DNA of 64,000 nt from Herpomyces periplanetae (lineage: Eukaryota; Ascomycota; Laboulbeniomycetes; Herpomycetales; Herpomycetaceae). Made by a program: the position numbers and the translations under genes. Under the pieces are notes generated by a model. It had not been told where the DNA came from. It saw only the letters and a program-made list of their open reading frames with translations, and did no database searches. The DNA lies in assembly GCA_009733715.1 (NCBI GenBank), contig WMKJ01000040.1, positions 41,552 to 105,551 of the forward strand, written 5' to 3'. Shown one piece after another: positions 1-64,000 of the stretch; position 1 is the first letter of the stretch; the number at the start of each line of letters is the position of its first letter.

Positions 1-1181
1 CCAAATTTGGTCTTGATAAATATATTCAGTACCACGTTCAACTTCAACAATCCGACTGGTCCAGCAAGGAAAAAACCTGGAAGCTCTCCATCAAACGTAA
101 CGGTGAACTTGAAACTGTAGTTTGTTCGTTTCTCATTTTGGCAACGGGTTATTACGATTATCAAACACCTTTAGAGGCCACGATACCTGGAATTAGAAAC
201 TTCAAGTATGATATTATACATCCCCAATTCTGGAATGAAAAGTTCGACTATACAAATAAACGAATAGTTGTAATTGGAAGTGGAGCTACCGCCATCACTC
301 TGATACCAAGTCTTGCCAAAAAAGCTAAGCATATTGTGATGTTACAGCGGTCTCCATCTTACATACTTTCTATACCAAATATTAGTCGAACTAGCTTTTT
401 AAAGCGATATTTACCAACAGCGTTAACTTCACCCTTGAATCGGTTTTATTATATTCTATTCCCACACATATTTTACATGTTTTGTCAACGCTTCCCTCGT
501 GTGGCAAAAGCTGCTCTACAGTGTATCACCGAGAAACAGTTGCCCTCTAGTGTACCAATTAATCCACATTTTAATCCATCATATTTTCCGTGGCAGCAAA
601 GATTATGTGTAAGCCCAGACGGTGATTTTTATAGATGTATCCGGGAAAAAAAAGCTAGTGTTGCAACCGGAATCATTAAAATGGTGAATGAATCATCAAT
701 AACCCTTGAAAGTGGTGATGTGATTCCCGCCGACGTTATCATAACCGCTACGGGTTTACGATTAATGTTAGCTGGAGGTAGCAAAGTTTTACTTGATGGA
801 CAACAGCCTAAAATGGAAGATAAATTCGTATGGAATAGTATGATGATCCAAGATATACCCAATCTATGCATTGTACTGGGTTATCCTAATGCATCGTGGA
901 CCTTGGGTGCTGATGTTATAGCTCATTATCTTGTACGAATTATGAAAGTCATGAAACAACGAAACGCTCGTTGCGTAACTCCTCGACTCACTCCGGAGGA
1001 ACAAGTTGACATGAAACCACTTCCTTTATTTTATTTAACGTCGACATATGTTAAAAAGGCGTCGGGTAAACTTCCTTGTGCAGGTAATATGGGACCATGG
1101 ATGCCACATGAGAGTTATCCTTACGATTACTTTCGATCTTTCTTCACAAGTGTAACAAAAAACCTTGAGTACACACCGTAA
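1..1181 (+). CDS. Baeyer-Villiger / flavin-containing monooxygenase, 5'-truncated
   Basis: The frame is open from the left window edge (first full codon at base 3) to the TAA at 1179-1181, so about 392 C-terminal residues are visible and the start lies outside. Seen: FLILATGYY near the junction of the first FAD region, then a second Rossmann motif (VVIGSGATAITLIP) followed by LQRSPSYI, as in EthA-like FAD/NADPH monooxygenases. The Baeyer-Villiger fingerprint FxGxxxHxxxW is present in weakened form as FKYDIIHPQFW, with Tyr in place of the Gly. Known for the family: NADPH- and O2-dependent oxygenation of ketones or related substrates in the cytosol. The substrate cannot be inferred here. No intron is apparent in the visible part. 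It faces the HAUS6-like gene tail to tail, about 300 bp away. Confidence 0.85.
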   Translation, partial: KFGLDKYIQYHVQLQQSDWSSKEKTWKLSIKRNGELETVVCSFLILATGYYDYQTPLEATIPGIRNFKYDIIHPQFWNEKFDYTNKRIVVIGSGATAITLIPSLAKKAKHIVMLQRSPSYILSIPNISRTSFLKRYLPTALTSPLNRFYYILFPHIFYMFCQRFPRVAKAALQCITEKQLPSSVPINPHFNPSYFPWQQRLCVSPDGDFYRCIREKKASVATGIIKMVNESSITLESGDVIPADVIITATGLRLMLAGGSKVLLDGQQPKMEDKFVWNSMMIQDIPNLCIVLGYPNASWTLGADVIAHYLVRIMKVMKQRNARCVTPRLTPEEQVDMKPLPLFYLTSTYVKKASGKLPCAGNMGPWMPHESYPYDYFRSFFTSVTKNLEYTP

Positions 1182-1484
1182 ACTTGCGCCCATGAACAAC
1201 CTACACCCAAAATTGCCATTTTGTGTTTTGTGTACCGTACACTGAACTCTGCTCCCCTGCCCTAAAATAATCGTGTACATTAGAAACAAAATTATTCTTA
1301 GGTTAAACATTACGAATTTTGAAGTGCACACTCAAAACTCTTAGGCTGTGATTACCTTGGTTCCAGATAAACCAAAGAACCATTTGAATCACCCAATTCT
1401 TTGAATGGTATGCACACATACACACGGATAACCTTCACCAACCGGTGATGCGTGTCCCCAATCAAGGTCTGATAATCTTTTTTA
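1182..1484. other. convergent intergenic gap
   Basis: These 303 bases separate the stop codons of the monooxygenase and the HAUS6-like gene. They should hold both 3' ends. I see no further coding signal or repeat. Confidence 0.6.
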
Positions 1485-4400
1485 CTAAAAGCATAACGGA
1501 ATCGTATACAGGCCAGCTCGTGGTGATGTTTGACCAACGGGTGATGTTGACGTTGTTGTAGATGCTGTAACATACTCCGTAAAAGGTGAAGTTCGAACAG
1601 AATTATAAGATGGAATTGATAATGTAGACGGTGTATTGAACGTTAATGGTGATTCAAATAATCCACATGGTCCAGGTCGTCGGGTAACTGAGGGTGGAGT
1701 AGTAGACCGTCTTGTAGATAATGTAAAAGATGTAGTGTCATTAACTGCGGCTAAGTTAATCGAGTAACGACGTACATCCACACCTTCATCTTTGTTGGTT
1801 GATTCAGACTGTCCCATGAGTGCAGCATTTAAACATTTTTCAGGTATACTAAAGTAATCTGAACTTCGACTTCGTCGAACTCGTTGGTTTCTAGCTTTTC
1901 TTGCTGCAATGTCATCCTCACTATTAAGAAGATCATCCAAGCTACTTTTACCCTTAGTTGTGTATCCTGATGCTCTTCTACCATTATTGCTAAGTTTAGA
2001 GTAAATAAATGATCCGTTAATAAAGTATAACGATGTACGATCCTGCATTGTTTTAGTTGTTTTAGCTTTGGTTGAACCGTGTAAAGAATACCGATTGTTG
2101 GTAGGTGATTTAACTCCAAATGACGATAAATTGATGATTGATCCCTCCCGAATCAAGGGTAGAATATATTCCGATTTCTCTGGTACATTTGTACTAAATT
2201 CCCTTTCATTATTTATTAATGCTAGATCACTTGAATCTGATTCTGCCGTTGTTGCCCTTGATATCACCGTCGATGTTTTACCGAATCGTTTAAAAACTGG
2301 GGTAAAGCTTGCTCGACAAAATCGTGAAAATGTTGCACAAATCGGTCTAGATGAATTATCATTAATCTCATTATCAGGTCCAGTAGAATGTGGTCGAATT
2401 ATCCGCTTAATATTCATTTCAGCATCAGTATCGCTAAGTGAGTCCATGCCATAAGGTCTAATCGGTAGTCCACATGATAACGTTGGATGCTTTGCCTTAA
2501 ATAATGTACATCCTGTATCTTCCTCATTTTCCGTAGCTCGATTTTTCGCTGATGAATTAAACGATGCCACTGCTACCAGTCGTGATAATGCCATACTTGC
2601 CGGACACTTTCGTTGAGCTGCCGTTCCATTATTTGTTCGTCGAAATTCTGGTTTAACATAACTAAACGGTCTATCACTATTTGTCTTCACACTTGCTTGT
2701 AGACTCGGCCTTCCTGTGTACATTGCTGATTCACATTTTGTTATTCCAGGCCTTAACGCGGATCCCGTCACAGTTGGCATCATCATTAATGGAGATGTTG
2801 TAGTAGCAACTACATTAGGTTTATTTAACCCATATGGATGTAGTTCTCCCGGTCTGATCAATGATGCTGATGCTAATGATTTTTCCAAAATTTGTTGTCG
2901 AGATACCCCTCCTCTCTGAGAAAAAATTGAATCGTTTCTCCAAGCCGAATTCTTCCCTATTCCTTCTCGTCCAATCAAATTCACACTTCCAAGCTCCCAA
3001 TTCCGTGATAAACTAGGCGTCAACCGAAGTTTCGATGTTGATGGTCGTGGCATAACCTCTCCACCATTTCCAGCTTGCGTCTCATCCTTTTTAACCTTCG
3101 TATTTCCCCCTCCCACTCCTGCACTAACGCTTGTATTCGCAACTATCCCCGGATTAACCTTTGTACACCCTTCATTAAATGGTATAGATTTATTCATTCC
3201 TCTAACTCCCTTAATTAACGCCGTTGCAACCGTCGCATCTTTCCTTGGCACTACATTCGGATGTGTCGATTTGCTTGATCTTACACCACCCATCGTCGAT
3301 ACCATTGGTGACCTAACCTGATCCCTCGATTGATGCCTTTTTGCTGGTGTAGTATCAATTAACATCGTATCTTCCACCGTCGGTTTGGTTAGCTCTCCAT
3401 CTCCTAATGCTTCTGTAGTTTCACCTGATGCAATAGCTTTACTCTCTCCAGCTATATCCCTTGTAAGCACGGGAATGGCCTCGCTCGTATAACTGGTCTT
3501 CGTGGCTTGATCCCATATTGCTTCAACCTTGCGTTCAGTTATCCGCAACTTAGTTTCAGTAGATGACTGAAGTACATCACTCTTCAATCCGACTCTTTTA
3601 ATCCCTCTATCATACCGGTCCTTGTACATCCCTTCTTCATCATCGCTAGATGACATCCCTGAGCCAGACATTGAATCAGATGCACAGGTCGATACCGTAC
3701 AGCTACTAGTATCCGTAGAATAGTCTATCTTCATCTTATCTCTGCTTTTATTTTCATCTATTGTAATCTCCGGCTTCAATGCCTTAAGCTTTAACTCTCT
3801 CTCTGCATCATTATACCCCAAAGATTTCATATATCCATCATAATATGATTGCCAAAGATTCAATTGTAGCTTGCGCTCCGCTATTCCCGATTCTAACGTT
3901 TCCAGGGATCCACTTTGCCCAAGCACAGAGTTAGTTATGTCTTTACCTTTGACCATTTCTGACCAAACACTAGACCATTCCCGAGTAAAAAACCCGTCTT
4001 GTGACGTAGCAATATCACCGTAGAGTATCGCCTTGAGCCATTGCGGATCACCAGTCCAAAGGTTCCTAATTGTTGTCATACAGTCTTCAACTTCGGCATC
4101 AGATATTAATGGTAACTGAGTATCTTGTAGTTGACTAAACGCATTAACAGATTTTTTAAACATTTCCTCTTCCTCGTATGCTAATGCATCGTCAAACTCC
4201 TGGAAAATCTGTTTTTGTCGGTGCTTAAGTGCAGTCAGTCGGTTGAGTTTAGACTTATACGTAAGTATAAGGGGCAATAAGAGTTCCACTTCATCTCTCT
4301 TAAGCTTACTCTCCGTTGTTAATTGGAGAGCTAAAGAATTGTCACTTTGCAGAAAGCGCGCAAAGTAATGTTTGACAACAGCAAACGAGAATTCAAGTAG

Positions 4401-4817
4401 TACTTGGACAAAGCGTGCTCCAGAGCACATAGTGAACATGCTCTTTCGAAGAAAAAGGTTGTGCCGTAAGAATCCACTACGTTTTAGGCACTCCAGCATG
4501 TTAAATAGTAGTGTCCGCAGGGCGAGACTTTGACTTGGATCAGTTGCAGGGAAAAAATTGCCCAATTCGCTCGCGGTCTTGATGGGATCTAGCACCTCGA
4601 ATAACCGGTACAAAATCCATTCTCCCGTTTTGATGCATGCCGTTACTTTGCTATTTTTGCGACAAAAGCAGTTCAAAGAAGATCCGGGCCAATCGGGATA
4701 TTTATTCAGGTTCAATACTCGTAGATTTGTAGTTAGAAGAGTAATAGGATTAGAGACGTTGGAGGTTATGAGGTCAATACTCAAGGAAGATGAAGTTGTC
4801 GCCTGCGACACCGACAT
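1485..4817 (-). CDS. HAUS6: HAUS augmin-like complex subunit 6
   Basis: A single uninterrupted frame of 1110 residues that opens with a true ATG. The N-terminal 330 residues carry the identity: NLRVLNLNKYPDW, EWILYRLFEVLDP, FFPATDPSQSLALR, then LRKSMFTMCSGARFVQVLL and EFSFAVVKHYF at roughly residues 125-155, and LWTGDPQWLKAILYGD near residue 250. This matches the order of the HAUS6 N-terminal domain (calponin-homology-like, then a conserved R+S..C.G.RF..LL..FS block). The remaining 700 or so residues are Ser/Thr-rich and look disordered, as in known HAUS6 C-termini. Augmin recruits gamma-tubulin to existing microtubules for branching nucleation in the spindle. It is known from filamentous fungi such as Aspergillus and absent from budding yeast. 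Recognition is by motif pattern only; the disordered tail adds nothing. Confidence 0.7.
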   Translation of the reverse strand: MSVSQATTSSSLSIDLITSNVSNPITLLTTNLRVLNLNKYPDWPGSSLNCFCRKNSKVTACIKTGEWILYRLFEVLDPIKTASELGNFFPATDPSQSLALRTLLFNMLECLKRSGFLRHNLFLRKSMFTMCSGARFVQVLLEFSFAVVKHYFARFLQSDNSLALQLTTESKLKRDEVELLLPLILTYKSKLNRLTALKHRQKQIFQEFDDALAYEEEEMFKKSVNAFSQLQDTQLPLISDAEVEDCMTTIRNLWTGDPQWLKAILYGDIATSQDGFFTREWSSVWSEMVKGKDITNSVLGQSGSLETLESGIAERKLQLNLWQSYYDGYMKSLGYNDAERELKLKALKPEITIDENKSRDKMKIDYSTDTSSCTVSTCASDSMSGSGMSSSDDEEGMYKDRYDRGIKRVGLKSDVLQSSTETKLRITERKVEAIWDQATKTSYTSEAIPVLTRDIAGESKAIASGETTEALGDGELTKPTVEDTMLIDTTPAKRHQSRDQVRSPMVSTMGGVRSSKSTHPNVVPRKDATVATALIKGVRGMNKSIPFNEGCTKVNPGIVANTSVSAGVGGGNTKVKKDETQAGNGGEVMPRPSTSKLRLTPSLSRNWELGSVNLIGREGIGKNSAWRNDSIFSQRGGVSRQQILEKSLASASLIRPGELHPYGLNKPNVVATTTSPLMMMPTVTGSALRPGITKCESAMYTGRPSLQASVKTNSDRPFSYVKPEFRRTNNGTAAQRKCPASMALSRLVAVASFNSSAKNRATENEEDTGCTLFKAKHPTLSCGLPIRPYGMDSLSDTDAEMNIKRIIRPHSTGPDNEINDNSSRPICATFSRFCRASFTPVFKRFGKTSTVISRATTAESDSSDLALINNEREFSTNVPEKSEYILPLIREGSIINLSSFGVKSPTNNRYSLHGSTKAKTTKTMQDRTSLYFINGSFIYSKLSNNGRRASGYTTKGKSSLDDLLNSEDDIAARKARNQRVRRSRSSDYFSIPEKCLNAALMGQSESTNKDEGVDVRRYSINLAAVNDTTSFTLSTRRSTTPPSVTRRPGPCGLFESPLTFNTPSTLSIPSYNSVRTSPFTEYVTASTTTSTSPVGQTSPRAGLYTIPLCF

Positions 4818-6261
4818 AATGAAAACGCTGTATTCAAGGATCCAAGTTCACTTTCTAAAATACGCAATAAAATCAAAAATCACGATTATGACCTCTAAGT
4901 GTCAGGAAAAAATCAAATTAACACCAAAAGAAAAAGTTTTCCGACAAGAGGGATGCTGTTGTTTCAAATGTGGCAGAGATACCACTGCTGTATTTAAAAA
5001 CATTGAACAACTGGACAATAAAATTGAGAGAGTAGATTGATACCATAACGTTACCCCTTCCAATTAATATGACAATCTTAGTGGTAAAAATTAGGTTCAA
5101 AAGTCGTGAGGGCAAGTCAATTTTTCACAAGCCTTATACAATACAGTTGGTTAACCATACGAAACTCGGGGCAAAAAAACCTTTGAAAGGGTTAAATATT
5201 TCGGGTTTGACAACTTCTGCATTGATATAAAATAGGTAAGCGCTAGCCAGGTGAATAAAGATAAGGTTCAAGTAACATTTTCAGGCTGAGCTGCCAAAGG
5301 GCACCTGCACTAGGGTGCATAACTGCACGAGCAATTGAATGTGCATATTCAAGAGCTGAACACATATGAGTTAATAAATTTTGATAATAGTATATGAACG
5401 TTTAAATATTACAATATTTTCGTTCCACGGCTGACCGAAGATACGGATACATTTCGAGCATGTATTGTCAGCTCATCCAGTTGTTTGGAAATTTTAAGAT
5501 GATTATCGAGTGATAAGACAAAAAAACCCCATGAAAACCCTCTAGACCAGCAAAATATTATCAGGGGCACAAATTTAGATTATTCTGAACCGTAAAATTT
5601 ATTTCAATTTCTCAAAGATAGAGTGTAGATAGTTAAGCAGGTCAATTTTTTGAGATAAGAATTACCGGTGCATGTGTCCATTTGTATACCCACGCAAAAA
5701 TGTCTTCGTACCATTTTCATTGGCGATAGTGATTTGAAGCCTAAAAATTATATGACATGTACCAAAATAATCCTGTTTTCCACACGAATATTGCAATCAA
5801 ATCCGGTATTTTGGAATTTTAAGAAAATATTTTGCAAGAAATTCGCTAAATCGCTTCCGTAACTTGGTGAAATCAATTTAAAGACACCGATGACTAATCT
5901 GGGTTCACGTGCCATCCAAAAAGGGGTTAGCACATGACTGGAGCCGGGCCGAGACGGGATGTACTGAGCCGAACTGAGGCGTTTGGAACGGGGACGGGAA
6001 CCGGGACCAAAACCGGGGAAGAATTAGGTTTGTAAGAAACAAAATAAATTCAAAGGGTCTTGATACTTTTCCTACTGAAATTTTGAGTATTTTTGCTCTC
6101 TTCTTATCTTAGCTTGCTCTTTTGATATTTTGGTAAAATTCCCAAAACACATACTCGGTGCTACGAATTCTTTGGATTTGTATTACTTGCTGAAAATATT
6201 GCTCTATACAAATAAAAATTAAAATTTGGAGGGAATATACGCATATTATTTTACTATAATC
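4818..6261. other. divergent intergenic region (HAUS6 / CAP promoters)
   Basis: About 1.4 kb between the HAUS6-like start (minus) and the CAP start (plus). It is AT-rich, with short open frames that lack ATG starts or conservation. One local oddity is a G/C-rich stretch at about 5936-6020 with repeated ccggg/cgggac motifs, which contrasts with the AT-rich flanks. Presumably it holds both promoters. Confidence 0.5.
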
Positions 6262-8177
6262 ATGGGCGGAGTAGGAAATTTGACAACTCTTATTAAAAGG
6301 TACGTATAAAGGATATGTTAATTGATAAATTTATAAGATTGATGTTTGAGCATATACAAATTACTTACATCAAATTAGATTAGAGGCGGCAACATCACGA
6401 CTGGAGGATATTGCCGCGTCAGTTTCAGACCATGACTTGGGGGGGAAGCCTAAAGATTCTGGTCATGAAATATCTGACAGCTTGGAAAAAAAATTTCCTC
6501 AATTTGATGACGCCTTCGGATTTACGTCAGTTCCACCAAACCCGTTACCATTTCAAGCTACTCCAACCGGAAAATCAAATCAATTGCCGAGAAGTCTCGT
6601 AGACTTGGACGATATCATTGAAACAAACTTGCGTCAATGGGTCAATTTAAGCATGCGTTTAAAAGGTATAATGCTTGAACAAGTAAGTAAAGTTATATTG
6701 ACGTAAATTACAAGTTAAGAAAAGCAAGTATACACTATAAATGAGAAAGTCTAACATTAAAAGAATAGGTACTCTGTGTAATTCACGCATTTTTTGCACT
6801 TCGTGATGTGATTATCATTTCAAATAAATCTGTAAAGCCAGTCGCAGCCTCGGCTGATTATATGCTTTGCTTTCATTCCCTTCAAAAAGAAATATCTAAA
6901 TCGGATGATATCGCGCAAAACAACTTTACATCCCCATTTCGGGATCATGTTCAAATGGTCGCCACTAGCTTACAAGCTTTGAGCTGGGTGACAGTAGAAA
7001 ATCGACCGGCAGAATTCTTTATCGAAATGTTTGGTGGAGCACAAATGTACGGAAATCGTATTCTTAATGCCAATAAGGAATCGGGTGATATAGCTTATGT
7101 GGAATGGGTGCAAACATTTTACAAGGTTTTTAAACGGTTAAGTGAATATATTAAGGAACATTTCCCAGACGGTTTGGTCTGGGATGCCAAGGGTTTACCC
7201 ATCAGGGATGCTTTGCGAAATCTAAAAAACGTCAAATTACCCGCAGGATGCCTACTCTTCGAACGTATCAATATTAAAAAGAATAACTCCATTTCGTCCG
7301 AAAGAACCAATTCCGTTAGTCAATCAACCGAAACTGGCCAAACTTCGGAAGCCTCCAATACTCAAACTCCACCACCACCACCGCCGCCATTAGCCACTGG
7401 AAAAGATGGTGGAAGGTCAGGAAATGGAGGTGGAATGAGTGCTATATATGAACAAATTAATCAAGGGGAAGGGATTGTATCGAATTTGCGCAAGATTAAC
7501 AAATCCAACGTAGAAAATGACAAGGGTGGGAATCAGGTAACGGTTAATCGAGAAGCTTGGAAAGTTAGCCGCGAGAATAGTATTCCTTTATCGCAAAAGC
7601 CTGCACGAACCTACCTCAAGGATAATCGATGGATTGTGGTACGTCGATTAAGCTAAGTATTAATATTGATAATTATGAGTGTGTACTAATAGAATTTATT
7701 TAGGAGAATTATGATGCACCGGAGCATCCTATAGATATAAAGCCAGAATTACATCAGTCGATTCTCGTATGTCAGTGCAATCAAACTATTGTGCGAGTAA
7801 CAACAAAAGGGGCAGCACTATCAGCAGATTCATCGACTCGATTGTCCATTATAGTGGATTCATTGGTCTCGTCTCTGGAAGCGATAAAATGCCCAAATTT
7901 TGCGCTTCAAGTATCAGGATTCGTTCCAACGATATTACTAGATCAGGTTGACGGTGCAAATGTATATTTAGCGGCAAAGGGCTTATCACCGACTCGATCA
8001 CCCGAAATATTCACCAGCAAATGTAGCGCAATTAACGTAGTATTACTGCCAAATCCCGATGAAGAATATGATGGTCTAGAACCGGGTGCAGCACGAGAAT
8101 TGCCCATACCTGAACAATTTCGAACGATAGTTCGTGATGGTAAATTGGTAACTGGAATAGTGGAGCACGTTGGATAG
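6262..8177 (+). CDS. SRV2: adenylyl cyclase-associated protein (CAP/Srv2)
   Basis: Exons 6262-6299, 6379-6682, 6769-7638 and 7704-8177 join to 561 codons plus stop. The first splice creates IKRLEAATSRLEDIAAS, the classic CAP N-terminal oligomerisation motif. The second joins LEQ to VLCVIHAFFALRD. The third makes NRWIVENYDAPEH, the hallmark at the start of the C-terminal beta-helix. Order: N-terminal coiled motif, folded helical domain (about 115-265), polyproline tract near 315-325, a WH2-type actin motif (YEQINQGEGIVSNLRKI), then the CARP/beta-helix domain. CAP binds G-actin and cofilin, recharges actin monomers and, in yeast, tethers adenylyl cyclase to Ras. Introns are 65-86 nt with GTACGT or GTAAGT donors and ctaac/actaat branch-like motifs. 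Length is close to yeast Srv2 (about 526). It converges on eIF5B. Confidence 0.96.
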
Positions 8178-8364
8178 AGGAATGTTTAAATTTGAAAAGG
8201 ATGGATGAACATTAAGATGGAATGTGAAAGTGAGAGGGCGCAGTAAAAGATGACTCGTTTGTGTATACGTGGACGGTCTAATTAAGTTGTTGCATGCACA
8301 TAGTTGACATTCCTCGTTATAATGTCAAGAACAGAAGTGAAAATGTATTGCACGCTTATGAAAC

Positions 8365-11300
8365 TTATGGAATCTCAAACAGAGGTTTAAGCTTCTTGAC
8401 CAAAAGCCAGTCCTCAGTTGTCATGTCAGACTTGTAAAATTGTTTCAATGTGTCAATGGACAATCTAGATATATGCGAGTAAATGGTATCTTTCTCCTCT
8501 ATATGACGACCGTAGATTGGTTGGTTAGGACCTTCAATTTTAATTGCAACTGAAGGTTGCCCTTTTTTGCAGATAGTCAAATTTTTATGATCTCGTTCAA
8601 TTGAAGTTACTCTTCCAAGATCAATATACTCGCGACGACCCTGTGCGTCGGCTTTCACGATACACAAAGTTGTATTCAAGCGTAAGCTACCTTCAACAAC
8701 ATCAACGCCGATTACAATTGGATCCCGCTTGTTAAATATAGCGACGTGTTTTAGTACGCATGGAAAGACTACAATCATTTTGCTTTGTTCCTTCTTTTCA
8801 AGTTCAATTTTGCGTAAATGCTCGGTAAACTCGTCAAATAAATGATAAATTATGTCGGCCGAAAATATCTTAACGCCTATCTGTTTAGCGTAGTCTACGG
8901 CTTCACGATCAATGCGTACATCAAAGCAAAGCATCACAGCGTATTCCGGAGCTCGTTCCAGCATGATTCCACATTGAATAACATCACGTTTGTAAACGGG
9001 GCCGATGGAAATATTTGCAACGGGAATTTTGGATACTTTAAGGAATTCTAACAGAGCCTCTAGTGAACCGAGCGTTGATGCTTGGACACTCACACCCTTG
9101 CCAGATTTTGATATACGAGATAGCAAACTTTCAAGATCGGACATAATATCTTCTTCAATTTCTTCCTCATCATCATCCGGTCCTACAACCATAATTCGGG
9201 ATCCAGCTATAGCGTCATCTAATTTATCTGCAGCTATTTTAATACCCATGGCGGCTTTAACGGATTTGTTGTGAACATAATTCGATTTAATACGCAATTC
9301 TTTCATCTCGGCCGGGGTAAGCAAAGCACGAATATTTGTGAAAATAGCACCATTTACACCACATAGAGCTATTCTATCACCTTCGTAGAGAATTCCGTTG
9401 GACAAAATAACATCAATTGTGGTACCTAAACCTTCGATAATTTTAACTTCGAGTATGGTAGCTTCAACTTTGGTAAGATAGATTAACTCCGATAGCATTC
9501 TCTCCTGGGTTAATTTTATCAATAATTTAAGCAAATCAGGAATTCCTTCACCAGTGATGGAGGATATAGGCACTAATGAAACGTTTCGGGAAAAGGATTT
9601 ATTTTCATAGTAAACTTCAGAGTTGAAACCTTGCTCTGAAAATTCTAGTTTAATTCTGGATAGTCTATCCTTGAATTCATTTTGACAATTTAAATTTTGT
9701 TTAGTTAAACTTTTTAAAAAGCCATTATTTTGGGTGCTCTTCCAGTTAAATAGTCGATCGATTTTATTCAAGGCAACAATAAAGGGAGTTTTCATTTCTC
9801 TGAGCATTTTTAAACATTCCACTGTCTGTTTTTCCAAACCATGCATAATATCTACTACCAGAATGGCAATGTTACACAATGATGAACCTCTCCATCGCAG
9901 GTTTGAGAAGGATTCGTGACCTGGTGTATCGATAATTAACAAACCCGGAATTTTAAATTCAAGGTCACATTGACCATCGTTCATTATGGCTTTCATTTTC
10001 TTTTTAATAGCATCAATAGGGAAGTATGTAGCTCCAATTTGTTGGGTAATACCACCAGCTTCTCCTTCTTGAACGTTTGTTTCCCGTAACCTATCCAATA
10101 ACTTGGTTTTACCCGTATCAACATGTCCCAATATACAACATATTGGTGACCGTAAATTTTTATCTTTTAAACTTTCACCCTCACTTATGACATCACCATT
10201 ACCACTATCGCTACCAACTTCTTTTTCTTCAAGCTTCTGCTTCCTTTCTAAGCCTTCACCTTTACTTCGCTTCTTCCGTCCACCTGACGATCCACCTCCA
10301 GACTCAACTACATCATCACCTGCTTCATCTGTCGAGTCTTCTTTCTCTCCATCGTTCTTGCCAATTCCAAACTCAGCCCTACCATCCGCATCACGTGAAA
10401 TACCTTCTCTCGCCCTTCTAGAAGCCCCTGCGTGCCTTCCTTTTATCTTCTCACTTTCTTCTTCTGACGACATGTCCCAGCTTTCTTTGATGAATTCTTC
10501 CCCAAGTTTATCACTTCTTTCGTCGAGTTCTTCGGATGAATCACTTAAAGCTTCTACCATTAATCCATGTTTCTCTCTGGTCGAATCTCCACGTAAATTT
10601 GTCTCTATATTCATTTCTTCAAGTTTTTTGTTCATAGCTTCAGTTTCTGCTGCGGCGGCAGCTGCTGCTTGTTCTTCTTCCTTGAGTCGTCGTTTTAAAA
10701 CTTTAGCTTTCTTATTATCGTACGTCGGTTTCTTCTTCTTCTCTCCTTCACCTTCCTTTTCTCCTCGCCCTCCCACAATTATTGCTGCTCCCGATTCAAG
10801 TAATTGTTGTGTTCGTATCCGATTCCGCTCCGCAGCTTCTTTTTGAGCTTTGGTCATAAATTTACCCATCTTCTTCAATTGTTCCATCTTCTGCTTTTCC
10901 TTTAACTTTCGCGCCGCTCGAGCTTCTTCCTTCTTTTTCATTTCTTCTTCTTCTTTTCTAATCAATTCTTCTTCCCGCGCTCGTTCTTCCGCTTGTAGTT
11001 TCGCCAGCTCCTCTTCACGCTTCTTCTTTGCCTCCAATTGCTTTTGTATCGCTAGAATTGTCGCGTTTGGCTTCTTAACCTTAGATCCTCCTGTTCCTAT
11101 TCCTGTCCCTCCCCCTGTTTCCGATTCTTTACTTTCACTCTTTTCATCTTGTTTCGTTAATACTTCATTAACTACCGGTACTGACTGTGATGTTACTACC
11201 GTTGTCTTTTTCTTCGCTGCCTGCTCTTTTTTACGCTGCTTTTCCCGTTCTTTTTTTTCTTTTTCTTTTTCTTTCTTAGATTTCAATTTTATATCTGCCT

Positions 11301-11676
11301 GTGTTTCTTCAGCTGTATGCCCCACTTTCGATGGTGGTTGCTTTGCTTTCACCGGTTTTTCTTTTTTAATTAGCGCTCCAAACACATCTTCTTCATATTC
11401 ATCGGGTAATTCAACTTCCTGTTTACCCTGATTCCCACCCTTTATTAAATCATTCTCCATACTTTCCAAACTTTTAACCTCTTTTCCCTTTTGCGCTTTT
11501 TTCCCCCGATTTTTCTTCAACGCTGCCAACAAACCCCCCTCCCACGTCTCTTTACCAGACCCTTCATCAACCTGAGTTCCCTCCATACCTTCATTAGCAT
11601 CAACCGATCCTCCAATACTCTCTCCTAGACCAAGATCCCAATCTTCATTTTTATTGCTTTTCTTGCCTGGGGCCAT
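8365..11676 (-). CDS. FUN12: eukaryotic translation initiation factor 5B (eIF5B)
   Basis: Intronless, 1103 residues from the ATG at 11676. The frame stays open six codons further upstream but only from a TTG; the ATG has A at -3 and G at +4, and [10 protein letters not shown] resembles eIF5B starts. Residues 1 to about 510 are Lys/Glu-rich low complexity, as expected for eIF5B. The GTPase core follows: G1 [12 protein letters not shown] (about 516), switch [12 protein letters not shown]3 DTPGHESF, G4 NKID, G5 SSITGEG, then domains II to IV ending [12 protein letters not shown]. It is the GTPase that joins the 60S subunit to the 40S initiation complex. Length is a little above yeast Fun12 (1002), the excess lying in the charged N-terminus. 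The opposite strand of that N-terminus has long Ser-rich open frames that are shadows. Confidence 0.97.
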
Positions 11677-12403
11677 TTTTTCTATTTCCTTCAACCTTCA
11701 ATTCCGACTCACGTTCAATCTCAAATTTCTGCTTTCTTTATTAATATTACTCTCCACTATCTCTCTATCTTCCCTCTCTCTCACCTGTCAGTTTTTCCAA
11801 CTAATCACTGACCTCCAAACCTATTCGTAAACTTGAATTTATATAAATGTATAAATTCGATTATGCTCTCAAATTCTTCTGGTTTACTCCAACCCTTCGC
11901 GCCGATGCGTGGTCGTGCTACGTGACTTCGTTTTCGCTTTTCCCCCATTCGCTTACTAATCACAAATTGAATCGTCTGACTTTTCGGCAAAATTTTTAAA
12001 AGGGATTAAGGCAAATCGATTAGGTTCATCGTAAAATATCCAAATATTTAATGGAATTAACTGAATCATTTTCACGTTTAATTATACATAAATTGTTAAT
12101 GTTCAGATTGATAATGTTCGAAATCCTAATATATGGCTGAAATTTGTACCGGCATGTAAAAGATTGGATGCATATCTTTTAGACTTGTATTCATTACAAT
12201 TTGATAAATTTGAACGATCGTTATATATTTTCTGGCAAAACCTAATTAGGTTTGCACGATTGGTTAAAATTTAAGAGTTTTCGCAAAATTTACATTTCTG
12301 TTAATGGACTACCGTGTCTAAACATCCCCCTCGTACATGTCGGATTAGCTGTTAAATCTATAATGTGTGTATGAATGCGTATGCATACTATCATCAGTCA
12401 CAC
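11677..12403. other. eIF5B promoter region and YIPF 3' end
   Basis: These 727 bases lie between the eIF5B start and the stop of the upstream same-strand YIPF-like gene. Bases next to the eIF5B start are C/T-rich on plus (A/G-rich in the sense direction). No supported coding sequence; a 61-codon minus frame at 11805-11990 opens with TTG and is not convincing. Confidence 0.5.
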
Positions 12404-13533
12404 TTACACAAAGAATAAAACTTTGATAAATACGGCTAATCCAGCGTGTAAGGCTGACACGAAAACAATTAATATCTTGGAAGTTTGATGATCGGTAGCT
12501 GAGAGCATAGGCATTCTGAAATCCAATTGTCAGTCAAAAGTAGTTCACAATACAATTAACACTTACAAATTACGTAGTATAAAGAGTAAAGATACTAAAA
12601 ACCCAATCCCAACGAATGTAAGATTAAGTATTTGTAATCTTGACCAAGATATTAATGCCACAGGTAGCCAAATGATGTTTGCATATCCGTACAATGCAAT
12701 GCATTCGATGAAACTGACCGATTTGCTACCAAACCATTTTAACGTCGCCCATAAACCGATCGGTACCAAAGCTAAATCCATTACTTGTCAGTCATCGGAG
12801 TAGTATTCTACATTATCCCTTATATATTTATTTCTCATGAAGTAAGATAAGCATAGACAATAACATACTAGAATACCCGTAAATCAGACCAGCCGCGGCA
12901 CTTAGCATGCGGATGTCATATTGTACATGACCTATACTGTCACTCAAGGCTAAAAATCGTGAAATGGAGCCAGCTAAAAACAATATCATTACAACTGTCG
13001 TAGCAATCCAAAACGGCCCGTATAAATCAGGATTGCCAGCGACTACATCGGAGAATTTGCTGCGAGGTATTAATACTGATCGACAGCGTAATAGTACATC
13101 GCTTGTATCGACGTCGAAGTATCGAGCGTAGAAAGCTATCGTAAAAGATCCTTGCTTTGGCCGTGTTTCTGCATTTATGTTGTCGTAAGTACCTGAACTT
13201 GCACTCTCATTAGGCCTGAATTCCCCATCTCTTGTGCTTTGATGTGCCTTGTATCGGGGTAAGTAGGGATCAAAATCTGGTACTCCTCATTTATGTATTA
13301 GCCATTAATTTAATAGCCGATACGATTTTTGACTAAATCAAAAATATCATATTCTTCTCGTTTACTAACGCTTAGAGTCAAGGTCCAATTCATTTTGTAG
13401 CTCGGATTCTTCTTGTTCGATATCCTGAATAAGTTAGATTTGCTCACTAGTTCATATAGTATTTTACTTCCTTGATTAGACTTACCACATCATCATCCAA
13501 ATCTGCGATCGCTTTGTATTTGCGACTCGTCAT
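12404..13533 (-). CDS. YIPF1/YIPF2-like Yip1-domain Golgi membrane protein
   Basis: Five exons, in minus order 13533-13486, 13424-13370, 13285-12869, 12771-12567 and 12515-12404, give 278 residues with phase closing throughout. The conserved block FYARYFDVDTSDVLLR, then NPDLYGPFWIATT, followed by about five hydrophobic segments (ATTVVMILFLAGS, YGYSTLVPIGLW, IECIALYGYANIIWLPVAL, VGIGFLVSLLFIL, a last one ending FIKVLFFV) is the YIPF1/2 form of the Yip1 family. An acidic N-terminus (MTSRKYKAIADLDDD) precedes it. These Golgi and late-endosome proteins bind Rab GTPases and act in vesicle traffic. The donor of intron 2 is GTTAGT, and its acceptor has three nearby in-frame AG options (13286 chosen), so a few residues around KRVPDFDPYLP are uncertain. 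Confidence 0.88.
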
Positions 13534-14798
13534 TGTTTATTTACCAAATCAAAGATAAAATTGTCGGATTAAATGCATAAATTCTCCTCACTTAACTCTG
13601 CGAGTTTTGCTCGTAACTTGATCTCCCAAATTCTTCAGGCATATGTGGCTTATAATGTGTGGCGTATTCCAAGCCAGACTAAGGATAAGGTGGAAATTTT
13701 TTTGAGCGGTTGTTTTACTTTAAACGATTAATGTTTCCATTCGAATTAATTCATAAATGAAATTTGACTAGAAACTTCACACTATAATTTACAAACTGTT
13801 AAAAAAACACAATTTATCACACTTTAGGTATTCCCAAAGGCATTTTTATAAAGGCATAATGAAGATTGTAATAATATATATGCGAGAGGTAGGTTTTTCC
13901 TCAATAAAACTAATCTGAATTATGTATAGATTAATGTCCTACACACTTATTTATCTTATCTAAACTTTTAAAACTTGCTTAATTTACACCATGATAACCA
14001 TTTTTTGGGTACTTGCTTGCACTTCTCTGGGTGTATAAGAGTTTATCCAATTTTTTAGTTTGATGATGCGTTATTGAACACTAAAAATAATACCTATCCA
14101 CCAGTTTCACAATTATAAAAGACCTCCAACTATATTTCACAATACCCCAATAGAATAGAAAATAATCTATATTCCCTAACTTTTATAGTCAAGTGAGGTG
14201 CGTCCGTTCCTGTGAGACGATAACTCAGAGCTTATTGTTGATATACAGCTTGCAATAGAGCTTCTCGCTCCCCGCAAACTTTTCTCAAACATAGTAGTAG
14301 TTATAATCTTTCTCCCGATGCTCTGATGTTACTGATATCGCTAACATCTTCATCTCGCCCGAGATATCAAGACTTTACCGAAAAAGGTTTCTATACACTA
14401 ATGACGTCATAAGGTGAAGCTTTGTACCTTTAAACAATTAATACTTTTGCCTTAATTTTTTACCAACATTTTCCCTACAAAACATGCCCGTTAAAAAACA
14501 TTTGGTGATTTGAAATTTTCATCAAACTAATTTGACTTTAATTATCAGAGAAGTGCCAAAACCCTTCCATAAATTAATCCCACAAACTTCATCTGGGCTA
14601 CTCTACCGGAGTGAGATTTATCTTAATCACATACTTCGCCTGGCAATTCACCCGAACCGAGGGCGTCTGCTTAGTCAGAATTCCGTGAAAGAAAATTTGG
14701 AAAAATTTAACGCGTTCACAATTTCTTCTTTTTAAATATTTATACTTTCTGTTAAAAATTTACAGTCGCTTTTAAATTCCGTTAGTTAAAGAGGAAAA
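13534..14798. other. AT-rich intergenic region
   Basis: 1.27 kb between the YIPF-like start (minus) and the small plus-strand gene. It is AT-rich, with no frame I can support (one at 14532-14735 opens with TTG and has no recognisable motif) and no repeat. Probably divergent promoters. Confidence 0.5.
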
Positions 14799-15056
14799 AT
14801 GTACCATCAAAAGTCTCGTGGCCTAATTACTTCAAAATCTTTAGTTTTTCCTTTTCCAATTCCTGATCTTCGCTTTGAACAAAGCTACTTAAATAGTCTC
14901 ATTCCCGCTCACGGTGACGTTCAGTTAATATTGTGGATAACAGTAAAGAATCAGGTAACTAACAGTTTTTCCGCTCATATATATTTGTTCTTTCTAACAT
15001 TGTAGCAAGGTTTTTTTACCCCTTTGCCAGGGGGTATTTTGGTGTCTCGCAGTTGA
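14799..15056 (+). CDS. small conserved fungal protein, DUF1770-like, two exons
   Basis: Exon 1 (14799-14954, ATG in AAAAATG) encodes 52 residues. A 51-nt intron (gtaact...attgtag) is followed by exon 2 (15006-15056) ending TGA, giving 68 residues. The spliced product reads IPDLRFEQSYLNSL, then ILWITVKNQQGF, then TPLPGGIL. From memory this pattern (P-DLRFEQSYL-S, W--TV-DQ, PL-G) matches a short fungal family of unknown function that I associate with DUF1770; I could not verify this. The second part is only readable after splicing, and both motif halves fall in one frame, which argues that the gene is real. No signal peptide is obvious; one moderately hydrophobic stretch (VQLILWITV) is present. 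It converges on the beta-mannosidase, whose stop lies 110 bp downstream. Function unknown. Confidence 0.68.
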
Positions 15057-15165
15057 TCTTCTACGAAGCTTCTCGGCCAAATCATCAATGTCTTTTATAA
15101 ACCGGATATTTCAAAAGATAATTCCCATTCAAACTAATAATATTAAATCCATGATTTATTGAGCT

Positions 15166-18137
15166 TTACTGTTTTAAAAATTCCCTACTTGATTGACCCA
15201 TATATCGCCATTGCAGGTGCTTTTCAAGGCTTTCCTGCATATGAGTTTCTACTCCATCTTCTTTATCTAGTTTACTGATTCTTATCTCGCGTGTTTCTCC
15301 GGGCATTACATCAAATCCATTGTCTTCAAATTCCACTCCATCTAATTCTGTGAATACTAGTCCTTTAACCGGTCTCTCAGTCACAATGTTAATCATGATC
15401 GAACTATCTTGAAATGTCCTTTCGTTTTTCGCGTTGATTTTCAAACCTCGATTACTAAAATCAAGGTTTTTAAGCGGCTGAGGCCAGTCCCAATCTCTGG
15501 AAACAGTTTCATCGTCTTGAATCATCCTCACGGCAACTAAATTTTGATCATTTACAAGACCTTCATGTACTGGTGTTATTCCATTTGGTATCAGCTTAAC
15601 ATCCTTAATTAATTGCATTGGTTGGGTATCTCGTCCAGAAGCTACGGATATTATCCGTATTTCTATGGTGTACAACTGATTTGGGTTATGCACATAGCTA
15701 CTTGATACCCATACATCAAAATTTCTCTCAGTCGATGCCCCTTGGAATTTGCCTTTTTCATTATCCTGTTGGCGAACCACAGCAATGCTTAGCGTAGCAA
15801 GTCGTCGACGTGTAGTGTAGTAAGAGGGTTTTTTTCTCTCAAAGTAATCTATCATAGACCATGATATGCATGGCCAGCAGTCGTTGAGCTGCCATATTAA
15901 TGCTCCACCGCAACGGTGATCCTCACCCCATATCTTGCGCCAACTTCTTAGTGCGAAGTTTACTGCTTCTGACTGACACATTTGGGAATAGTATATGAAT
16001 TTCTGGATGAAATGAAAATATTATCGTCAGTAACAGACTGTCGGTTTGATAAGTTCAACCGTCATTTGCTGAATAATCTTACATCTAGAGATGAGGTTTC
16101 ACCAAAGTTACTTGAAGTGTACTTTTCAAGACGGCGTTGGGCTCCAGAACCTTTATTATGAAATTGGAGTTGACTGGAATGCAGGTTCAATTGTGATTTG
16201 TCGCTGCAGAAACTTTGGATCGTTTCCATGTAAGGAAAAGCTTGCATTCCAAACTCACTGATGAAAAGACCCCCTAGCGAGGAGTACTCTTGATATGGCC
16301 TCTCATCGCCATGCCAGACGTTCCATTCATGGACATCACCGACACTGGGATCTCGAGTGGGACGATCTTTACTCCACGGACTACCTGGGTGATATGGAAC
16401 CTGATTACCCAGTTCATCGCAAATTTGTGGTAAAAGATGTTCGTATATGTATCTCGCTGGAAATGAAGTTTTCAACCAATTCTCGGGGATTTTATCTTCA
16501 TAAACATATGTTAAGTGAAATTGTTCACATATTTGGTAATCTTCATTGTTTCCGGCGTAAAGGACGATACACGGATGCCAGTGCAATCGCTGTACAGTTT
16601 GCACAGCTTCTTTGCGCACGCTGGCAAGGAATCCGGGGTGAGCTGGATATGAGCCACATGCGAACATGAAATCTTGCCACACGAGAATACCGAATTCATC
16701 ACAGGCTTTATAAAATTCTTCTGACTCGTAGATGCCTCCGCCCCATACTCTTATGATAATGTTAGAACCGTTTTTGGGGAGAAGGAGAGTGGACTCACCG
16801 GATCATTGATTGATTTCCTTTGGCGACGGATTGGATTAAACGGTGGTATTTGGCGGGTGAAATTCTCGTAACGAAGGAATCGGCGGGGATCCAATTGGAT
16901 CCACCCGCGAATACGGGTATTCCATTTATACGAAAGTAGAATCGGTTGGCCGTTTTAGCATCGTTTTTCTGGACAAGTTCAACATATCGAAACCCTACGA
17001 GATTGGAAACTTGGTGCAGTATAGTCGTTTCATCATCAGCTAAACAAATGGATATTTCCACGTTGTATAATGACTGAGGACCATAGTTTCGTGGATACCA
17101 TAAGCACGGATTGGCAATGGTAAATGTAAAGAAAGAGGAAAGCTCTGGGTCCTGATCTTTTGACGGTGAAGGGAAATTTACGGGGGATTGGTCGTGAAAA
17201 ACTATGTCATTGCGTAGTCTGATATTTAACTTTAAGATACACTTGAAATTAAAGTTCGGAGCAGCGTCAAGTCGGAGCCTCAGAGATCCAGTTAGGATAT
17301 TTTTTGACTGGTTTATGGTGTATTTGATCAATGGTTCCTGTATGGACACAGAGTACACTTCTAGATGGATTGGCCTCCATGGACCACACGGTGAAAGAAT
17401 TGGACCCCAGTCCCATCCCCTGAAAGAATATTTGGCATGAGTCAGGATGGCGAAAGTAAAATGAGCGGATTAAGAAATGGGAAAATGATGTTACCAGTGG
17501 AATTGGGCTTTTCGGGCGGCAAGTCGGGCCATATCGCCATTCCAGCCAACCCATACATGAGTTGGTAGTTTCTCTTTAATGGATGCAGCGCGCAAGAAGG
17601 CCGAATCAAAGTTTAACATTAACTGGTGCATGGAATTTTTGGATGGTGAAGACGCTAAAGGATTTAAGATTAAGGAGGTAACATTTACACGATGCTGATG
17701 AAACATATTGTCGGACAGCAAGATTTTTTGGTTATTAAGATGAACAGTGACGTAAGTATCCAAACCTTGAAAATTCAAGACAGCCTTAACCGGAGCAGTA
17801 AAAGAAGTGGAAAGTGACGGAATGGTGGCACGGTAAGTCCACTGAGATTTGTGTATCCAAGAACATTTTACTTCATTAAGATCTTGGAATGGATCATCGA
17901 TTCTGTGAAAGGCGGATTATGAAAAGGAGGAGGTTTGGAAGTGATGAAAGATTAGTGAGAAGTAACGTATGAAGTTCACACGGGGAACACTTAGCCTGAC
18001 ATTTGGTAGCGCAACATCTCAAGGTGAATCTCAGTGGGAAACCGAGGAACTGTATACCATGTTTCATGAGATTTTGAACGAGACATTTTGACATGCCCGG
18101 AACGTATTGGTGAAGCGGTGAACTTGAGGGGTAACAT
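15166..18137 (-). CDS. glycoside hydrolase family 2 beta-mannosidase
   Basis: Five exons, minus order 18137-18001, 17902-17495, 17419-16799, 16749-16083 and 16002-15166, give 889 residues. Order: jelly-roll sugar-binding domain ([44 protein letters not shown]), [10 protein letters not shown] rebuilt across intron 2, the Ig-like domain, then the (beta/alpha)8 barrel with [13 protein letters not shown], acid/base Glu in AGNNEDYQ (about 458) and nucleophile Glu in [10 protein letters not shown] (about 554). [16 protein letters not shown] is created by intron 4. It removes terminal beta-mannose from oligosaccharides. No secretion signal is visible, pointing to the intracellular MndB type (about 840 residues). 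Weak points: the first intron needs a GTCAGG donor, and the start could be the ATG at 18137 (right after a ttccag that also looks like an acceptor) or lie in a further upstream exon. Confidence 0.88.
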
Positions 18138-18763
18138 CTGGAATTAAAGTTAAGTGAGTTAAGAAAAAAAATTTTTGGCAATTAGTCGTCATTGAAAACT
18201 TAGCAGGGATGAAGATATTGATGAGTGCAAATTCCGCAGACAAGCGAGGGTTAAGTTAATGGGCCAATTAAGAGGTGTAAAAGTGTTAAAGGATAGGAAA
18301 TGAACGAACTGACTGAAAGGGTATTGTTGGAGTTTATAAATTCAAGTTGAAGTAATCTCGCTATAGTGGCATATCCGATAAACAGTGGTATGAGCGGCTT
18401 TACACCTCAGGACAGCGTGTTGCAGCATAGTACATGATGTCGACGGAAGGGATTTGAATATAGATTCTAACTGTAAGATGACAAATAGAGTAGAGCAAGC
18501 AAGAATCGTATCATTAAAGTACCCAAGAACATTAACAAAGGTCAAATGGGATAGAATCAAAGTTATAAGGTCTTTCTGTTAGATCCAGAGAGAAATATAC
18601 ACTGCAGAATTAAATTTGTTAAATGGGATGGGCTGGTATTCGTTTAGAGCGAAGTGGTTGGACGAGCTTAAAACGAATAGAAGGGAGAAGTTTATGGAAA
18701 GATTGGGGAAGGGAAAAGACAAAAATTAACACGGGTATTGGTGAGGTATGAGTGAACAGGTGC
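18138..18763. other. same-strand intergenic gap
   Basis: 626 bases between the mannosidase start and the stop of the cupredoxin gene, both on minus. It may hide a short extra 5' exon of the mannosidase, because ttaactttaattccag directly precedes the chosen ATG. No other supported content. Confidence 0.45.
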
Positions 18764-20499
18764 TTAGAACAAGCAAAATAAAGTTGCAAGACCAAGGGAT
18801 AAGGACGTAAGAGAACCGATGAATGGGGTATTTCCACCGAAGGAGAATCTAAGGGAGAAAGCAGCGCTTTTCTTAGCACCTTTGGTTGAGTTTAACTCTA
18901 GGGGGAAACCAGCTTGACCGGGAATTCCTTCAGCATTGCTAGCGAAACTTAGTTGACCTCCGAAAGGACGAGCGGCGGTACCATCGAAGGATAGTGGAGA
19001 TACGTTGCCTTCAGCACGTTTGGCGAGGGCAGCATATTGTTGAACCGAACGGTTTGGTGGACTGGATGAAGTTAGTGATGATTGAAATAAAAGATAAGGT
19101 ATTGAGGAATTTGATGAACTTACGGGTTAATAACACCGACCATTCCGGCTTGACAATGTTTGCCTTGACTACAGTAGAACCAGATGGGTTTATCATCTTC
19201 GACTGGAATGGTGAAGATGATCTGAGCATTTTGATCGGTTGGAGCAAATCCAGAAAAGAAAGAACCACGGAATTCAGCACCGGCACTTTGTAAGGGCATG
19301 CAAGGTTGACTGAATGAAGATCTCGCAACGGAGTGATTTTTGGGGAAGAATTGAAATTGGATCATATCCCCGATATTGGCACGAATAACGTTTGGTTCGA
19401 AAACGAGTTCTGATTTTTCGTTGCCTACTTTAACAGCAATAACTTGAGGAGTTCCACCCATAGAAGCGAGACCAGCACCACCAAGTCGAGGATCAGCACC
19501 ACTAAGTCGAGGATCGACACCGGCAAGTCGGGGATCAGCACCAGCAAGACGAGGGTCAGCACCAGCTAGACGGGGATCAGCACCAGCTAGACGGGGATCA
19601 GAACCGGCAAGACGAGGATCAGCACCAGCTAGCCGGGGATCAGTTCCAGCAAGACGAGGATCAGAACCAGCTAAACGGGGATCAGCACCAGCTAAACGGG
19701 GGTCAGTTCCAGCGAGTCTAGGATCACCACCGGCTAAACGAGGATCACCACCAGCAAGTCTAGGATCGATACCAGTCAAACGGGGATCGCCACCAGCGAG
19801 ACGAGGATCAGGAGCAATTCCTACACCAACAGATACGCCAGCACCACCACCGACATTAACAGCGGCAGCTGTACCAGGTAAAGCACGAGGACTACCAGCT
19901 TCACGAGCACCACCAGGAGCAGTAGGACTTTGGGAACTTCGTGGACTAGCAGTGTTTCCTGGACTGGGAGAACTACCAAAACTAAGACCACCTTCAGCAG
20001 ATCCTAGAGCTTTTGGTTGACCGGGTTGTAAATTATTTGCATTAGTGACAGCACCTGGACCAGGAGCAAATCCCGCAGTAGATGTAGCTGTAGATCCTAT
20101 TGGATCGTTTCGAGGGGCAGTGGAAGTAGAAGATTGTGGAGTTGGCCTAACACCTTGACTGGCGTTTGGATTTGCGCCGGGAGCTTTTGGAGTTGGTTTT
20201 GTAGCAACTTCATAACCGGGACTTGTACCACCAGAAGCTGCAGTTGGAGGTCTAGCACCTGGCCCGACTTGTGCACCAATTTCAGCAGCTGGAGTACTTC
20301 CAGGCATAGTTTCAGCTCGTGATATGGCTGCAGGTTCAAGATGATTCTTTTCACTTTGTATAAAGGATTTATCAAGCCTGTTGAAATCGGGGACGTTAAG
20401 GCCAGTTCCCGGCACAATTGCACCATTTGCTTCGACGGTAGCAAAAGAAACCCGTACCAGCGGGATAAGAGCCATAGCGAGTTTATTTGATATGCGCAT
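18764..20499 (-). CDS. secreted, probably GPI-anchored cupredoxin-domain protein with DPRLAG repeats
   Basis: Exons 20499-19124 and 19061-18764 give 557 residues. The ATG at 20499 opens a signal-type sequence (MRISNKLAMALIPLVRVSFA). Then a Pro/Ala/Gly/Ser-rich region (about 50-230), sixteen DPRLAG heptads (about 231-342), and a cupredoxin domain beginning VIAVKVGNE. Its likely type-1 copper ligands are His in KNHSVA, Cys in FYCSQ, His in GKHCQ and Met in AGMVG. After the single 62-nt intron comes a Ser-containing stalk and a hydrophobic C-terminus (IGSLTSLSLGLATLFCLF) typical of GPI attachment. Fungal cell-wall proteins of this kind are common; a copper-binding or structural role is inferred, not shown. 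The heptad block resembles no domain I know. The gene for the first enzyme of GPI synthesis (PIG-A) also lies in this window, unlinked. Confidence 0.88.
19474..19809 (-). repeat. coding tandem repeat, 16 x 21 bp (DPRLAGx)
   Basis: Sixteen consecutive 21-bp units encode Asp-Pro-Arg-Leu-Ala-Gly-X, with X being Gly, Ile, Thr, Ala, Ser or Val. Units 2, 15 and 16 vary at position 5 (Thr, Ser, Gly). The protein is far more uniform than the DNA: third codon positions differ between units (cgg, cga and other Arg or Leu codons). This suggests an old array under selection for the peptide rather than a fresh expansion. Confidence 0.95.
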
Positions 20500-22157
20500 A
20501 TTGGGGATTTTTATCGTTGACAATGAAAAAGTGGTACAGTGTGTACACACACTAAAAGTTGGTGAGTGGGTATACTTAATTCAAGAACGGTAAATTTGAT
20601 CGTGATGTTAACTTGGGATATTTCTGTTTGTAGGTTCCTTAGGAGCAGCGACTAGAATCGCTGGATTGTTAAAGTCGGGATATTTAATATTGAAACTGGA
20701 AAACGTGATGATGTATCACGAAGAAACTCTAGCAAAGATTTCGAGAATAGTGCCCCCCAAAGAGAAGTGTGTGCTTCTTTATGTCAATATAAAGAAGAAA
20801 GTAAACGGTTTTAAAGTCATTTTTCTTCACTGGCATGGTTAGTCCAGGAATTTATACACTGTCAGTGCAACCTCGCAAAAGTAAGTCTACGGTAACTTGT
20901 CATTTACGATTATGTCGACTGTAAAACGGAGATTTCTTATCCGGATTCACTAACCACTGGCGAAACACAACTCTGGAAGCTTAGTCGGGTTAGATTGATA
21001 ATTTGTATCAACCTCTTGTACGGCATGGCATGGAATCGCATCACAACGCCCAACGTTTCTTCAACAATTTAAAACTTCCCCTAACCTCCTTTCATTTCAT
21101 GCTCAGTTTAACCGCTAAGCTGATTCGAACACTTTAATTCAATGCCCTCACAGGCTTGAAACGGTCGTATCCTTATTCCTTAAGGTCACTTTTCCATCCC
21201 GGTTGTTAATCATGAAGCCCATCTGGTTTCTAATTGTGTGAGATATGCTCAATACGAAACGTACAATACTGCACATCGCAAATCGCCCCCAGAGATATCG
21301 TGTCATCTGTTACTCTCCTATACTTGATTGTATAGTTAAGGCAACATGATACTGCTAACTTCATGTGGACGCGCAATGCAACTTTTCCACTGCGCATGCG
21401 CTACTTCAAGTATTCCCATTCTGTATACCTTCTTACAGTACACGTTAACATCTCTGCATAATCCATGTACTCGTTGTTTTAACTTCCTTTCCCACCCATT
21501 TTCGGTACTTCCAAGTTCTCAATTGCAATCCTTCTCTAATCCTTAGCCTTAGTCCCATATTAAATATTTCCACTTATCACCCAGCAAGGATCATTCTGGC
21601 TGCCTAATATCTTCGTTCTTTACTCCAACGTATACGCAACCCTATTTATATCGTAATCCTCAAACTTACTATTCCATGCCATCATATATTTTTGCACTGT
21701 TAAATCTTTCTAAGAATGCCATCCACCAATCTGCAACATTTCCCCCTACCTCTCTCAAAGCGAACAGTTTCACCTTGCCAATAGTGTAGCTTAGACGGAT
21801 GAAACGAAACCATTTAAGTTAAAGCGTTGCGCAAAACTTCACGCATTCGCTCGCCTTATGAACCATTTTACGCCGATAAATTGCCTTTCCTTGCCTTAAC
21901 TGTATCCTCTCTGTTATGATACGGTAAATCATAGTATGATATGGTTTTGTGAAAAGTTATCAATGCGCATTGATCCATTTGCCTAAATTTACAGTGTTAA
22001 GTAAACATGCATTAGTTAACAATTGTACGTCCCCAATGCTAACTTTTTCCAGTGTGATTCAACTCTGCATAATGTTGCACGATTAATATTTTGTTGCGCG
22101 CGCGCGCGCACACATTCACGCTCCTACATGAGTACGGATACGGTATAATTAGTGGCA
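20500..22157. other. intergenic region upstream of the cupredoxin gene
   Basis: 1.66 kb between two minus-strand genes. No gene recognised; the 66-codon plus frame at 21346-21546 is C/T-rich with no conserved motif. A (GC)6 dinucleotide run lies at 22096-22107. Presumably the cupredoxin promoter and the CENP-X 3' region. Confidence 0.5.
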
Positions 22158-23096
22158 TTAAAAATCAAGGAGTAACTGGGGTACGATTTTCTCCAGGTCT
22201 TCCACTTGTAAAAATCCATCAACTTCCCATGATACATCAGAAGTCATTATCTGAGCTTCCGCTCGTTTACGTACCACAGCAGCACGTGTCATAGCTTCGT
22301 TAACGAATGCGTCAACATGCTGCGATATTAGAGTTATGGCACCTCGATCAATCTTCGTTTGGGTTGGATATTTAAACCCGTGGTGGAGTAAACGAACTAG
22401 CAAATTCTCCGGTATACATCCCGAAACACTCATGTTCACAGTATCTTTCCCTGTATTAGATTTGCCGCTACACGCTTCCCCTGTACGAGTTCGCTGCACT
22501 ACGTTCGCTGGGCCCAAGGTGTTAAGTGTTTGAACATCCGGATTCGAAGAATATGCACTCTTCGTACATTCAGTGATGTCGCCCGTAGACCTTAACTTTT
22601 GCGCTACGCTCACTCGCATATCACGGCCTTCTTGCCCCTTGTCCCTATCAACGTTGTTGTTGATATCTTTATTTACGGATGTTGGCTTGTGTAGTGTCTG
22701 TGACAATTCACCTAACAATGCTGATTCGGTTGGTACTACTTTACTAGTTAAACGTGCTTTCGCTTCAGTAAAGTTCTCATCTGGCTCGCTTTCAGCCTCA
22801 CTATCATTGATAATCGCACCATCTGGTTCTGAAAAGTCCCAGTTAACATGTATCGGTGATAAATCATTCGTTCGGTCTGTGGTGTGTATGCTAGTTTGTT
22901 TTGTTACATTAGAACCGTTAACGTTATTTGGCTTAATTGGTGAAGACCCCGTTGTTGCGCTACTCGATAAATAATGCGGCTCGTGTACTTTTGTATGATC
23001 TTCAGTCTGACGACGTCCATTCACCGAACTAGGAATATACACATTTTCCTTGGGGCTTGATACCCGCATCGGGGGCTTGAATGGTGTGGGTGCCAT
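22158..23096 (-). CDS. CENP-X / MHF2 histone-fold protein with long N-terminal extension
   Basis: Single exon, 312 residues, true ATG at 23096. The last 88 or so residues form the identity: IPENLLVRLLHHGFKYPTQT, then ITLISQHVDAFVNEAMTRAA, then VDGFLQVEDLEKIVPQLLLD and a final Phe. The ending LEKI-PQLLLDF is the CENP-X/MHF2 signature. CENP-X pairs with CENP-S (MHF1) in a histone-fold complex that binds DNA at kinetochores with CENP-T/W and stimulates the Fanconi helicase FANCM/Mph1. Residues 1 to about 220 are Ser/Thr/Asn-rich with no recognisable domain, beginning MAPTPFKPPMRV; known family members are mostly 80-150 residues long. There is no frame break between extension and fold, so this looks like one protein, though an internal start cannot be excluded. 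Confidence 0.85.
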   Translation of the reverse strand: MAPTPFKPPMRVSSPKENVYIPSSVNGRRQTEDHTKVHEPHYLSSSATTGSSPIKPNNVNGSNVTKQTSIHTTDRTNDLSPIHVNWDFSEPDGAIINDSEAESEPDENFTEAKARLTSKVVPTESALLGELSQTLHKPTSVNKDINNNVDRDKGQEGRDMRVSVAQKLRSTGDITECTKSAYSSNPDVQTLNTLGPANVVQRTRTGEACSGKSNTGKDTVNMSVSGCIPENLLVRLLHHGFKYPTQTKIDRGAITLISQHVDAFVNEAMTRAAVVRKRAEAQIMTSDVSWEVDGFLQVEDLEKIVPQLLLDF

Positions 23097-24070
23097 ACCC
23101 CTAAAGTAAATAAATAATTTTCAACCCGATAGTATAAATGTAAATGAGTGGAATTCCCTAAATTTTAGTGCATATACCAAAATCCTTGCACCACCCGTCT
23201 ACTAACTGCCTTGAAACCACACATATAAGTCTAACATGATACTGTTTGTACAATGTCAAACCTGGTTTCTTCAATTTAATATTAAATTATACGTACAGTA
23301 TAAAGGATTTTTAATTAAACTTACCAACCGTACACAACTAAATAATTAAGTTTGAAGACAAAAAAACACGTGTTAAACTTGTGCAACATACCTTGAGTTA
23401 ACCTTGAAAAATATTATCGTGAAAGTTCCAAAACCTCTCGCCGCCAACATCCCGACGCATCACACACGTGACCCTCCAATGGATCCGGAAACACTTTGTT
23501 CCATCAAAGTCACGTGCTGCAGGTCTAAACCTAGCGGGCCTCGGAGCCAGAACACATTCCAGAGGTTCACGATGGGCAAAATTTGCAAGTTCACACGTAC
23601 AAAGTTTTTGATGTTATCTTGTAGCTATCCTATTATAATGTCTGGTTGTTGGTGAATTTGGGGGCTTAATGTAATGTACAAGGTAGGTTTACGGAAGCGA
23701 ATACGAATATAAATGCTAACGTACTACAAAAACTTGATCTAGTAATAAGATAGTGGTGGAAGTGTTAGGTTAAGACGATTACGGCACCAACGCGAGTGTG
23801 AGTGTGAGTTTAGGTATAAATGCGCGTGTAACGCAGCGTAGTGTGCAAACATTTAAAGGTGTCGTGGTAAGCCTAGAACGGACTGGCCTATGAGCATGCC
23901 GGGAGGGAACATGTCAAGTGCCCCTACATGTTATGCAGTAGTCAGGGATGAGTAATGGCTCACACGACGATACGTACACTGCGACAAAGTGATGTGCTGG
24001 GTTGTCTTGCTAACAACGTGAATCGTTTAACGTAGCTGGCACGTACTTGATAAACACCAAAATATTGACG
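23097..24070. other. divergent promoter region (CENP-X / DDRGK-like)
   Basis: 974 bases between divergent starts. Two CACGTG hexamers lie at 23465-23470 and 23511-23516, a typical bHLH (Cbf1-type) site. No coding sequence supported. Confidence 0.5.
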
Positions 24071-25318
24071 ATGACGATGACAATACCGCTGGCCTTTGTC
24101 AATCTTTGTCAAACGGTTATTGCAAAACCTCTCCGTTTAGTGCACCACACACTCTCACGATTATTGCCCTTTACGAATCCACAAACTCCATTCTGGCAAG
24201 ATGTGATTCACCTTATCGCGTTGGGAGCCGCATTATACCTAGCACCTGACGTCTTAACGGATGAGAATCTGGTTCGTTTACGCCAATTTTGGCGTAGAAG
24301 TCAGACTCAAGCTCCCGTGCCTACACTTACCCAAGATGCCTCGTCAGGTGTGGGAGAAGTTACCTTACCACACTCATCATCCCCGGAGGTAATCGAAAAT
24401 GAGCGTATAACAACCGATTTAGTCAATTCGCGCGTGCAAGCTGATTACTTGTATGCACTTCAATTGCAAATGGAACAAGATGCCGAAGATAATTCTAATG
24501 GAGCAGCTGCTGTTGTTGCTGCCACTGTAGCAGCTGAAGCCGCTAATGATGAATATAGACCTGAAAGTTCGGGTCAAGGTCAACGGCATCGTGAAAGGCT
24601 AATCACCCCCCTAGAAGCAGTCCCCGGCGGTAGTAATGTTACCGCTAGCAAAGGGGCGGTTGGAGCTAAAAAAGCAAAGTCTATAGCGCGCAAAGAAGCC
24701 CGTCGAGCATACAATGAATTTTTGCGGACGCGGAGTGAAATGCAGCGTCGTGATGAAGATTTAATGATCCAGCGGATCAATCAGGATCGTGTGGCCCGTG
24801 AAAATTTACTGCTGGACGGCGAAGGTAGTAGTAGAGATGGTGCACGCTTGAGTGAAAGTGTAGAATATCGGCGGCAACAAGAAAAATGGGAACGACAAGC
24901 TAGCAAAGCTATAATGCGGGCTAATGTGGAAGCGATAAACCGACGAGCGCGAGAATTTTTAAACGAAACTCGTAACACATGCGGAATAGCAAGCATTAGT
25001 TTAACGGAATTAGCACAGGATGCAAGTTGTGATACGGCTACGCTCGACATGGGATGTATACGCAGCATTCTTAAGAGAAGTGATATCTTGGGAAGATTGG
25101 TACCGGGTGGGGAAAATTGTGGAATGACAAGTGAAGGAGAGGAGAGTTGCGTAATGATTACACGAAATGATCAATTAGTTAGAATATCCCGAACGGCCAT
25201 GGAAGAGATTTACGCGGGCATAAACGAACGGATTAACGCGACGGGTTATATTGATAGTGATAATGTTGTACAGTTAGTAAACGGAATAGCGCGATTTGTA
25301 CGTACGTGTACCGCGTAA
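24071..25318 (+). CDS. DDRGK1/UFBP1-like membrane protein
   Basis: 415 residues from the first ATG at 24071; the frame opens at a TTG 24 bases earlier, and the ATG at 24077 is also possible. Order: a hydrophobic N-terminal segment (IHLIALGAALYLAPDVL, about 45-61), an acidic/low-complexity linker, a basic helical block starting VGAKKAKSIARKEARRAYNE (about 205-225), a charged coiled-coil-like region with EYRRQQEKWERQ (about 265), then two winged-helix-like parts: REFLNETRN...ISLTELAQDAS...IRSILKRSDILGRLV and CVMITRNDQLVRIS...IYAGINERINATGYID. This layout and the GAKK-x-K-x5-K-x-AR-A block parallel animal and plant DDRGK1, an ER-membrane adaptor of the UFM1 E3 ligase. The DDRGK motif is degenerate (RNDQL at that place). 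No other UFM1 gene is in the window. Its stop lies 28 bp from that of prefoldin 4, tail to tail. Alternative: an unrelated coiled-coil/winged-helix protein. Confidence 0.6.
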   Translation: MTMTIPLAFVNLCQTVIAKPLRLVHHTLSRLLPFTNPQTPFWQDVIHLIALGAALYLAPDVLTDENLVRLRQFWRRSQTQAPVPTLTQDASSGVGEVTLPHSSSPEVIENERITTDLVNSRVQADYLYALQLQMEQDAEDNSNGAAAVVAATVAAEAANDEYRPESSGQGQRHRERLITPLEAVPGGSNVTASKGAVGAKKAKSIARKEARRAYNEFLRTRSEMQRRDEDLMIQRINQDRVARENLLLDGEGSSRDGARLSESVEYRRQQEKWERQASKAIMRANVEAINRRAREFLNETRNTCGIASISLTELAQDASCDTATLDMGCIRSILKRSDILGRLVPGGENCGMTSEGEESCVMITRNDQLVRISRTAMEEIYAGINERINATGYIDSDNVVQLVNGIARFVRTCTA

Positions 25319-25346
25319 TATAGCTTAGCATGTGAAGTTCATAGTT

Positions 25347-26004
25347 TTAACATTCCAGATTAATATTTTGTTTACCGAACCGCGCGTACAGCGTAATTTT
25401 GAGCGTTTGCATTTCGTCAACGAGCAATTCCAGTTGTTTTTGCAGCGTGGCAATATCGGCGTCGAGACGCTGGGATGCCGTTGTTAGAAGATCGCGAACT
25501 TGACATAAGGGTAAGCTGAAGAACGACGAGCCAATTTTGTAGAGAAACGTTCCCCCTTCGCCGCCGTTGCCGTCCGTACGGTTAGCTTCGGTGTCATCGG
25601 TAGCTTCGAGCTCGAGAAGATCGAGTTCGCCCGTAACTTCTTCGACATCCTCTTTTTCCTTCTGTGGGTGAATGTAAGCTTGCACGCGTGCCCATGTGCG
25701 TGACCGCATGCTTACCTTTTTAGCCTTGAGTTCTTCCGTTAAACGAGCCTCCCGACGAAACAGTCGGCTAAACGTATTTATACGGTCCTGGTCTTCTTTA
25801 CGCACAGGCGTATCAATAGCACTAGTACCACTGCGCACGGACGCTAATTCGTCCTCCTTGGTAAGCTATTCATACCGTGCCATCTCCACACGTTTAACCA
25901 CACATGCGTACACACGTCCTCAGTAAATATGCGTCCTACCATTATCCCCCCTTTGCCTCTCTCCCCTTCACTACTCATTAACTTACCAAACGATGATGAT
26001 GCAT
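25347..26004 (-). CDS. prefoldin subunit 4
   Basis: Exons 26004-25987 (MHHHRL), 25865-25716 and 25661-25347 give 160 residues. Seen: LTKEDE, then KEDQDRINTFSRLFRREARL (first coiled-coil helix), KAKKKEKEDVEEVTGELDLL made by splicing, FLYKIGSSFFSLPL (the beta-hairpin core) and a second helix ending LYARFGKQNINLEC. This is the beta-type subunit PFDN4/GIM3 of the hexameric prefoldin chaperone, which hands unfolded actin and tubulin to CCT. The second intron (25662-25715) is 54 nt, in frame and without a stop, so its retention would insert 18 residues between the helix and the hairpin. The family has nothing there, and the ends (gtaagc, cacag) are good splice sites. The tiny first exon is inferred from GTAAGT at 25986 and the match of LLTKEDE to family N-termini. 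Confidence 0.9.
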
Positions 26005-26596
26005 TTAACGTGTAATCCAGTACTCCGGCCACAAAAACAATTAAACAAGCTCACACAAACCCTTTACAAACTAATTTGTGCTGGTTCCAACATCTGTCTT
26101 CGCGATACGCCAAAATCGCAAAATCACTAGCGCGCACCGCCACTCTGCGCCACCAACACCGACGGTCACGCGTCCGATGCTTACGGGATGCCGTGGGCCG
26201 GGACGGCTCGGGCCGGGGGAGCTTGGACGCTGGCTGGTTCGCTAAGTTAGTCCCGAGTTTTGGCCATTGGACTGACACATGGCGGGCGCTCTTCATTTAT
26301 AGTTTTAAAATAAAGATTTTATGATCATATCGCGCAGGTAATATAACTCCTTATAGTGGTTTCTACGGGCTAGCGCATCTTATCCCAGATTAATTATACT
26401 CTCGTCAACGTATTGATACATGTACTTATACCTTATTCCTTACGGCTCTGCTTCTACACACAGTTGGGCTCGAGATATATCCACACAAATTATCACGTTA
26501 ATGTGAAGATAATCAACTAAATAATCCTACGTACACGCACACATCCGTACACACTAGCAAGCAAGCGTTCACATACGCCCACATAGTCACATCGCA
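26005..26596. other. bidirectional promoter, prefoldin 4 / calcineurin B
   Basis: 592 bases between divergent starts. A G/C-rich patch lies near 26150-26225. A reverse frame at 26051-26296 has no motif and is not credible. Confidence 0.5.
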
Positions 26597-27270
26597 ATGG
26601 GAAACGCCAACTCACAAATTATAGATGAGATTGTCCAAGGCTCAAATTGTGAGTAATAGCGCCACCATCAGGCTACTCTTAGCAGCCTTCACACCACGTT
26701 AACTTGCACTCACAGTCGATCATGAGGAGGTAGACCGTTTACGCAAACGGTTTATGAAACTGGATAAGGATAATTCGGGTACGATCGAACGAAATGAGTT
26801 CCTAGCCCTTCCCGAAGTATCGGCAAATCCCCTTGCTCCTCGAATGATGGCATTATTTGATGCAGACGGTGGTGGAGACGTGGATTTTGCTGAATTTGTC
26901 GCGGGCTTAAGCGCTTGGAGCTCGCGTGGTAAACGTGCCGAAAAGTTAAAACTTGCTTTCCGGGTTTACGATATCGATCGTGACGGTTACATTTCCAACG
27001 GTGAACTATTCATCGTGTTAAAAATGATGGTCGGCAATAACCTACAAGATACGCAACTGCAACAAATAGTAGATAAAACTATCATGGAGGCTGATTTGGA
27101 TCGTGACGGTCGAATAAGCTTCGAGGAGTTTGCCCGAATGGTCGAAGGAACGGACGTATCAAAGAATATGTCACTAGGTCTGTTAGATATCCATTTATAT
27201 GTAAACTTTACTCAACTTAACACTAACTCTTATCAAATATTCATGGGACGTAGCCGAAGAAAATTTTTAG
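26597..27270 (+). CDS. CNB1: calcineurin regulatory subunit B
   Basis: Exons 26597-26648, 26716-27177 and 27254-27270 give 176 residues, matching the usual 170-175. The product starts [17 protein letters not shown], with the N-myristoylation glycine at position 2. Four EF hands follow: [39 protein letters not shown] and [13 protein letters not shown], all with acidic ligands at positions 1, 3, 5 and 12. It is the Ca2+-sensing subunit that activates the calcineurin phosphatase with calmodulin. The last exon is very short (AEENF then TAG) and gives the expected ending MSLAEENF. Its donor is the non-standard GTCTGT. If the intron is retained, the frame continues 33 residues to a TGA at about 27278, giving a different tail. 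Confidence 0.95.
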
Positions 27271-27572
27271 CTCGATGACAGTACGCGCGGGACGAACTGG
27301 ATGCGGGGGACAGTACGATGCAGATGGGCCAGGCGGGACCAGGCGGAACGACTAGGCGCGCGCGAGCGCACCCACGCTCATACACTTAATGGAGATTGAT
27401 ATTCCCTCGTTTGTCGGTAGCATACAATGTTGACATGAGCGTTCATAAACGTCATGTAGTTACACTATTATCATCATAATCATTGTCGTAATTCGGTTCT
27501 CTCACTGTTCAATTCATAAACTTAAAGTTTAGATGATACAGTTATACGACACCCATTCCACACTTTGCATCT
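27271..27572. other. convergent intergenic gap
   Basis: 302 bases between the stops of calcineurin B and the lactone oxidase. It begins with a G/C-rich segment (about 27285-27380, with a gcgcgcgag run) and then turns AT-rich. No gene seen. Confidence 0.5.
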
Positions 27573-30062
27573 TTATGGACAAACGGTAGCACGCTGAGAA
27601 GCTAAAAGACCACGAAAAACAATTTGACCTGGCGCACCACAAAACAATCCTGTCAACCAAGATCTTGGATAATAAAATACTGAGTGGGCATGGTGGGGCA
27701 CCGTTGAGTCCATAATAAGGGTTTCTTCAACTGGAAGTGTACTACGTGCTACTGTATCCGAGAAATTTATACCGGAACGCTGATCTTTAACAGGCCCACC
27801 ACTTGCAGCACTGCTGCTAACCCGTTGAAAGACAAATGAACCGTCTGAGTCGGGTTCTTCTGTCAATGAATCACTCGATGGCTTTGATGAATCCGTATTC
27901 CAAGAGTCTTGACCACTATCATAACCAAGTACAGTTCTCCGTAACCATGGTCCAACAAATACGCCCTTAGGATCAACACGAGCTCGAACCTTTCGCCACG
28001 CCAATAAATCACTTGAATACATCTTTAGGAATGTCGATGATGTATTATACGGCGCGGTAGACTGCCCTGATGCAGCTAATGGCCTAACCAGAGTAACTTT
28101 ATGCGAAGCTGATGATGATGGTGGTGGAACTGAATTTCCTTCATCACTGCCAACGTGCAAAAATGACGATGTCGACGATGCCGATGACAGGGGAGCCCCT
28201 TTTAGGCCTCCATTTGGTAAAGGAAGTTCTGACAAACTTGGCCCGGGTACCGACACTGGAGCAATTGCCGCTTTGCCTCGCCAATCATCTTCGTGAAGAA
28301 AGTTCTTTGCCCAATGCGGTCGGCCGCCGAAATGGTGCATAACAAATTCAAATGCGGCATATAACTTTTGTGTGCAAACCGGAGCCCGTTCTCCCGGTCG
28401 GTATAACGTCATATTAATGTAAACGGTTGGTTCATCAAGTTGACTTGGGTCAAGGTACGGCCGATTAGTTTGCCATCGGGTTTCCATTGATCCACTTTCT
28501 CTATTGATTAGCTTACTCGATGTATGCGGTGAAGTTTGGGATTGTAGTTCCGCAGTCGCTTCAACATAATTCGGATATACGACCCGTACTTCTATAGGTG
28601 CATGCGCATACACTCCACTTGCGGAAAATGGTATTTTAACGGGAAGTATCTGTCGCGAATCCGTCGCATCATCAGCTTTTATCGTTGTGTCCAACGTTTC
28701 ACGTTCACGAGACGTAGAAGTTGCAAATGAAGACGAATTATCAATTTCCTCTCGGTTTAACCATTTATCCAAACTTTCGATCGCTGCAGGTGCGCAACTG
28801 AGTGGAATTCCCCACTCATTAACAACTTGACTGAATAAACAATCGATTAACTGGGCTTCATGAAACTCGCAGATCCCAGTTTTAGTCGCATAATCGGAAA
28901 ATCCACACTTAATTCCAAATACAAGCCATTCAATTGTCCGATTTAACCGTGGAATGAAGTGGGCCACGTATAACAACATGTAATGAGTTAAACGTCCAAT
29001 CTGTGTCGTAGCTGCGATAAGTTTTCTGGTTAACTTATTCACTAGTTTATAAATGAATGATTGATATCCAGTTAAATGTTGAGATGAGTAAACATCTTCG
29101 GGTGGAGCTGGTAAAGCGGTTGGATTACCACGCCAGACGATGGCACGGCGTGTATGAGGAAGCCAGAACACACGAATGAACTCAGTTTGACCCCAGAAAT
29201 CCAAGGGATTTCGCTTCCAAGTGGCTAATAGATCGGATAATGGTAGCATACATTGGGACCATGTCATGTTAACACGGTAGGGAGTACCGCTAACATTGGA
29301 GGTGGGTAATAATCGCAAAGTAACTTCAACTAGTATGCCCAAGGCGCCCAAAGAAACGAGGGCGGCCCGAAATAATTCCAAATCATGTTCGGCAGAACAT
29401 TCTACAACGTAAGAATTGGCCAGGACGATTTTCATCTTGCATACTGATTCACTTAATAGACCGTGATAAAGTGAACCACCGTGAGTGGCAGTAGCTAGAG
29501 CACCGGCGATGCTCTGTTCGTCAATACTGCCTAATGATGAAATAGTTAGACCGTACTTACGCACGCATGCGATAAGCTGCCTTAAACGTATGCCGGCTTG
29601 AACTTGCATGTGGACGTCAGGATCGTGTTGACGTAAAGTACAAAGTTTTTCACGGATAAGATTGTCGCAGTTGGTGCAAGGATCGTGAGGATTAGCTTCA
29701 ACACTGATGAAGCGATTCATACGATCCAAGCTTATCATCCAGCCTGATGTGCAAGTTAACTCACTGGGGGAGTGACCTGATCCGACAACGCATAAGCGTA
29801 TACGATAACGTTGAGCAGCGTGCACGATAATTTGAACATCTTGTATACACGTCGGCTCAAAGTATCGTAGCGGATAACATGTAAAAGTTCTTGCCCACGT
29901 TGTGAAAGCAAATTTACGCGAGCCTGGGATGCTTGATAAACGTGCGTCAAGCCATTTGTCACTTTGATTTGCTAACGCATCCACTTGTTGATCATTGTAG
30001 AACCTTGTTGATACCGGCGATGAAGGTAGCTGCGTTACCGCTTCGTCTGAAGTAAGTGTCAT
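27573..30062 (-). CDS. ALO1: D-arabinono-1,4-lactone oxidase, extended
   Basis: Intronless, 829 residues from the ATG at 30062. The FAD-binding (PCMH) domain includes WARTFTCYPLRYFEP, then VVGSGHSPSEL at 92-102, whose His (about 98) is the covalent FAD attachment site in ALO-type enzymes, and GSIDEQSIAGALATATHGGS. The ALO C-terminal domain shows VYAHAPIEVRVVYP, YINMTLYRP and HHFGGRPHWAKNFL (about 575-590), then RVDPKGVFVGPWLR. It oxidises D-arabinono-1,4-lactone to dehydro-D-arabinono-lactone, the last step of D-erythroascorbate synthesis, probably at the mitochondrial outer membrane. The family is usually about 500-600 residues. Here Ser-rich insertions follow the HWAK region and a tail of about 110 residues (ending LLASQRATVCP) follows the normal C-terminus. 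The function call is safe; the extra regions are unexplained. Confidence 0.93.
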   Translation of the reverse strand: MTLTSDEAVTQLPSSPVSTRFYNDQQVDALANQSDKWLDARLSSIPGSRKFAFTTWARTFTCYPLRYFEPTCIQDVQIIVHAAQRYRIRLCVVGSGHSPSELTCTSGWMISLDRMNRFISVEANPHDPCTNCDNLIREKLCTLRQHDPDVHMQVQAGIRLRQLIACVRKYGLTISSLGSIDEQSIAGALATATHGGSLYHGLLSESVCKMKIVLANSYVVECSAEHDLELFRAALVSLGALGILVEVTLRLLPTSNVSGTPYRVNMTWSQCMLPLSDLLATWKRNPLDFWGQTEFIRVFWLPHTRRAIVWRGNPTALPAPPEDVYSSQHLTGYQSFIYKLVNKLTRKLIAATTQIGRLTHYMLLYVAHFIPRLNRTIEWLVFGIKCGFSDYATKTGICEFHEAQLIDCLFSQVVNEWGIPLSCAPAAIESLDKWLNREEIDNSSSFATSTSRERETLDTTIKADDATDSRQILPVKIPFSASGVYAHAPIEVRVVYPNYVEATAELQSQTSPHTSSKLINRESGSMETRWQTNRPYLDPSQLDEPTVYINMTLYRPGERAPVCTQKLYAAFEFVMHHFGGRPHWAKNFLHEDDWRGKAAIAPVSVPGPSLSELPLPNGGLKGAPLSSASSTSSFLHVGSDEGNSVPPPSSSASHKVTLVRPLAASGQSTAPYNTSSTFLKMYSSDLLAWRKVRARVDPKGVFVGPWLRRTVLGYDSGQDSWNTDSSKPSSDSLTEEPDSDGSFVFQRVSSSAASGGPVKDQRSGINFSDTVARSTLPVEETLIMDSTVPHHAHSVFYYPRSWLTGLFCGAPGQIVFRGLLASQRATVCP

Positions 30063-31655
30063 AATACGATTGAGTAAATGGTGGTCGATGTGAGGTTAGG
30101 TGAGCCACGAGAAGAGACAAAAAACTAACCACGGTAGTGGCAAAGAGTAAAAAGTGTGTAAATTTAACGTATTAACCAAACTTGGGTTAACGTAGTTAGC
30201 TGTAGATCGCGATTTTTGACGAGGGAAATTTATCACAATCCAAAAAGCAAAAACCCTTCATGAAGCGCAGTTAGACCTTATTATCATTTAATAGTGTTAA
30301 AGGGTAACTCACGCTTATAAACGGCAAAAGAGTGTTAAATTCACTCTCTCACTCACGCATCAGCTCACACTTTGCTTAGAAGCAAGAGTGGAAGAGTACT
30401 CACTCACTTATACTCTCGTGCACAGGATGCTAACAATTAACGTGCTACGCAAGCGGGAATTCAAGTATCTTGATAAGGCCAAAAGTGTAACGATAATCGC
30501 CGAACTTGGTCAAACTTAAGCGAACAAACCACGGCTCACGTGAACAGGGCAACGGCGAGAGACTATCACCGCCACTGCCGCCATGGGAGGTGATAACTCG
30601 ATGCCGATAAATTTGCCGGTTTGAAATAGGACGTTCGGCATTCCGATATCGGTCCTAGCTCCGGAGTCCGGTGCTGGGTGTTTTGAAGCTATTTACCAAT
30701 AATGCATTAGTTATTCCGGTGGATTTATGGCGGAGGAAAAAACTGGTAACTTACATAACAAAATCCACTATCAACCCGCTAATTGCACAGTCGTGTATTT
30801 TAAATGTCTTTAAATACGAATGATATTCCACGTAAATACATACATGTTCATTCATTCAATCACCCATACATTACACTTTGCCTCCCTCCTCTCCTGAATC
30901 CATATCTCCCCACCACATTTCCACAAATCTATGCCATCTCGCATCCCCTTATCATCCAACGGCATTGACACGTGACCTCTCTTGTGTACTGGGGTAAATG
31001 CAGCAAGACGCGTGTTAACAAGGCGAAAAAAAATGAAAATGATTTGGTACATAGATTTAGGTGAACTATGACCAGTTACCTTAACGGACCAAACCAGTTA
31101 CATGTATATACATGCATGTACATACTTCCACGTATGAATGCACTTAAAGGCATCACGTGCTTGTTAAACAATAACTATCTCACACAGGAATATGGAATTA
31201 GTGTTATCAGTTACGCTACCAAGCAAGTGAGCAAGTTTGGATAGGTAGTTGTAGTAATGTTAGCTTTCACATCCTGATCATCAGCTCTTCATATTCTGCA
31301 TCAATCTGAAGTATGGTTCTAGTATTGCATGAGAAAACAAAATGCAGAGGCCGCCGCCTCTCGCACCTCTGAATCCATGTGCCTGCTTGCTCATGTATAA
31401 TCTATAAGCAACCATGGGAATCCGTTTGCAAATTATACCATCAAAACAATCCACAAAATTGAATACGTAAAGCAATCAAACTTCATGGTGTTAACAACAG
31501 GCTAGTTCTTCAGCTGATCAAGAAATGAAAGAAAATGACAAAATTGTCCGTAAAACGGACGAAAGCTCTATACGTCATCTTTCACTCCCAACTGATACGG
31601 TACGTACGCGAGGGCATATTATATCGAACACCGTTCACCATATATATGTATGCAT
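30063..31655. other. intergenic region
   Basis: 1.59 kb between the lactone oxidase start and the kinase stop (both minus). CACGTG occurs near 30537, 30970 and 31150. A 66-codon ATG frame at 30852-31052 (minus) and one at 31281-31475 have no recognisable motif and I do not support them. Confidence 0.45.
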
Positions 31656-34163
31656 TCACGGTCGACGACCTCCAGATCCGTTGGGGAAACATATCGTACC
31701 ACCGGCAACGCCAGGAGCAGCTGTAACAGTCGATGATACGTTTGTCGCAGCCGACTGTTTACGCTTTTTAATTCGCATCGCTTCGACACCGTCATCTACT
31801 ACAGACTCTGAGAACCAAGGATGCCGTAATGCCTGTTTCGCTGTGACACGTTTATTCGGATTATACACGAATATGCTGCGCAGTAAACTCAAAAACTGGA
31901 TGTTAAAGTTGGAGGTTGGCGGTATAAATTCGTGTAACCGCTTCATCGCTTTCACGTACTTTCGTGAGGTACGCGAGGTCTCCGCATTGGGATAATTAAG
32001 CTTTCCATTACGGAAGTACCTATCAATCGATGGTGTATTTTGTTAGCAAACAATTTGTGTCTGTTGACGGAGGTAATAAGTGCATAAACTATACACACAC
32101 ACACACACACACACACACGTACTCGGCTGCAGGATTTTTGGAAGACGCTCCCTTCTCTGATTTTAACACTGTCCTTACAATGTCCGACTCAATTTTGCCG
32201 CCGCAAATGGGCTCCATCATGGCCAAGTGTTCTAAATTGTTATGCGTTTGAAACAGTGCATCACCCGTATAAAACTCAACCAATATACACCCAATACTCC
32301 ATATATCGCAAGGAAAACTCCAGCCTAAATTTAGTATGATTTCGGGAGCACGGTAATGACGAGTTGAAACGATAGACGAATGAAATTCATCGTTAAACGT
32401 TGCCGACCCAAAGTCAATAAGCCGTATTTCTGGATCAAGTAAGACTTTTCGATGTTCGGCAGTCCGATTTATGGTTGTCGTGGATGAAGGAACGGTTCTG
32501 TTGTAGGTAAACCTTTGGTATGAGTTATGCACTAGTAAAATATTTTCCGGTTTAAGATCGGTGTGTATTAAGTTGAGATCATGCAGAAAAGCTACACTGT
32601 TGAATAGCTGACGAGCGAAACTTTGGATGTGAGAATTGGGAAAGGGAACAAACTCATTGCTCTTTAAGAAATCAAACACGCTCTGGCCGTAAAGATCTGT
32701 AACTATGCAAATGTGATTCCGGTAATCGAAGCAATCTCGTAAGTGAATACACCGATTTTGATTAGTTCGATCGTTACAGGCCAGTGTTGATAGAACCCGT
32801 AATTCAATCCGAGATGCGTCACGATATTTTTGCACGGACCGTACAATTTTAATTGCACAGGCAGTACCGCGTTTTCGATCCACTGCTTCGACGACTTTGC
32901 CGAACGTTCCTTGTCCGAGTAACCTTACAATCAGATCTACACGAATGTCGCGCGTATTACGTCAATCCACTTGAACACACTCACACGCACACACGTACGT
33001 ATAAACAGGTTAATGTTGAGTGAAGCAAATCAAACGTACATCGATCCGTTAAGAAGGTATCTGGAGTAACGATATAATGACCGTCTTCATCGTCGACATT
33101 TTTTCGATTATGATTATGCTGATTATGACCCAAGCACACAGAATGCGCACTCAGCTATGGGGTTAGCCAATCAGAATTATAGCAAAATTTAAGGCATAAA
33201 GTGGGACGGCGAACTGAGAGTCCCAAATCTCGGTAATGCCTAATTGCTACATAACCGTATAAGGGGACTTACATCTGGAATGACAGGAACGTAAACATCT
33301 TTGGCTTTAATAGGAGGTTGTGGCGGCGGACGATAGAGTATTTGGGGATCTTGAACTTTTAGTTCACGATACTTTTCGGTAGAACTGTCGAATTCGCTAT
33401 GTCTTGTTCGTTTTCGCTTGGAACCGTAAGATTTGTACTCTGAATCGGAGTAAGAAACCGAGCGGCGGTGTGCGGTGGTGGGCTTTGACAGTGAGTGAGA
33501 ATTGTAGTTATGATAATTACTGACGGTGGAAGCTAAACGTTCAGTAGACCCGGAACGGTGCCCTGTCGTGTAAGATGATGGATGAGAAGGAAGGGTGGTA
33601 ACTGAACTATTATAAAATGAATCACGAGGTAGATGTTGCTGATGTTGATGCTGGTGCTGTTCGAGTTTGCGACGTTTCTCTCGGGGATGAATAGGTTCAG
33701 GAGTATCATCAATAACGATGACTTCCTTGGGAAGACCATTTTTGTAGAATTCAGCCCAATCAGGCTTGCGGGGGGGACGACGCCGTGTGGTCACAGGCAT
33801 AGAAATCAAATGATTATCGGCGACTGAAGGCGGCGAATCAGCAGGGTAATGTTGCTGGGAGAGTTGAGTGTAGCGGGGGGCATATGAGCGATGAGAAGAG
33901 TAGGAGTGAGCCGACGTAATACCGCGATGTGAAGAGTATGAAGAACGGGAGGAGTTTGAAGAGGAGGCGGCAGCCGAGGTCCAGCCGGATAAGGAGCTGT
34001 GGACAGTATGATTTGTCTGAGGATCGGATAGCTGATTTTGATGACTTTGTAATAAGGAATGTGATAAATGAGCGTAGGAATCGTGGGTAGTGCGATGACC
34101 AGGACTTGACCGTCGACTATCGGGCTGACTGGGTCTATGAAGGTAAGATGCCGCAGTGGACAT
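31656..34163 (-). CDS. LAMMER (CLK-type) dual-specificity protein kinase
   Basis: Exons 34163-33273, 33154-33040, 32936-32123 and 32019-31656 give 727 residues. The N-terminal half is Ser/His/Tyr-rich with the fungal LAMMER block DWAEFYKNGLPKEVIVIDDT followed by basic KRRK. Splicing yields DEDGHYIVTPDTFLTDRYLI, then the Gly loop LLGQGTFGKVVEA, the Lys in CAIKIVR, HTDLKPENILL, LIDFGSATF, and STRHYRAPEIILNLGW. The family motif EHLAMMER appears as EHLAMMEP. The end is YFRNGKLNYPNAE, FIPPTSNF, HPWFSES and a short tail. Family: CLK, yeast Kns1, S. pombe Lkh1; they phosphorylate SR proteins and act in splicing, stress and growth control. The start was set at the first real ATG; the frame extends 22 codons upstream only from a GTG. 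A (TG)13 run abuts the third donor. Confidence 0.95.
32093..32118. repeat. (AC)13 microsatellite inside a kinase intron
   Basis: Thirteen AC units on plus, which read as TG in the kinase sense and begin just after its donor GTACGTG. The intron spans 32020-32122, so the repeat forms its first quarter. Confidence 0.95.
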
Positions 34164-34630
34164 TTCCAAGGTAGAGCTGTGACGAGGGTAATGAGGAGAT
34201 AGGAGGGGAAGATTTAAAAGATAAAGCACAAATTTAGAGGAGGATAAGATTGGTGAATCGAGGATGTGGATGCAGATGAGGGTGATGAGAATGGTGGAAG
34301 AAGGGAGGGGAGAGATAGGTGCAGGACGAAGTGGTGATAAGAATAATGGTGGTGGTGAAGATGATATTTAGTCAAGTGTATCAAAGAGGAAATAGGCTTG
34401 AAACACTACGTTGTCGCCGTCACTGTGGCTGCCACAGTAGCTGGGGAAGGGGGGACACGGTATTTGATGAATGATGGCCTGGTAAACTAACCGAAATTAG
34501 ATTGGAGCGGAAGCCGAAGTAGAGCCGAGAGAGGGTAGAATAATGTTTGGTCGGGGAAGGAAGGGGAGCGAGAGATACAAGGAGTGACGAGAGGGAAAAG
34601 AGTGAGGGTAGGGGGGTGGGAGTGTGTGAA

Positions 34631-34735
34631 TGAGGATGGGGATGGGGATGGGGATGAAGATGGAGATGGGGAAAGGGATATGGAAGTGGTAGTAGGTGTG
34701 AGTGTGGGTGTGGGTGTGGATGTGGATGTGGATGA
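34631..34735. repeat. degenerate G/T-rich hexamer array
   Basis: Runs of ggggat units, an irregular middle part, then gtgtgg/gatgtgg-type units on plus. It lies about 0.5 kb upstream of the kinase start. Confidence 0.85.
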
Positions 34736-35790
34736 GAATTTGAGGGGGACCATTTAAGTCAAAGGAGGAATGGTACTGGTAGGTAATCGGAAGGGAAAAG
34801 TTGAAAGGTGTGGGAGTGGGAAGGGGATGGAAATTTTGTTGGTATAATGTAAGATTTGGTGTTACTGGATAGGTGAAATGGTGAGGGGATGTAAGGATGA
34901 AGAAAACAAAAAGAATGGGATGAAGGGTAAGAAGTGTGGGAGAGAGGAAGAGGGGAGAAGATGGGTGCGCGCACGGGGGGAAGGGAGGGGGGGGATTAAG
35001 CAGGAAACAATTTGAAGGGAGGAAAGGAATGAAGATAGTAGGGACAGGTAAAGAGATGAAGGACAAAAGCTTTAGAGAGAATGCGGGTAAAAGTAAGCGC
35101 GTAAGATAGACAGGGTAGCGTGAATTAAGAGAGAATGTAACAAATGGGTAGTGAGAACAAGGGAAAAAAGGCGTAGCAATAAGGAAGGGAGAGAGTGGGA
35201 GAGCGTAAGAATAGACTAGAAAGAGATACCGGTAACGAGTTGAGAGAGGAGAGGAGGGGAAGAAGAATGAGAAAGGGAGTAGGAGAATAAGGTTCGGATA
35301 TTACGGATGTGGAGGAGAGAAGGGAAAGAAAAAAAAATGATTAAGGGGATGAGAGATAAAAGGGAAGAGAGAAATTGTTGGAGTGATTAAGCGTAAAAAG
35401 AGGAAAATTCTAAAATTTGCCCACGTTAACACCATTTTCCAATGTGGTCCCCAACCGACCGGCGAGTTTATCCGAGCCCTACTATTCGCAGCCGAAGATG
35501 AGAATCACGTGTGATAGCCGGGGAGGGAGCAGGGCGGGAGCCGAGAGTTTGGGAGCCGACGAGCCGGCGGCCGAGCCAGCAAGTCACGGGGGAGCGAGGG
35601 GAACGAGGGAAACGAGGGAAACGAGGGACGCGGAGGGAACAAAGGGATGCGAAGGGCTTGATTTGCGACAATTCTAGACGCTGTAAGAACATATGAGTGT
35701 GCGGGTGCGGGTGCGGGTGCGTGAGTGCTTATGTGCACTCTTCTCTCTCCTACTGTAGCTTGCCTCCACTCCGCCTGCCCAGCACTCCCT

Positions 35791-35818
35791 CCAACACACG
35801 CCCTCGGGCGTGTGTTGG
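35791..35818. repeat. perfect 13-bp inverted repeat, 2-nt spacer
   Basis: Left arm ccaacacacgccc, spacer tc, right arm gggcgtgtgttgg: thirteen of thirteen pairs complementary. It sits in the gene-free region. Confidence 0.95.
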
Positions 35819-36910
35819 CTGCCGACAATTTCCCGTAGAAGTGAGTCGTGATACTAGACTATCCACATCCTCGACTAGTCTGGTCATGTTTTATATTAGT
35901 GGGCAAGTTTGGAATTGCGCGAGTACCAATGCATAGCTGATAACTTGAATTATCTCTACAACTAGACTACACTATCATCTACTGTTGCTTCACCCTCAGC
36001 GGAAAATAAGAAATCCTTTTTAAACTCAACTTTTGGCTTTTCTCCTACTCTTTAATAATATTATTGTCCCGTCTACTTCATCTACACAGAACAGTTTACC
36101 AATTTCGCATTTAACCCACCCTCTTCATATACGTCAATCTACCTCTACCTCTACACTTATTATCTAGACCTCACGCATGTCTAATCTTCACTAATCACAC
36201 CCTTCTATTCATCAATATCGTATAATGCACTTTTCATGCCCGTAGAAAGTCGATGAAAATTACCCACCTACATGTATACATGCTTACAAATCTTTTATAG
36301 AGGCAAATTTTAACCATGTTAATGTCAATTCATCCTTCAACATAATATACTCTAGTTTTACTCAGTATAACCCAAAATTATCTTGCAACATTAAATTATA
36401 CAATGGCAAAACTTAATACCGATTCACTCACTAAGTTATTTGTCATAAAGCAATTTAAAATTTCCACGGTAAAATTATCCGAATAAATCACTCGCTCTAC
36501 AATTCGCATACCTGTCCTCTTCTCCCACACCCTGTTGGCTAAAATACCTAAAAAGCGAACATATAATGTTCGTACCAGGCTAAACCCAAGCAAAATACAC
36601 TCTGTGCACATGTAAAATACTCACAAAAAGGTACAATTGAACAATGAAATTAAAAGTAGATATTAAAGGAAGTATCGTTGATTAAATTCATCAGCAGTAA
36701 TCCCATCTATCAAATTTCTCCAACAAATAACCCCACGACGTTACTACACTAAACGTATAGCGTATCATGATTTAGTACGTATACTTGCATATACGCAGTA
36801 TAACCGACGGGGAAGAATTAGCCACGCTCCCCCAGGATGGTTGTTGAGCAGAATCACGATACACAGGCGCGACTTATTTTGTAGCGGATGGATTACCGGT
36901 CAATTCGGGT

Positions 36911-37011
36911 CATGCCCATGCCCATGCCCATGCCCATGCCAACACCCACACCCACACCCGCACCCATATCCATACCCATACCCATACCCACACCCACACC
37001 CATACTCAAAT
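36911..37011. repeat. C-rich hexamer array (cccatg / cccaca / cccata)
   Basis: About 16 hexamers in sub-blocks: cccatg units, then cccaca, then cccata, then cccaca again. Resembles telomere-like or Rap1-type C/A-rich DNA only loosely. Confidence 0.9.
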
Positions 37012-39561
37012 CGAAACCCAAGCCCAAGCGTATGCTAATGTTCTTGCTCATGCTCATGCTCACAACTACATTTGTACTATTTATCCTTGACCGACTAACG
37101 CACTGCCGTTATCACAATGCCACTTCAACCGGAAAATTCACCCACAGTCAAAACTTACCTGGTCATAATGTTAAGTCTAGTTTACTTAACCCGCTAAAAG
37201 CCACGAGGACAGAGTCTGTTAATTGGAATAGCACAATACACTTACAGTGGGGACTAAAGCCCACAGGAAACATATTTGGTTGGGGATGAATTGATATGAT
37301 GGTGTCGAATTAACTTGCCGCTTGATAAAGGAAAATTTTGCTTCAGTAAGGGGAAAGGGCACGGTTGAATCACCCTATCATAATATAATCCAGCGTCGTG
37401 ACGCCTAGTTTTCCCGTATCCCTCCAGTTTCATGATACTATAATCATCCAAATTAACCGTTAGCCGTACGCCCACTCACATTCCCCTTGCTTCTACATAA
37501 TATGCTGCTTTCACAATCATGATACCCTAAAATTTCCCTCGTCCTATGCACACCTTGGTGATTATTACCCCATACACTCCTGTTCTTTACTTGTTCCAGC
37601 TATTCGCCAACTCTTTACCATGTTTAATACTTTAGACCAATCAGTTAATTCTTCTCTAAATCATCCACACTACACTAGTGAAAATCATCCGCGATGAAAC
37701 ATAAGATTCACCACTTGTTTAATACTCTTCATCTCAATCTTCCTTCCCATCCCTTCCCAGGATTATTCCCGTTAATCAAAAATTCCAATACTTTTCTCTA
37801 TGCTCTCTTCAACTTCATCTATATCATTTCCCCTTCCCTCTACTCTTGTATACCTTCATAATAAATTCATCTTTATCCATCTCTACCAATTTACCCAAGA
37901 TTGTTTCTCATTCTACTCAATAACCTACCCACATATGTGCCTATATCACTCATAACCGTCTGTGCTTGATCATTCCTCTTCAAATAATCCATTAACTTGA
38001 CCGTGCCACTTTTCCTCCTAAAAATTCTCCAACTTCCTATTTTGCTCTCACCATCTATGCGTCTAAACACTATTCTATCAACCTTTCTACACTCCCCCTC
38101 TCTTCCATCTCGCTTCGCCGAGTTAATACCCTTTTAAATTCTTTTTCTTGCACATGTTCTCATAAACTTGCCCTTCCCTCCATCCCAATTATCCTTCCCC
38201 TATCGCTCTTCTTCCTCCATACCGATATCTGTTTATTACTTCATCATTGTAACATGCTTCATTCCCCCTCCCTATCAATCCCATTTCCTTTCCTTTTTCC
38301 CTTACTCACCTACCCACCTATCCTTCACGCTAACCTTTCTTTTCACCTACATATACATCCATAGGTAAATCCTTCCTTTTACTTTACTCTTCTACTCAGC
38401 AATTGTATCCTCTTCTTTACTCTCACCTTTCCCCCTCTACACCTCACATCGCCAGCTACTCACCTACTCAAAATATACTTTTCCACTCAATCCCCATTGT
38501 GCCTCACCAACACCCTTCGTATATGTAAACCAGTCTGCCCTCCTGCAAAACTCGGATCTCATCACTATCTCCTACTCGGTAACTTTTTCTGCTCACCTAA
38601 CACCCTCCTAATCTTTTGCTTGATCGTACGCTAATCACACCAAATGTTCCCCACTTCTCCACCATCATCCCTTACCCCAACAGTATTACATAACCCTTCT
38701 TAATACCATCCACCACTCATCAACTTACCTCCATTCTCATCCCCAACATCGTCTTCTCCCTCCATCAAATAACTCATCAATCGGCTAATTAATGGGTTGT
38801 ACATCCTAACTCCCATTCATCATCTTGCTAACGAGTATTCTCCACTTTCCCCATCTTCCTGTTTATCACTCCTATTCCCCTCAAAAAAACCCCCATAGTC
38901 TTAATTTTTTGTCCATTTCATCGTTTCCAATTCCAAATTTACCCCGTAAACTTTTCTGCAACATCCCATGCGAATCAACTACCCTACCCAACAATTCTTT
39001 TCCACGCCTCGTTTAAACTCTCCATACGTAATCTTGCTCTTCCAAAACATCTCCTTTAACTCAAACTCTTCCTCTTGCATATTCTACTCTGCCTCAAACT
39101 CTTCATTAGTCCTATCTACTCCCCCACCTATCCCGTCTATTCCCCGTAATTCTTCCCTAACCCATACGTTAAATTCCCTCGGCTTTTTCAACTCATACCA
39201 ACCTATCCATCCAGTAAAAGCTACCCCGCCAAATTTTTCAATCACCCTTGGCTTTTTCTCTAACTCACTCACTACCTTACCAATTCCACTCACTAGTACA
39301 CTAAACTAAATTTGTCCAGTTCCCAATCCTTATCATATCCCACCCAGTTCACTCCTTTCATTAAAATTATCTTCCACACTCCTTCGCTCATCTTCCCCTC
39401 CTCCCGCTTATTAATAGCGGCTACTATAACCGGAAGAACTACTACTCCGTCGCCTAAAGTTCTTGATTTATCGTGATGAGGTGAAGTTCATGATGCTCAA
39501 ATTAGTCCTCCAAACAATTTCCCTTTTAACTATCTTCAATCAATCTATATATATATAATAA

Positions 39562-40463
39562 ATGGCTAAAAAATCGGTTGACAAGGTTAACCATAATAAA
39601 CCTCTTGCTACATATTCAGATATTGCTACTTCTACTTCCCTTTCCGTTGACGATCCTCCCGAAGATGACATTGATTCATTAATCTTGTCGAAATCAACTT
39701 CTTCCATCCATCATTCCTATCCATCTGAATCTTCATATACCCCTTATTCTTCAACCTCTCATGACTCCTCATCAACTTGGTATCATATATACCCCGTTTA
39801 CTTTGACGCTTCCCGTTCTCGAAGTCAAGGTCGACGCGTTCCCCCCTCTCTCGCCGTTCATAATCCTTTAGCTCATACTATTGCTCAAGCTGTTGCTGAG
39901 CTAGGCTTACCCGGGAAATTAGAAGCTTTCGCTACTCATCCTCAAGATTGGGCTAACCCCGGTCGTGTGAGATGCTGTTTAACCTCCTTCAATTCTCCCA
40001 TAAGCATTACCATAAAAAATAGTCAGTACTCTTTACCTTCCTCTTTCCCCCATTTCATCAACTTCTAATCTTCACCCTTTACCCAGAACATCATCTTTTT
40101 ATCCAAATCGCAAAATTTTTAAAGTTACATCCAACCGATCTAGCCACTCCTCACGCTTTAATCATACCTGGTGTGTCACTGCCCCCTCCCCCTTGTAGTC
40201 TTAAGAATGGTCAGAAATCCTCCGGTGTTAGTGTATCCGTTCCTCTCGGTTGGAAAATTAATTCTATACTTCCCCTCCATTCCCCAGCCCTTTCTGCTGG
40301 CGGTGTAAATGAGAATTTATTGGGCTCTTTACTCCATTCCGATCTATCCAATTCCTCTTCTACGTCCTCATCCCACAATGACGTCACTACCCAATCAGCC
40401 CCTTCAACTACTCAATCATCCTCGCAATTCAAAAAACGTCCCAAACAAAAGCACCCCCGTTAA
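39562..40463 (+). CDS. SEC65: signal recognition particle subunit SRP19 (Sec65)
   Basis: Exons 39562-40021 and 40087-40463 give 278 residues (yeast Sec65 is 273). An acidic/Ser-rich N-terminus precedes the SRP19 fold: [48 protein letters not shown], and, rebuilt by splicing, [20 protein letters not shown]. The Ser-rich tail ends in a basic patch ([11 protein letters not shown]), as in other SRP19 proteins. It binds SRP RNA in the S domain and is needed to load SRP54 for ER targeting. The 65-nt intron has a GTCAGT donor and cccag acceptor; protein conservation across the junction strongly supports it. The ATG follows a tata-rich run (39547-39558). It converges with the DBP6-like helicase, with about 150 bp between stops. 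Confidence 0.95.
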
Positions 40464-40615
40464 CTCAACTTTCATTTCCAACTTCCCTATAGTTCTTTTC
40501 CCCTTCCCACTCAATCTATCTCTTTCTTAACCTTTACTCACCCCTACGTTGCATTTCACCGCGTCTATTCTATTCAATTATCATTATACACATATCCTTT
40601 CTACTCTTCATTTTC

Positions 40616-43600
40616 TCATCCTTCGTTGGCTCGATTTTCTCCGTTTACCGCCTTCTTTAACCCTTCTAATGCTTCAAGATAGCTTGGTCTCAGGTGATTT
40701 ACCACCTCATTCTTTACGACTATGTACTCAATAGGTGATGCACGATTTATTTCTCTCCCAATTCTTCCCCCGGAGTCATCTAACTGTCTCTCATACCACT
40801 TTCCATCCCAGTGTTTAACCGGTCCAATTTCCTCGATAAACCACTTCATTTGCCCATTCAATTGCTTAGCCTGACCTTCCCAACTTTCTTTCTCCTTGAC
40901 TAAACTCCAAGCGTAGCCTACACGACCTGCCCTTGCAGTCCGGCCTACCTGGTGCACATAATCTAACTTTGTACGCGGTACATCGTAATTAATAACGTGC
41001 GTCATACCGGGAAAGTCAAGCCCTCTCGCTCCCCGGGATGTCGTTATGAGAATTACAATTCCATTTTTACTTCTCTTTCCTCGTTTGGTTAATAATGAAT
41101 CCTCTTCATCAAACTTTGCCCTCCCTCCACTCCCCCGTCCTTTATCATCATCTAATTGATGCTTAAGCGTCATCATTATACTGTTTCGTGTAGAGCTTGA
41201 ATCCAATGATGTCAAGGTTTTAATATTGTTCGACTCGAGTGAAGGAATAAGCTTGTTCGGAAGTATCAACTTTAACACATGTGCCAACCGATGCGCATCA
41301 CTCGTGGTTTTAGTGAATATTAAAATTGTAGGAAGTGTTTGACCAAATTGGGAAATGGACGATAATGCTTTTGATGAATCAGTCTCGCTAGCTTCACTGC
41401 TGCTAGCGCTAGTATCTTCACTCTCACATCGAGATGATGTTATTGAATCATCCGATTTCCCCGTTGATACAGGGGTTTCACCTTGACCACAAAATCTTTT
41501 AATAATATTATCCGTAAAATCCTTAAAAATATGCTGTATAAGTAAGCCTGCAAGATACAATGGTTTCTCACTTCCGTCTCCCACGGGAATAACTTTTTCA
41601 CAAAGCGTCACTGGAACGCTAAACGAATGCCTATCGAGTAAATTAATCTGGCTCAAATTTGTGGCGTGATGGTAATGAGATTCCGTCTGCAGTGATGTTG
41701 GCTCTCTAGACGTTACAACTCGCAGAAATATGGGACGTCGAAGATTTAATGTTGCCAGCTTAGGGTAACTCTGTGTCATGGTTGCGCTAAGCAAAATTTT
41801 GGTCACGCGCGACTTGAGAAAGTTAAAGGATGCTAAATGACCATCTCGTTCCCGTGAGTTCACGGGTAAATCATCAAAGCCGGAAGCATTTTTAGGTTTA
41901 GTAAACCTTGATCCGCACTCCCCCTCCCCCACTAAAGAAGCTCCGTGTATTGCTTTGTTAATCACTCTAAACCATTCATGAAATTTATCCACGGGATAAA
42001 CATTTGAATGTTGCTTAGCTTTTTCCGCAACTCCATTATTTATTATCGTCTCCTCTTCCAATAATCGATCTGCCTCATCAAACACCATCCACTGAACATG
42101 TCGTAAAGAAAATCCCGGAGTACTCGTTATGTGCTCCACTAAGCGCCCCGGTGTACAAACCAGTATATCTACCTGTGATGAATATTCAGGTACATATCCT
42201 TTCCTCCAGTCTAAGCTTTGCTCTAATTGATCCAGTTCCCCAAGCCGACTCGTAAAAATATGCCATGGTCGTATCCCCAGCTTATGCAATCCATCGGCTT
42301 CACGCCCAATTCGTCGTGCTTTTGCTACGTTTAATCGAGGAATTAATTTAACTAGTGAAGCCTGCTCAATTGACAAAGCTACACTTCCCATTGCCATACC
42401 AACGTGTACTTTTGAACCACTTGGTAAGCATTCTTCACACATTTGCCTAACTTGAAGTACAAGTTCACGTGTAGGTACTACAATAACCGCTTTAATCCAT
42501 CGAATCATTTCTTCTCTCTTTCTTTTTTCCCATGACATTGTCAACTCTGTCTCGTGACCTTCCCCTCCCTGATAGAGACTTTCTATTATAGGAAGGAGAT
42601 AAGCCAATGTTTTGCCTGATCCAGTAGGTGCTTCAATTAGCATGTCTCCGGGGTGCCGGAAGGCACTACGCCGTCGAAGTAAGGGTATAACTTCCCGCTG
42701 TACGGGAAAAGCTCGGCTAATATTACATCGCGAATTTAATCTTGAGAGAATTCGTCCGTCCAAATCCAGCGATTCTAGACTCGCGTGCTGTATTTTGGAT
42801 TCATTTGGTAATGATGTATCATATATTAGCGTGGGCTTGCATAGCCAATCAGGTAGATTGCTTGCCGATGGTTCAAACGGTCGATCAGAATGGGTTTGTT
42901 GAGGAATTGGTTCAAGACCGTGTAATATTTGCGTTGAAGCGTCTTTATCCGTACCATCGTCTTTGTCGTTACAATTTCCTACGGCCTGTGCGCTAGTGTC
43001 GCCATCGTGTCCGGTTACTTTTAACTGCTTAGCTAATTGAGTAGACTGGTGAAATTTGATCAAAACATTGGAATGTCTACCCGAGATTTCCCTTTGTGTA
43101 TCGTGTATTTGAGATGATTCTTCTTGATCAGTCCGTGTACCGTTTGCTAATGATTCATCTGACCTGCTAGAATCGCAGCTATTCTTAAGTGACTTTTGCA
43201 ATGGCATGGCCAGCTTTTCACAAAACCTGTCTGGCTTGTTTAACTCATTTTCCCTCGTCGCACGGTTCATATCCAGATCCAGATCCGCATCAATATCCAC
43301 GTCAGCATCAGCACCAGCACCAGTATGTACCACTCCTTGCTGCTCCTTGACTTTCAAACTTTCCTCCCACGAACGTCGAAAGTGATAATTTGCCATGGGA
43401 TCTTCACATGCAAACCGCACGCGCAGCGTTCCATCCTCATTTAAGCTAACTTTATCAATGGGTAAGACAATTACATACGGGTTAGAAAATTGCACTTCAA
43501 CCGGATCCTCAAGTATCCCTAACTGTTCCATACGATTCTGCTCCTCAACCGCTTCCCTTACACACTTGTAATACTTTTCCGCTGCCACAGTATTAACCCC

Positions 43601-43675
43601 TGCGTCTGAATACTCCCAATCGGGATCTTCCAGACTCGGCGCATAACGATTATAATAGACATTCTCTATCACCAT
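40616..43675 (-). CDS. DBP6: DEAD-box RNA helicase, DBP6/DDX51-like
   Basis: Intronless, 1019 residues, ATG at 43675 with A at -3 and G at +4. Helicase motifs: Walker [16 protein letters not shown], Ia [11 protein letters not shown], Ib [13 protein letters not shown] box [13 protein letters not shown] motif [20 protein letters not shown], motif [17 protein letters not shown], and motifs V-VI in [20 protein letters not shown] and [11 protein letters not shown]. The phrases [16 protein letters not shown] and [12 protein letters not shown] point to DDX51/Dbp6, an early 60S ribosome assembly helicase of the nucleolus. About 330 residues precede the core, with acidic/Asp-rich low complexity and a [12 protein letters not shown]-motif region. 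An acidic Ser-rich insert lies between the two RecA lobes. Family placement within DEAD-box proteins is likely but not proven. Confidence 0.9.
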
Positions 43676-44080
43676 GATTAATTATTGCCACTATAAACCC
43701 ATTTGAACTCACAAACGCCGCAAAACCCCTTTCTATCCAATTATCTCTTCAACTCTATCACACACATCTGTCTATAAAATTGTTTTTCTCCGCTTACTAA
43801 ACTAACACTTATTCCCGGAAAATTCTATTCCCCGCTTCCCTCCACAAATCACGTGTATCTCCATCCACGTTATCATCAAAAGTAACGCGATGTTGGTTTA
43901 CAAGGTATACCTCTACACTAATTTTTGTACGGAATTTTGATGGAAAATTTTCTTTCTCCATGCACCACACCATGTTTCGACGGGTACTTAATTAAGAGTT
44001 ATTGTACATTTATTTCAAGGCAATTTAGTGCTATATAATTTAAAACCACATAATATAATAAATCTGCAATATTTAACGCA
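43676..44080. other. bidirectional promoter, DBP6-like / PIG-A
   Basis: 405 bases between divergent starts; AT-rich next to the PIG-A start. CACGTG at about 43851. No gene seen. Confidence 0.5.
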
Positions 44081-45566
44081 ATGCCGGCGTACAGAATTGC
44101 CATGTTAAGCGATTTTTTTTTCCCCCAACCAGGTGGAGTTGAAAGTCATATTTATCAATTATCTACACACTTAGTGGATCGCGGGCATAAAGTTGTGATT
44201 ATAACGCACGCTTCTGCTGACCGATCAGGAATTCGATACCTCACCAACGGCGTTAAAGTCTATCATGTTCCGTTTTTCGTAGTGTATCGCGAAACAACTT
44301 TTCCATCAGTATTCTCTTTTTTTCCCTATATTCCGAAATATCATGATACGTGAGCGAATAGAAATTGTTCACGGGCACGGTAGCCTGAGCAACTTATGTC
44401 ACGAAGGAATTGTACACGCTCGTACAATGGGCCTAAAGACCGTATTCACGGATCATTCATTATTTGGATTTGCAGACACTGGCAGTATACTGGCGAATAA
44501 AGTGCTAAAGTTTACCCTTAGTGATGTTGATCACGTTATCTGTGTTAGTCATAAATGTAAGGAAAATTCAGTACTTCGGGCAGCACTTAATCCCTTAATG
44601 GTATCGGTTATACCGAACGCTGTAGTTGCGGAAAATTTTCGGCCGGTAAATTACGTTGAGGCAACGGTAAATGGGCTAAAAGAGCATACTATACCGCGAA
44701 AACTTGCGCCCCATGACACCCTTACAATAGTCGTTATATCACGTTTATTCTACAATAAAGGAATTGACTTATTAGTGGAAGTTATTCCAGGAATCTTAAA
44801 GCGGCATTCTAACGTACGATTTATCATTGCCGGTACGGGTCCAAAAGCGATAGATTTAGACCAGATGATTGAGCGAAATGTACTTCAGGATCGTGTTGAA
44901 CTTGTCGGAAGAGTACGCCATGAAGATGTACGTGATGTCATGGTCCGTGGTCACATTTATTTGCATCCTTCGTTAACCGAAGCTTTCGGTACTGTATTAG
45001 TAGAAGCAGCCAGCTGTGGACTATACGTTGTGAGCACCAAAGTTGGCGGAATACCTGAAGTGTTGCCTCCTCATATGACAACATTTGCCAAACCGGAAGC
45101 ACAAGACTTGATTAAAGCAACGTGCGGTGCTATTGAAGCGTTACGTGCGGGTAAAATACGCACAGAGTTATTTCACGATCAAGTGCGCTCCATGTATAGT
45201 TGGACAAACGTAGCTCGTCGCACGGAGCGTGTTTACGATGGAGTAACTGGAAATTTGCCCGAAAATGAATTTTACGGACACGCAGTAAGCTCATCTAGAA
45301 TGGTACAATGGGCACGTAATCCCGAGTGTACACCGTTACAAGGCTTCGCTTTAATTGACCGGCTTAAACGATATTACGGATGTGGACAATGGGCTGGAAA
45401 ACTCTTTTGTATATGTATAGCGGTAGATTATTTGTTTTACATGTTTCTCGAAATAATTTTTCCTCGATCTCACATTGATGTTGCACCGGATTGGCCGCTT
45501 AAACCCCGATCAATAGAAATGGAACGGGAAAATTCTCGATATGAGAAGTTGTATCGTCATTATTAG
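44081..45566 (+). CDS. GPI3: PIG-A / GPI3 catalytic subunit of GPI-GlcNAc transferase, with apparent frameshift
   Basis: Residues 1 to about 80 are read from the ATG at 44081 ([20 protein letters not shown], then [14 protein letters not shown]). The rest is read in another frame from about 44326 ([20 protein letters not shown] onward). Family proteins run through this point without interruption, and one extra T in the T7 run at 44317-44323 accounts for the shift. With one T fewer the protein would be about 494 residues. Later features: [59 protein letters not shown] (GT4 donor-binding motif) and a C-terminal membrane anchor ([10 protein letters not shown]). It moves GlcNAc from UDP-GlcNAc to phosphatidylinositol on the ER, the first step of GPI-anchor synthesis, and is essential in fungi. 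A base-call error is therefore likelier than a dead gene. Confidence 0.93.
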
Positions 45567-45859
45567 TATTTTCCCTGGGATTTTAATACATTTACAAAGC
45601 TACCGTGTTTACCCATAAAGTCGCTATGCTGAACCATTACGATTGTCTTGGATGGGGAAAAATTTACCAAATTGAACCAAACAGCCGTCCCTCGAATACC
45701 TTTACATACTGACTTACTAGGATCAAAGATTCCATACATAACTTCATGTGAGCGAGTGCAATTCACTATTCACTAATGTACACAATGAAAAGATGAAAGC
45801 AACGTAGATGAAACAAGTTAAGGCATATGAAACAGTTGGCTTCAAAGAATAGCATAAGT

Positions 45860-46983
45860 TTAATATGGACATTTGGATTGCCAGTACCAATATTCAGCGG
45901 AATAGTTAACGAGAATATCTTCATCAGCACCATTTGTACAGTTAAACTGAGGATCACCACCGGCTGTGTGAAGCCTATAAATGTCAGCATCATTAGACAT
46001 GGAGGATAATTTTAGCCAGGGGACATTTTTAACGGCCTCAAAAGCGGATTGTTCAGGCGGGGATTGAGCAACTTTGTTGAAGGATTGAGATTCAGTAGAT
46101 CTACCGACATCATCAAAATGGTCGAAAACGGGCTGGCCTCGAGCATTAAAATAATGGTAGCCGAAAGGTTTAAGGTTGAACTTATTGGCAAAATCCTTAC
46201 TACGTCGATTTATTTGATCAAGTACGTCGATTTGGGATGGAAATACGGCGAAATTTTTGTCTAGCGGTTTTCCAGGAACGGTTTGCATAACATTTGCGAG
46301 TAGATTATTGTGATGCCGGCGACGATAGAACGTTTTGTTGGTGGACTTTTGCTGAATGTTTAATAAAGCCATATCGGGTAATTGGGGAATAAGATGTGAG
46401 CTTTGGTTTAAGAGTGAAGTTGCGTCGTAGAGAAGGGCCTTTGCGCCCACAGGTCGTGGTTTTACGTTACCAGCATCGCACGTATACAGTTGTACACCGC
46501 TTCCTAATAAAATGAAAGCAAGCACAAGGCTAGAATTTGGAGGAGGCAAAGAAGTAGCAGCTAGGATGATTATCACGATGAATTAGCCAAATCGTTCAGT
46601 GTATCAAACAGAAAAAGTGTATTGGATGATTGCAAGCGAGAGTGCGAGTATACGTGCATCTACCTACTTATGGGCATTGTAAGGCCTGACCAGTCACAGG
46701 ATGTTGGACGTTCGTTACGTATAATCCAATTATCGTAACCATGAATATTTTGCGGGTGCGATCTTGAGATTAATCGTTTAATGTGCAGGGTGGCGAGTCT
46801 TGTGGGAGTAAAGTCTGTCGATGATACTTGTCGGTGTATGAGTGTATGACTCGTCAAAGGTTTACCGCTACTCTGCTGGTCATTGAATTGAGTAAAGTTC
46901 AAAATTTCTGCATCCAATGCACTTGTCGATGGTACCAGTAAAAGGGTAGTGGCCAAAAGGGGGAAAATGTATTTAGAGGGCAT
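45860..46983 (-). CDS. secreted DUF3455 protein
   Basis: Exons 46983-46668 and 46560-45860 give 338 residues. A signal peptide (MPSKYIFPLLATTLLLVPST then SALDA) is followed by a 100-residue region without known motif. The DUF3455 domain follows: TSLPPPNSSLVLAFILLGSG leading into GVQLYTC, PVGAKALLYDATSLL, FGYHYFNARGQPVFD, VPWLKLSSMS, YRLHTAGG and a final NYSAEYWYWQ. The order and motifs match the fungal/bacterial DUF3455 family, whose biochemical role is unknown. The 107-nt intron uses GTAGGT...cctag and restores MPITATSLPPP in phase. Conserved cysteines (YTC, FNC, KCPY) suit an extracellular protein. It converges with PIG-A, 293 bp apart. Confidence 0.87.
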
Positions 46984-49900
46984 TGTGAGTGCGTGCGTGA
47001 GTTGTGTTGCTGTCACGGCGAACAAAAATTTTTGACCTAGAGGAAAATGGAAACGGAAACGGGAACACGTTGGCACAGAGCAAAAGAAATTTCGTGGGTT
47101 AAGGGTTTTTTTTCTTCGGGCGGCAAAAGGAGGGAAATTCGGAAGCTTTTATGATATTTCTGCTCCTAGGTAGTGGTAAGGAGGAGGAAGCGCGGATGAT
47201 GGCGGCGGCGACAGCGACAGCGGTAGTTGTGGTGGTTGTAGTTGTGGTAGTAGTAACAGTGATAGGAAGATCCTTCAGGATAAATACGTAAGTGTAAGTG
47301 AGTATCTAATTAATGAGTAGGCTGCATTGGTGCATACACACTTGAAGCAGAGGAAAGTTAGTCTGTCGTGCAACGTTGAACGGATACGATGAAATACAGG
47401 ATTTAACGGGAGGATTGTTGTTAGCTTTTAATTGCCGTGGCTGAAGAACGGGCTAGTTCAGTGGGCCATAGATCGACGGAGCTACATAAATTTACGACAC
47501 AGCACCCCAAGAAATGACACGAGGGGAGACGAGGAGATTAACTACTTAAATGATTATTTTACCCGGGAAATTTCACCGTTTTAACGCACGTATAACCACC
47601 AACAGCGCAACTTTTCATCCAAATCGGGAATGTTGTTATGCGTGCGTACGTCCGCACCCGTGCGCATCCGTATACGTATGGTTATGGGTATGGGTATGGA
47701 TCAGAATATGGGCACAAGTATAGGTTCGTGGATGTGTCTATTAATGTGAGTTGATATATGGCCGATCCATGACCAAAATTTCACGAGTTTCGAGTATATG
47801 GGCGGGGATATGGCAGGGCAAGGATCCGGCTATTTGACTAGTGAGATTATGGTCTGGTACGTTACAATGTAATGCGGTATGGTCAGGTCAGGCCATACCA
47901 GACTAGCAAGGAGTTACAGGGTTTATTAACAGGGAATCATAGTTTGGATAACCTGATAATGAAGGGGTATAAGGAATATATGGTGATGGAGGTGTTGTTT
48001 AACGTGCGTGCGTCCGTCCGCACGGGCCATACATGCGTATGAGTCGGTTGAATGAGATGAATTTCACATTTGAAGTGTTTATTAGAGCGCATAAATTTCC
48101 GTTTGGATTGGCGGAATTTCAATGAAAAGGAGTAAGCTCTACCGGACTTTTTGGTAATTGGGAATGTCAAGGTAGCGGAGTGGTGGGCAATGATAGGTTA
48201 TGGAGCTAATAATTATCACCAAGTGCACCGTGAGATGAGGAAGCAGTTTACAGGGAAGGATACTTAGCGCAGCGCAGAGCAATGCAGACCAAATGAATTT
48301 TGTCTGGTAAAGATTAGGGATAATTTAACGTTAAGGTAAGGGTTGGAATCGAGAATTTCCGCCATATTGTTAGTTACGGGGATAAATGGTCATGGGCGGG
48401 CTGGCGGAACGTATGTGCAAGTGAGTGTGTATTGTTGGTACGAATAATCATTGTTTAGTGAATGAGGGATAGAGTCATGCACAATTGTGCGGAATAATGC
48501 AATTAGGTCTTGGTGAATGGGTGACGAAACGGTTAAGGCCAATTTAGTAATTCTTGCAGGTCTCAGTGTATAAGTGAATAGGCCAGGGTATTATGATAGA
48601 GAAAAATGTTAAGTGGATTACATTCCCGGAACAAATTTACCATAACCACGGCTTCTCATATTTCATCACGAATGAATTAAGATTAATATAAGCTTCTGCT
48701 TTACTACGAGAATAACTTTATCATTTCCGTGGAGCGTGCAAGCGTCCGACCTTTAACTGGAAAGTTTATCTACGATAATACCTAACATGCATTATTATAA
48801 AGATCTTCAGCCAAACGAATATCATGATTTTAATGAGATTGTCGTATTTTACCGGTACTCTTTTCTTAATCTACGGGTAGATACAAGAGTAAGTATTTAA
48901 CACACTACAAGGATGAATCTACACACTAACATTTGGGAACATTAAGCAAGTTTTACATGCATTATTCGTGAAGGGGAGGAATTTTTTTTCCACAAAGAAA
49001 CGGTGAAACTGGAATGTTCAATTCATCTATATATCCTTCCCCTTGTATACTTGAAGTTAACCCCCTTCCCTTCAACCAAGCAAATGTTAAATGGCGAATA
49101 AATGTGATTATGATTAAGTAGACTTAACCATGATAATCCGGCTACATCATTTGAATCCTTTTAACCCTCACGTAGAATAAAGGTGATGAAGAAAATAATT
49201 TAATGAAATGAACCCAAACTCATTGATTTCGGACTTACAAGTATTGTCCATCATTACCAAAAAGGTTACTTGGTGCATAAGACTCGTCGTAATCTGAAAC
49301 TAGTTGTACAAGCCGTGTTTAACACCGTAAAATTATCGCGATACAAACAATATCATGATTCGTTCAACGATAAAGAAAATACAGGATGAAGTGGGGGAAC
49401 GTACGCGTGTGCGTATGCGTATGGAAAGATTAGACTAACCTAACATACCCAATGAATTAATAAACTCACCATTTTATTTTTCCTTTCTTTCTATAACCAC
49501 CAGCATCGTCTATCGTGTCAAACGAGATAATCTATCCTCAAATTCCCATTGACGAGAATCGACTTCTTATTACCTGATTAGGAAATGAAATTTTGTGATA
49601 CATTACGTCTCGTCACGTGATCAGCCATCGTATATGGCAGGAGCACGTGATGCACGCTCAGAATTGCGCCTGCTGCATCTGAAGAACTTACTTCGCCACA
49701 GGGCTGTAAATGTGGCGGTGCAACTCCACTTGTGTGGCTTAAATTTTGGGGGTTTTAGATTTTGAATCTACATTTACATTTACATTTACATTTACAATTA
49801 CTATTACAATTACACTTGCATTTACATTTACAATTACACTTACAACTACATTTGTGTTTTTGTCTGCTTTGTCTTTTTACCTTCTACAAAACTTCCATTT

Positions 49901-50163
49901 AATTTTTACCACGGTTTATGCATGCATGTATCTCCCAATAACCACACTCTTTTTCCCTCCAAAACCCTTTTTCTATATCGTCCTCATAATGCTTCGTCTG
50001 CTCGTTAATTCATCTCATTAATTAAATACACTTTTTCATCTTTCTCTTCTTTATTACAATCGTTAATAAATTGACATTATTCAACTAAATCAGTTTTCTT
50101 CTACCACTACGCATTCTCATCCAAGCGCGTACCTAAATTCAACGCTATAACCTACTATGGTTA
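46984..50163. other. gene-poor intergenic region
   Basis: 3.2 kb between divergent starts (DUF3455 on minus, VPS3-like on plus) with no supported gene. Seen: trinucleotide-like ggcggcggcgacagcgacag and gttgtggtagtag runs near 47200-47260, a tatgggtatggg run near 47680, two CACGTG sites at 49614-49619 and 49644-49649, and a TTTACA hexamer array at 49769-49852. Confidence 0.5.
49769..49852. repeat. TTTACA-type hexamer array
   Basis: About 14 hexamers of the form (cat/caa/cta)tta, mostly tttaca with ttacaa and ttacac variants, ending 310 bp before the VPS3-like start. Confidence 0.9.
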
Positions 50164-53100
50164 ATGGATGTAAAAAGTATTACAAATCCAAGTGAAACGG
50201 AGACCAAATCCTCCACTGCTACGTGTATACCTTCAACTTCTTATCTTATCGATACACTTTTACACAATGTACCCGTTGTACGTGGTCATTCTATCACCAG
50301 TGTTGAAATTTGGAGTAAGTTTAGCTAGTTTTACCCTAATTTTACCATTACCATGCCTTCATGCCTGTAAAATGGAAGGGAATGTAGTAACTTAATATTC
50401 TTCTTTTAATCCCCCAATGCTAAAACATCTAAATTTTCCTTGTTCGTAGATGCAAATGTGTATATCGGAACTTCAAATGCGGAAATTATGCACTTTGTCG
50501 GTATACTCGGTATGACTGGTCAAATGAACGGGGCAGCTGGTTCAACATACGTTCTAGCTTCAAGAATACTGCCTCCTGTGTTACGAGATAATCATCAAGG
50601 TGTACAACAAATGATTGTCATGCCCTCCGTTGAAAAACTTGCAGTACTCTGTAATCAAACGTTAAGTTTTTTCACCCTACCGGAGCTGAGTCCGGCATTT
50701 TCCAAGGTCAAACCGTTTACGTGTACTTGGGTTGAAGGTGTTAATGCAGGGTCTTGCGATGCATTGAAGACATTAGGCACCGGGGACATGATTCTATTAT
50801 CATTGCGCCATAAAATTCGCTTAGTACGAGTAGCCGAAGAACCCGTTCTAGTTCGCGATATCGAATTCGGCGGCTCCTTGCTTACTTTTACCTGGGGCGG
50901 TGTTGCTTGTGTTGCAAATTTACATTCTTACACACTCGTCGATATCGTTAACCAGTTGAAGATTCCCCTATTCTCAATATCTTCATGCTCAAACCCCGAG
51001 GATGGTTGGCCTTATCTTTCGCCTACCCGTACAAGCTCCCTTGAAAATAATTCCAGATCTGATGGTTGGCAAACTACCCAAGCACCTAACGGTATGATTC
51101 CCCTTCCCTTTCTGTTTTATTTCGTCTTATTCCCCTCTGCTTTGCTTTACTTTTCTCTGCTAACCGTTACAATTCTACAGTTTGCCCATCCTCCCTCGCC
51201 CCTAGATCCTCGTCTAGTGATAGAAAGGGGCGTGAAAGCGATACCGGTGAACTTGATGAACATAATGTACGAGATTCTAGCCTGAGCCTTGCCAATGTTC
51301 ACAGTGAAAATTCCTCTTCTGATACATCTTGGAGTCCCCACCCATTAATTGCTTCTTCTCAATCTGGCGAATTTTTATTGTTAACTGGCTCAACCAAGGA
51401 TGATTCCGCCGTAGGAATATTCGTTAACTTGGACGGAGAAGTTTCTCGTGGCACCGTAGAATTTAATGGTTATCCAAATGCTGTCGTTATAGATATGGGC
51501 TTGAAATGTGAAAATAATGGTATTTGGCCAGCTGGTAAAATCGAAGATGCATATATTATAGCCGCCCTAGAAGAAAAACTCGACAACACGTACCGTCGGA
51601 TAATAGAAGTACAACAATGGCCTACCGGATTATATGAAACTAATACCTACAGAGAGTATATTGAAATCGGCCAAATAAACGACGATGCTGTCAAGGAAAA
51701 TTTAACAAGAAGTGCAATGGGACTGAAATGTTTATCAACGGGGCGGGGTGTAAATTTAGTCGATATTAGCCTTGATTTGGCCAAACAAAAGCTACATATC
51801 TGCAGAGAGGCTGTGTGGAGAGATACGCCCGATAAAATTGCCGATCGGGAAAAAGAAGAGCTGGAGTTTGTCAAGCGAATTTGCTCTGTGCATTCTAACG
51901 TAGTATGCTGGTCGGGTAAAGATGTATACACTTTGGTCAAGAAACCGTGGATAGTGCAGCTAATAGAAAGTTTGAACGGGCATTATCATATGGATGAGAG
52001 TCAGTTTTGGATTAATGTAGATGGAATCCTTGAGCTAATCGAACGTGCGAAATTAGTCGAAACTCATAGTGAGCTAGACGTGTTTGGTATAACGTTTTTT
52101 CGACAAAAAATATCCCTTCTCCTGATAGCCTATATGTTGTATTGTGGTCGACAAGGTGACCCGATCAACATGGGAGACGTGGTAAGGGTAAAGGATATGT
52201 TAATTAACAGTGAACCAGATCCTAGGCTGGTATTAGCTCTAGTGCGTGAAGTTCGCATGGAAATTATGGAAGGTGAAAGAGGGGGTATCTGGGTTAATGG
52301 AGGATTGAAACATTTAATTGAAAATTTTCTTAGTATTGAAAAAAAAAGAGAGATGAGTTCAAGGCTAATTAATATAGAAACTTGGACAGGATTTGCAGGA
52401 CGAAGGTTGCTAATCATGATACGCGAATTTCTCGAGCATTGGAATAGAAAGAAAGTCTACGGAAGTATTGAGGATCGTGAAGAGGTATTTGCAACGACTG
52501 ACGGTGCAATATTACATATTTATCTTTTACAAGAGGATTGGGCTAGGGAACAAGGGGATGAGAAAGAAGCAAGTAGAATTGGCAATATAATTGTAAGTTT
52601 AATAGAGGATAAAAAGTTTCAAGGAATTCAGCGAGCAGTGGAACAGTTGGAAGAGAGGAAAATGTTGTACACGTTAACACGATTGTATGCTGGCCGAAAT
52701 TGGACAAGGGGAATTTTAGCCACGTGGAAGAGGATACTGGAAGGCGAAGAGTGTACAGATGGTGAACGAGCTGGAGGAAAGGGTTTAGTAGACCAGGGAG
52801 AAGAGCAGGTTTGTATATACTTGCGCAAAGGGGGGGATTCAAAATTATACAGAGAATACGGGATATGGGTAGCGAATCGGAAGGGAGAGCTAGGGGGTCG
52901 GGTATTTGCGGATGAGCATGAATTGGTTGGAATAAGCACAAAAGAAGCGTTGGAAATGTTAAGAAAGGGAGCACCAGATGCAGTTAAAGCATATTTGGAG
53001 CGAGTGGTGTTCAGGATGAAGCGGGTTGACTTTGCCGGGGACTTGATGGAGTATTACTTGAGTACAGTGTTGGAAGAGTTGACAAATTCTGCGGAAGCAC

Positions 53101-53807
53101 GAAAGGAGATGGCATCGTCATACTCCGAGTATCGAGGGCTTCGAGGTGATAAACCGGGGTATTTCAAGTTCGCAATGCAGCGTCGGGTTGATGGGAATTG
53201 GTGGAAATGTCGTATAGGTTTATTACGGCTGGCTAAGATATGGATAGAAAAGGCAAACGTTGAAACTATTCGCGCTACGTTTGATAAAATTCAGGGTCAT
53301 GAAGACAGTCTAGTACCAGAAATGGTGATGGCATATAGTTGGCAAGGGCTTCACGTTGAGGCTATACGATTATTAGTGAGTAAATTGGGCGACTTAGATA
53401 CGGCTATACGGTACAGTTTACGAGGTGGCAAGGGAAGTGGAGCCTATCATGTGGAAACGGAACCACGAGGAATGGCAAAAAGAGATTATGAACGAGTGAG
53501 TGTTGACAAGACAGATCAAGTCAGATTATTTAGAGTAGTGTTATCGGAATGCTTTTCACTTGATAAAGAAGAAGAGCGAGTTCAACGTACGGCGGACTTG
53601 GTAACACAGTTTTCGGGATGGTTTGACGTGCGGGATGTGTTGGAACGTTTACCGGATACATGGCCGGTGGGGCCGTTTACGAGATTCTTAATTAGTGGAA
53701 TGCGTGGTTTAAGGGAACATCGGGTTGAACGGTTTGTTAAAAGATGTATAACGAGTCGTTTAACAGAATTGGAAGCAAGTGAAGTATATTTGGGCGAACA
53801 AACTTAA
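50164..53807 (+). CDS. VPS3: VPS3/TGFBRAP1-like vacuolar sorting protein (CORVET subunit)
   Basis: Exons 50164-50314, 50450-51091 and 51181-53807 give 1139 residues. The first splice creates GHSITSVEIWNANVYIGTSN followed by AEIMHFV, the opening of a CNH (citron homology) domain. The second leads into HPLIASSQSGEFLLLTGST, then VGIFVNLDGEVSRGTVEF and GYPNAVVID, typical of the VPS3/TGFBRAP1 CNH domain rather than VPS39. The C-terminal two thirds are helical, clathrin-heavy-chain-repeat-like (LYTLTRLYAGRNWTRGILATW, VEAIRLLVSKLGDLDTAIRY). The protein tethers Rab5-positive endosomes as part of CORVET. Length is close to yeast Vps3 (1011). Assignment between VPS3 and VPS39 rests on the CNH motifs. 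The FYVE gene at 62 kb is in the same pathway space but unlinked. Confidence 0.85.
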
Positions 53808-53902
53808 GGGAGGCAGAAATAAACCGATGATACAACGGCAAGGCGAGCTGTCAAAGGATTTACGGGGTAACGAACATTACTGCATATCGTTCACTTAATA
53901 TG

Positions 53903-53934
53903 ATGTGTATGCGCGCGCGGGCGCGCATACACAT
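53903..53934. repeat. perfect 14-bp inverted repeat, 4-nt spacer
   Basis: Left arm atgtgtatgcgcgc, spacer gcgg, right arm gcgcgcatacacat. It lies between the convergent stops of the VPS3-like gene (53807) and the transcription factor (53986), so it may act at both 3' ends. Confidence 0.95.
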
Positions 53935-53985
53935 ATGCATAATAATTTTTCCAAGTGAAATGAAAGGTAGAAGGGAGGAATTCAT

Positions 53986-57437
<3,452 letters not shown>

Positions 57438-59933
57438 TTACAAACGAGCCGATGGTAAATCAGACGTACGGGCACATGGTTCGTTAACCGTTGAAATGAT
57501 TCTTCGGGATAGCATGTCACTAATTCCCATATTGGTGATCATTGGATTAACACCACTCGCAGATGGGAAGATACTAGCATCCATTACCCACAGGTTGGAT
57601 TTACCGTATACTTTTCCATTTTCATCCACAACCCCATAACCTGGACCACGACCTGACATACGACACGTTCCCATTTGATGAGCCGATATATATAATCGAT
57701 CGTTCGGTGAAGTGGAAGCTGTATACTTCTTAATTTTTTGGATAAATTGATGGATGGATTGATCATTCTGGGCGGATGTGCATTGAAGAACATTTGGTAT
57801 AGGGGCAGGTGATGCAGAATCAGGAAGATTTTCCCGAAAATTGTCCTCACGATGATTATTATCGTCGGATTGAAAATTCATTGAATTAACGAGGGGCGAT
57901 GACCTCGAACTATCATGATTATCAGTCGTATTAACCAAATTCTCATCACGTCGAACCCATGCTTCAATACCAGGTATCATGGTATGTATCTCACGAGCCC
58001 CCGTAACGTACAATATTCGTACAGCAGCAATTATTGATTCAATGGTAAGTTTATCGTCATCTTTTCGTATCTTATACGTAAAGTTAACCTTGCTAACGCC
58101 ATCATGAAAAACTTCATTAACTTGACCTTCACCACGATCTCTCAAAATACCAACTAGGCCAAGCATATGGCCGGCTTTCCCAGCTGCACATTTCCACTGA
58201 TTTGCTTGAACTTGTGGTAGAAAACTTAACAATAAGTGCGGCAAAAGTGAAACTACTTCAAGCTTAAATCCATATCCTGTACCATCAATATTATCAAATT
58301 CGCTCATCACAGATGTAAGTATTCCACCTTCCCAGGCCATAACTCCTCTATCATATACTCCAAGAGTTATACACGCAGGATGAATTCTTAAATGATTTCC
58401 AACATGAAGATTTCTAATACCACTACGCTTGAGTAACAATGGACTCTGCATCGTTCCACCACTAACTATAACACCTCGAGTTGCGTTAACCTGAACATTA
58501 TATGATGCATTGGATAAATTTACATTTCCTTGATTATCGCGAGGTTTCCAAGTTCCCATAACCCCTTTGGCAGTATGCTTGTCAAAATATATTTTTTTAA
58601 CATGCATACCTTCAATACATATTGCACCACGGGATACAGCATCAAGAAGAAATGATTGAGTTGGACCTTTCTTACCTCCACTTCGACATCCCAGCATACA
58701 TCTTCCACAAAAATGTTTATTCCCACCGGTATTTTGATCGACAACTCTATACGACCATCCTAATCTTCGACTGCCTTCCATTAAAACTTTATTGGGAAAA
58801 TTATGGATAATTTTATCACTCGATGCGCCCATACGTCGACAAACTCGATCCATGGATTCAACAAATTCAGCATGACAAAATTCGGGTAATTTTTCGGTTT
58901 TCTGCCATTCTTGTCGAACAAAACCTTGTAATCTCAGTGAAGCGCTCCAGTTAACTGTTCCTCCCCCTCCCCAGCATGATCCTGCAATTATGGCAATATT
59001 TCCAACATCATTAAGTATACTTGCGCCTTGCATGTATAAATTATTTGTCCCCGAGTCCATTGACATTGGAAAATAATCATTACTCCAGTGATAACCTTGA
59101 TCAATAATTGCTACCAAATAACCCGCATCAGCCAAATTTTTCGCCGCTACTGCCCCACCACAACCACTACCCACAATGATGAAATCTACCGTTAATGGAG
59201 ATCCGGTCATCTTGGTCGATAGATCTGGTGAATTTTCACCCGTTGAAAATTTATGAAATGTATATTGGGTAAGTCCACGGTTAATATCGTGACAGTCATC
59301 ATTCCATTGCGATGTACGAGTTTCAAGTGCAAACCCAATCACACGATTAAACTTGCGTGATTCACGACAGTAAACTGAACGTATCAAATGTGCCAAATTC
59401 CAAAATGTACGCCGAAAAATGGATAACCGTGCCGTAGACCATGCACTAATTATTCGACCTTGTTCTTCACTATTCAATTGTACAAATTGTTGCCGCTGCC
59501 CCGTAAGACAAACCTGAGGAATAAACCATGAATCAAGTGCCGTTAACAATCTAGAAATTTGACAAATGTCTTGTTCACTAGCAATCTGTCTAAGGTATGT
59601 TGAAATGGCCAATTTCGCATTGGGAAGTTCACTAAATTTTTCTTCCAAATATTCCCCAACGGCTCTACTATCATCGATACCCGCCAATCTAATGGCTTCA
59701 TTGTCACCCTGTGTAAAAAAATTTTCTGTAATGATATGCTTGGATGAAATACAGTATTTTTTCAATTGTGTAGCAGCACATTGACGTCCCTGGACTTGAC
59801 AAACCAGTGCATCAGCCAGTGCCAGGAGAATTTGCCATTGCCGTTCCGTAAAGGGTAGATCTTCCCGGGGTGGGAGAGAGGGTGGAGGAATTTTGATGTT
59901 GGAAATGAGAGGTTTCGGCGTAAAAGAGGCCAT
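57438..59933 (-). CDS. long-chain fatty alcohol oxidase (GMC oxidoreductase)
   Basis: Intronless, 831 residues from the ATG at 59933 (MASFTPKPLISN); the frame extends 68 codons upstream only from a non-ATG codon through an AC-repeat leader, so that part was excluded. The N-terminal 260 residues are the FAO-specific domain (PFTERQWQILLALADALVC). Then the FAD Rossmann motif VDFIIVGSGCGGAVAAKNLA, the GMC signature WGGGGTVNWSASLR, a Cys-rich insert GGNKHFCGRCMLGC, and the GMC C-terminal block AHQMGTCRMSGRGPGYGVVD, then WVMDASIFPSASGVNPMITN. The reaction is primary long-chain alcohol plus O2 to aldehyde plus H2O2, in omega-oxidation of fatty acids and alkanes, usually in ER or peroxisomal membranes. 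A Ser/Asn-rich insert (SRSSPLVNSMNFQSDDNNHR) before the C-terminal block is absent from typical family members (about 750). Confidence 0.93.
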   Translation of the reverse strand: MASFTPKPLISNIKIPPPSLPPREDLPFTERQWQILLALADALVCQVQGRQCAATQLKKYCISSKHIITENFFTQGDNEAIRLAGIDDSRAVGEYLEEKFSELPNAKLAISTYLRQIASEQDICQISRLLTALDSWFIPQVCLTGQRQQFVQLNSEEQGRIISAWSTARLSIFRRTFWNLAHLIRSVYCRESRKFNRVIGFALETRTSQWNDDCHDINRGLTQYTFHKFSTGENSPDLSTKMTGSPLTVDFIIVGSGCGGAVAAKNLADAGYLVAIIDQGYHWSNDYFPMSMDSGTNNLYMQGASILNDVGNIAIIAGSCWGGGGTVNWSASLRLQGFVRQEWQKTEKLPEFCHAEFVESMDRVCRRMGASSDKIIHNFPNKVLMEGSRRLGWSYRVVDQNTGGNKHFCGRCMLGCRSGGKKGPTQSFLLDAVSRGAICIEGMHVKKIYFDKHTAKGVMGTWKPRDNQGNVNLSNASYNVQVNATRGVIVSGGTMQSPLLLKRSGIRNLHVGNHLRIHPACITLGVYDRGVMAWEGGILTSVMSEFDNIDGTGYGFKLEVVSLLPHLLLSFLPQVQANQWKCAAGKAGHMLGLVGILRDRGEGQVNEVFHDGVSKVNFTYKIRKDDDKLTIESIIAAVRILYVTGAREIHTMIPGIEAWVRRDENLVNTTDNHDSSRSSPLVNSMNFQSDDNNHREDNFRENLPDSASPAPIPNVLQCTSAQNDQSIHQFIQKIKKYTASTSPNDRLYISAHQMGTCRMSGRGPGYGVVDENGKVYGKSNLWVMDASIFPSASGVNPMITNMGISDMLSRRIISTVNEPCARTSDLPSARL

Positions 59934-62167
59934 TACAAATACGTACGAGCGTGGATGCGTGCGTACGTGCAAGTGATGAAATGAAGGTATGAACAAGTAA
60001 ACTTCTACAGGTTGAGCATGGCGCAGTAGCAGTCTATTTATTTCACCCGGAGTGCAGTGTGGACGAGCCGTCGAGATTAACCGGTTGTTTCGTAGTAGTA
60101 AACCAACGTTTCCACGCACACACACGCACACACACACGATCAGAATGTTTCACGTTAGCGCGTTAACGCTTAACGTAACTTAGAGTATGCGCGAGAGCGG
60201 GTTAACAGTATTACCTTACACAAATTAATCACTAATGAACTGGTCAGCGGCACGGTAGAAACTTACGGACCCCGTGGCCCTCGTGTACGTGACGTTAACG
60301 ACTCGGACACTTCCCCCCTCAAACAATTTATCAGCTGCTGCGATTCCCACCTCCTGTCCCATCCACATTTTGTCATATAATGGATATTGTGGGCGTGGGC
60401 TTTATAAACACAGTAGAAAGAGTTAGCTAAATTAACTGTGTACCCAAGTTCACTGTACTCATTCATCCTACTTAATTACTTTGCTACGTACAAACTTACA
60501 CATTTGTGCCCAAGAATGGTGGAGGCGAAGGCGGCACCAGCGATCGTTATCTTATCATAAACCAATTTACATCGTTTGCATACTATACCCGTTTCGTTTA
60601 ATCATCGTAACAGACACTCATGTAGAATATCGCTGAAAGCATGATGACGAACTTATCGTTTGATATGCGGTCTCCACATCCTTCGGATTCCCGCGCTATG
60701 GTCTGACTTGGTTGATACACATTGACAAATTTATAACCATGGCCCGCCGTCCAGAATGTCTTTAAAACAATGATTTGGTGTACACTAGTCGGGGTATTTT
60801 GATCGAACCGCAGTATTACTTTTGTCATACATTTCTACCAGTGTATTGTATAGAGTCTGCGAACCCCTCGTTCGTCTCGTCTCGTCCACAACGCACCTTC
60901 CGTCTCGTCTCATCCACCTTCCCCTCATCCAACCTCTCACCATTACCGTTACCGTTACCCCCACTTCACTCTTTTACTCCACTTTTTATAATCCCATCTC
61001 GTACTATTCCCCGTGCCGTCCCATATCAATCAAGCCATGCGTTGCGATGCCACGCCATGCGCGGCCATGCCGTTCCATGCCATGCAATTCCATGCTAAGC
61101 TATGCCATACCATGCCATCCTAATCACACCATCGCACTCTCTTATCTCTCTAATCATACACCTTTGCGTCCAAGTGTACTGTGCGTATATAGCTCTCGTG
61201 CCGACAAATGTGTATCTGTAGGCAAAGGTGATGACCACGGCAATGGTGTAGCGTAGCGTAGTGTAGCGTTGCGATGTAGTGCCGTTCGCCATGCTGTGCT
61301 GCTCTCCGCTCTCTCTCCGCACACCCCTCTGTTGCCCCACGCTTCATTATCCAAAAAGCTTGTAGCTTTATTTTGCTTATCGCGTTATCTCTACTTCAAA
61401 GCTTGCTTGCCCGCTCACTCGTTTCTGCACTACCTTGAACCGAACTCGTCCCATCCTTTTCGCCGCTGTCCCGTTTATCTGTTCTACCCGACCCCGCTCT
61501 ACTTGATCCATTATAAACACTATCTTACATGGTTATACACCCACATACTCACAAACGTTACCCTCGTCATCCACATTCCCATCCCCATCGCCTAATCGAA
61601 TCTCTCTTATCCATTAACTATCCACTGTCTATTAACCACATCACCTTCCAATCTACTGCTTTTGCCATCTTTGCTGTCATCCTTTCATTTCTCCCTATCT
61701 CTTTCGCATCTCCACTTCATCACCGCATAAACTTTTAACGTACAATCTCTTAATATAAGCATTAATATCCTCTACACACTTTTCACTCTCCTCATTCGTC
61801 GCTGATCTTATACCTTTCCGCTATTCAAACACTCTTGTTCAATTTCTTCCCTTATCGCAATTTACACTGTATCCCATCCTCGCGCACGCACGCACACACA
61901 CACTCTCTCTATCTCACACATCTCCTCCGTAAACACCAACATTTTCTTTATCTTTCCTCCCTTCTCATTCCCTCCCGCTCACTGCACTCCCTCCCATAAT
62001 TGTTATCCATCCACCCACCCTCATCAATACCTCTTATGCCCATCTAGCATCACTCTCCCTCTCCCTCTCCCCCTTTCCAATCTATTCTATACTCTTTCCA
62101 CACGCACACCCTCAACTGAGCCAGCTACTCCATTTCCTTCCCGTCTTACTGTCTTCTCAGCCTTACA
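59934..62167. other. divergent intergenic region with tandem motifs
   Basis: 2.2 kb between divergent starts. Contains an imperfect AC repeat (about 60117-60137), ccgtta units (about 60943-60962), ccatgc-type units (about 61020-61115), tagcg-type units (about 61245-61285) and a strongly pyrimidine-rich stretch on plus from about 61780 to 62160, leading into the FYVE gene. Open frames on both strands appear to be by-products. Confidence 0.5.
61020..61115. repeat. degenerate ccatgc tandem repeats
   Basis: Repeated catgcc/ccatgc units, about 12 copies with substitutions (gccacg, gcaattc, gctaagc). CATG is self-complementary, so both strands show the pattern. Confidence 0.8.
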
Positions 62168-63688
62168 ATGTCCACCCTCATCCTGGCTGTCATTCCCCCC
62201 CAAAAATCTTTGTCTCGCGATCGTTCCCCTTCTCTTCCTCCATTTAATCCCACTACACCCACTCATGCTTTTCTATCCTCTGCCATTTCCTCCTCTTCAA
62301 TATGTCAACTGAGATCCCCTCTCCCTACCCATCCCATTTTCCCACTAAACAGAAAATTTCCCTTCCCCACAGCACTTGACGTGGTGTCACCTTCACTACC
62401 ATCGCCCGTATCTAACCTTGCTTTAACTCTTTCTTCCCATCGTCATCACCATCGTACGCTGCCCATTTCGTTTCCTCTCTCCAAACTTATACGACTACCC
62501 CCAAAATCTTCCATGTCTCCTTCGTCTGAACACTCCCTTCCACTAACCCATCCACCATTTCCCTCTCCACTTCCTTTGAGTCCCCCTTCTCATACAACCC
62601 CCCTTATCACTTCTTCATCGCCATTATCCCCATCACATTCGCTTTCATCAACACCCTCTCCTCCTTCCTCCCCTTCCCACACTCACCACCCTCCCTCTTC
62701 CTTATCATCATCGTCATCCCATTCCTCTCATCGTTCGTGTAGCTCATCAGCTTCATCTTCCTCGCCTTCTTCTAACCTCAATTCCCTTCCCGCTATAATA
62801 ACCACTTTTCCCCCAGTCAACCACTCCACAACCACTCGCACAAGATTACCTTCCACACCCATTATTCCATCTTCCTCGCTTACCCCTTCACATGTCAATC
62901 TTCCCTCCTCCCTGCTACACTGTTCCCCTTCGTCTCCTTGTTCCGTTTTATGCTCAAAATCGTGGAGACGTAGCCTAAGTTTCGCCTGGCAAACCTTATC
63001 CCCCATTGCCCCTTTATCCTCCTTATTTAATACTTCTATCACTACCCCCTCAACCTCCCCCCCCATCACTTCTACCATCCCCCATTTTCCCAATGATAAC
63101 GCAACCTGGAGAAAAATAGGTGGTCCTCCCTCAAGAAGTCATTGGAAAGTAAGTAGTGCACACCTAACCTTCCACCCCTTGCAAACTCTTTAATCTCCCA
63201 CCCCCATCACAACTACTTTTTCGGCATCGGTTGTCTTTTACCTCAATTCTCACCGATATCTCTGCGTACCACACAAGATATCCCCTTATACCTGCTTCCA
63301 AATGTATTCATTGCTAACTTTTCTTCTTTTATTTCCCCCTCCATCACAGCCCGACTCTTCCAGTGTTACTTGCGCTTCTATAAATTGCCAAACTCCCTTT
63401 ACTTGGTGGAATCGACGGCACCATTGTCGACGATGCGGAAACATCTTTTGTGCTTATCATACCCAATATCGTGTTCCCTTAGATCAACATGCCCTCTTTC
63501 ATCCCGACGCCCGTATGTTCCGTGCTTGTTTGAACTGCTGGCAAGATTTTTGCTCGTGGGATGAAATTCGAAGAGAACGTCGACGAGTTCATAATTTACC
63601 TTCACCCCACTATCATCACCGGCCCAATCGTCGTCATAAACTTTCCCAATCACCCTCCCCTCATCATGATAGTTCTATTGCCTCCTAA
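62168..63688 (+). CDS. FYVE zinc-finger protein, Ser/Pro-rich; 3' end uncertain
   Basis: Exons 62168-63148 and 63350-63688 give 439 residues to the TAA at 63686. A 327-residue Ser/Pro/His-rich leader precedes the FYVE domain. The 201-nt intron splits the WxxD motif (Trp-Lys | Pro-Asp); the domain then reads CASINCQTPFTWWNRRHHCR, RCGNIFCAYHTQYRVPLDQH and FRACLNCWQDF, with the RRHHCRRCG phosphate-binding motif and eight Cys/His zinc ligands. FYVE domains bind PI3P on endosomes. The tail is basic and His-rich. After the TAA the same frame stays open to the window edge (104 codons, Ser/Thr-rich like the rest). Either an unrecognised intron removes the stop (a poor GTTCTA donor at about 63671 and a good ctcag at 63750 exist) or it is real and the rest is untranslated. 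Confidence 0.85.
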
Positions 63689-64000
63689 TCATCTCAAAAC
63701 CATGCCCTCTTACCTGCTGCTCCTACATCCACTTCTTCTCCCTCTCACTCAGTTAATTTATCCCTCTCATCCGATTCATCAAGCGGCTTCACAACCAGCA
63801 GTAAATTCACATCTGGCACCACAACTGCCTGCACCAGTATGGCATCCTTGAATAATACCTCCGCCCTTGATTCTGAAGGCCGCCCCACCCCATATCCTTC
63901 TCATGTCACACTTGCTGCCCCTCTTCATCCTCTGTCAAAATGTCTATCCACTACTAATCCTACCTCCCGGACTTCCACCGCTGCTGTTCTTAAAACCACT

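Follow-up and report, generated by a model that had tools for sequence, protein, structure and literature searches.

The available part of PMC10183829 describes the loss of UFM1 in fungi, certain of which keep some components of UFMylation, and notes that eukaryotes lacking UFM1 often keep UFL1 and DDRGK1; its cases were identified with profile HMMs at a threshold of E < 1e-5. In the human ligase, as far as the accessible text of PMC10937380 goes, a basic helical arm docks next to the exit tunnel of the 60S subunit, a role is described for Arg265 as well as for the arm, and UFL1 completes the C-terminal partial winged helix of UFBP1; the recycling of ER-bound 60S in fungi without UFMylation is left open by the authors. 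No title or abstract start on fungal DDRGK1 was found beyond these two papers. As a kind, a DDRGK1 orphaned by the loss of UFM1 would have precedent, because UFL1 and DDRGK1 kept without UFM1 are reported in the accessible part of PMC10183829, and one that also lacks UFL1 would be less usual.

A candidate DDRGK1 had been proposed from the letters of the DNA in Herpomyces periplanetae, within the window, a stretch of 64,000 nucleotides of contig WMKJ01000040.1 (assembly GCA_009733715.1, positions 41,552 to 105,551). Its plus strand carries at 24071..25318 a single open frame of 415 codons, encoding a protein of 415 residues. This is a real gene, since an open run of this length is not expected by chance (given the base composition, the window should contain about 2e-8 such runs) and codon use is coding-like, the codon-usage score being positive in this one of the six frames only, with five more long frames from the window as reference. 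The genome search with the protein (13.8 Mb, 220 contigs) returned its own locus as the sole match, so the gene is single copy. An intron in the wing loop was considered and is unlikely; in-frame GT-AG pairs are present, but the branch motif sought accompanied none of the 13 listed. The upstream neighbor, on the opposite strand, encodes a CENP-X protein, and the downstream one, 28 bases away and tail to tail, a prefoldin-like protein; neither has a bearing on UFMylation.

The product of this gene is probably a membrane-tethered coiled-coil scaffold with no assigned family and no relationship to DDRGK1. Kinship with DDRGK1 is unproven because the resemblance is close only in a short basic helix, the family test failed, and no other part of a UFM1 system was found in the genome.

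The layout is compatible with that of DDRGK1/UFBP1 (PF09756) and nondiagnostic. A hydrophobic segment, a linker, a basic helix starting with GAKK, and a C-terminus predicted at low confidence to have a winged-helix-like order follow each other in the same order, as the sequence-only reading had stated when it claimed the full DDRGK1 layout, but two of the parts are less pronounced than claimed. The candidate N-terminal membrane segment, the hydrophobic stretch VIHLIALGAALYLAPDVLT (residues 45-63, 24203..24259, plus strand), is borderline, with a Kyte-Doolittle mean of 1.73 over 19 residues, and begins about 45 residues in from the N-terminus, whereas human DDRGK1 reaches 2.37 from residue 2; the segment here is thus weaker and further in. 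The linker (residues 61-192) is net acidic, with 19 D+E versus 10 K+R, but mildly so, and 9 of its 19 acidic residues fall within its most acidic part, residues 101-140 (24371..24490, plus strand; 9 D+E, 2 K+R). The proposed start of the basic helix was confirmed, with VGAKK from residue 197, as was the charged nature of residues 193-303 (27 K+R and 18 D+E). Single-sequence AlphaFold predicted a first long helix at residues 196-249 (24656..24817, plus strand), the best-predicted part of the model with a mean pLDDT of up to 81 in blocks of 10 residues, then a break at residues 250-258, a second helix to residue 303, and a C-terminus of 112 residues. LLLDGEG (residues 246-252, 24806..24826, plus strand) lies where the first helix gives way to the second, placed by MAFFT in a weak alignment opposite the human UFM1-binding linker.

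The basic helix starting with GAKK is a DDRGK1-like feature. Its beginning, KGAVGAKKAKSIARKEARRAYNE (residues 194-216, 24650..24718, plus strand), is identical at 10 of 23 positions to SGKIGAKKLRKLEEKQARKAQRE of human DDRGK1. The comparison set was 119 ORFs, each 150 residues or longer, from 264,000 bases of the genome (the window plus 20 stretches taken from two contigs); in it the stretch scored 56 and the next best 34. Permuting the 23-mer 200,000 times never reached this score, nor did 30,000 permutations of residues 185-245 (extrapolated P of 9e-5) or 3,000 block shuffles of the whole protein (extrapolated P of 2.7e-4), both P values being uncorrected for the choice of the stretch. As judged by these comparisons, the 23-residue helix is closer to human DDRGK1 than composition-based chance, and in our reading of the human, a fly-like and an Arabidopsis-like sequence it may be the family-defining element. 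The outlier score and the permutations count against an unrelated scaffold and argue for a genuine orthologue of DDRGK1 that has diverged strongly and persists without UFM1, a reading that we regard as possible though doubtful. Such a protein would be ER-anchored with its basic arm retained, and the DDRGK loop, a contact site for UFC1 and CDK5RAP3, would have decayed because these partners are gone. The unguided alignment, collinear from GAKK into the C-terminal domain, is also consistent with a diverged orthologue, as are the roles described for the arm and Arg265 in the accessible text of PMC10937380 and the partial retention of UFMylation components, including UFL1 and DDRGK1 without UFM1, reported in that of PMC10183829.

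Searches with phmmer pointed in both directions. Without composition correction, human DDRGK1 was the best of 121 targets, with E values of 0.0069 to 0.0085 at PDB size, in favor of a diverged DDRGK1. It also came first with the correction, ahead of 118 other ORFs, for the whole protein and for residues 191-415, and this top rank in both modes speaks against an unrelated scaffold; the corrected E values of 13 and 1.6, respectively, speak for one, and by them the overall match loses its significance. A 42-residue fragment placed human DDRGK1 first only when the correction was off. Contrary to expectations for an orthologue, two further DDRGK1 sequences, one fly-like and one Arabidopsis-like, fell among or below the ORFs of the same genome in the corrected search. 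By sequence comparison the DDRGK1 likeness lies in the twilight zone, a lead rather than proof.

The family tests went against DDRGK1. The Pfam DDRGK model gave 6.9 bits (E of 6.1) on residues 193-415, covering the coil only and far under the curated cut-off of 27.8, compared with 243.3 bits for human DDRGK1 as a control, and DDRGK was not among the matches in the Pfam scan of the whole protein. Four unrelated models outscored it on residues 193-415, each under its own cut-off: DUF7090 (E of 0.027), a colicin E2 coiled-coil model (E of 0.2), Ribosomal_L20, and NAM-associated. The best of these, DUF7090 (PF23365), matched residues 284-341 with E values of 0.027 to 0.066 and at best 14.6 bits versus a cut-off of 27, which is compatible with chance. 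The Pfam check suggested together with the DDRGK1 name thus turned out negative, which weighs against a diverged orthologue and for the unrelated scaffold. The scaffold is also favored by phmmer against the PDB, where the whole protein and three fragments returned no DDRGK1 at E ≤ 10 from a set that contains the human protein.

Against a small DDRGK1 profile built from the human, fly-like, and Arabidopsis-like sequences, the signal was modest for the whole protein (score reached by 66 and 17 of 2000 block shuffles) and weak for the coil with the C-terminus (113 and 180 of 2000) and for the coil (274 and 174 of 2000), while the winged-helix part was equalled by 606 and 699 of 2000, the result expected of an unrelated scaffold. 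After composition correction, the profile ranked these parts 2nd of 77, 5th of 66, 22nd of 68, and 24th of 60, respectively, among the reported ORFs of the genome, and hhalign aligned residues 194-216 only, with an E value of 0.027 and a probability of 1.8; both outcomes count against the diverged orthologue. The raw alignment to human DDRGK1 (score of 86, z of 7 versus full shuffles) was rejected as evidence because 25, 23, and 27 of 2000 shuffles in blocks of 10, 20, and 40 residues, respectively, reached the score and because the window's eIF5B frame, with its charged N-terminus, scored higher (106) among the 93 frames compared. Aligned alone to human DDRGK1, the C-terminal part behaved like shuffled sequence (898 of 2000 reached the score). 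As a name, DDRGK1 was a reasonable lead, but it does not pass the formal test. Another PF09756 match in the genome (contig C170, 21.7 bits) was set aside, being labeled by reading as a proteasome Rpn6-like PCI protein. No PF09756 match at E ≤ 0.01 was found in the 14 genomes to which actin-bearing loci belong (0 of 14), and a search of prokaryote and viral contigs for relatives of DDRGK1 or of the 415-residue protein was unproductive.

The C-terminal part (residues 285-415, 24923..25315, plus strand) has no family match over cut-off. Both single-sequence AlphaFold runs placed in it four helices, two or three strands, and two helices, a predicted winged-helix-like order that would suit a diverged DDRGK1; the models are of low confidence, with a mean pLDDT of 42.7 for the whole protein and 45.1 for residues 285-415. 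A missing DDRGK match and a fold without tandem winged helices had been named as observations that would speak against the DDRGK1 assignment. The former was obtained; on the fold, there are the low-confidence models and a Foldseek search with that of the C-terminal domain, which returned nothing at E ≤ 0.001. The DDRGK motif itself is absent from the WH1' wing, unlike in DDRGK1, and depending on the register, VPGGE or RNDQL stands there; the replacement of DDRGK by RNDQL, as read earlier, holds in one register, but both automatic alignments set VPGGE opposite DDRGK.

Functional partners were sought in the same genome by profile searches. Run at E ≤ 1 or E ≤ 10, these gave no match for UFM1, UFC1, the UFSP-type Peptidase_C78, or CDK5RAP3, nor for the N-terminal and central UFL1 models (PF09743 and PF23659), the UFL1 search being nonexhaustive. 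The single match of UFL1_C (PF25041; E of 0.04) was rejected, since its I/LWEQ and ANTH domains mark it as a Sla2-type protein. The ThiF profile gave nine matches in about seven genes, comprising two UBA2-like genes with SCCH and UAE_UbL domains (UAE_UbL under the cut-off in one), one ATG7, one Uba4-like gene with a rhodanese domain, and three ThiF-only genes labeled by reading as TcdA-, UBA3-, and AOS1-like; no UBA5 was recognized among the nine. ATG8, a small ubiquitin-like protein with an intron-split gene, was found as a control. UBA1 is expected in any eukaryote, yet it was missing from the ThiF matches, a sign of gaps in either the assembly or the search. The UFM1-system models also gave nothing over cut-off in 14 control genomes and thus have no positive control. 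On both grounds the absences are provisional.

The suggestion that the fungus keeps UFMylation, with the protein as a normal ligase anchor, is accordingly very improbable to us. It would account for the layout, and the missed UBA1 and the models silent in the control genomes mean that the absences are not proof; it is opposed by the unmatched UFM1, UFC1, Peptidase_C78, CDK5RAP3, and UFL1 models, by the Sla2-type identity of the UFL1_C match, by the lack of a recognized UBA5 among the nine ThiF matches, and by the recovery of ATG8. The profile searches therefore lend a working UFM1 system no support, provisionally. The two UBA2-like genes, L003 and L004, on contigs C40 and C50 of the one assembly, are 43% identical (210 of 488 positions), so that either the gene duplicated long ago or the assembly mixes two organisms.

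The failure to find UFL1 also separates the protein from DDRGK1 as described, counts against a diverged orthologue, and favors the unrelated scaffold, since the partial winged helix of an orphan DDRGK1 would have to be completed by some other protein. The UFM1-less keepers of DDRGK1 and UFL1 in the accessible part of PMC10183829 resemble this fungus in that UFM1 was not found in the genome, but they are HMM-detectable, while the protein here is undetectable at E < 1e-5 and no UFL1 accompanies it. We consider it unlikely that the protein is an orphan DDRGK1 left without UFL1 or anything else of the UFM1 system and now serving as an ER-anchored arm that touches the 60S subunit at the exit tunnel. 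If the kinship were true, the fungus would possess a ligase scaffold and no modifier, offering a test of which scaffold parts serve the ribosome alone, and an arm lacking UFL1 would represent a stripped-down way for fungi to manage ER-bound 60S without UFMylation.

For the membrane-tethered scaffold unrelated to DDRGK1, the coding signal, the predicted order of secondary structure, the Pfam shortfall, and the block shuffles that reach the overall score fit together in the following way. The hydrophobic segment near the N-terminus would hold the protein at a membrane, the flexible and mildly acidic linker would space it off, the long basic helix may contact an acidic partner such as rRNA or an acidic protein, and the small winged-helix-like C-terminal domain may bind another protein. 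The likeness to DDRGK1 would then come down to convergence in composition and layout and to a single short basic helix.

Other frames of the window showed features of their own. The eIF5B scored best against chain 4n3g_A (955.7 bits), presumably the eIF5B-like protein of Chaetomium thermophilum, and next against 6uz7_1 (KLLA0F23265p, 833.7 bits); these matches make a fungal host most likely, and a D-arabinono-lactone oxidase in the window agrees with it. The 1120-residue frame at 1485-4847 (minus strand) has the N-terminal domain of the augmin subunit HAUS6 (Pfam E of 1.4e-31), a microtubule-branching factor, in a small genome. At 19120-20580 (minus strand), a 21-base repeat occurs 16.1 times (19473-19811, DPRLAG-type units), and the C-terminal stretch that follows the repeats is cupredoxin-like and secreted by reading, with no Pfam match to the frame at E ≤ 0.001. 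In the D-arabinono-1,4-lactone oxidase at 27573-30095 (minus strand), about 250 positions of the ALO model are spread over residues 276-720, so that a long insertion, serine-rich by eye, lies within the domain in the same open frame.
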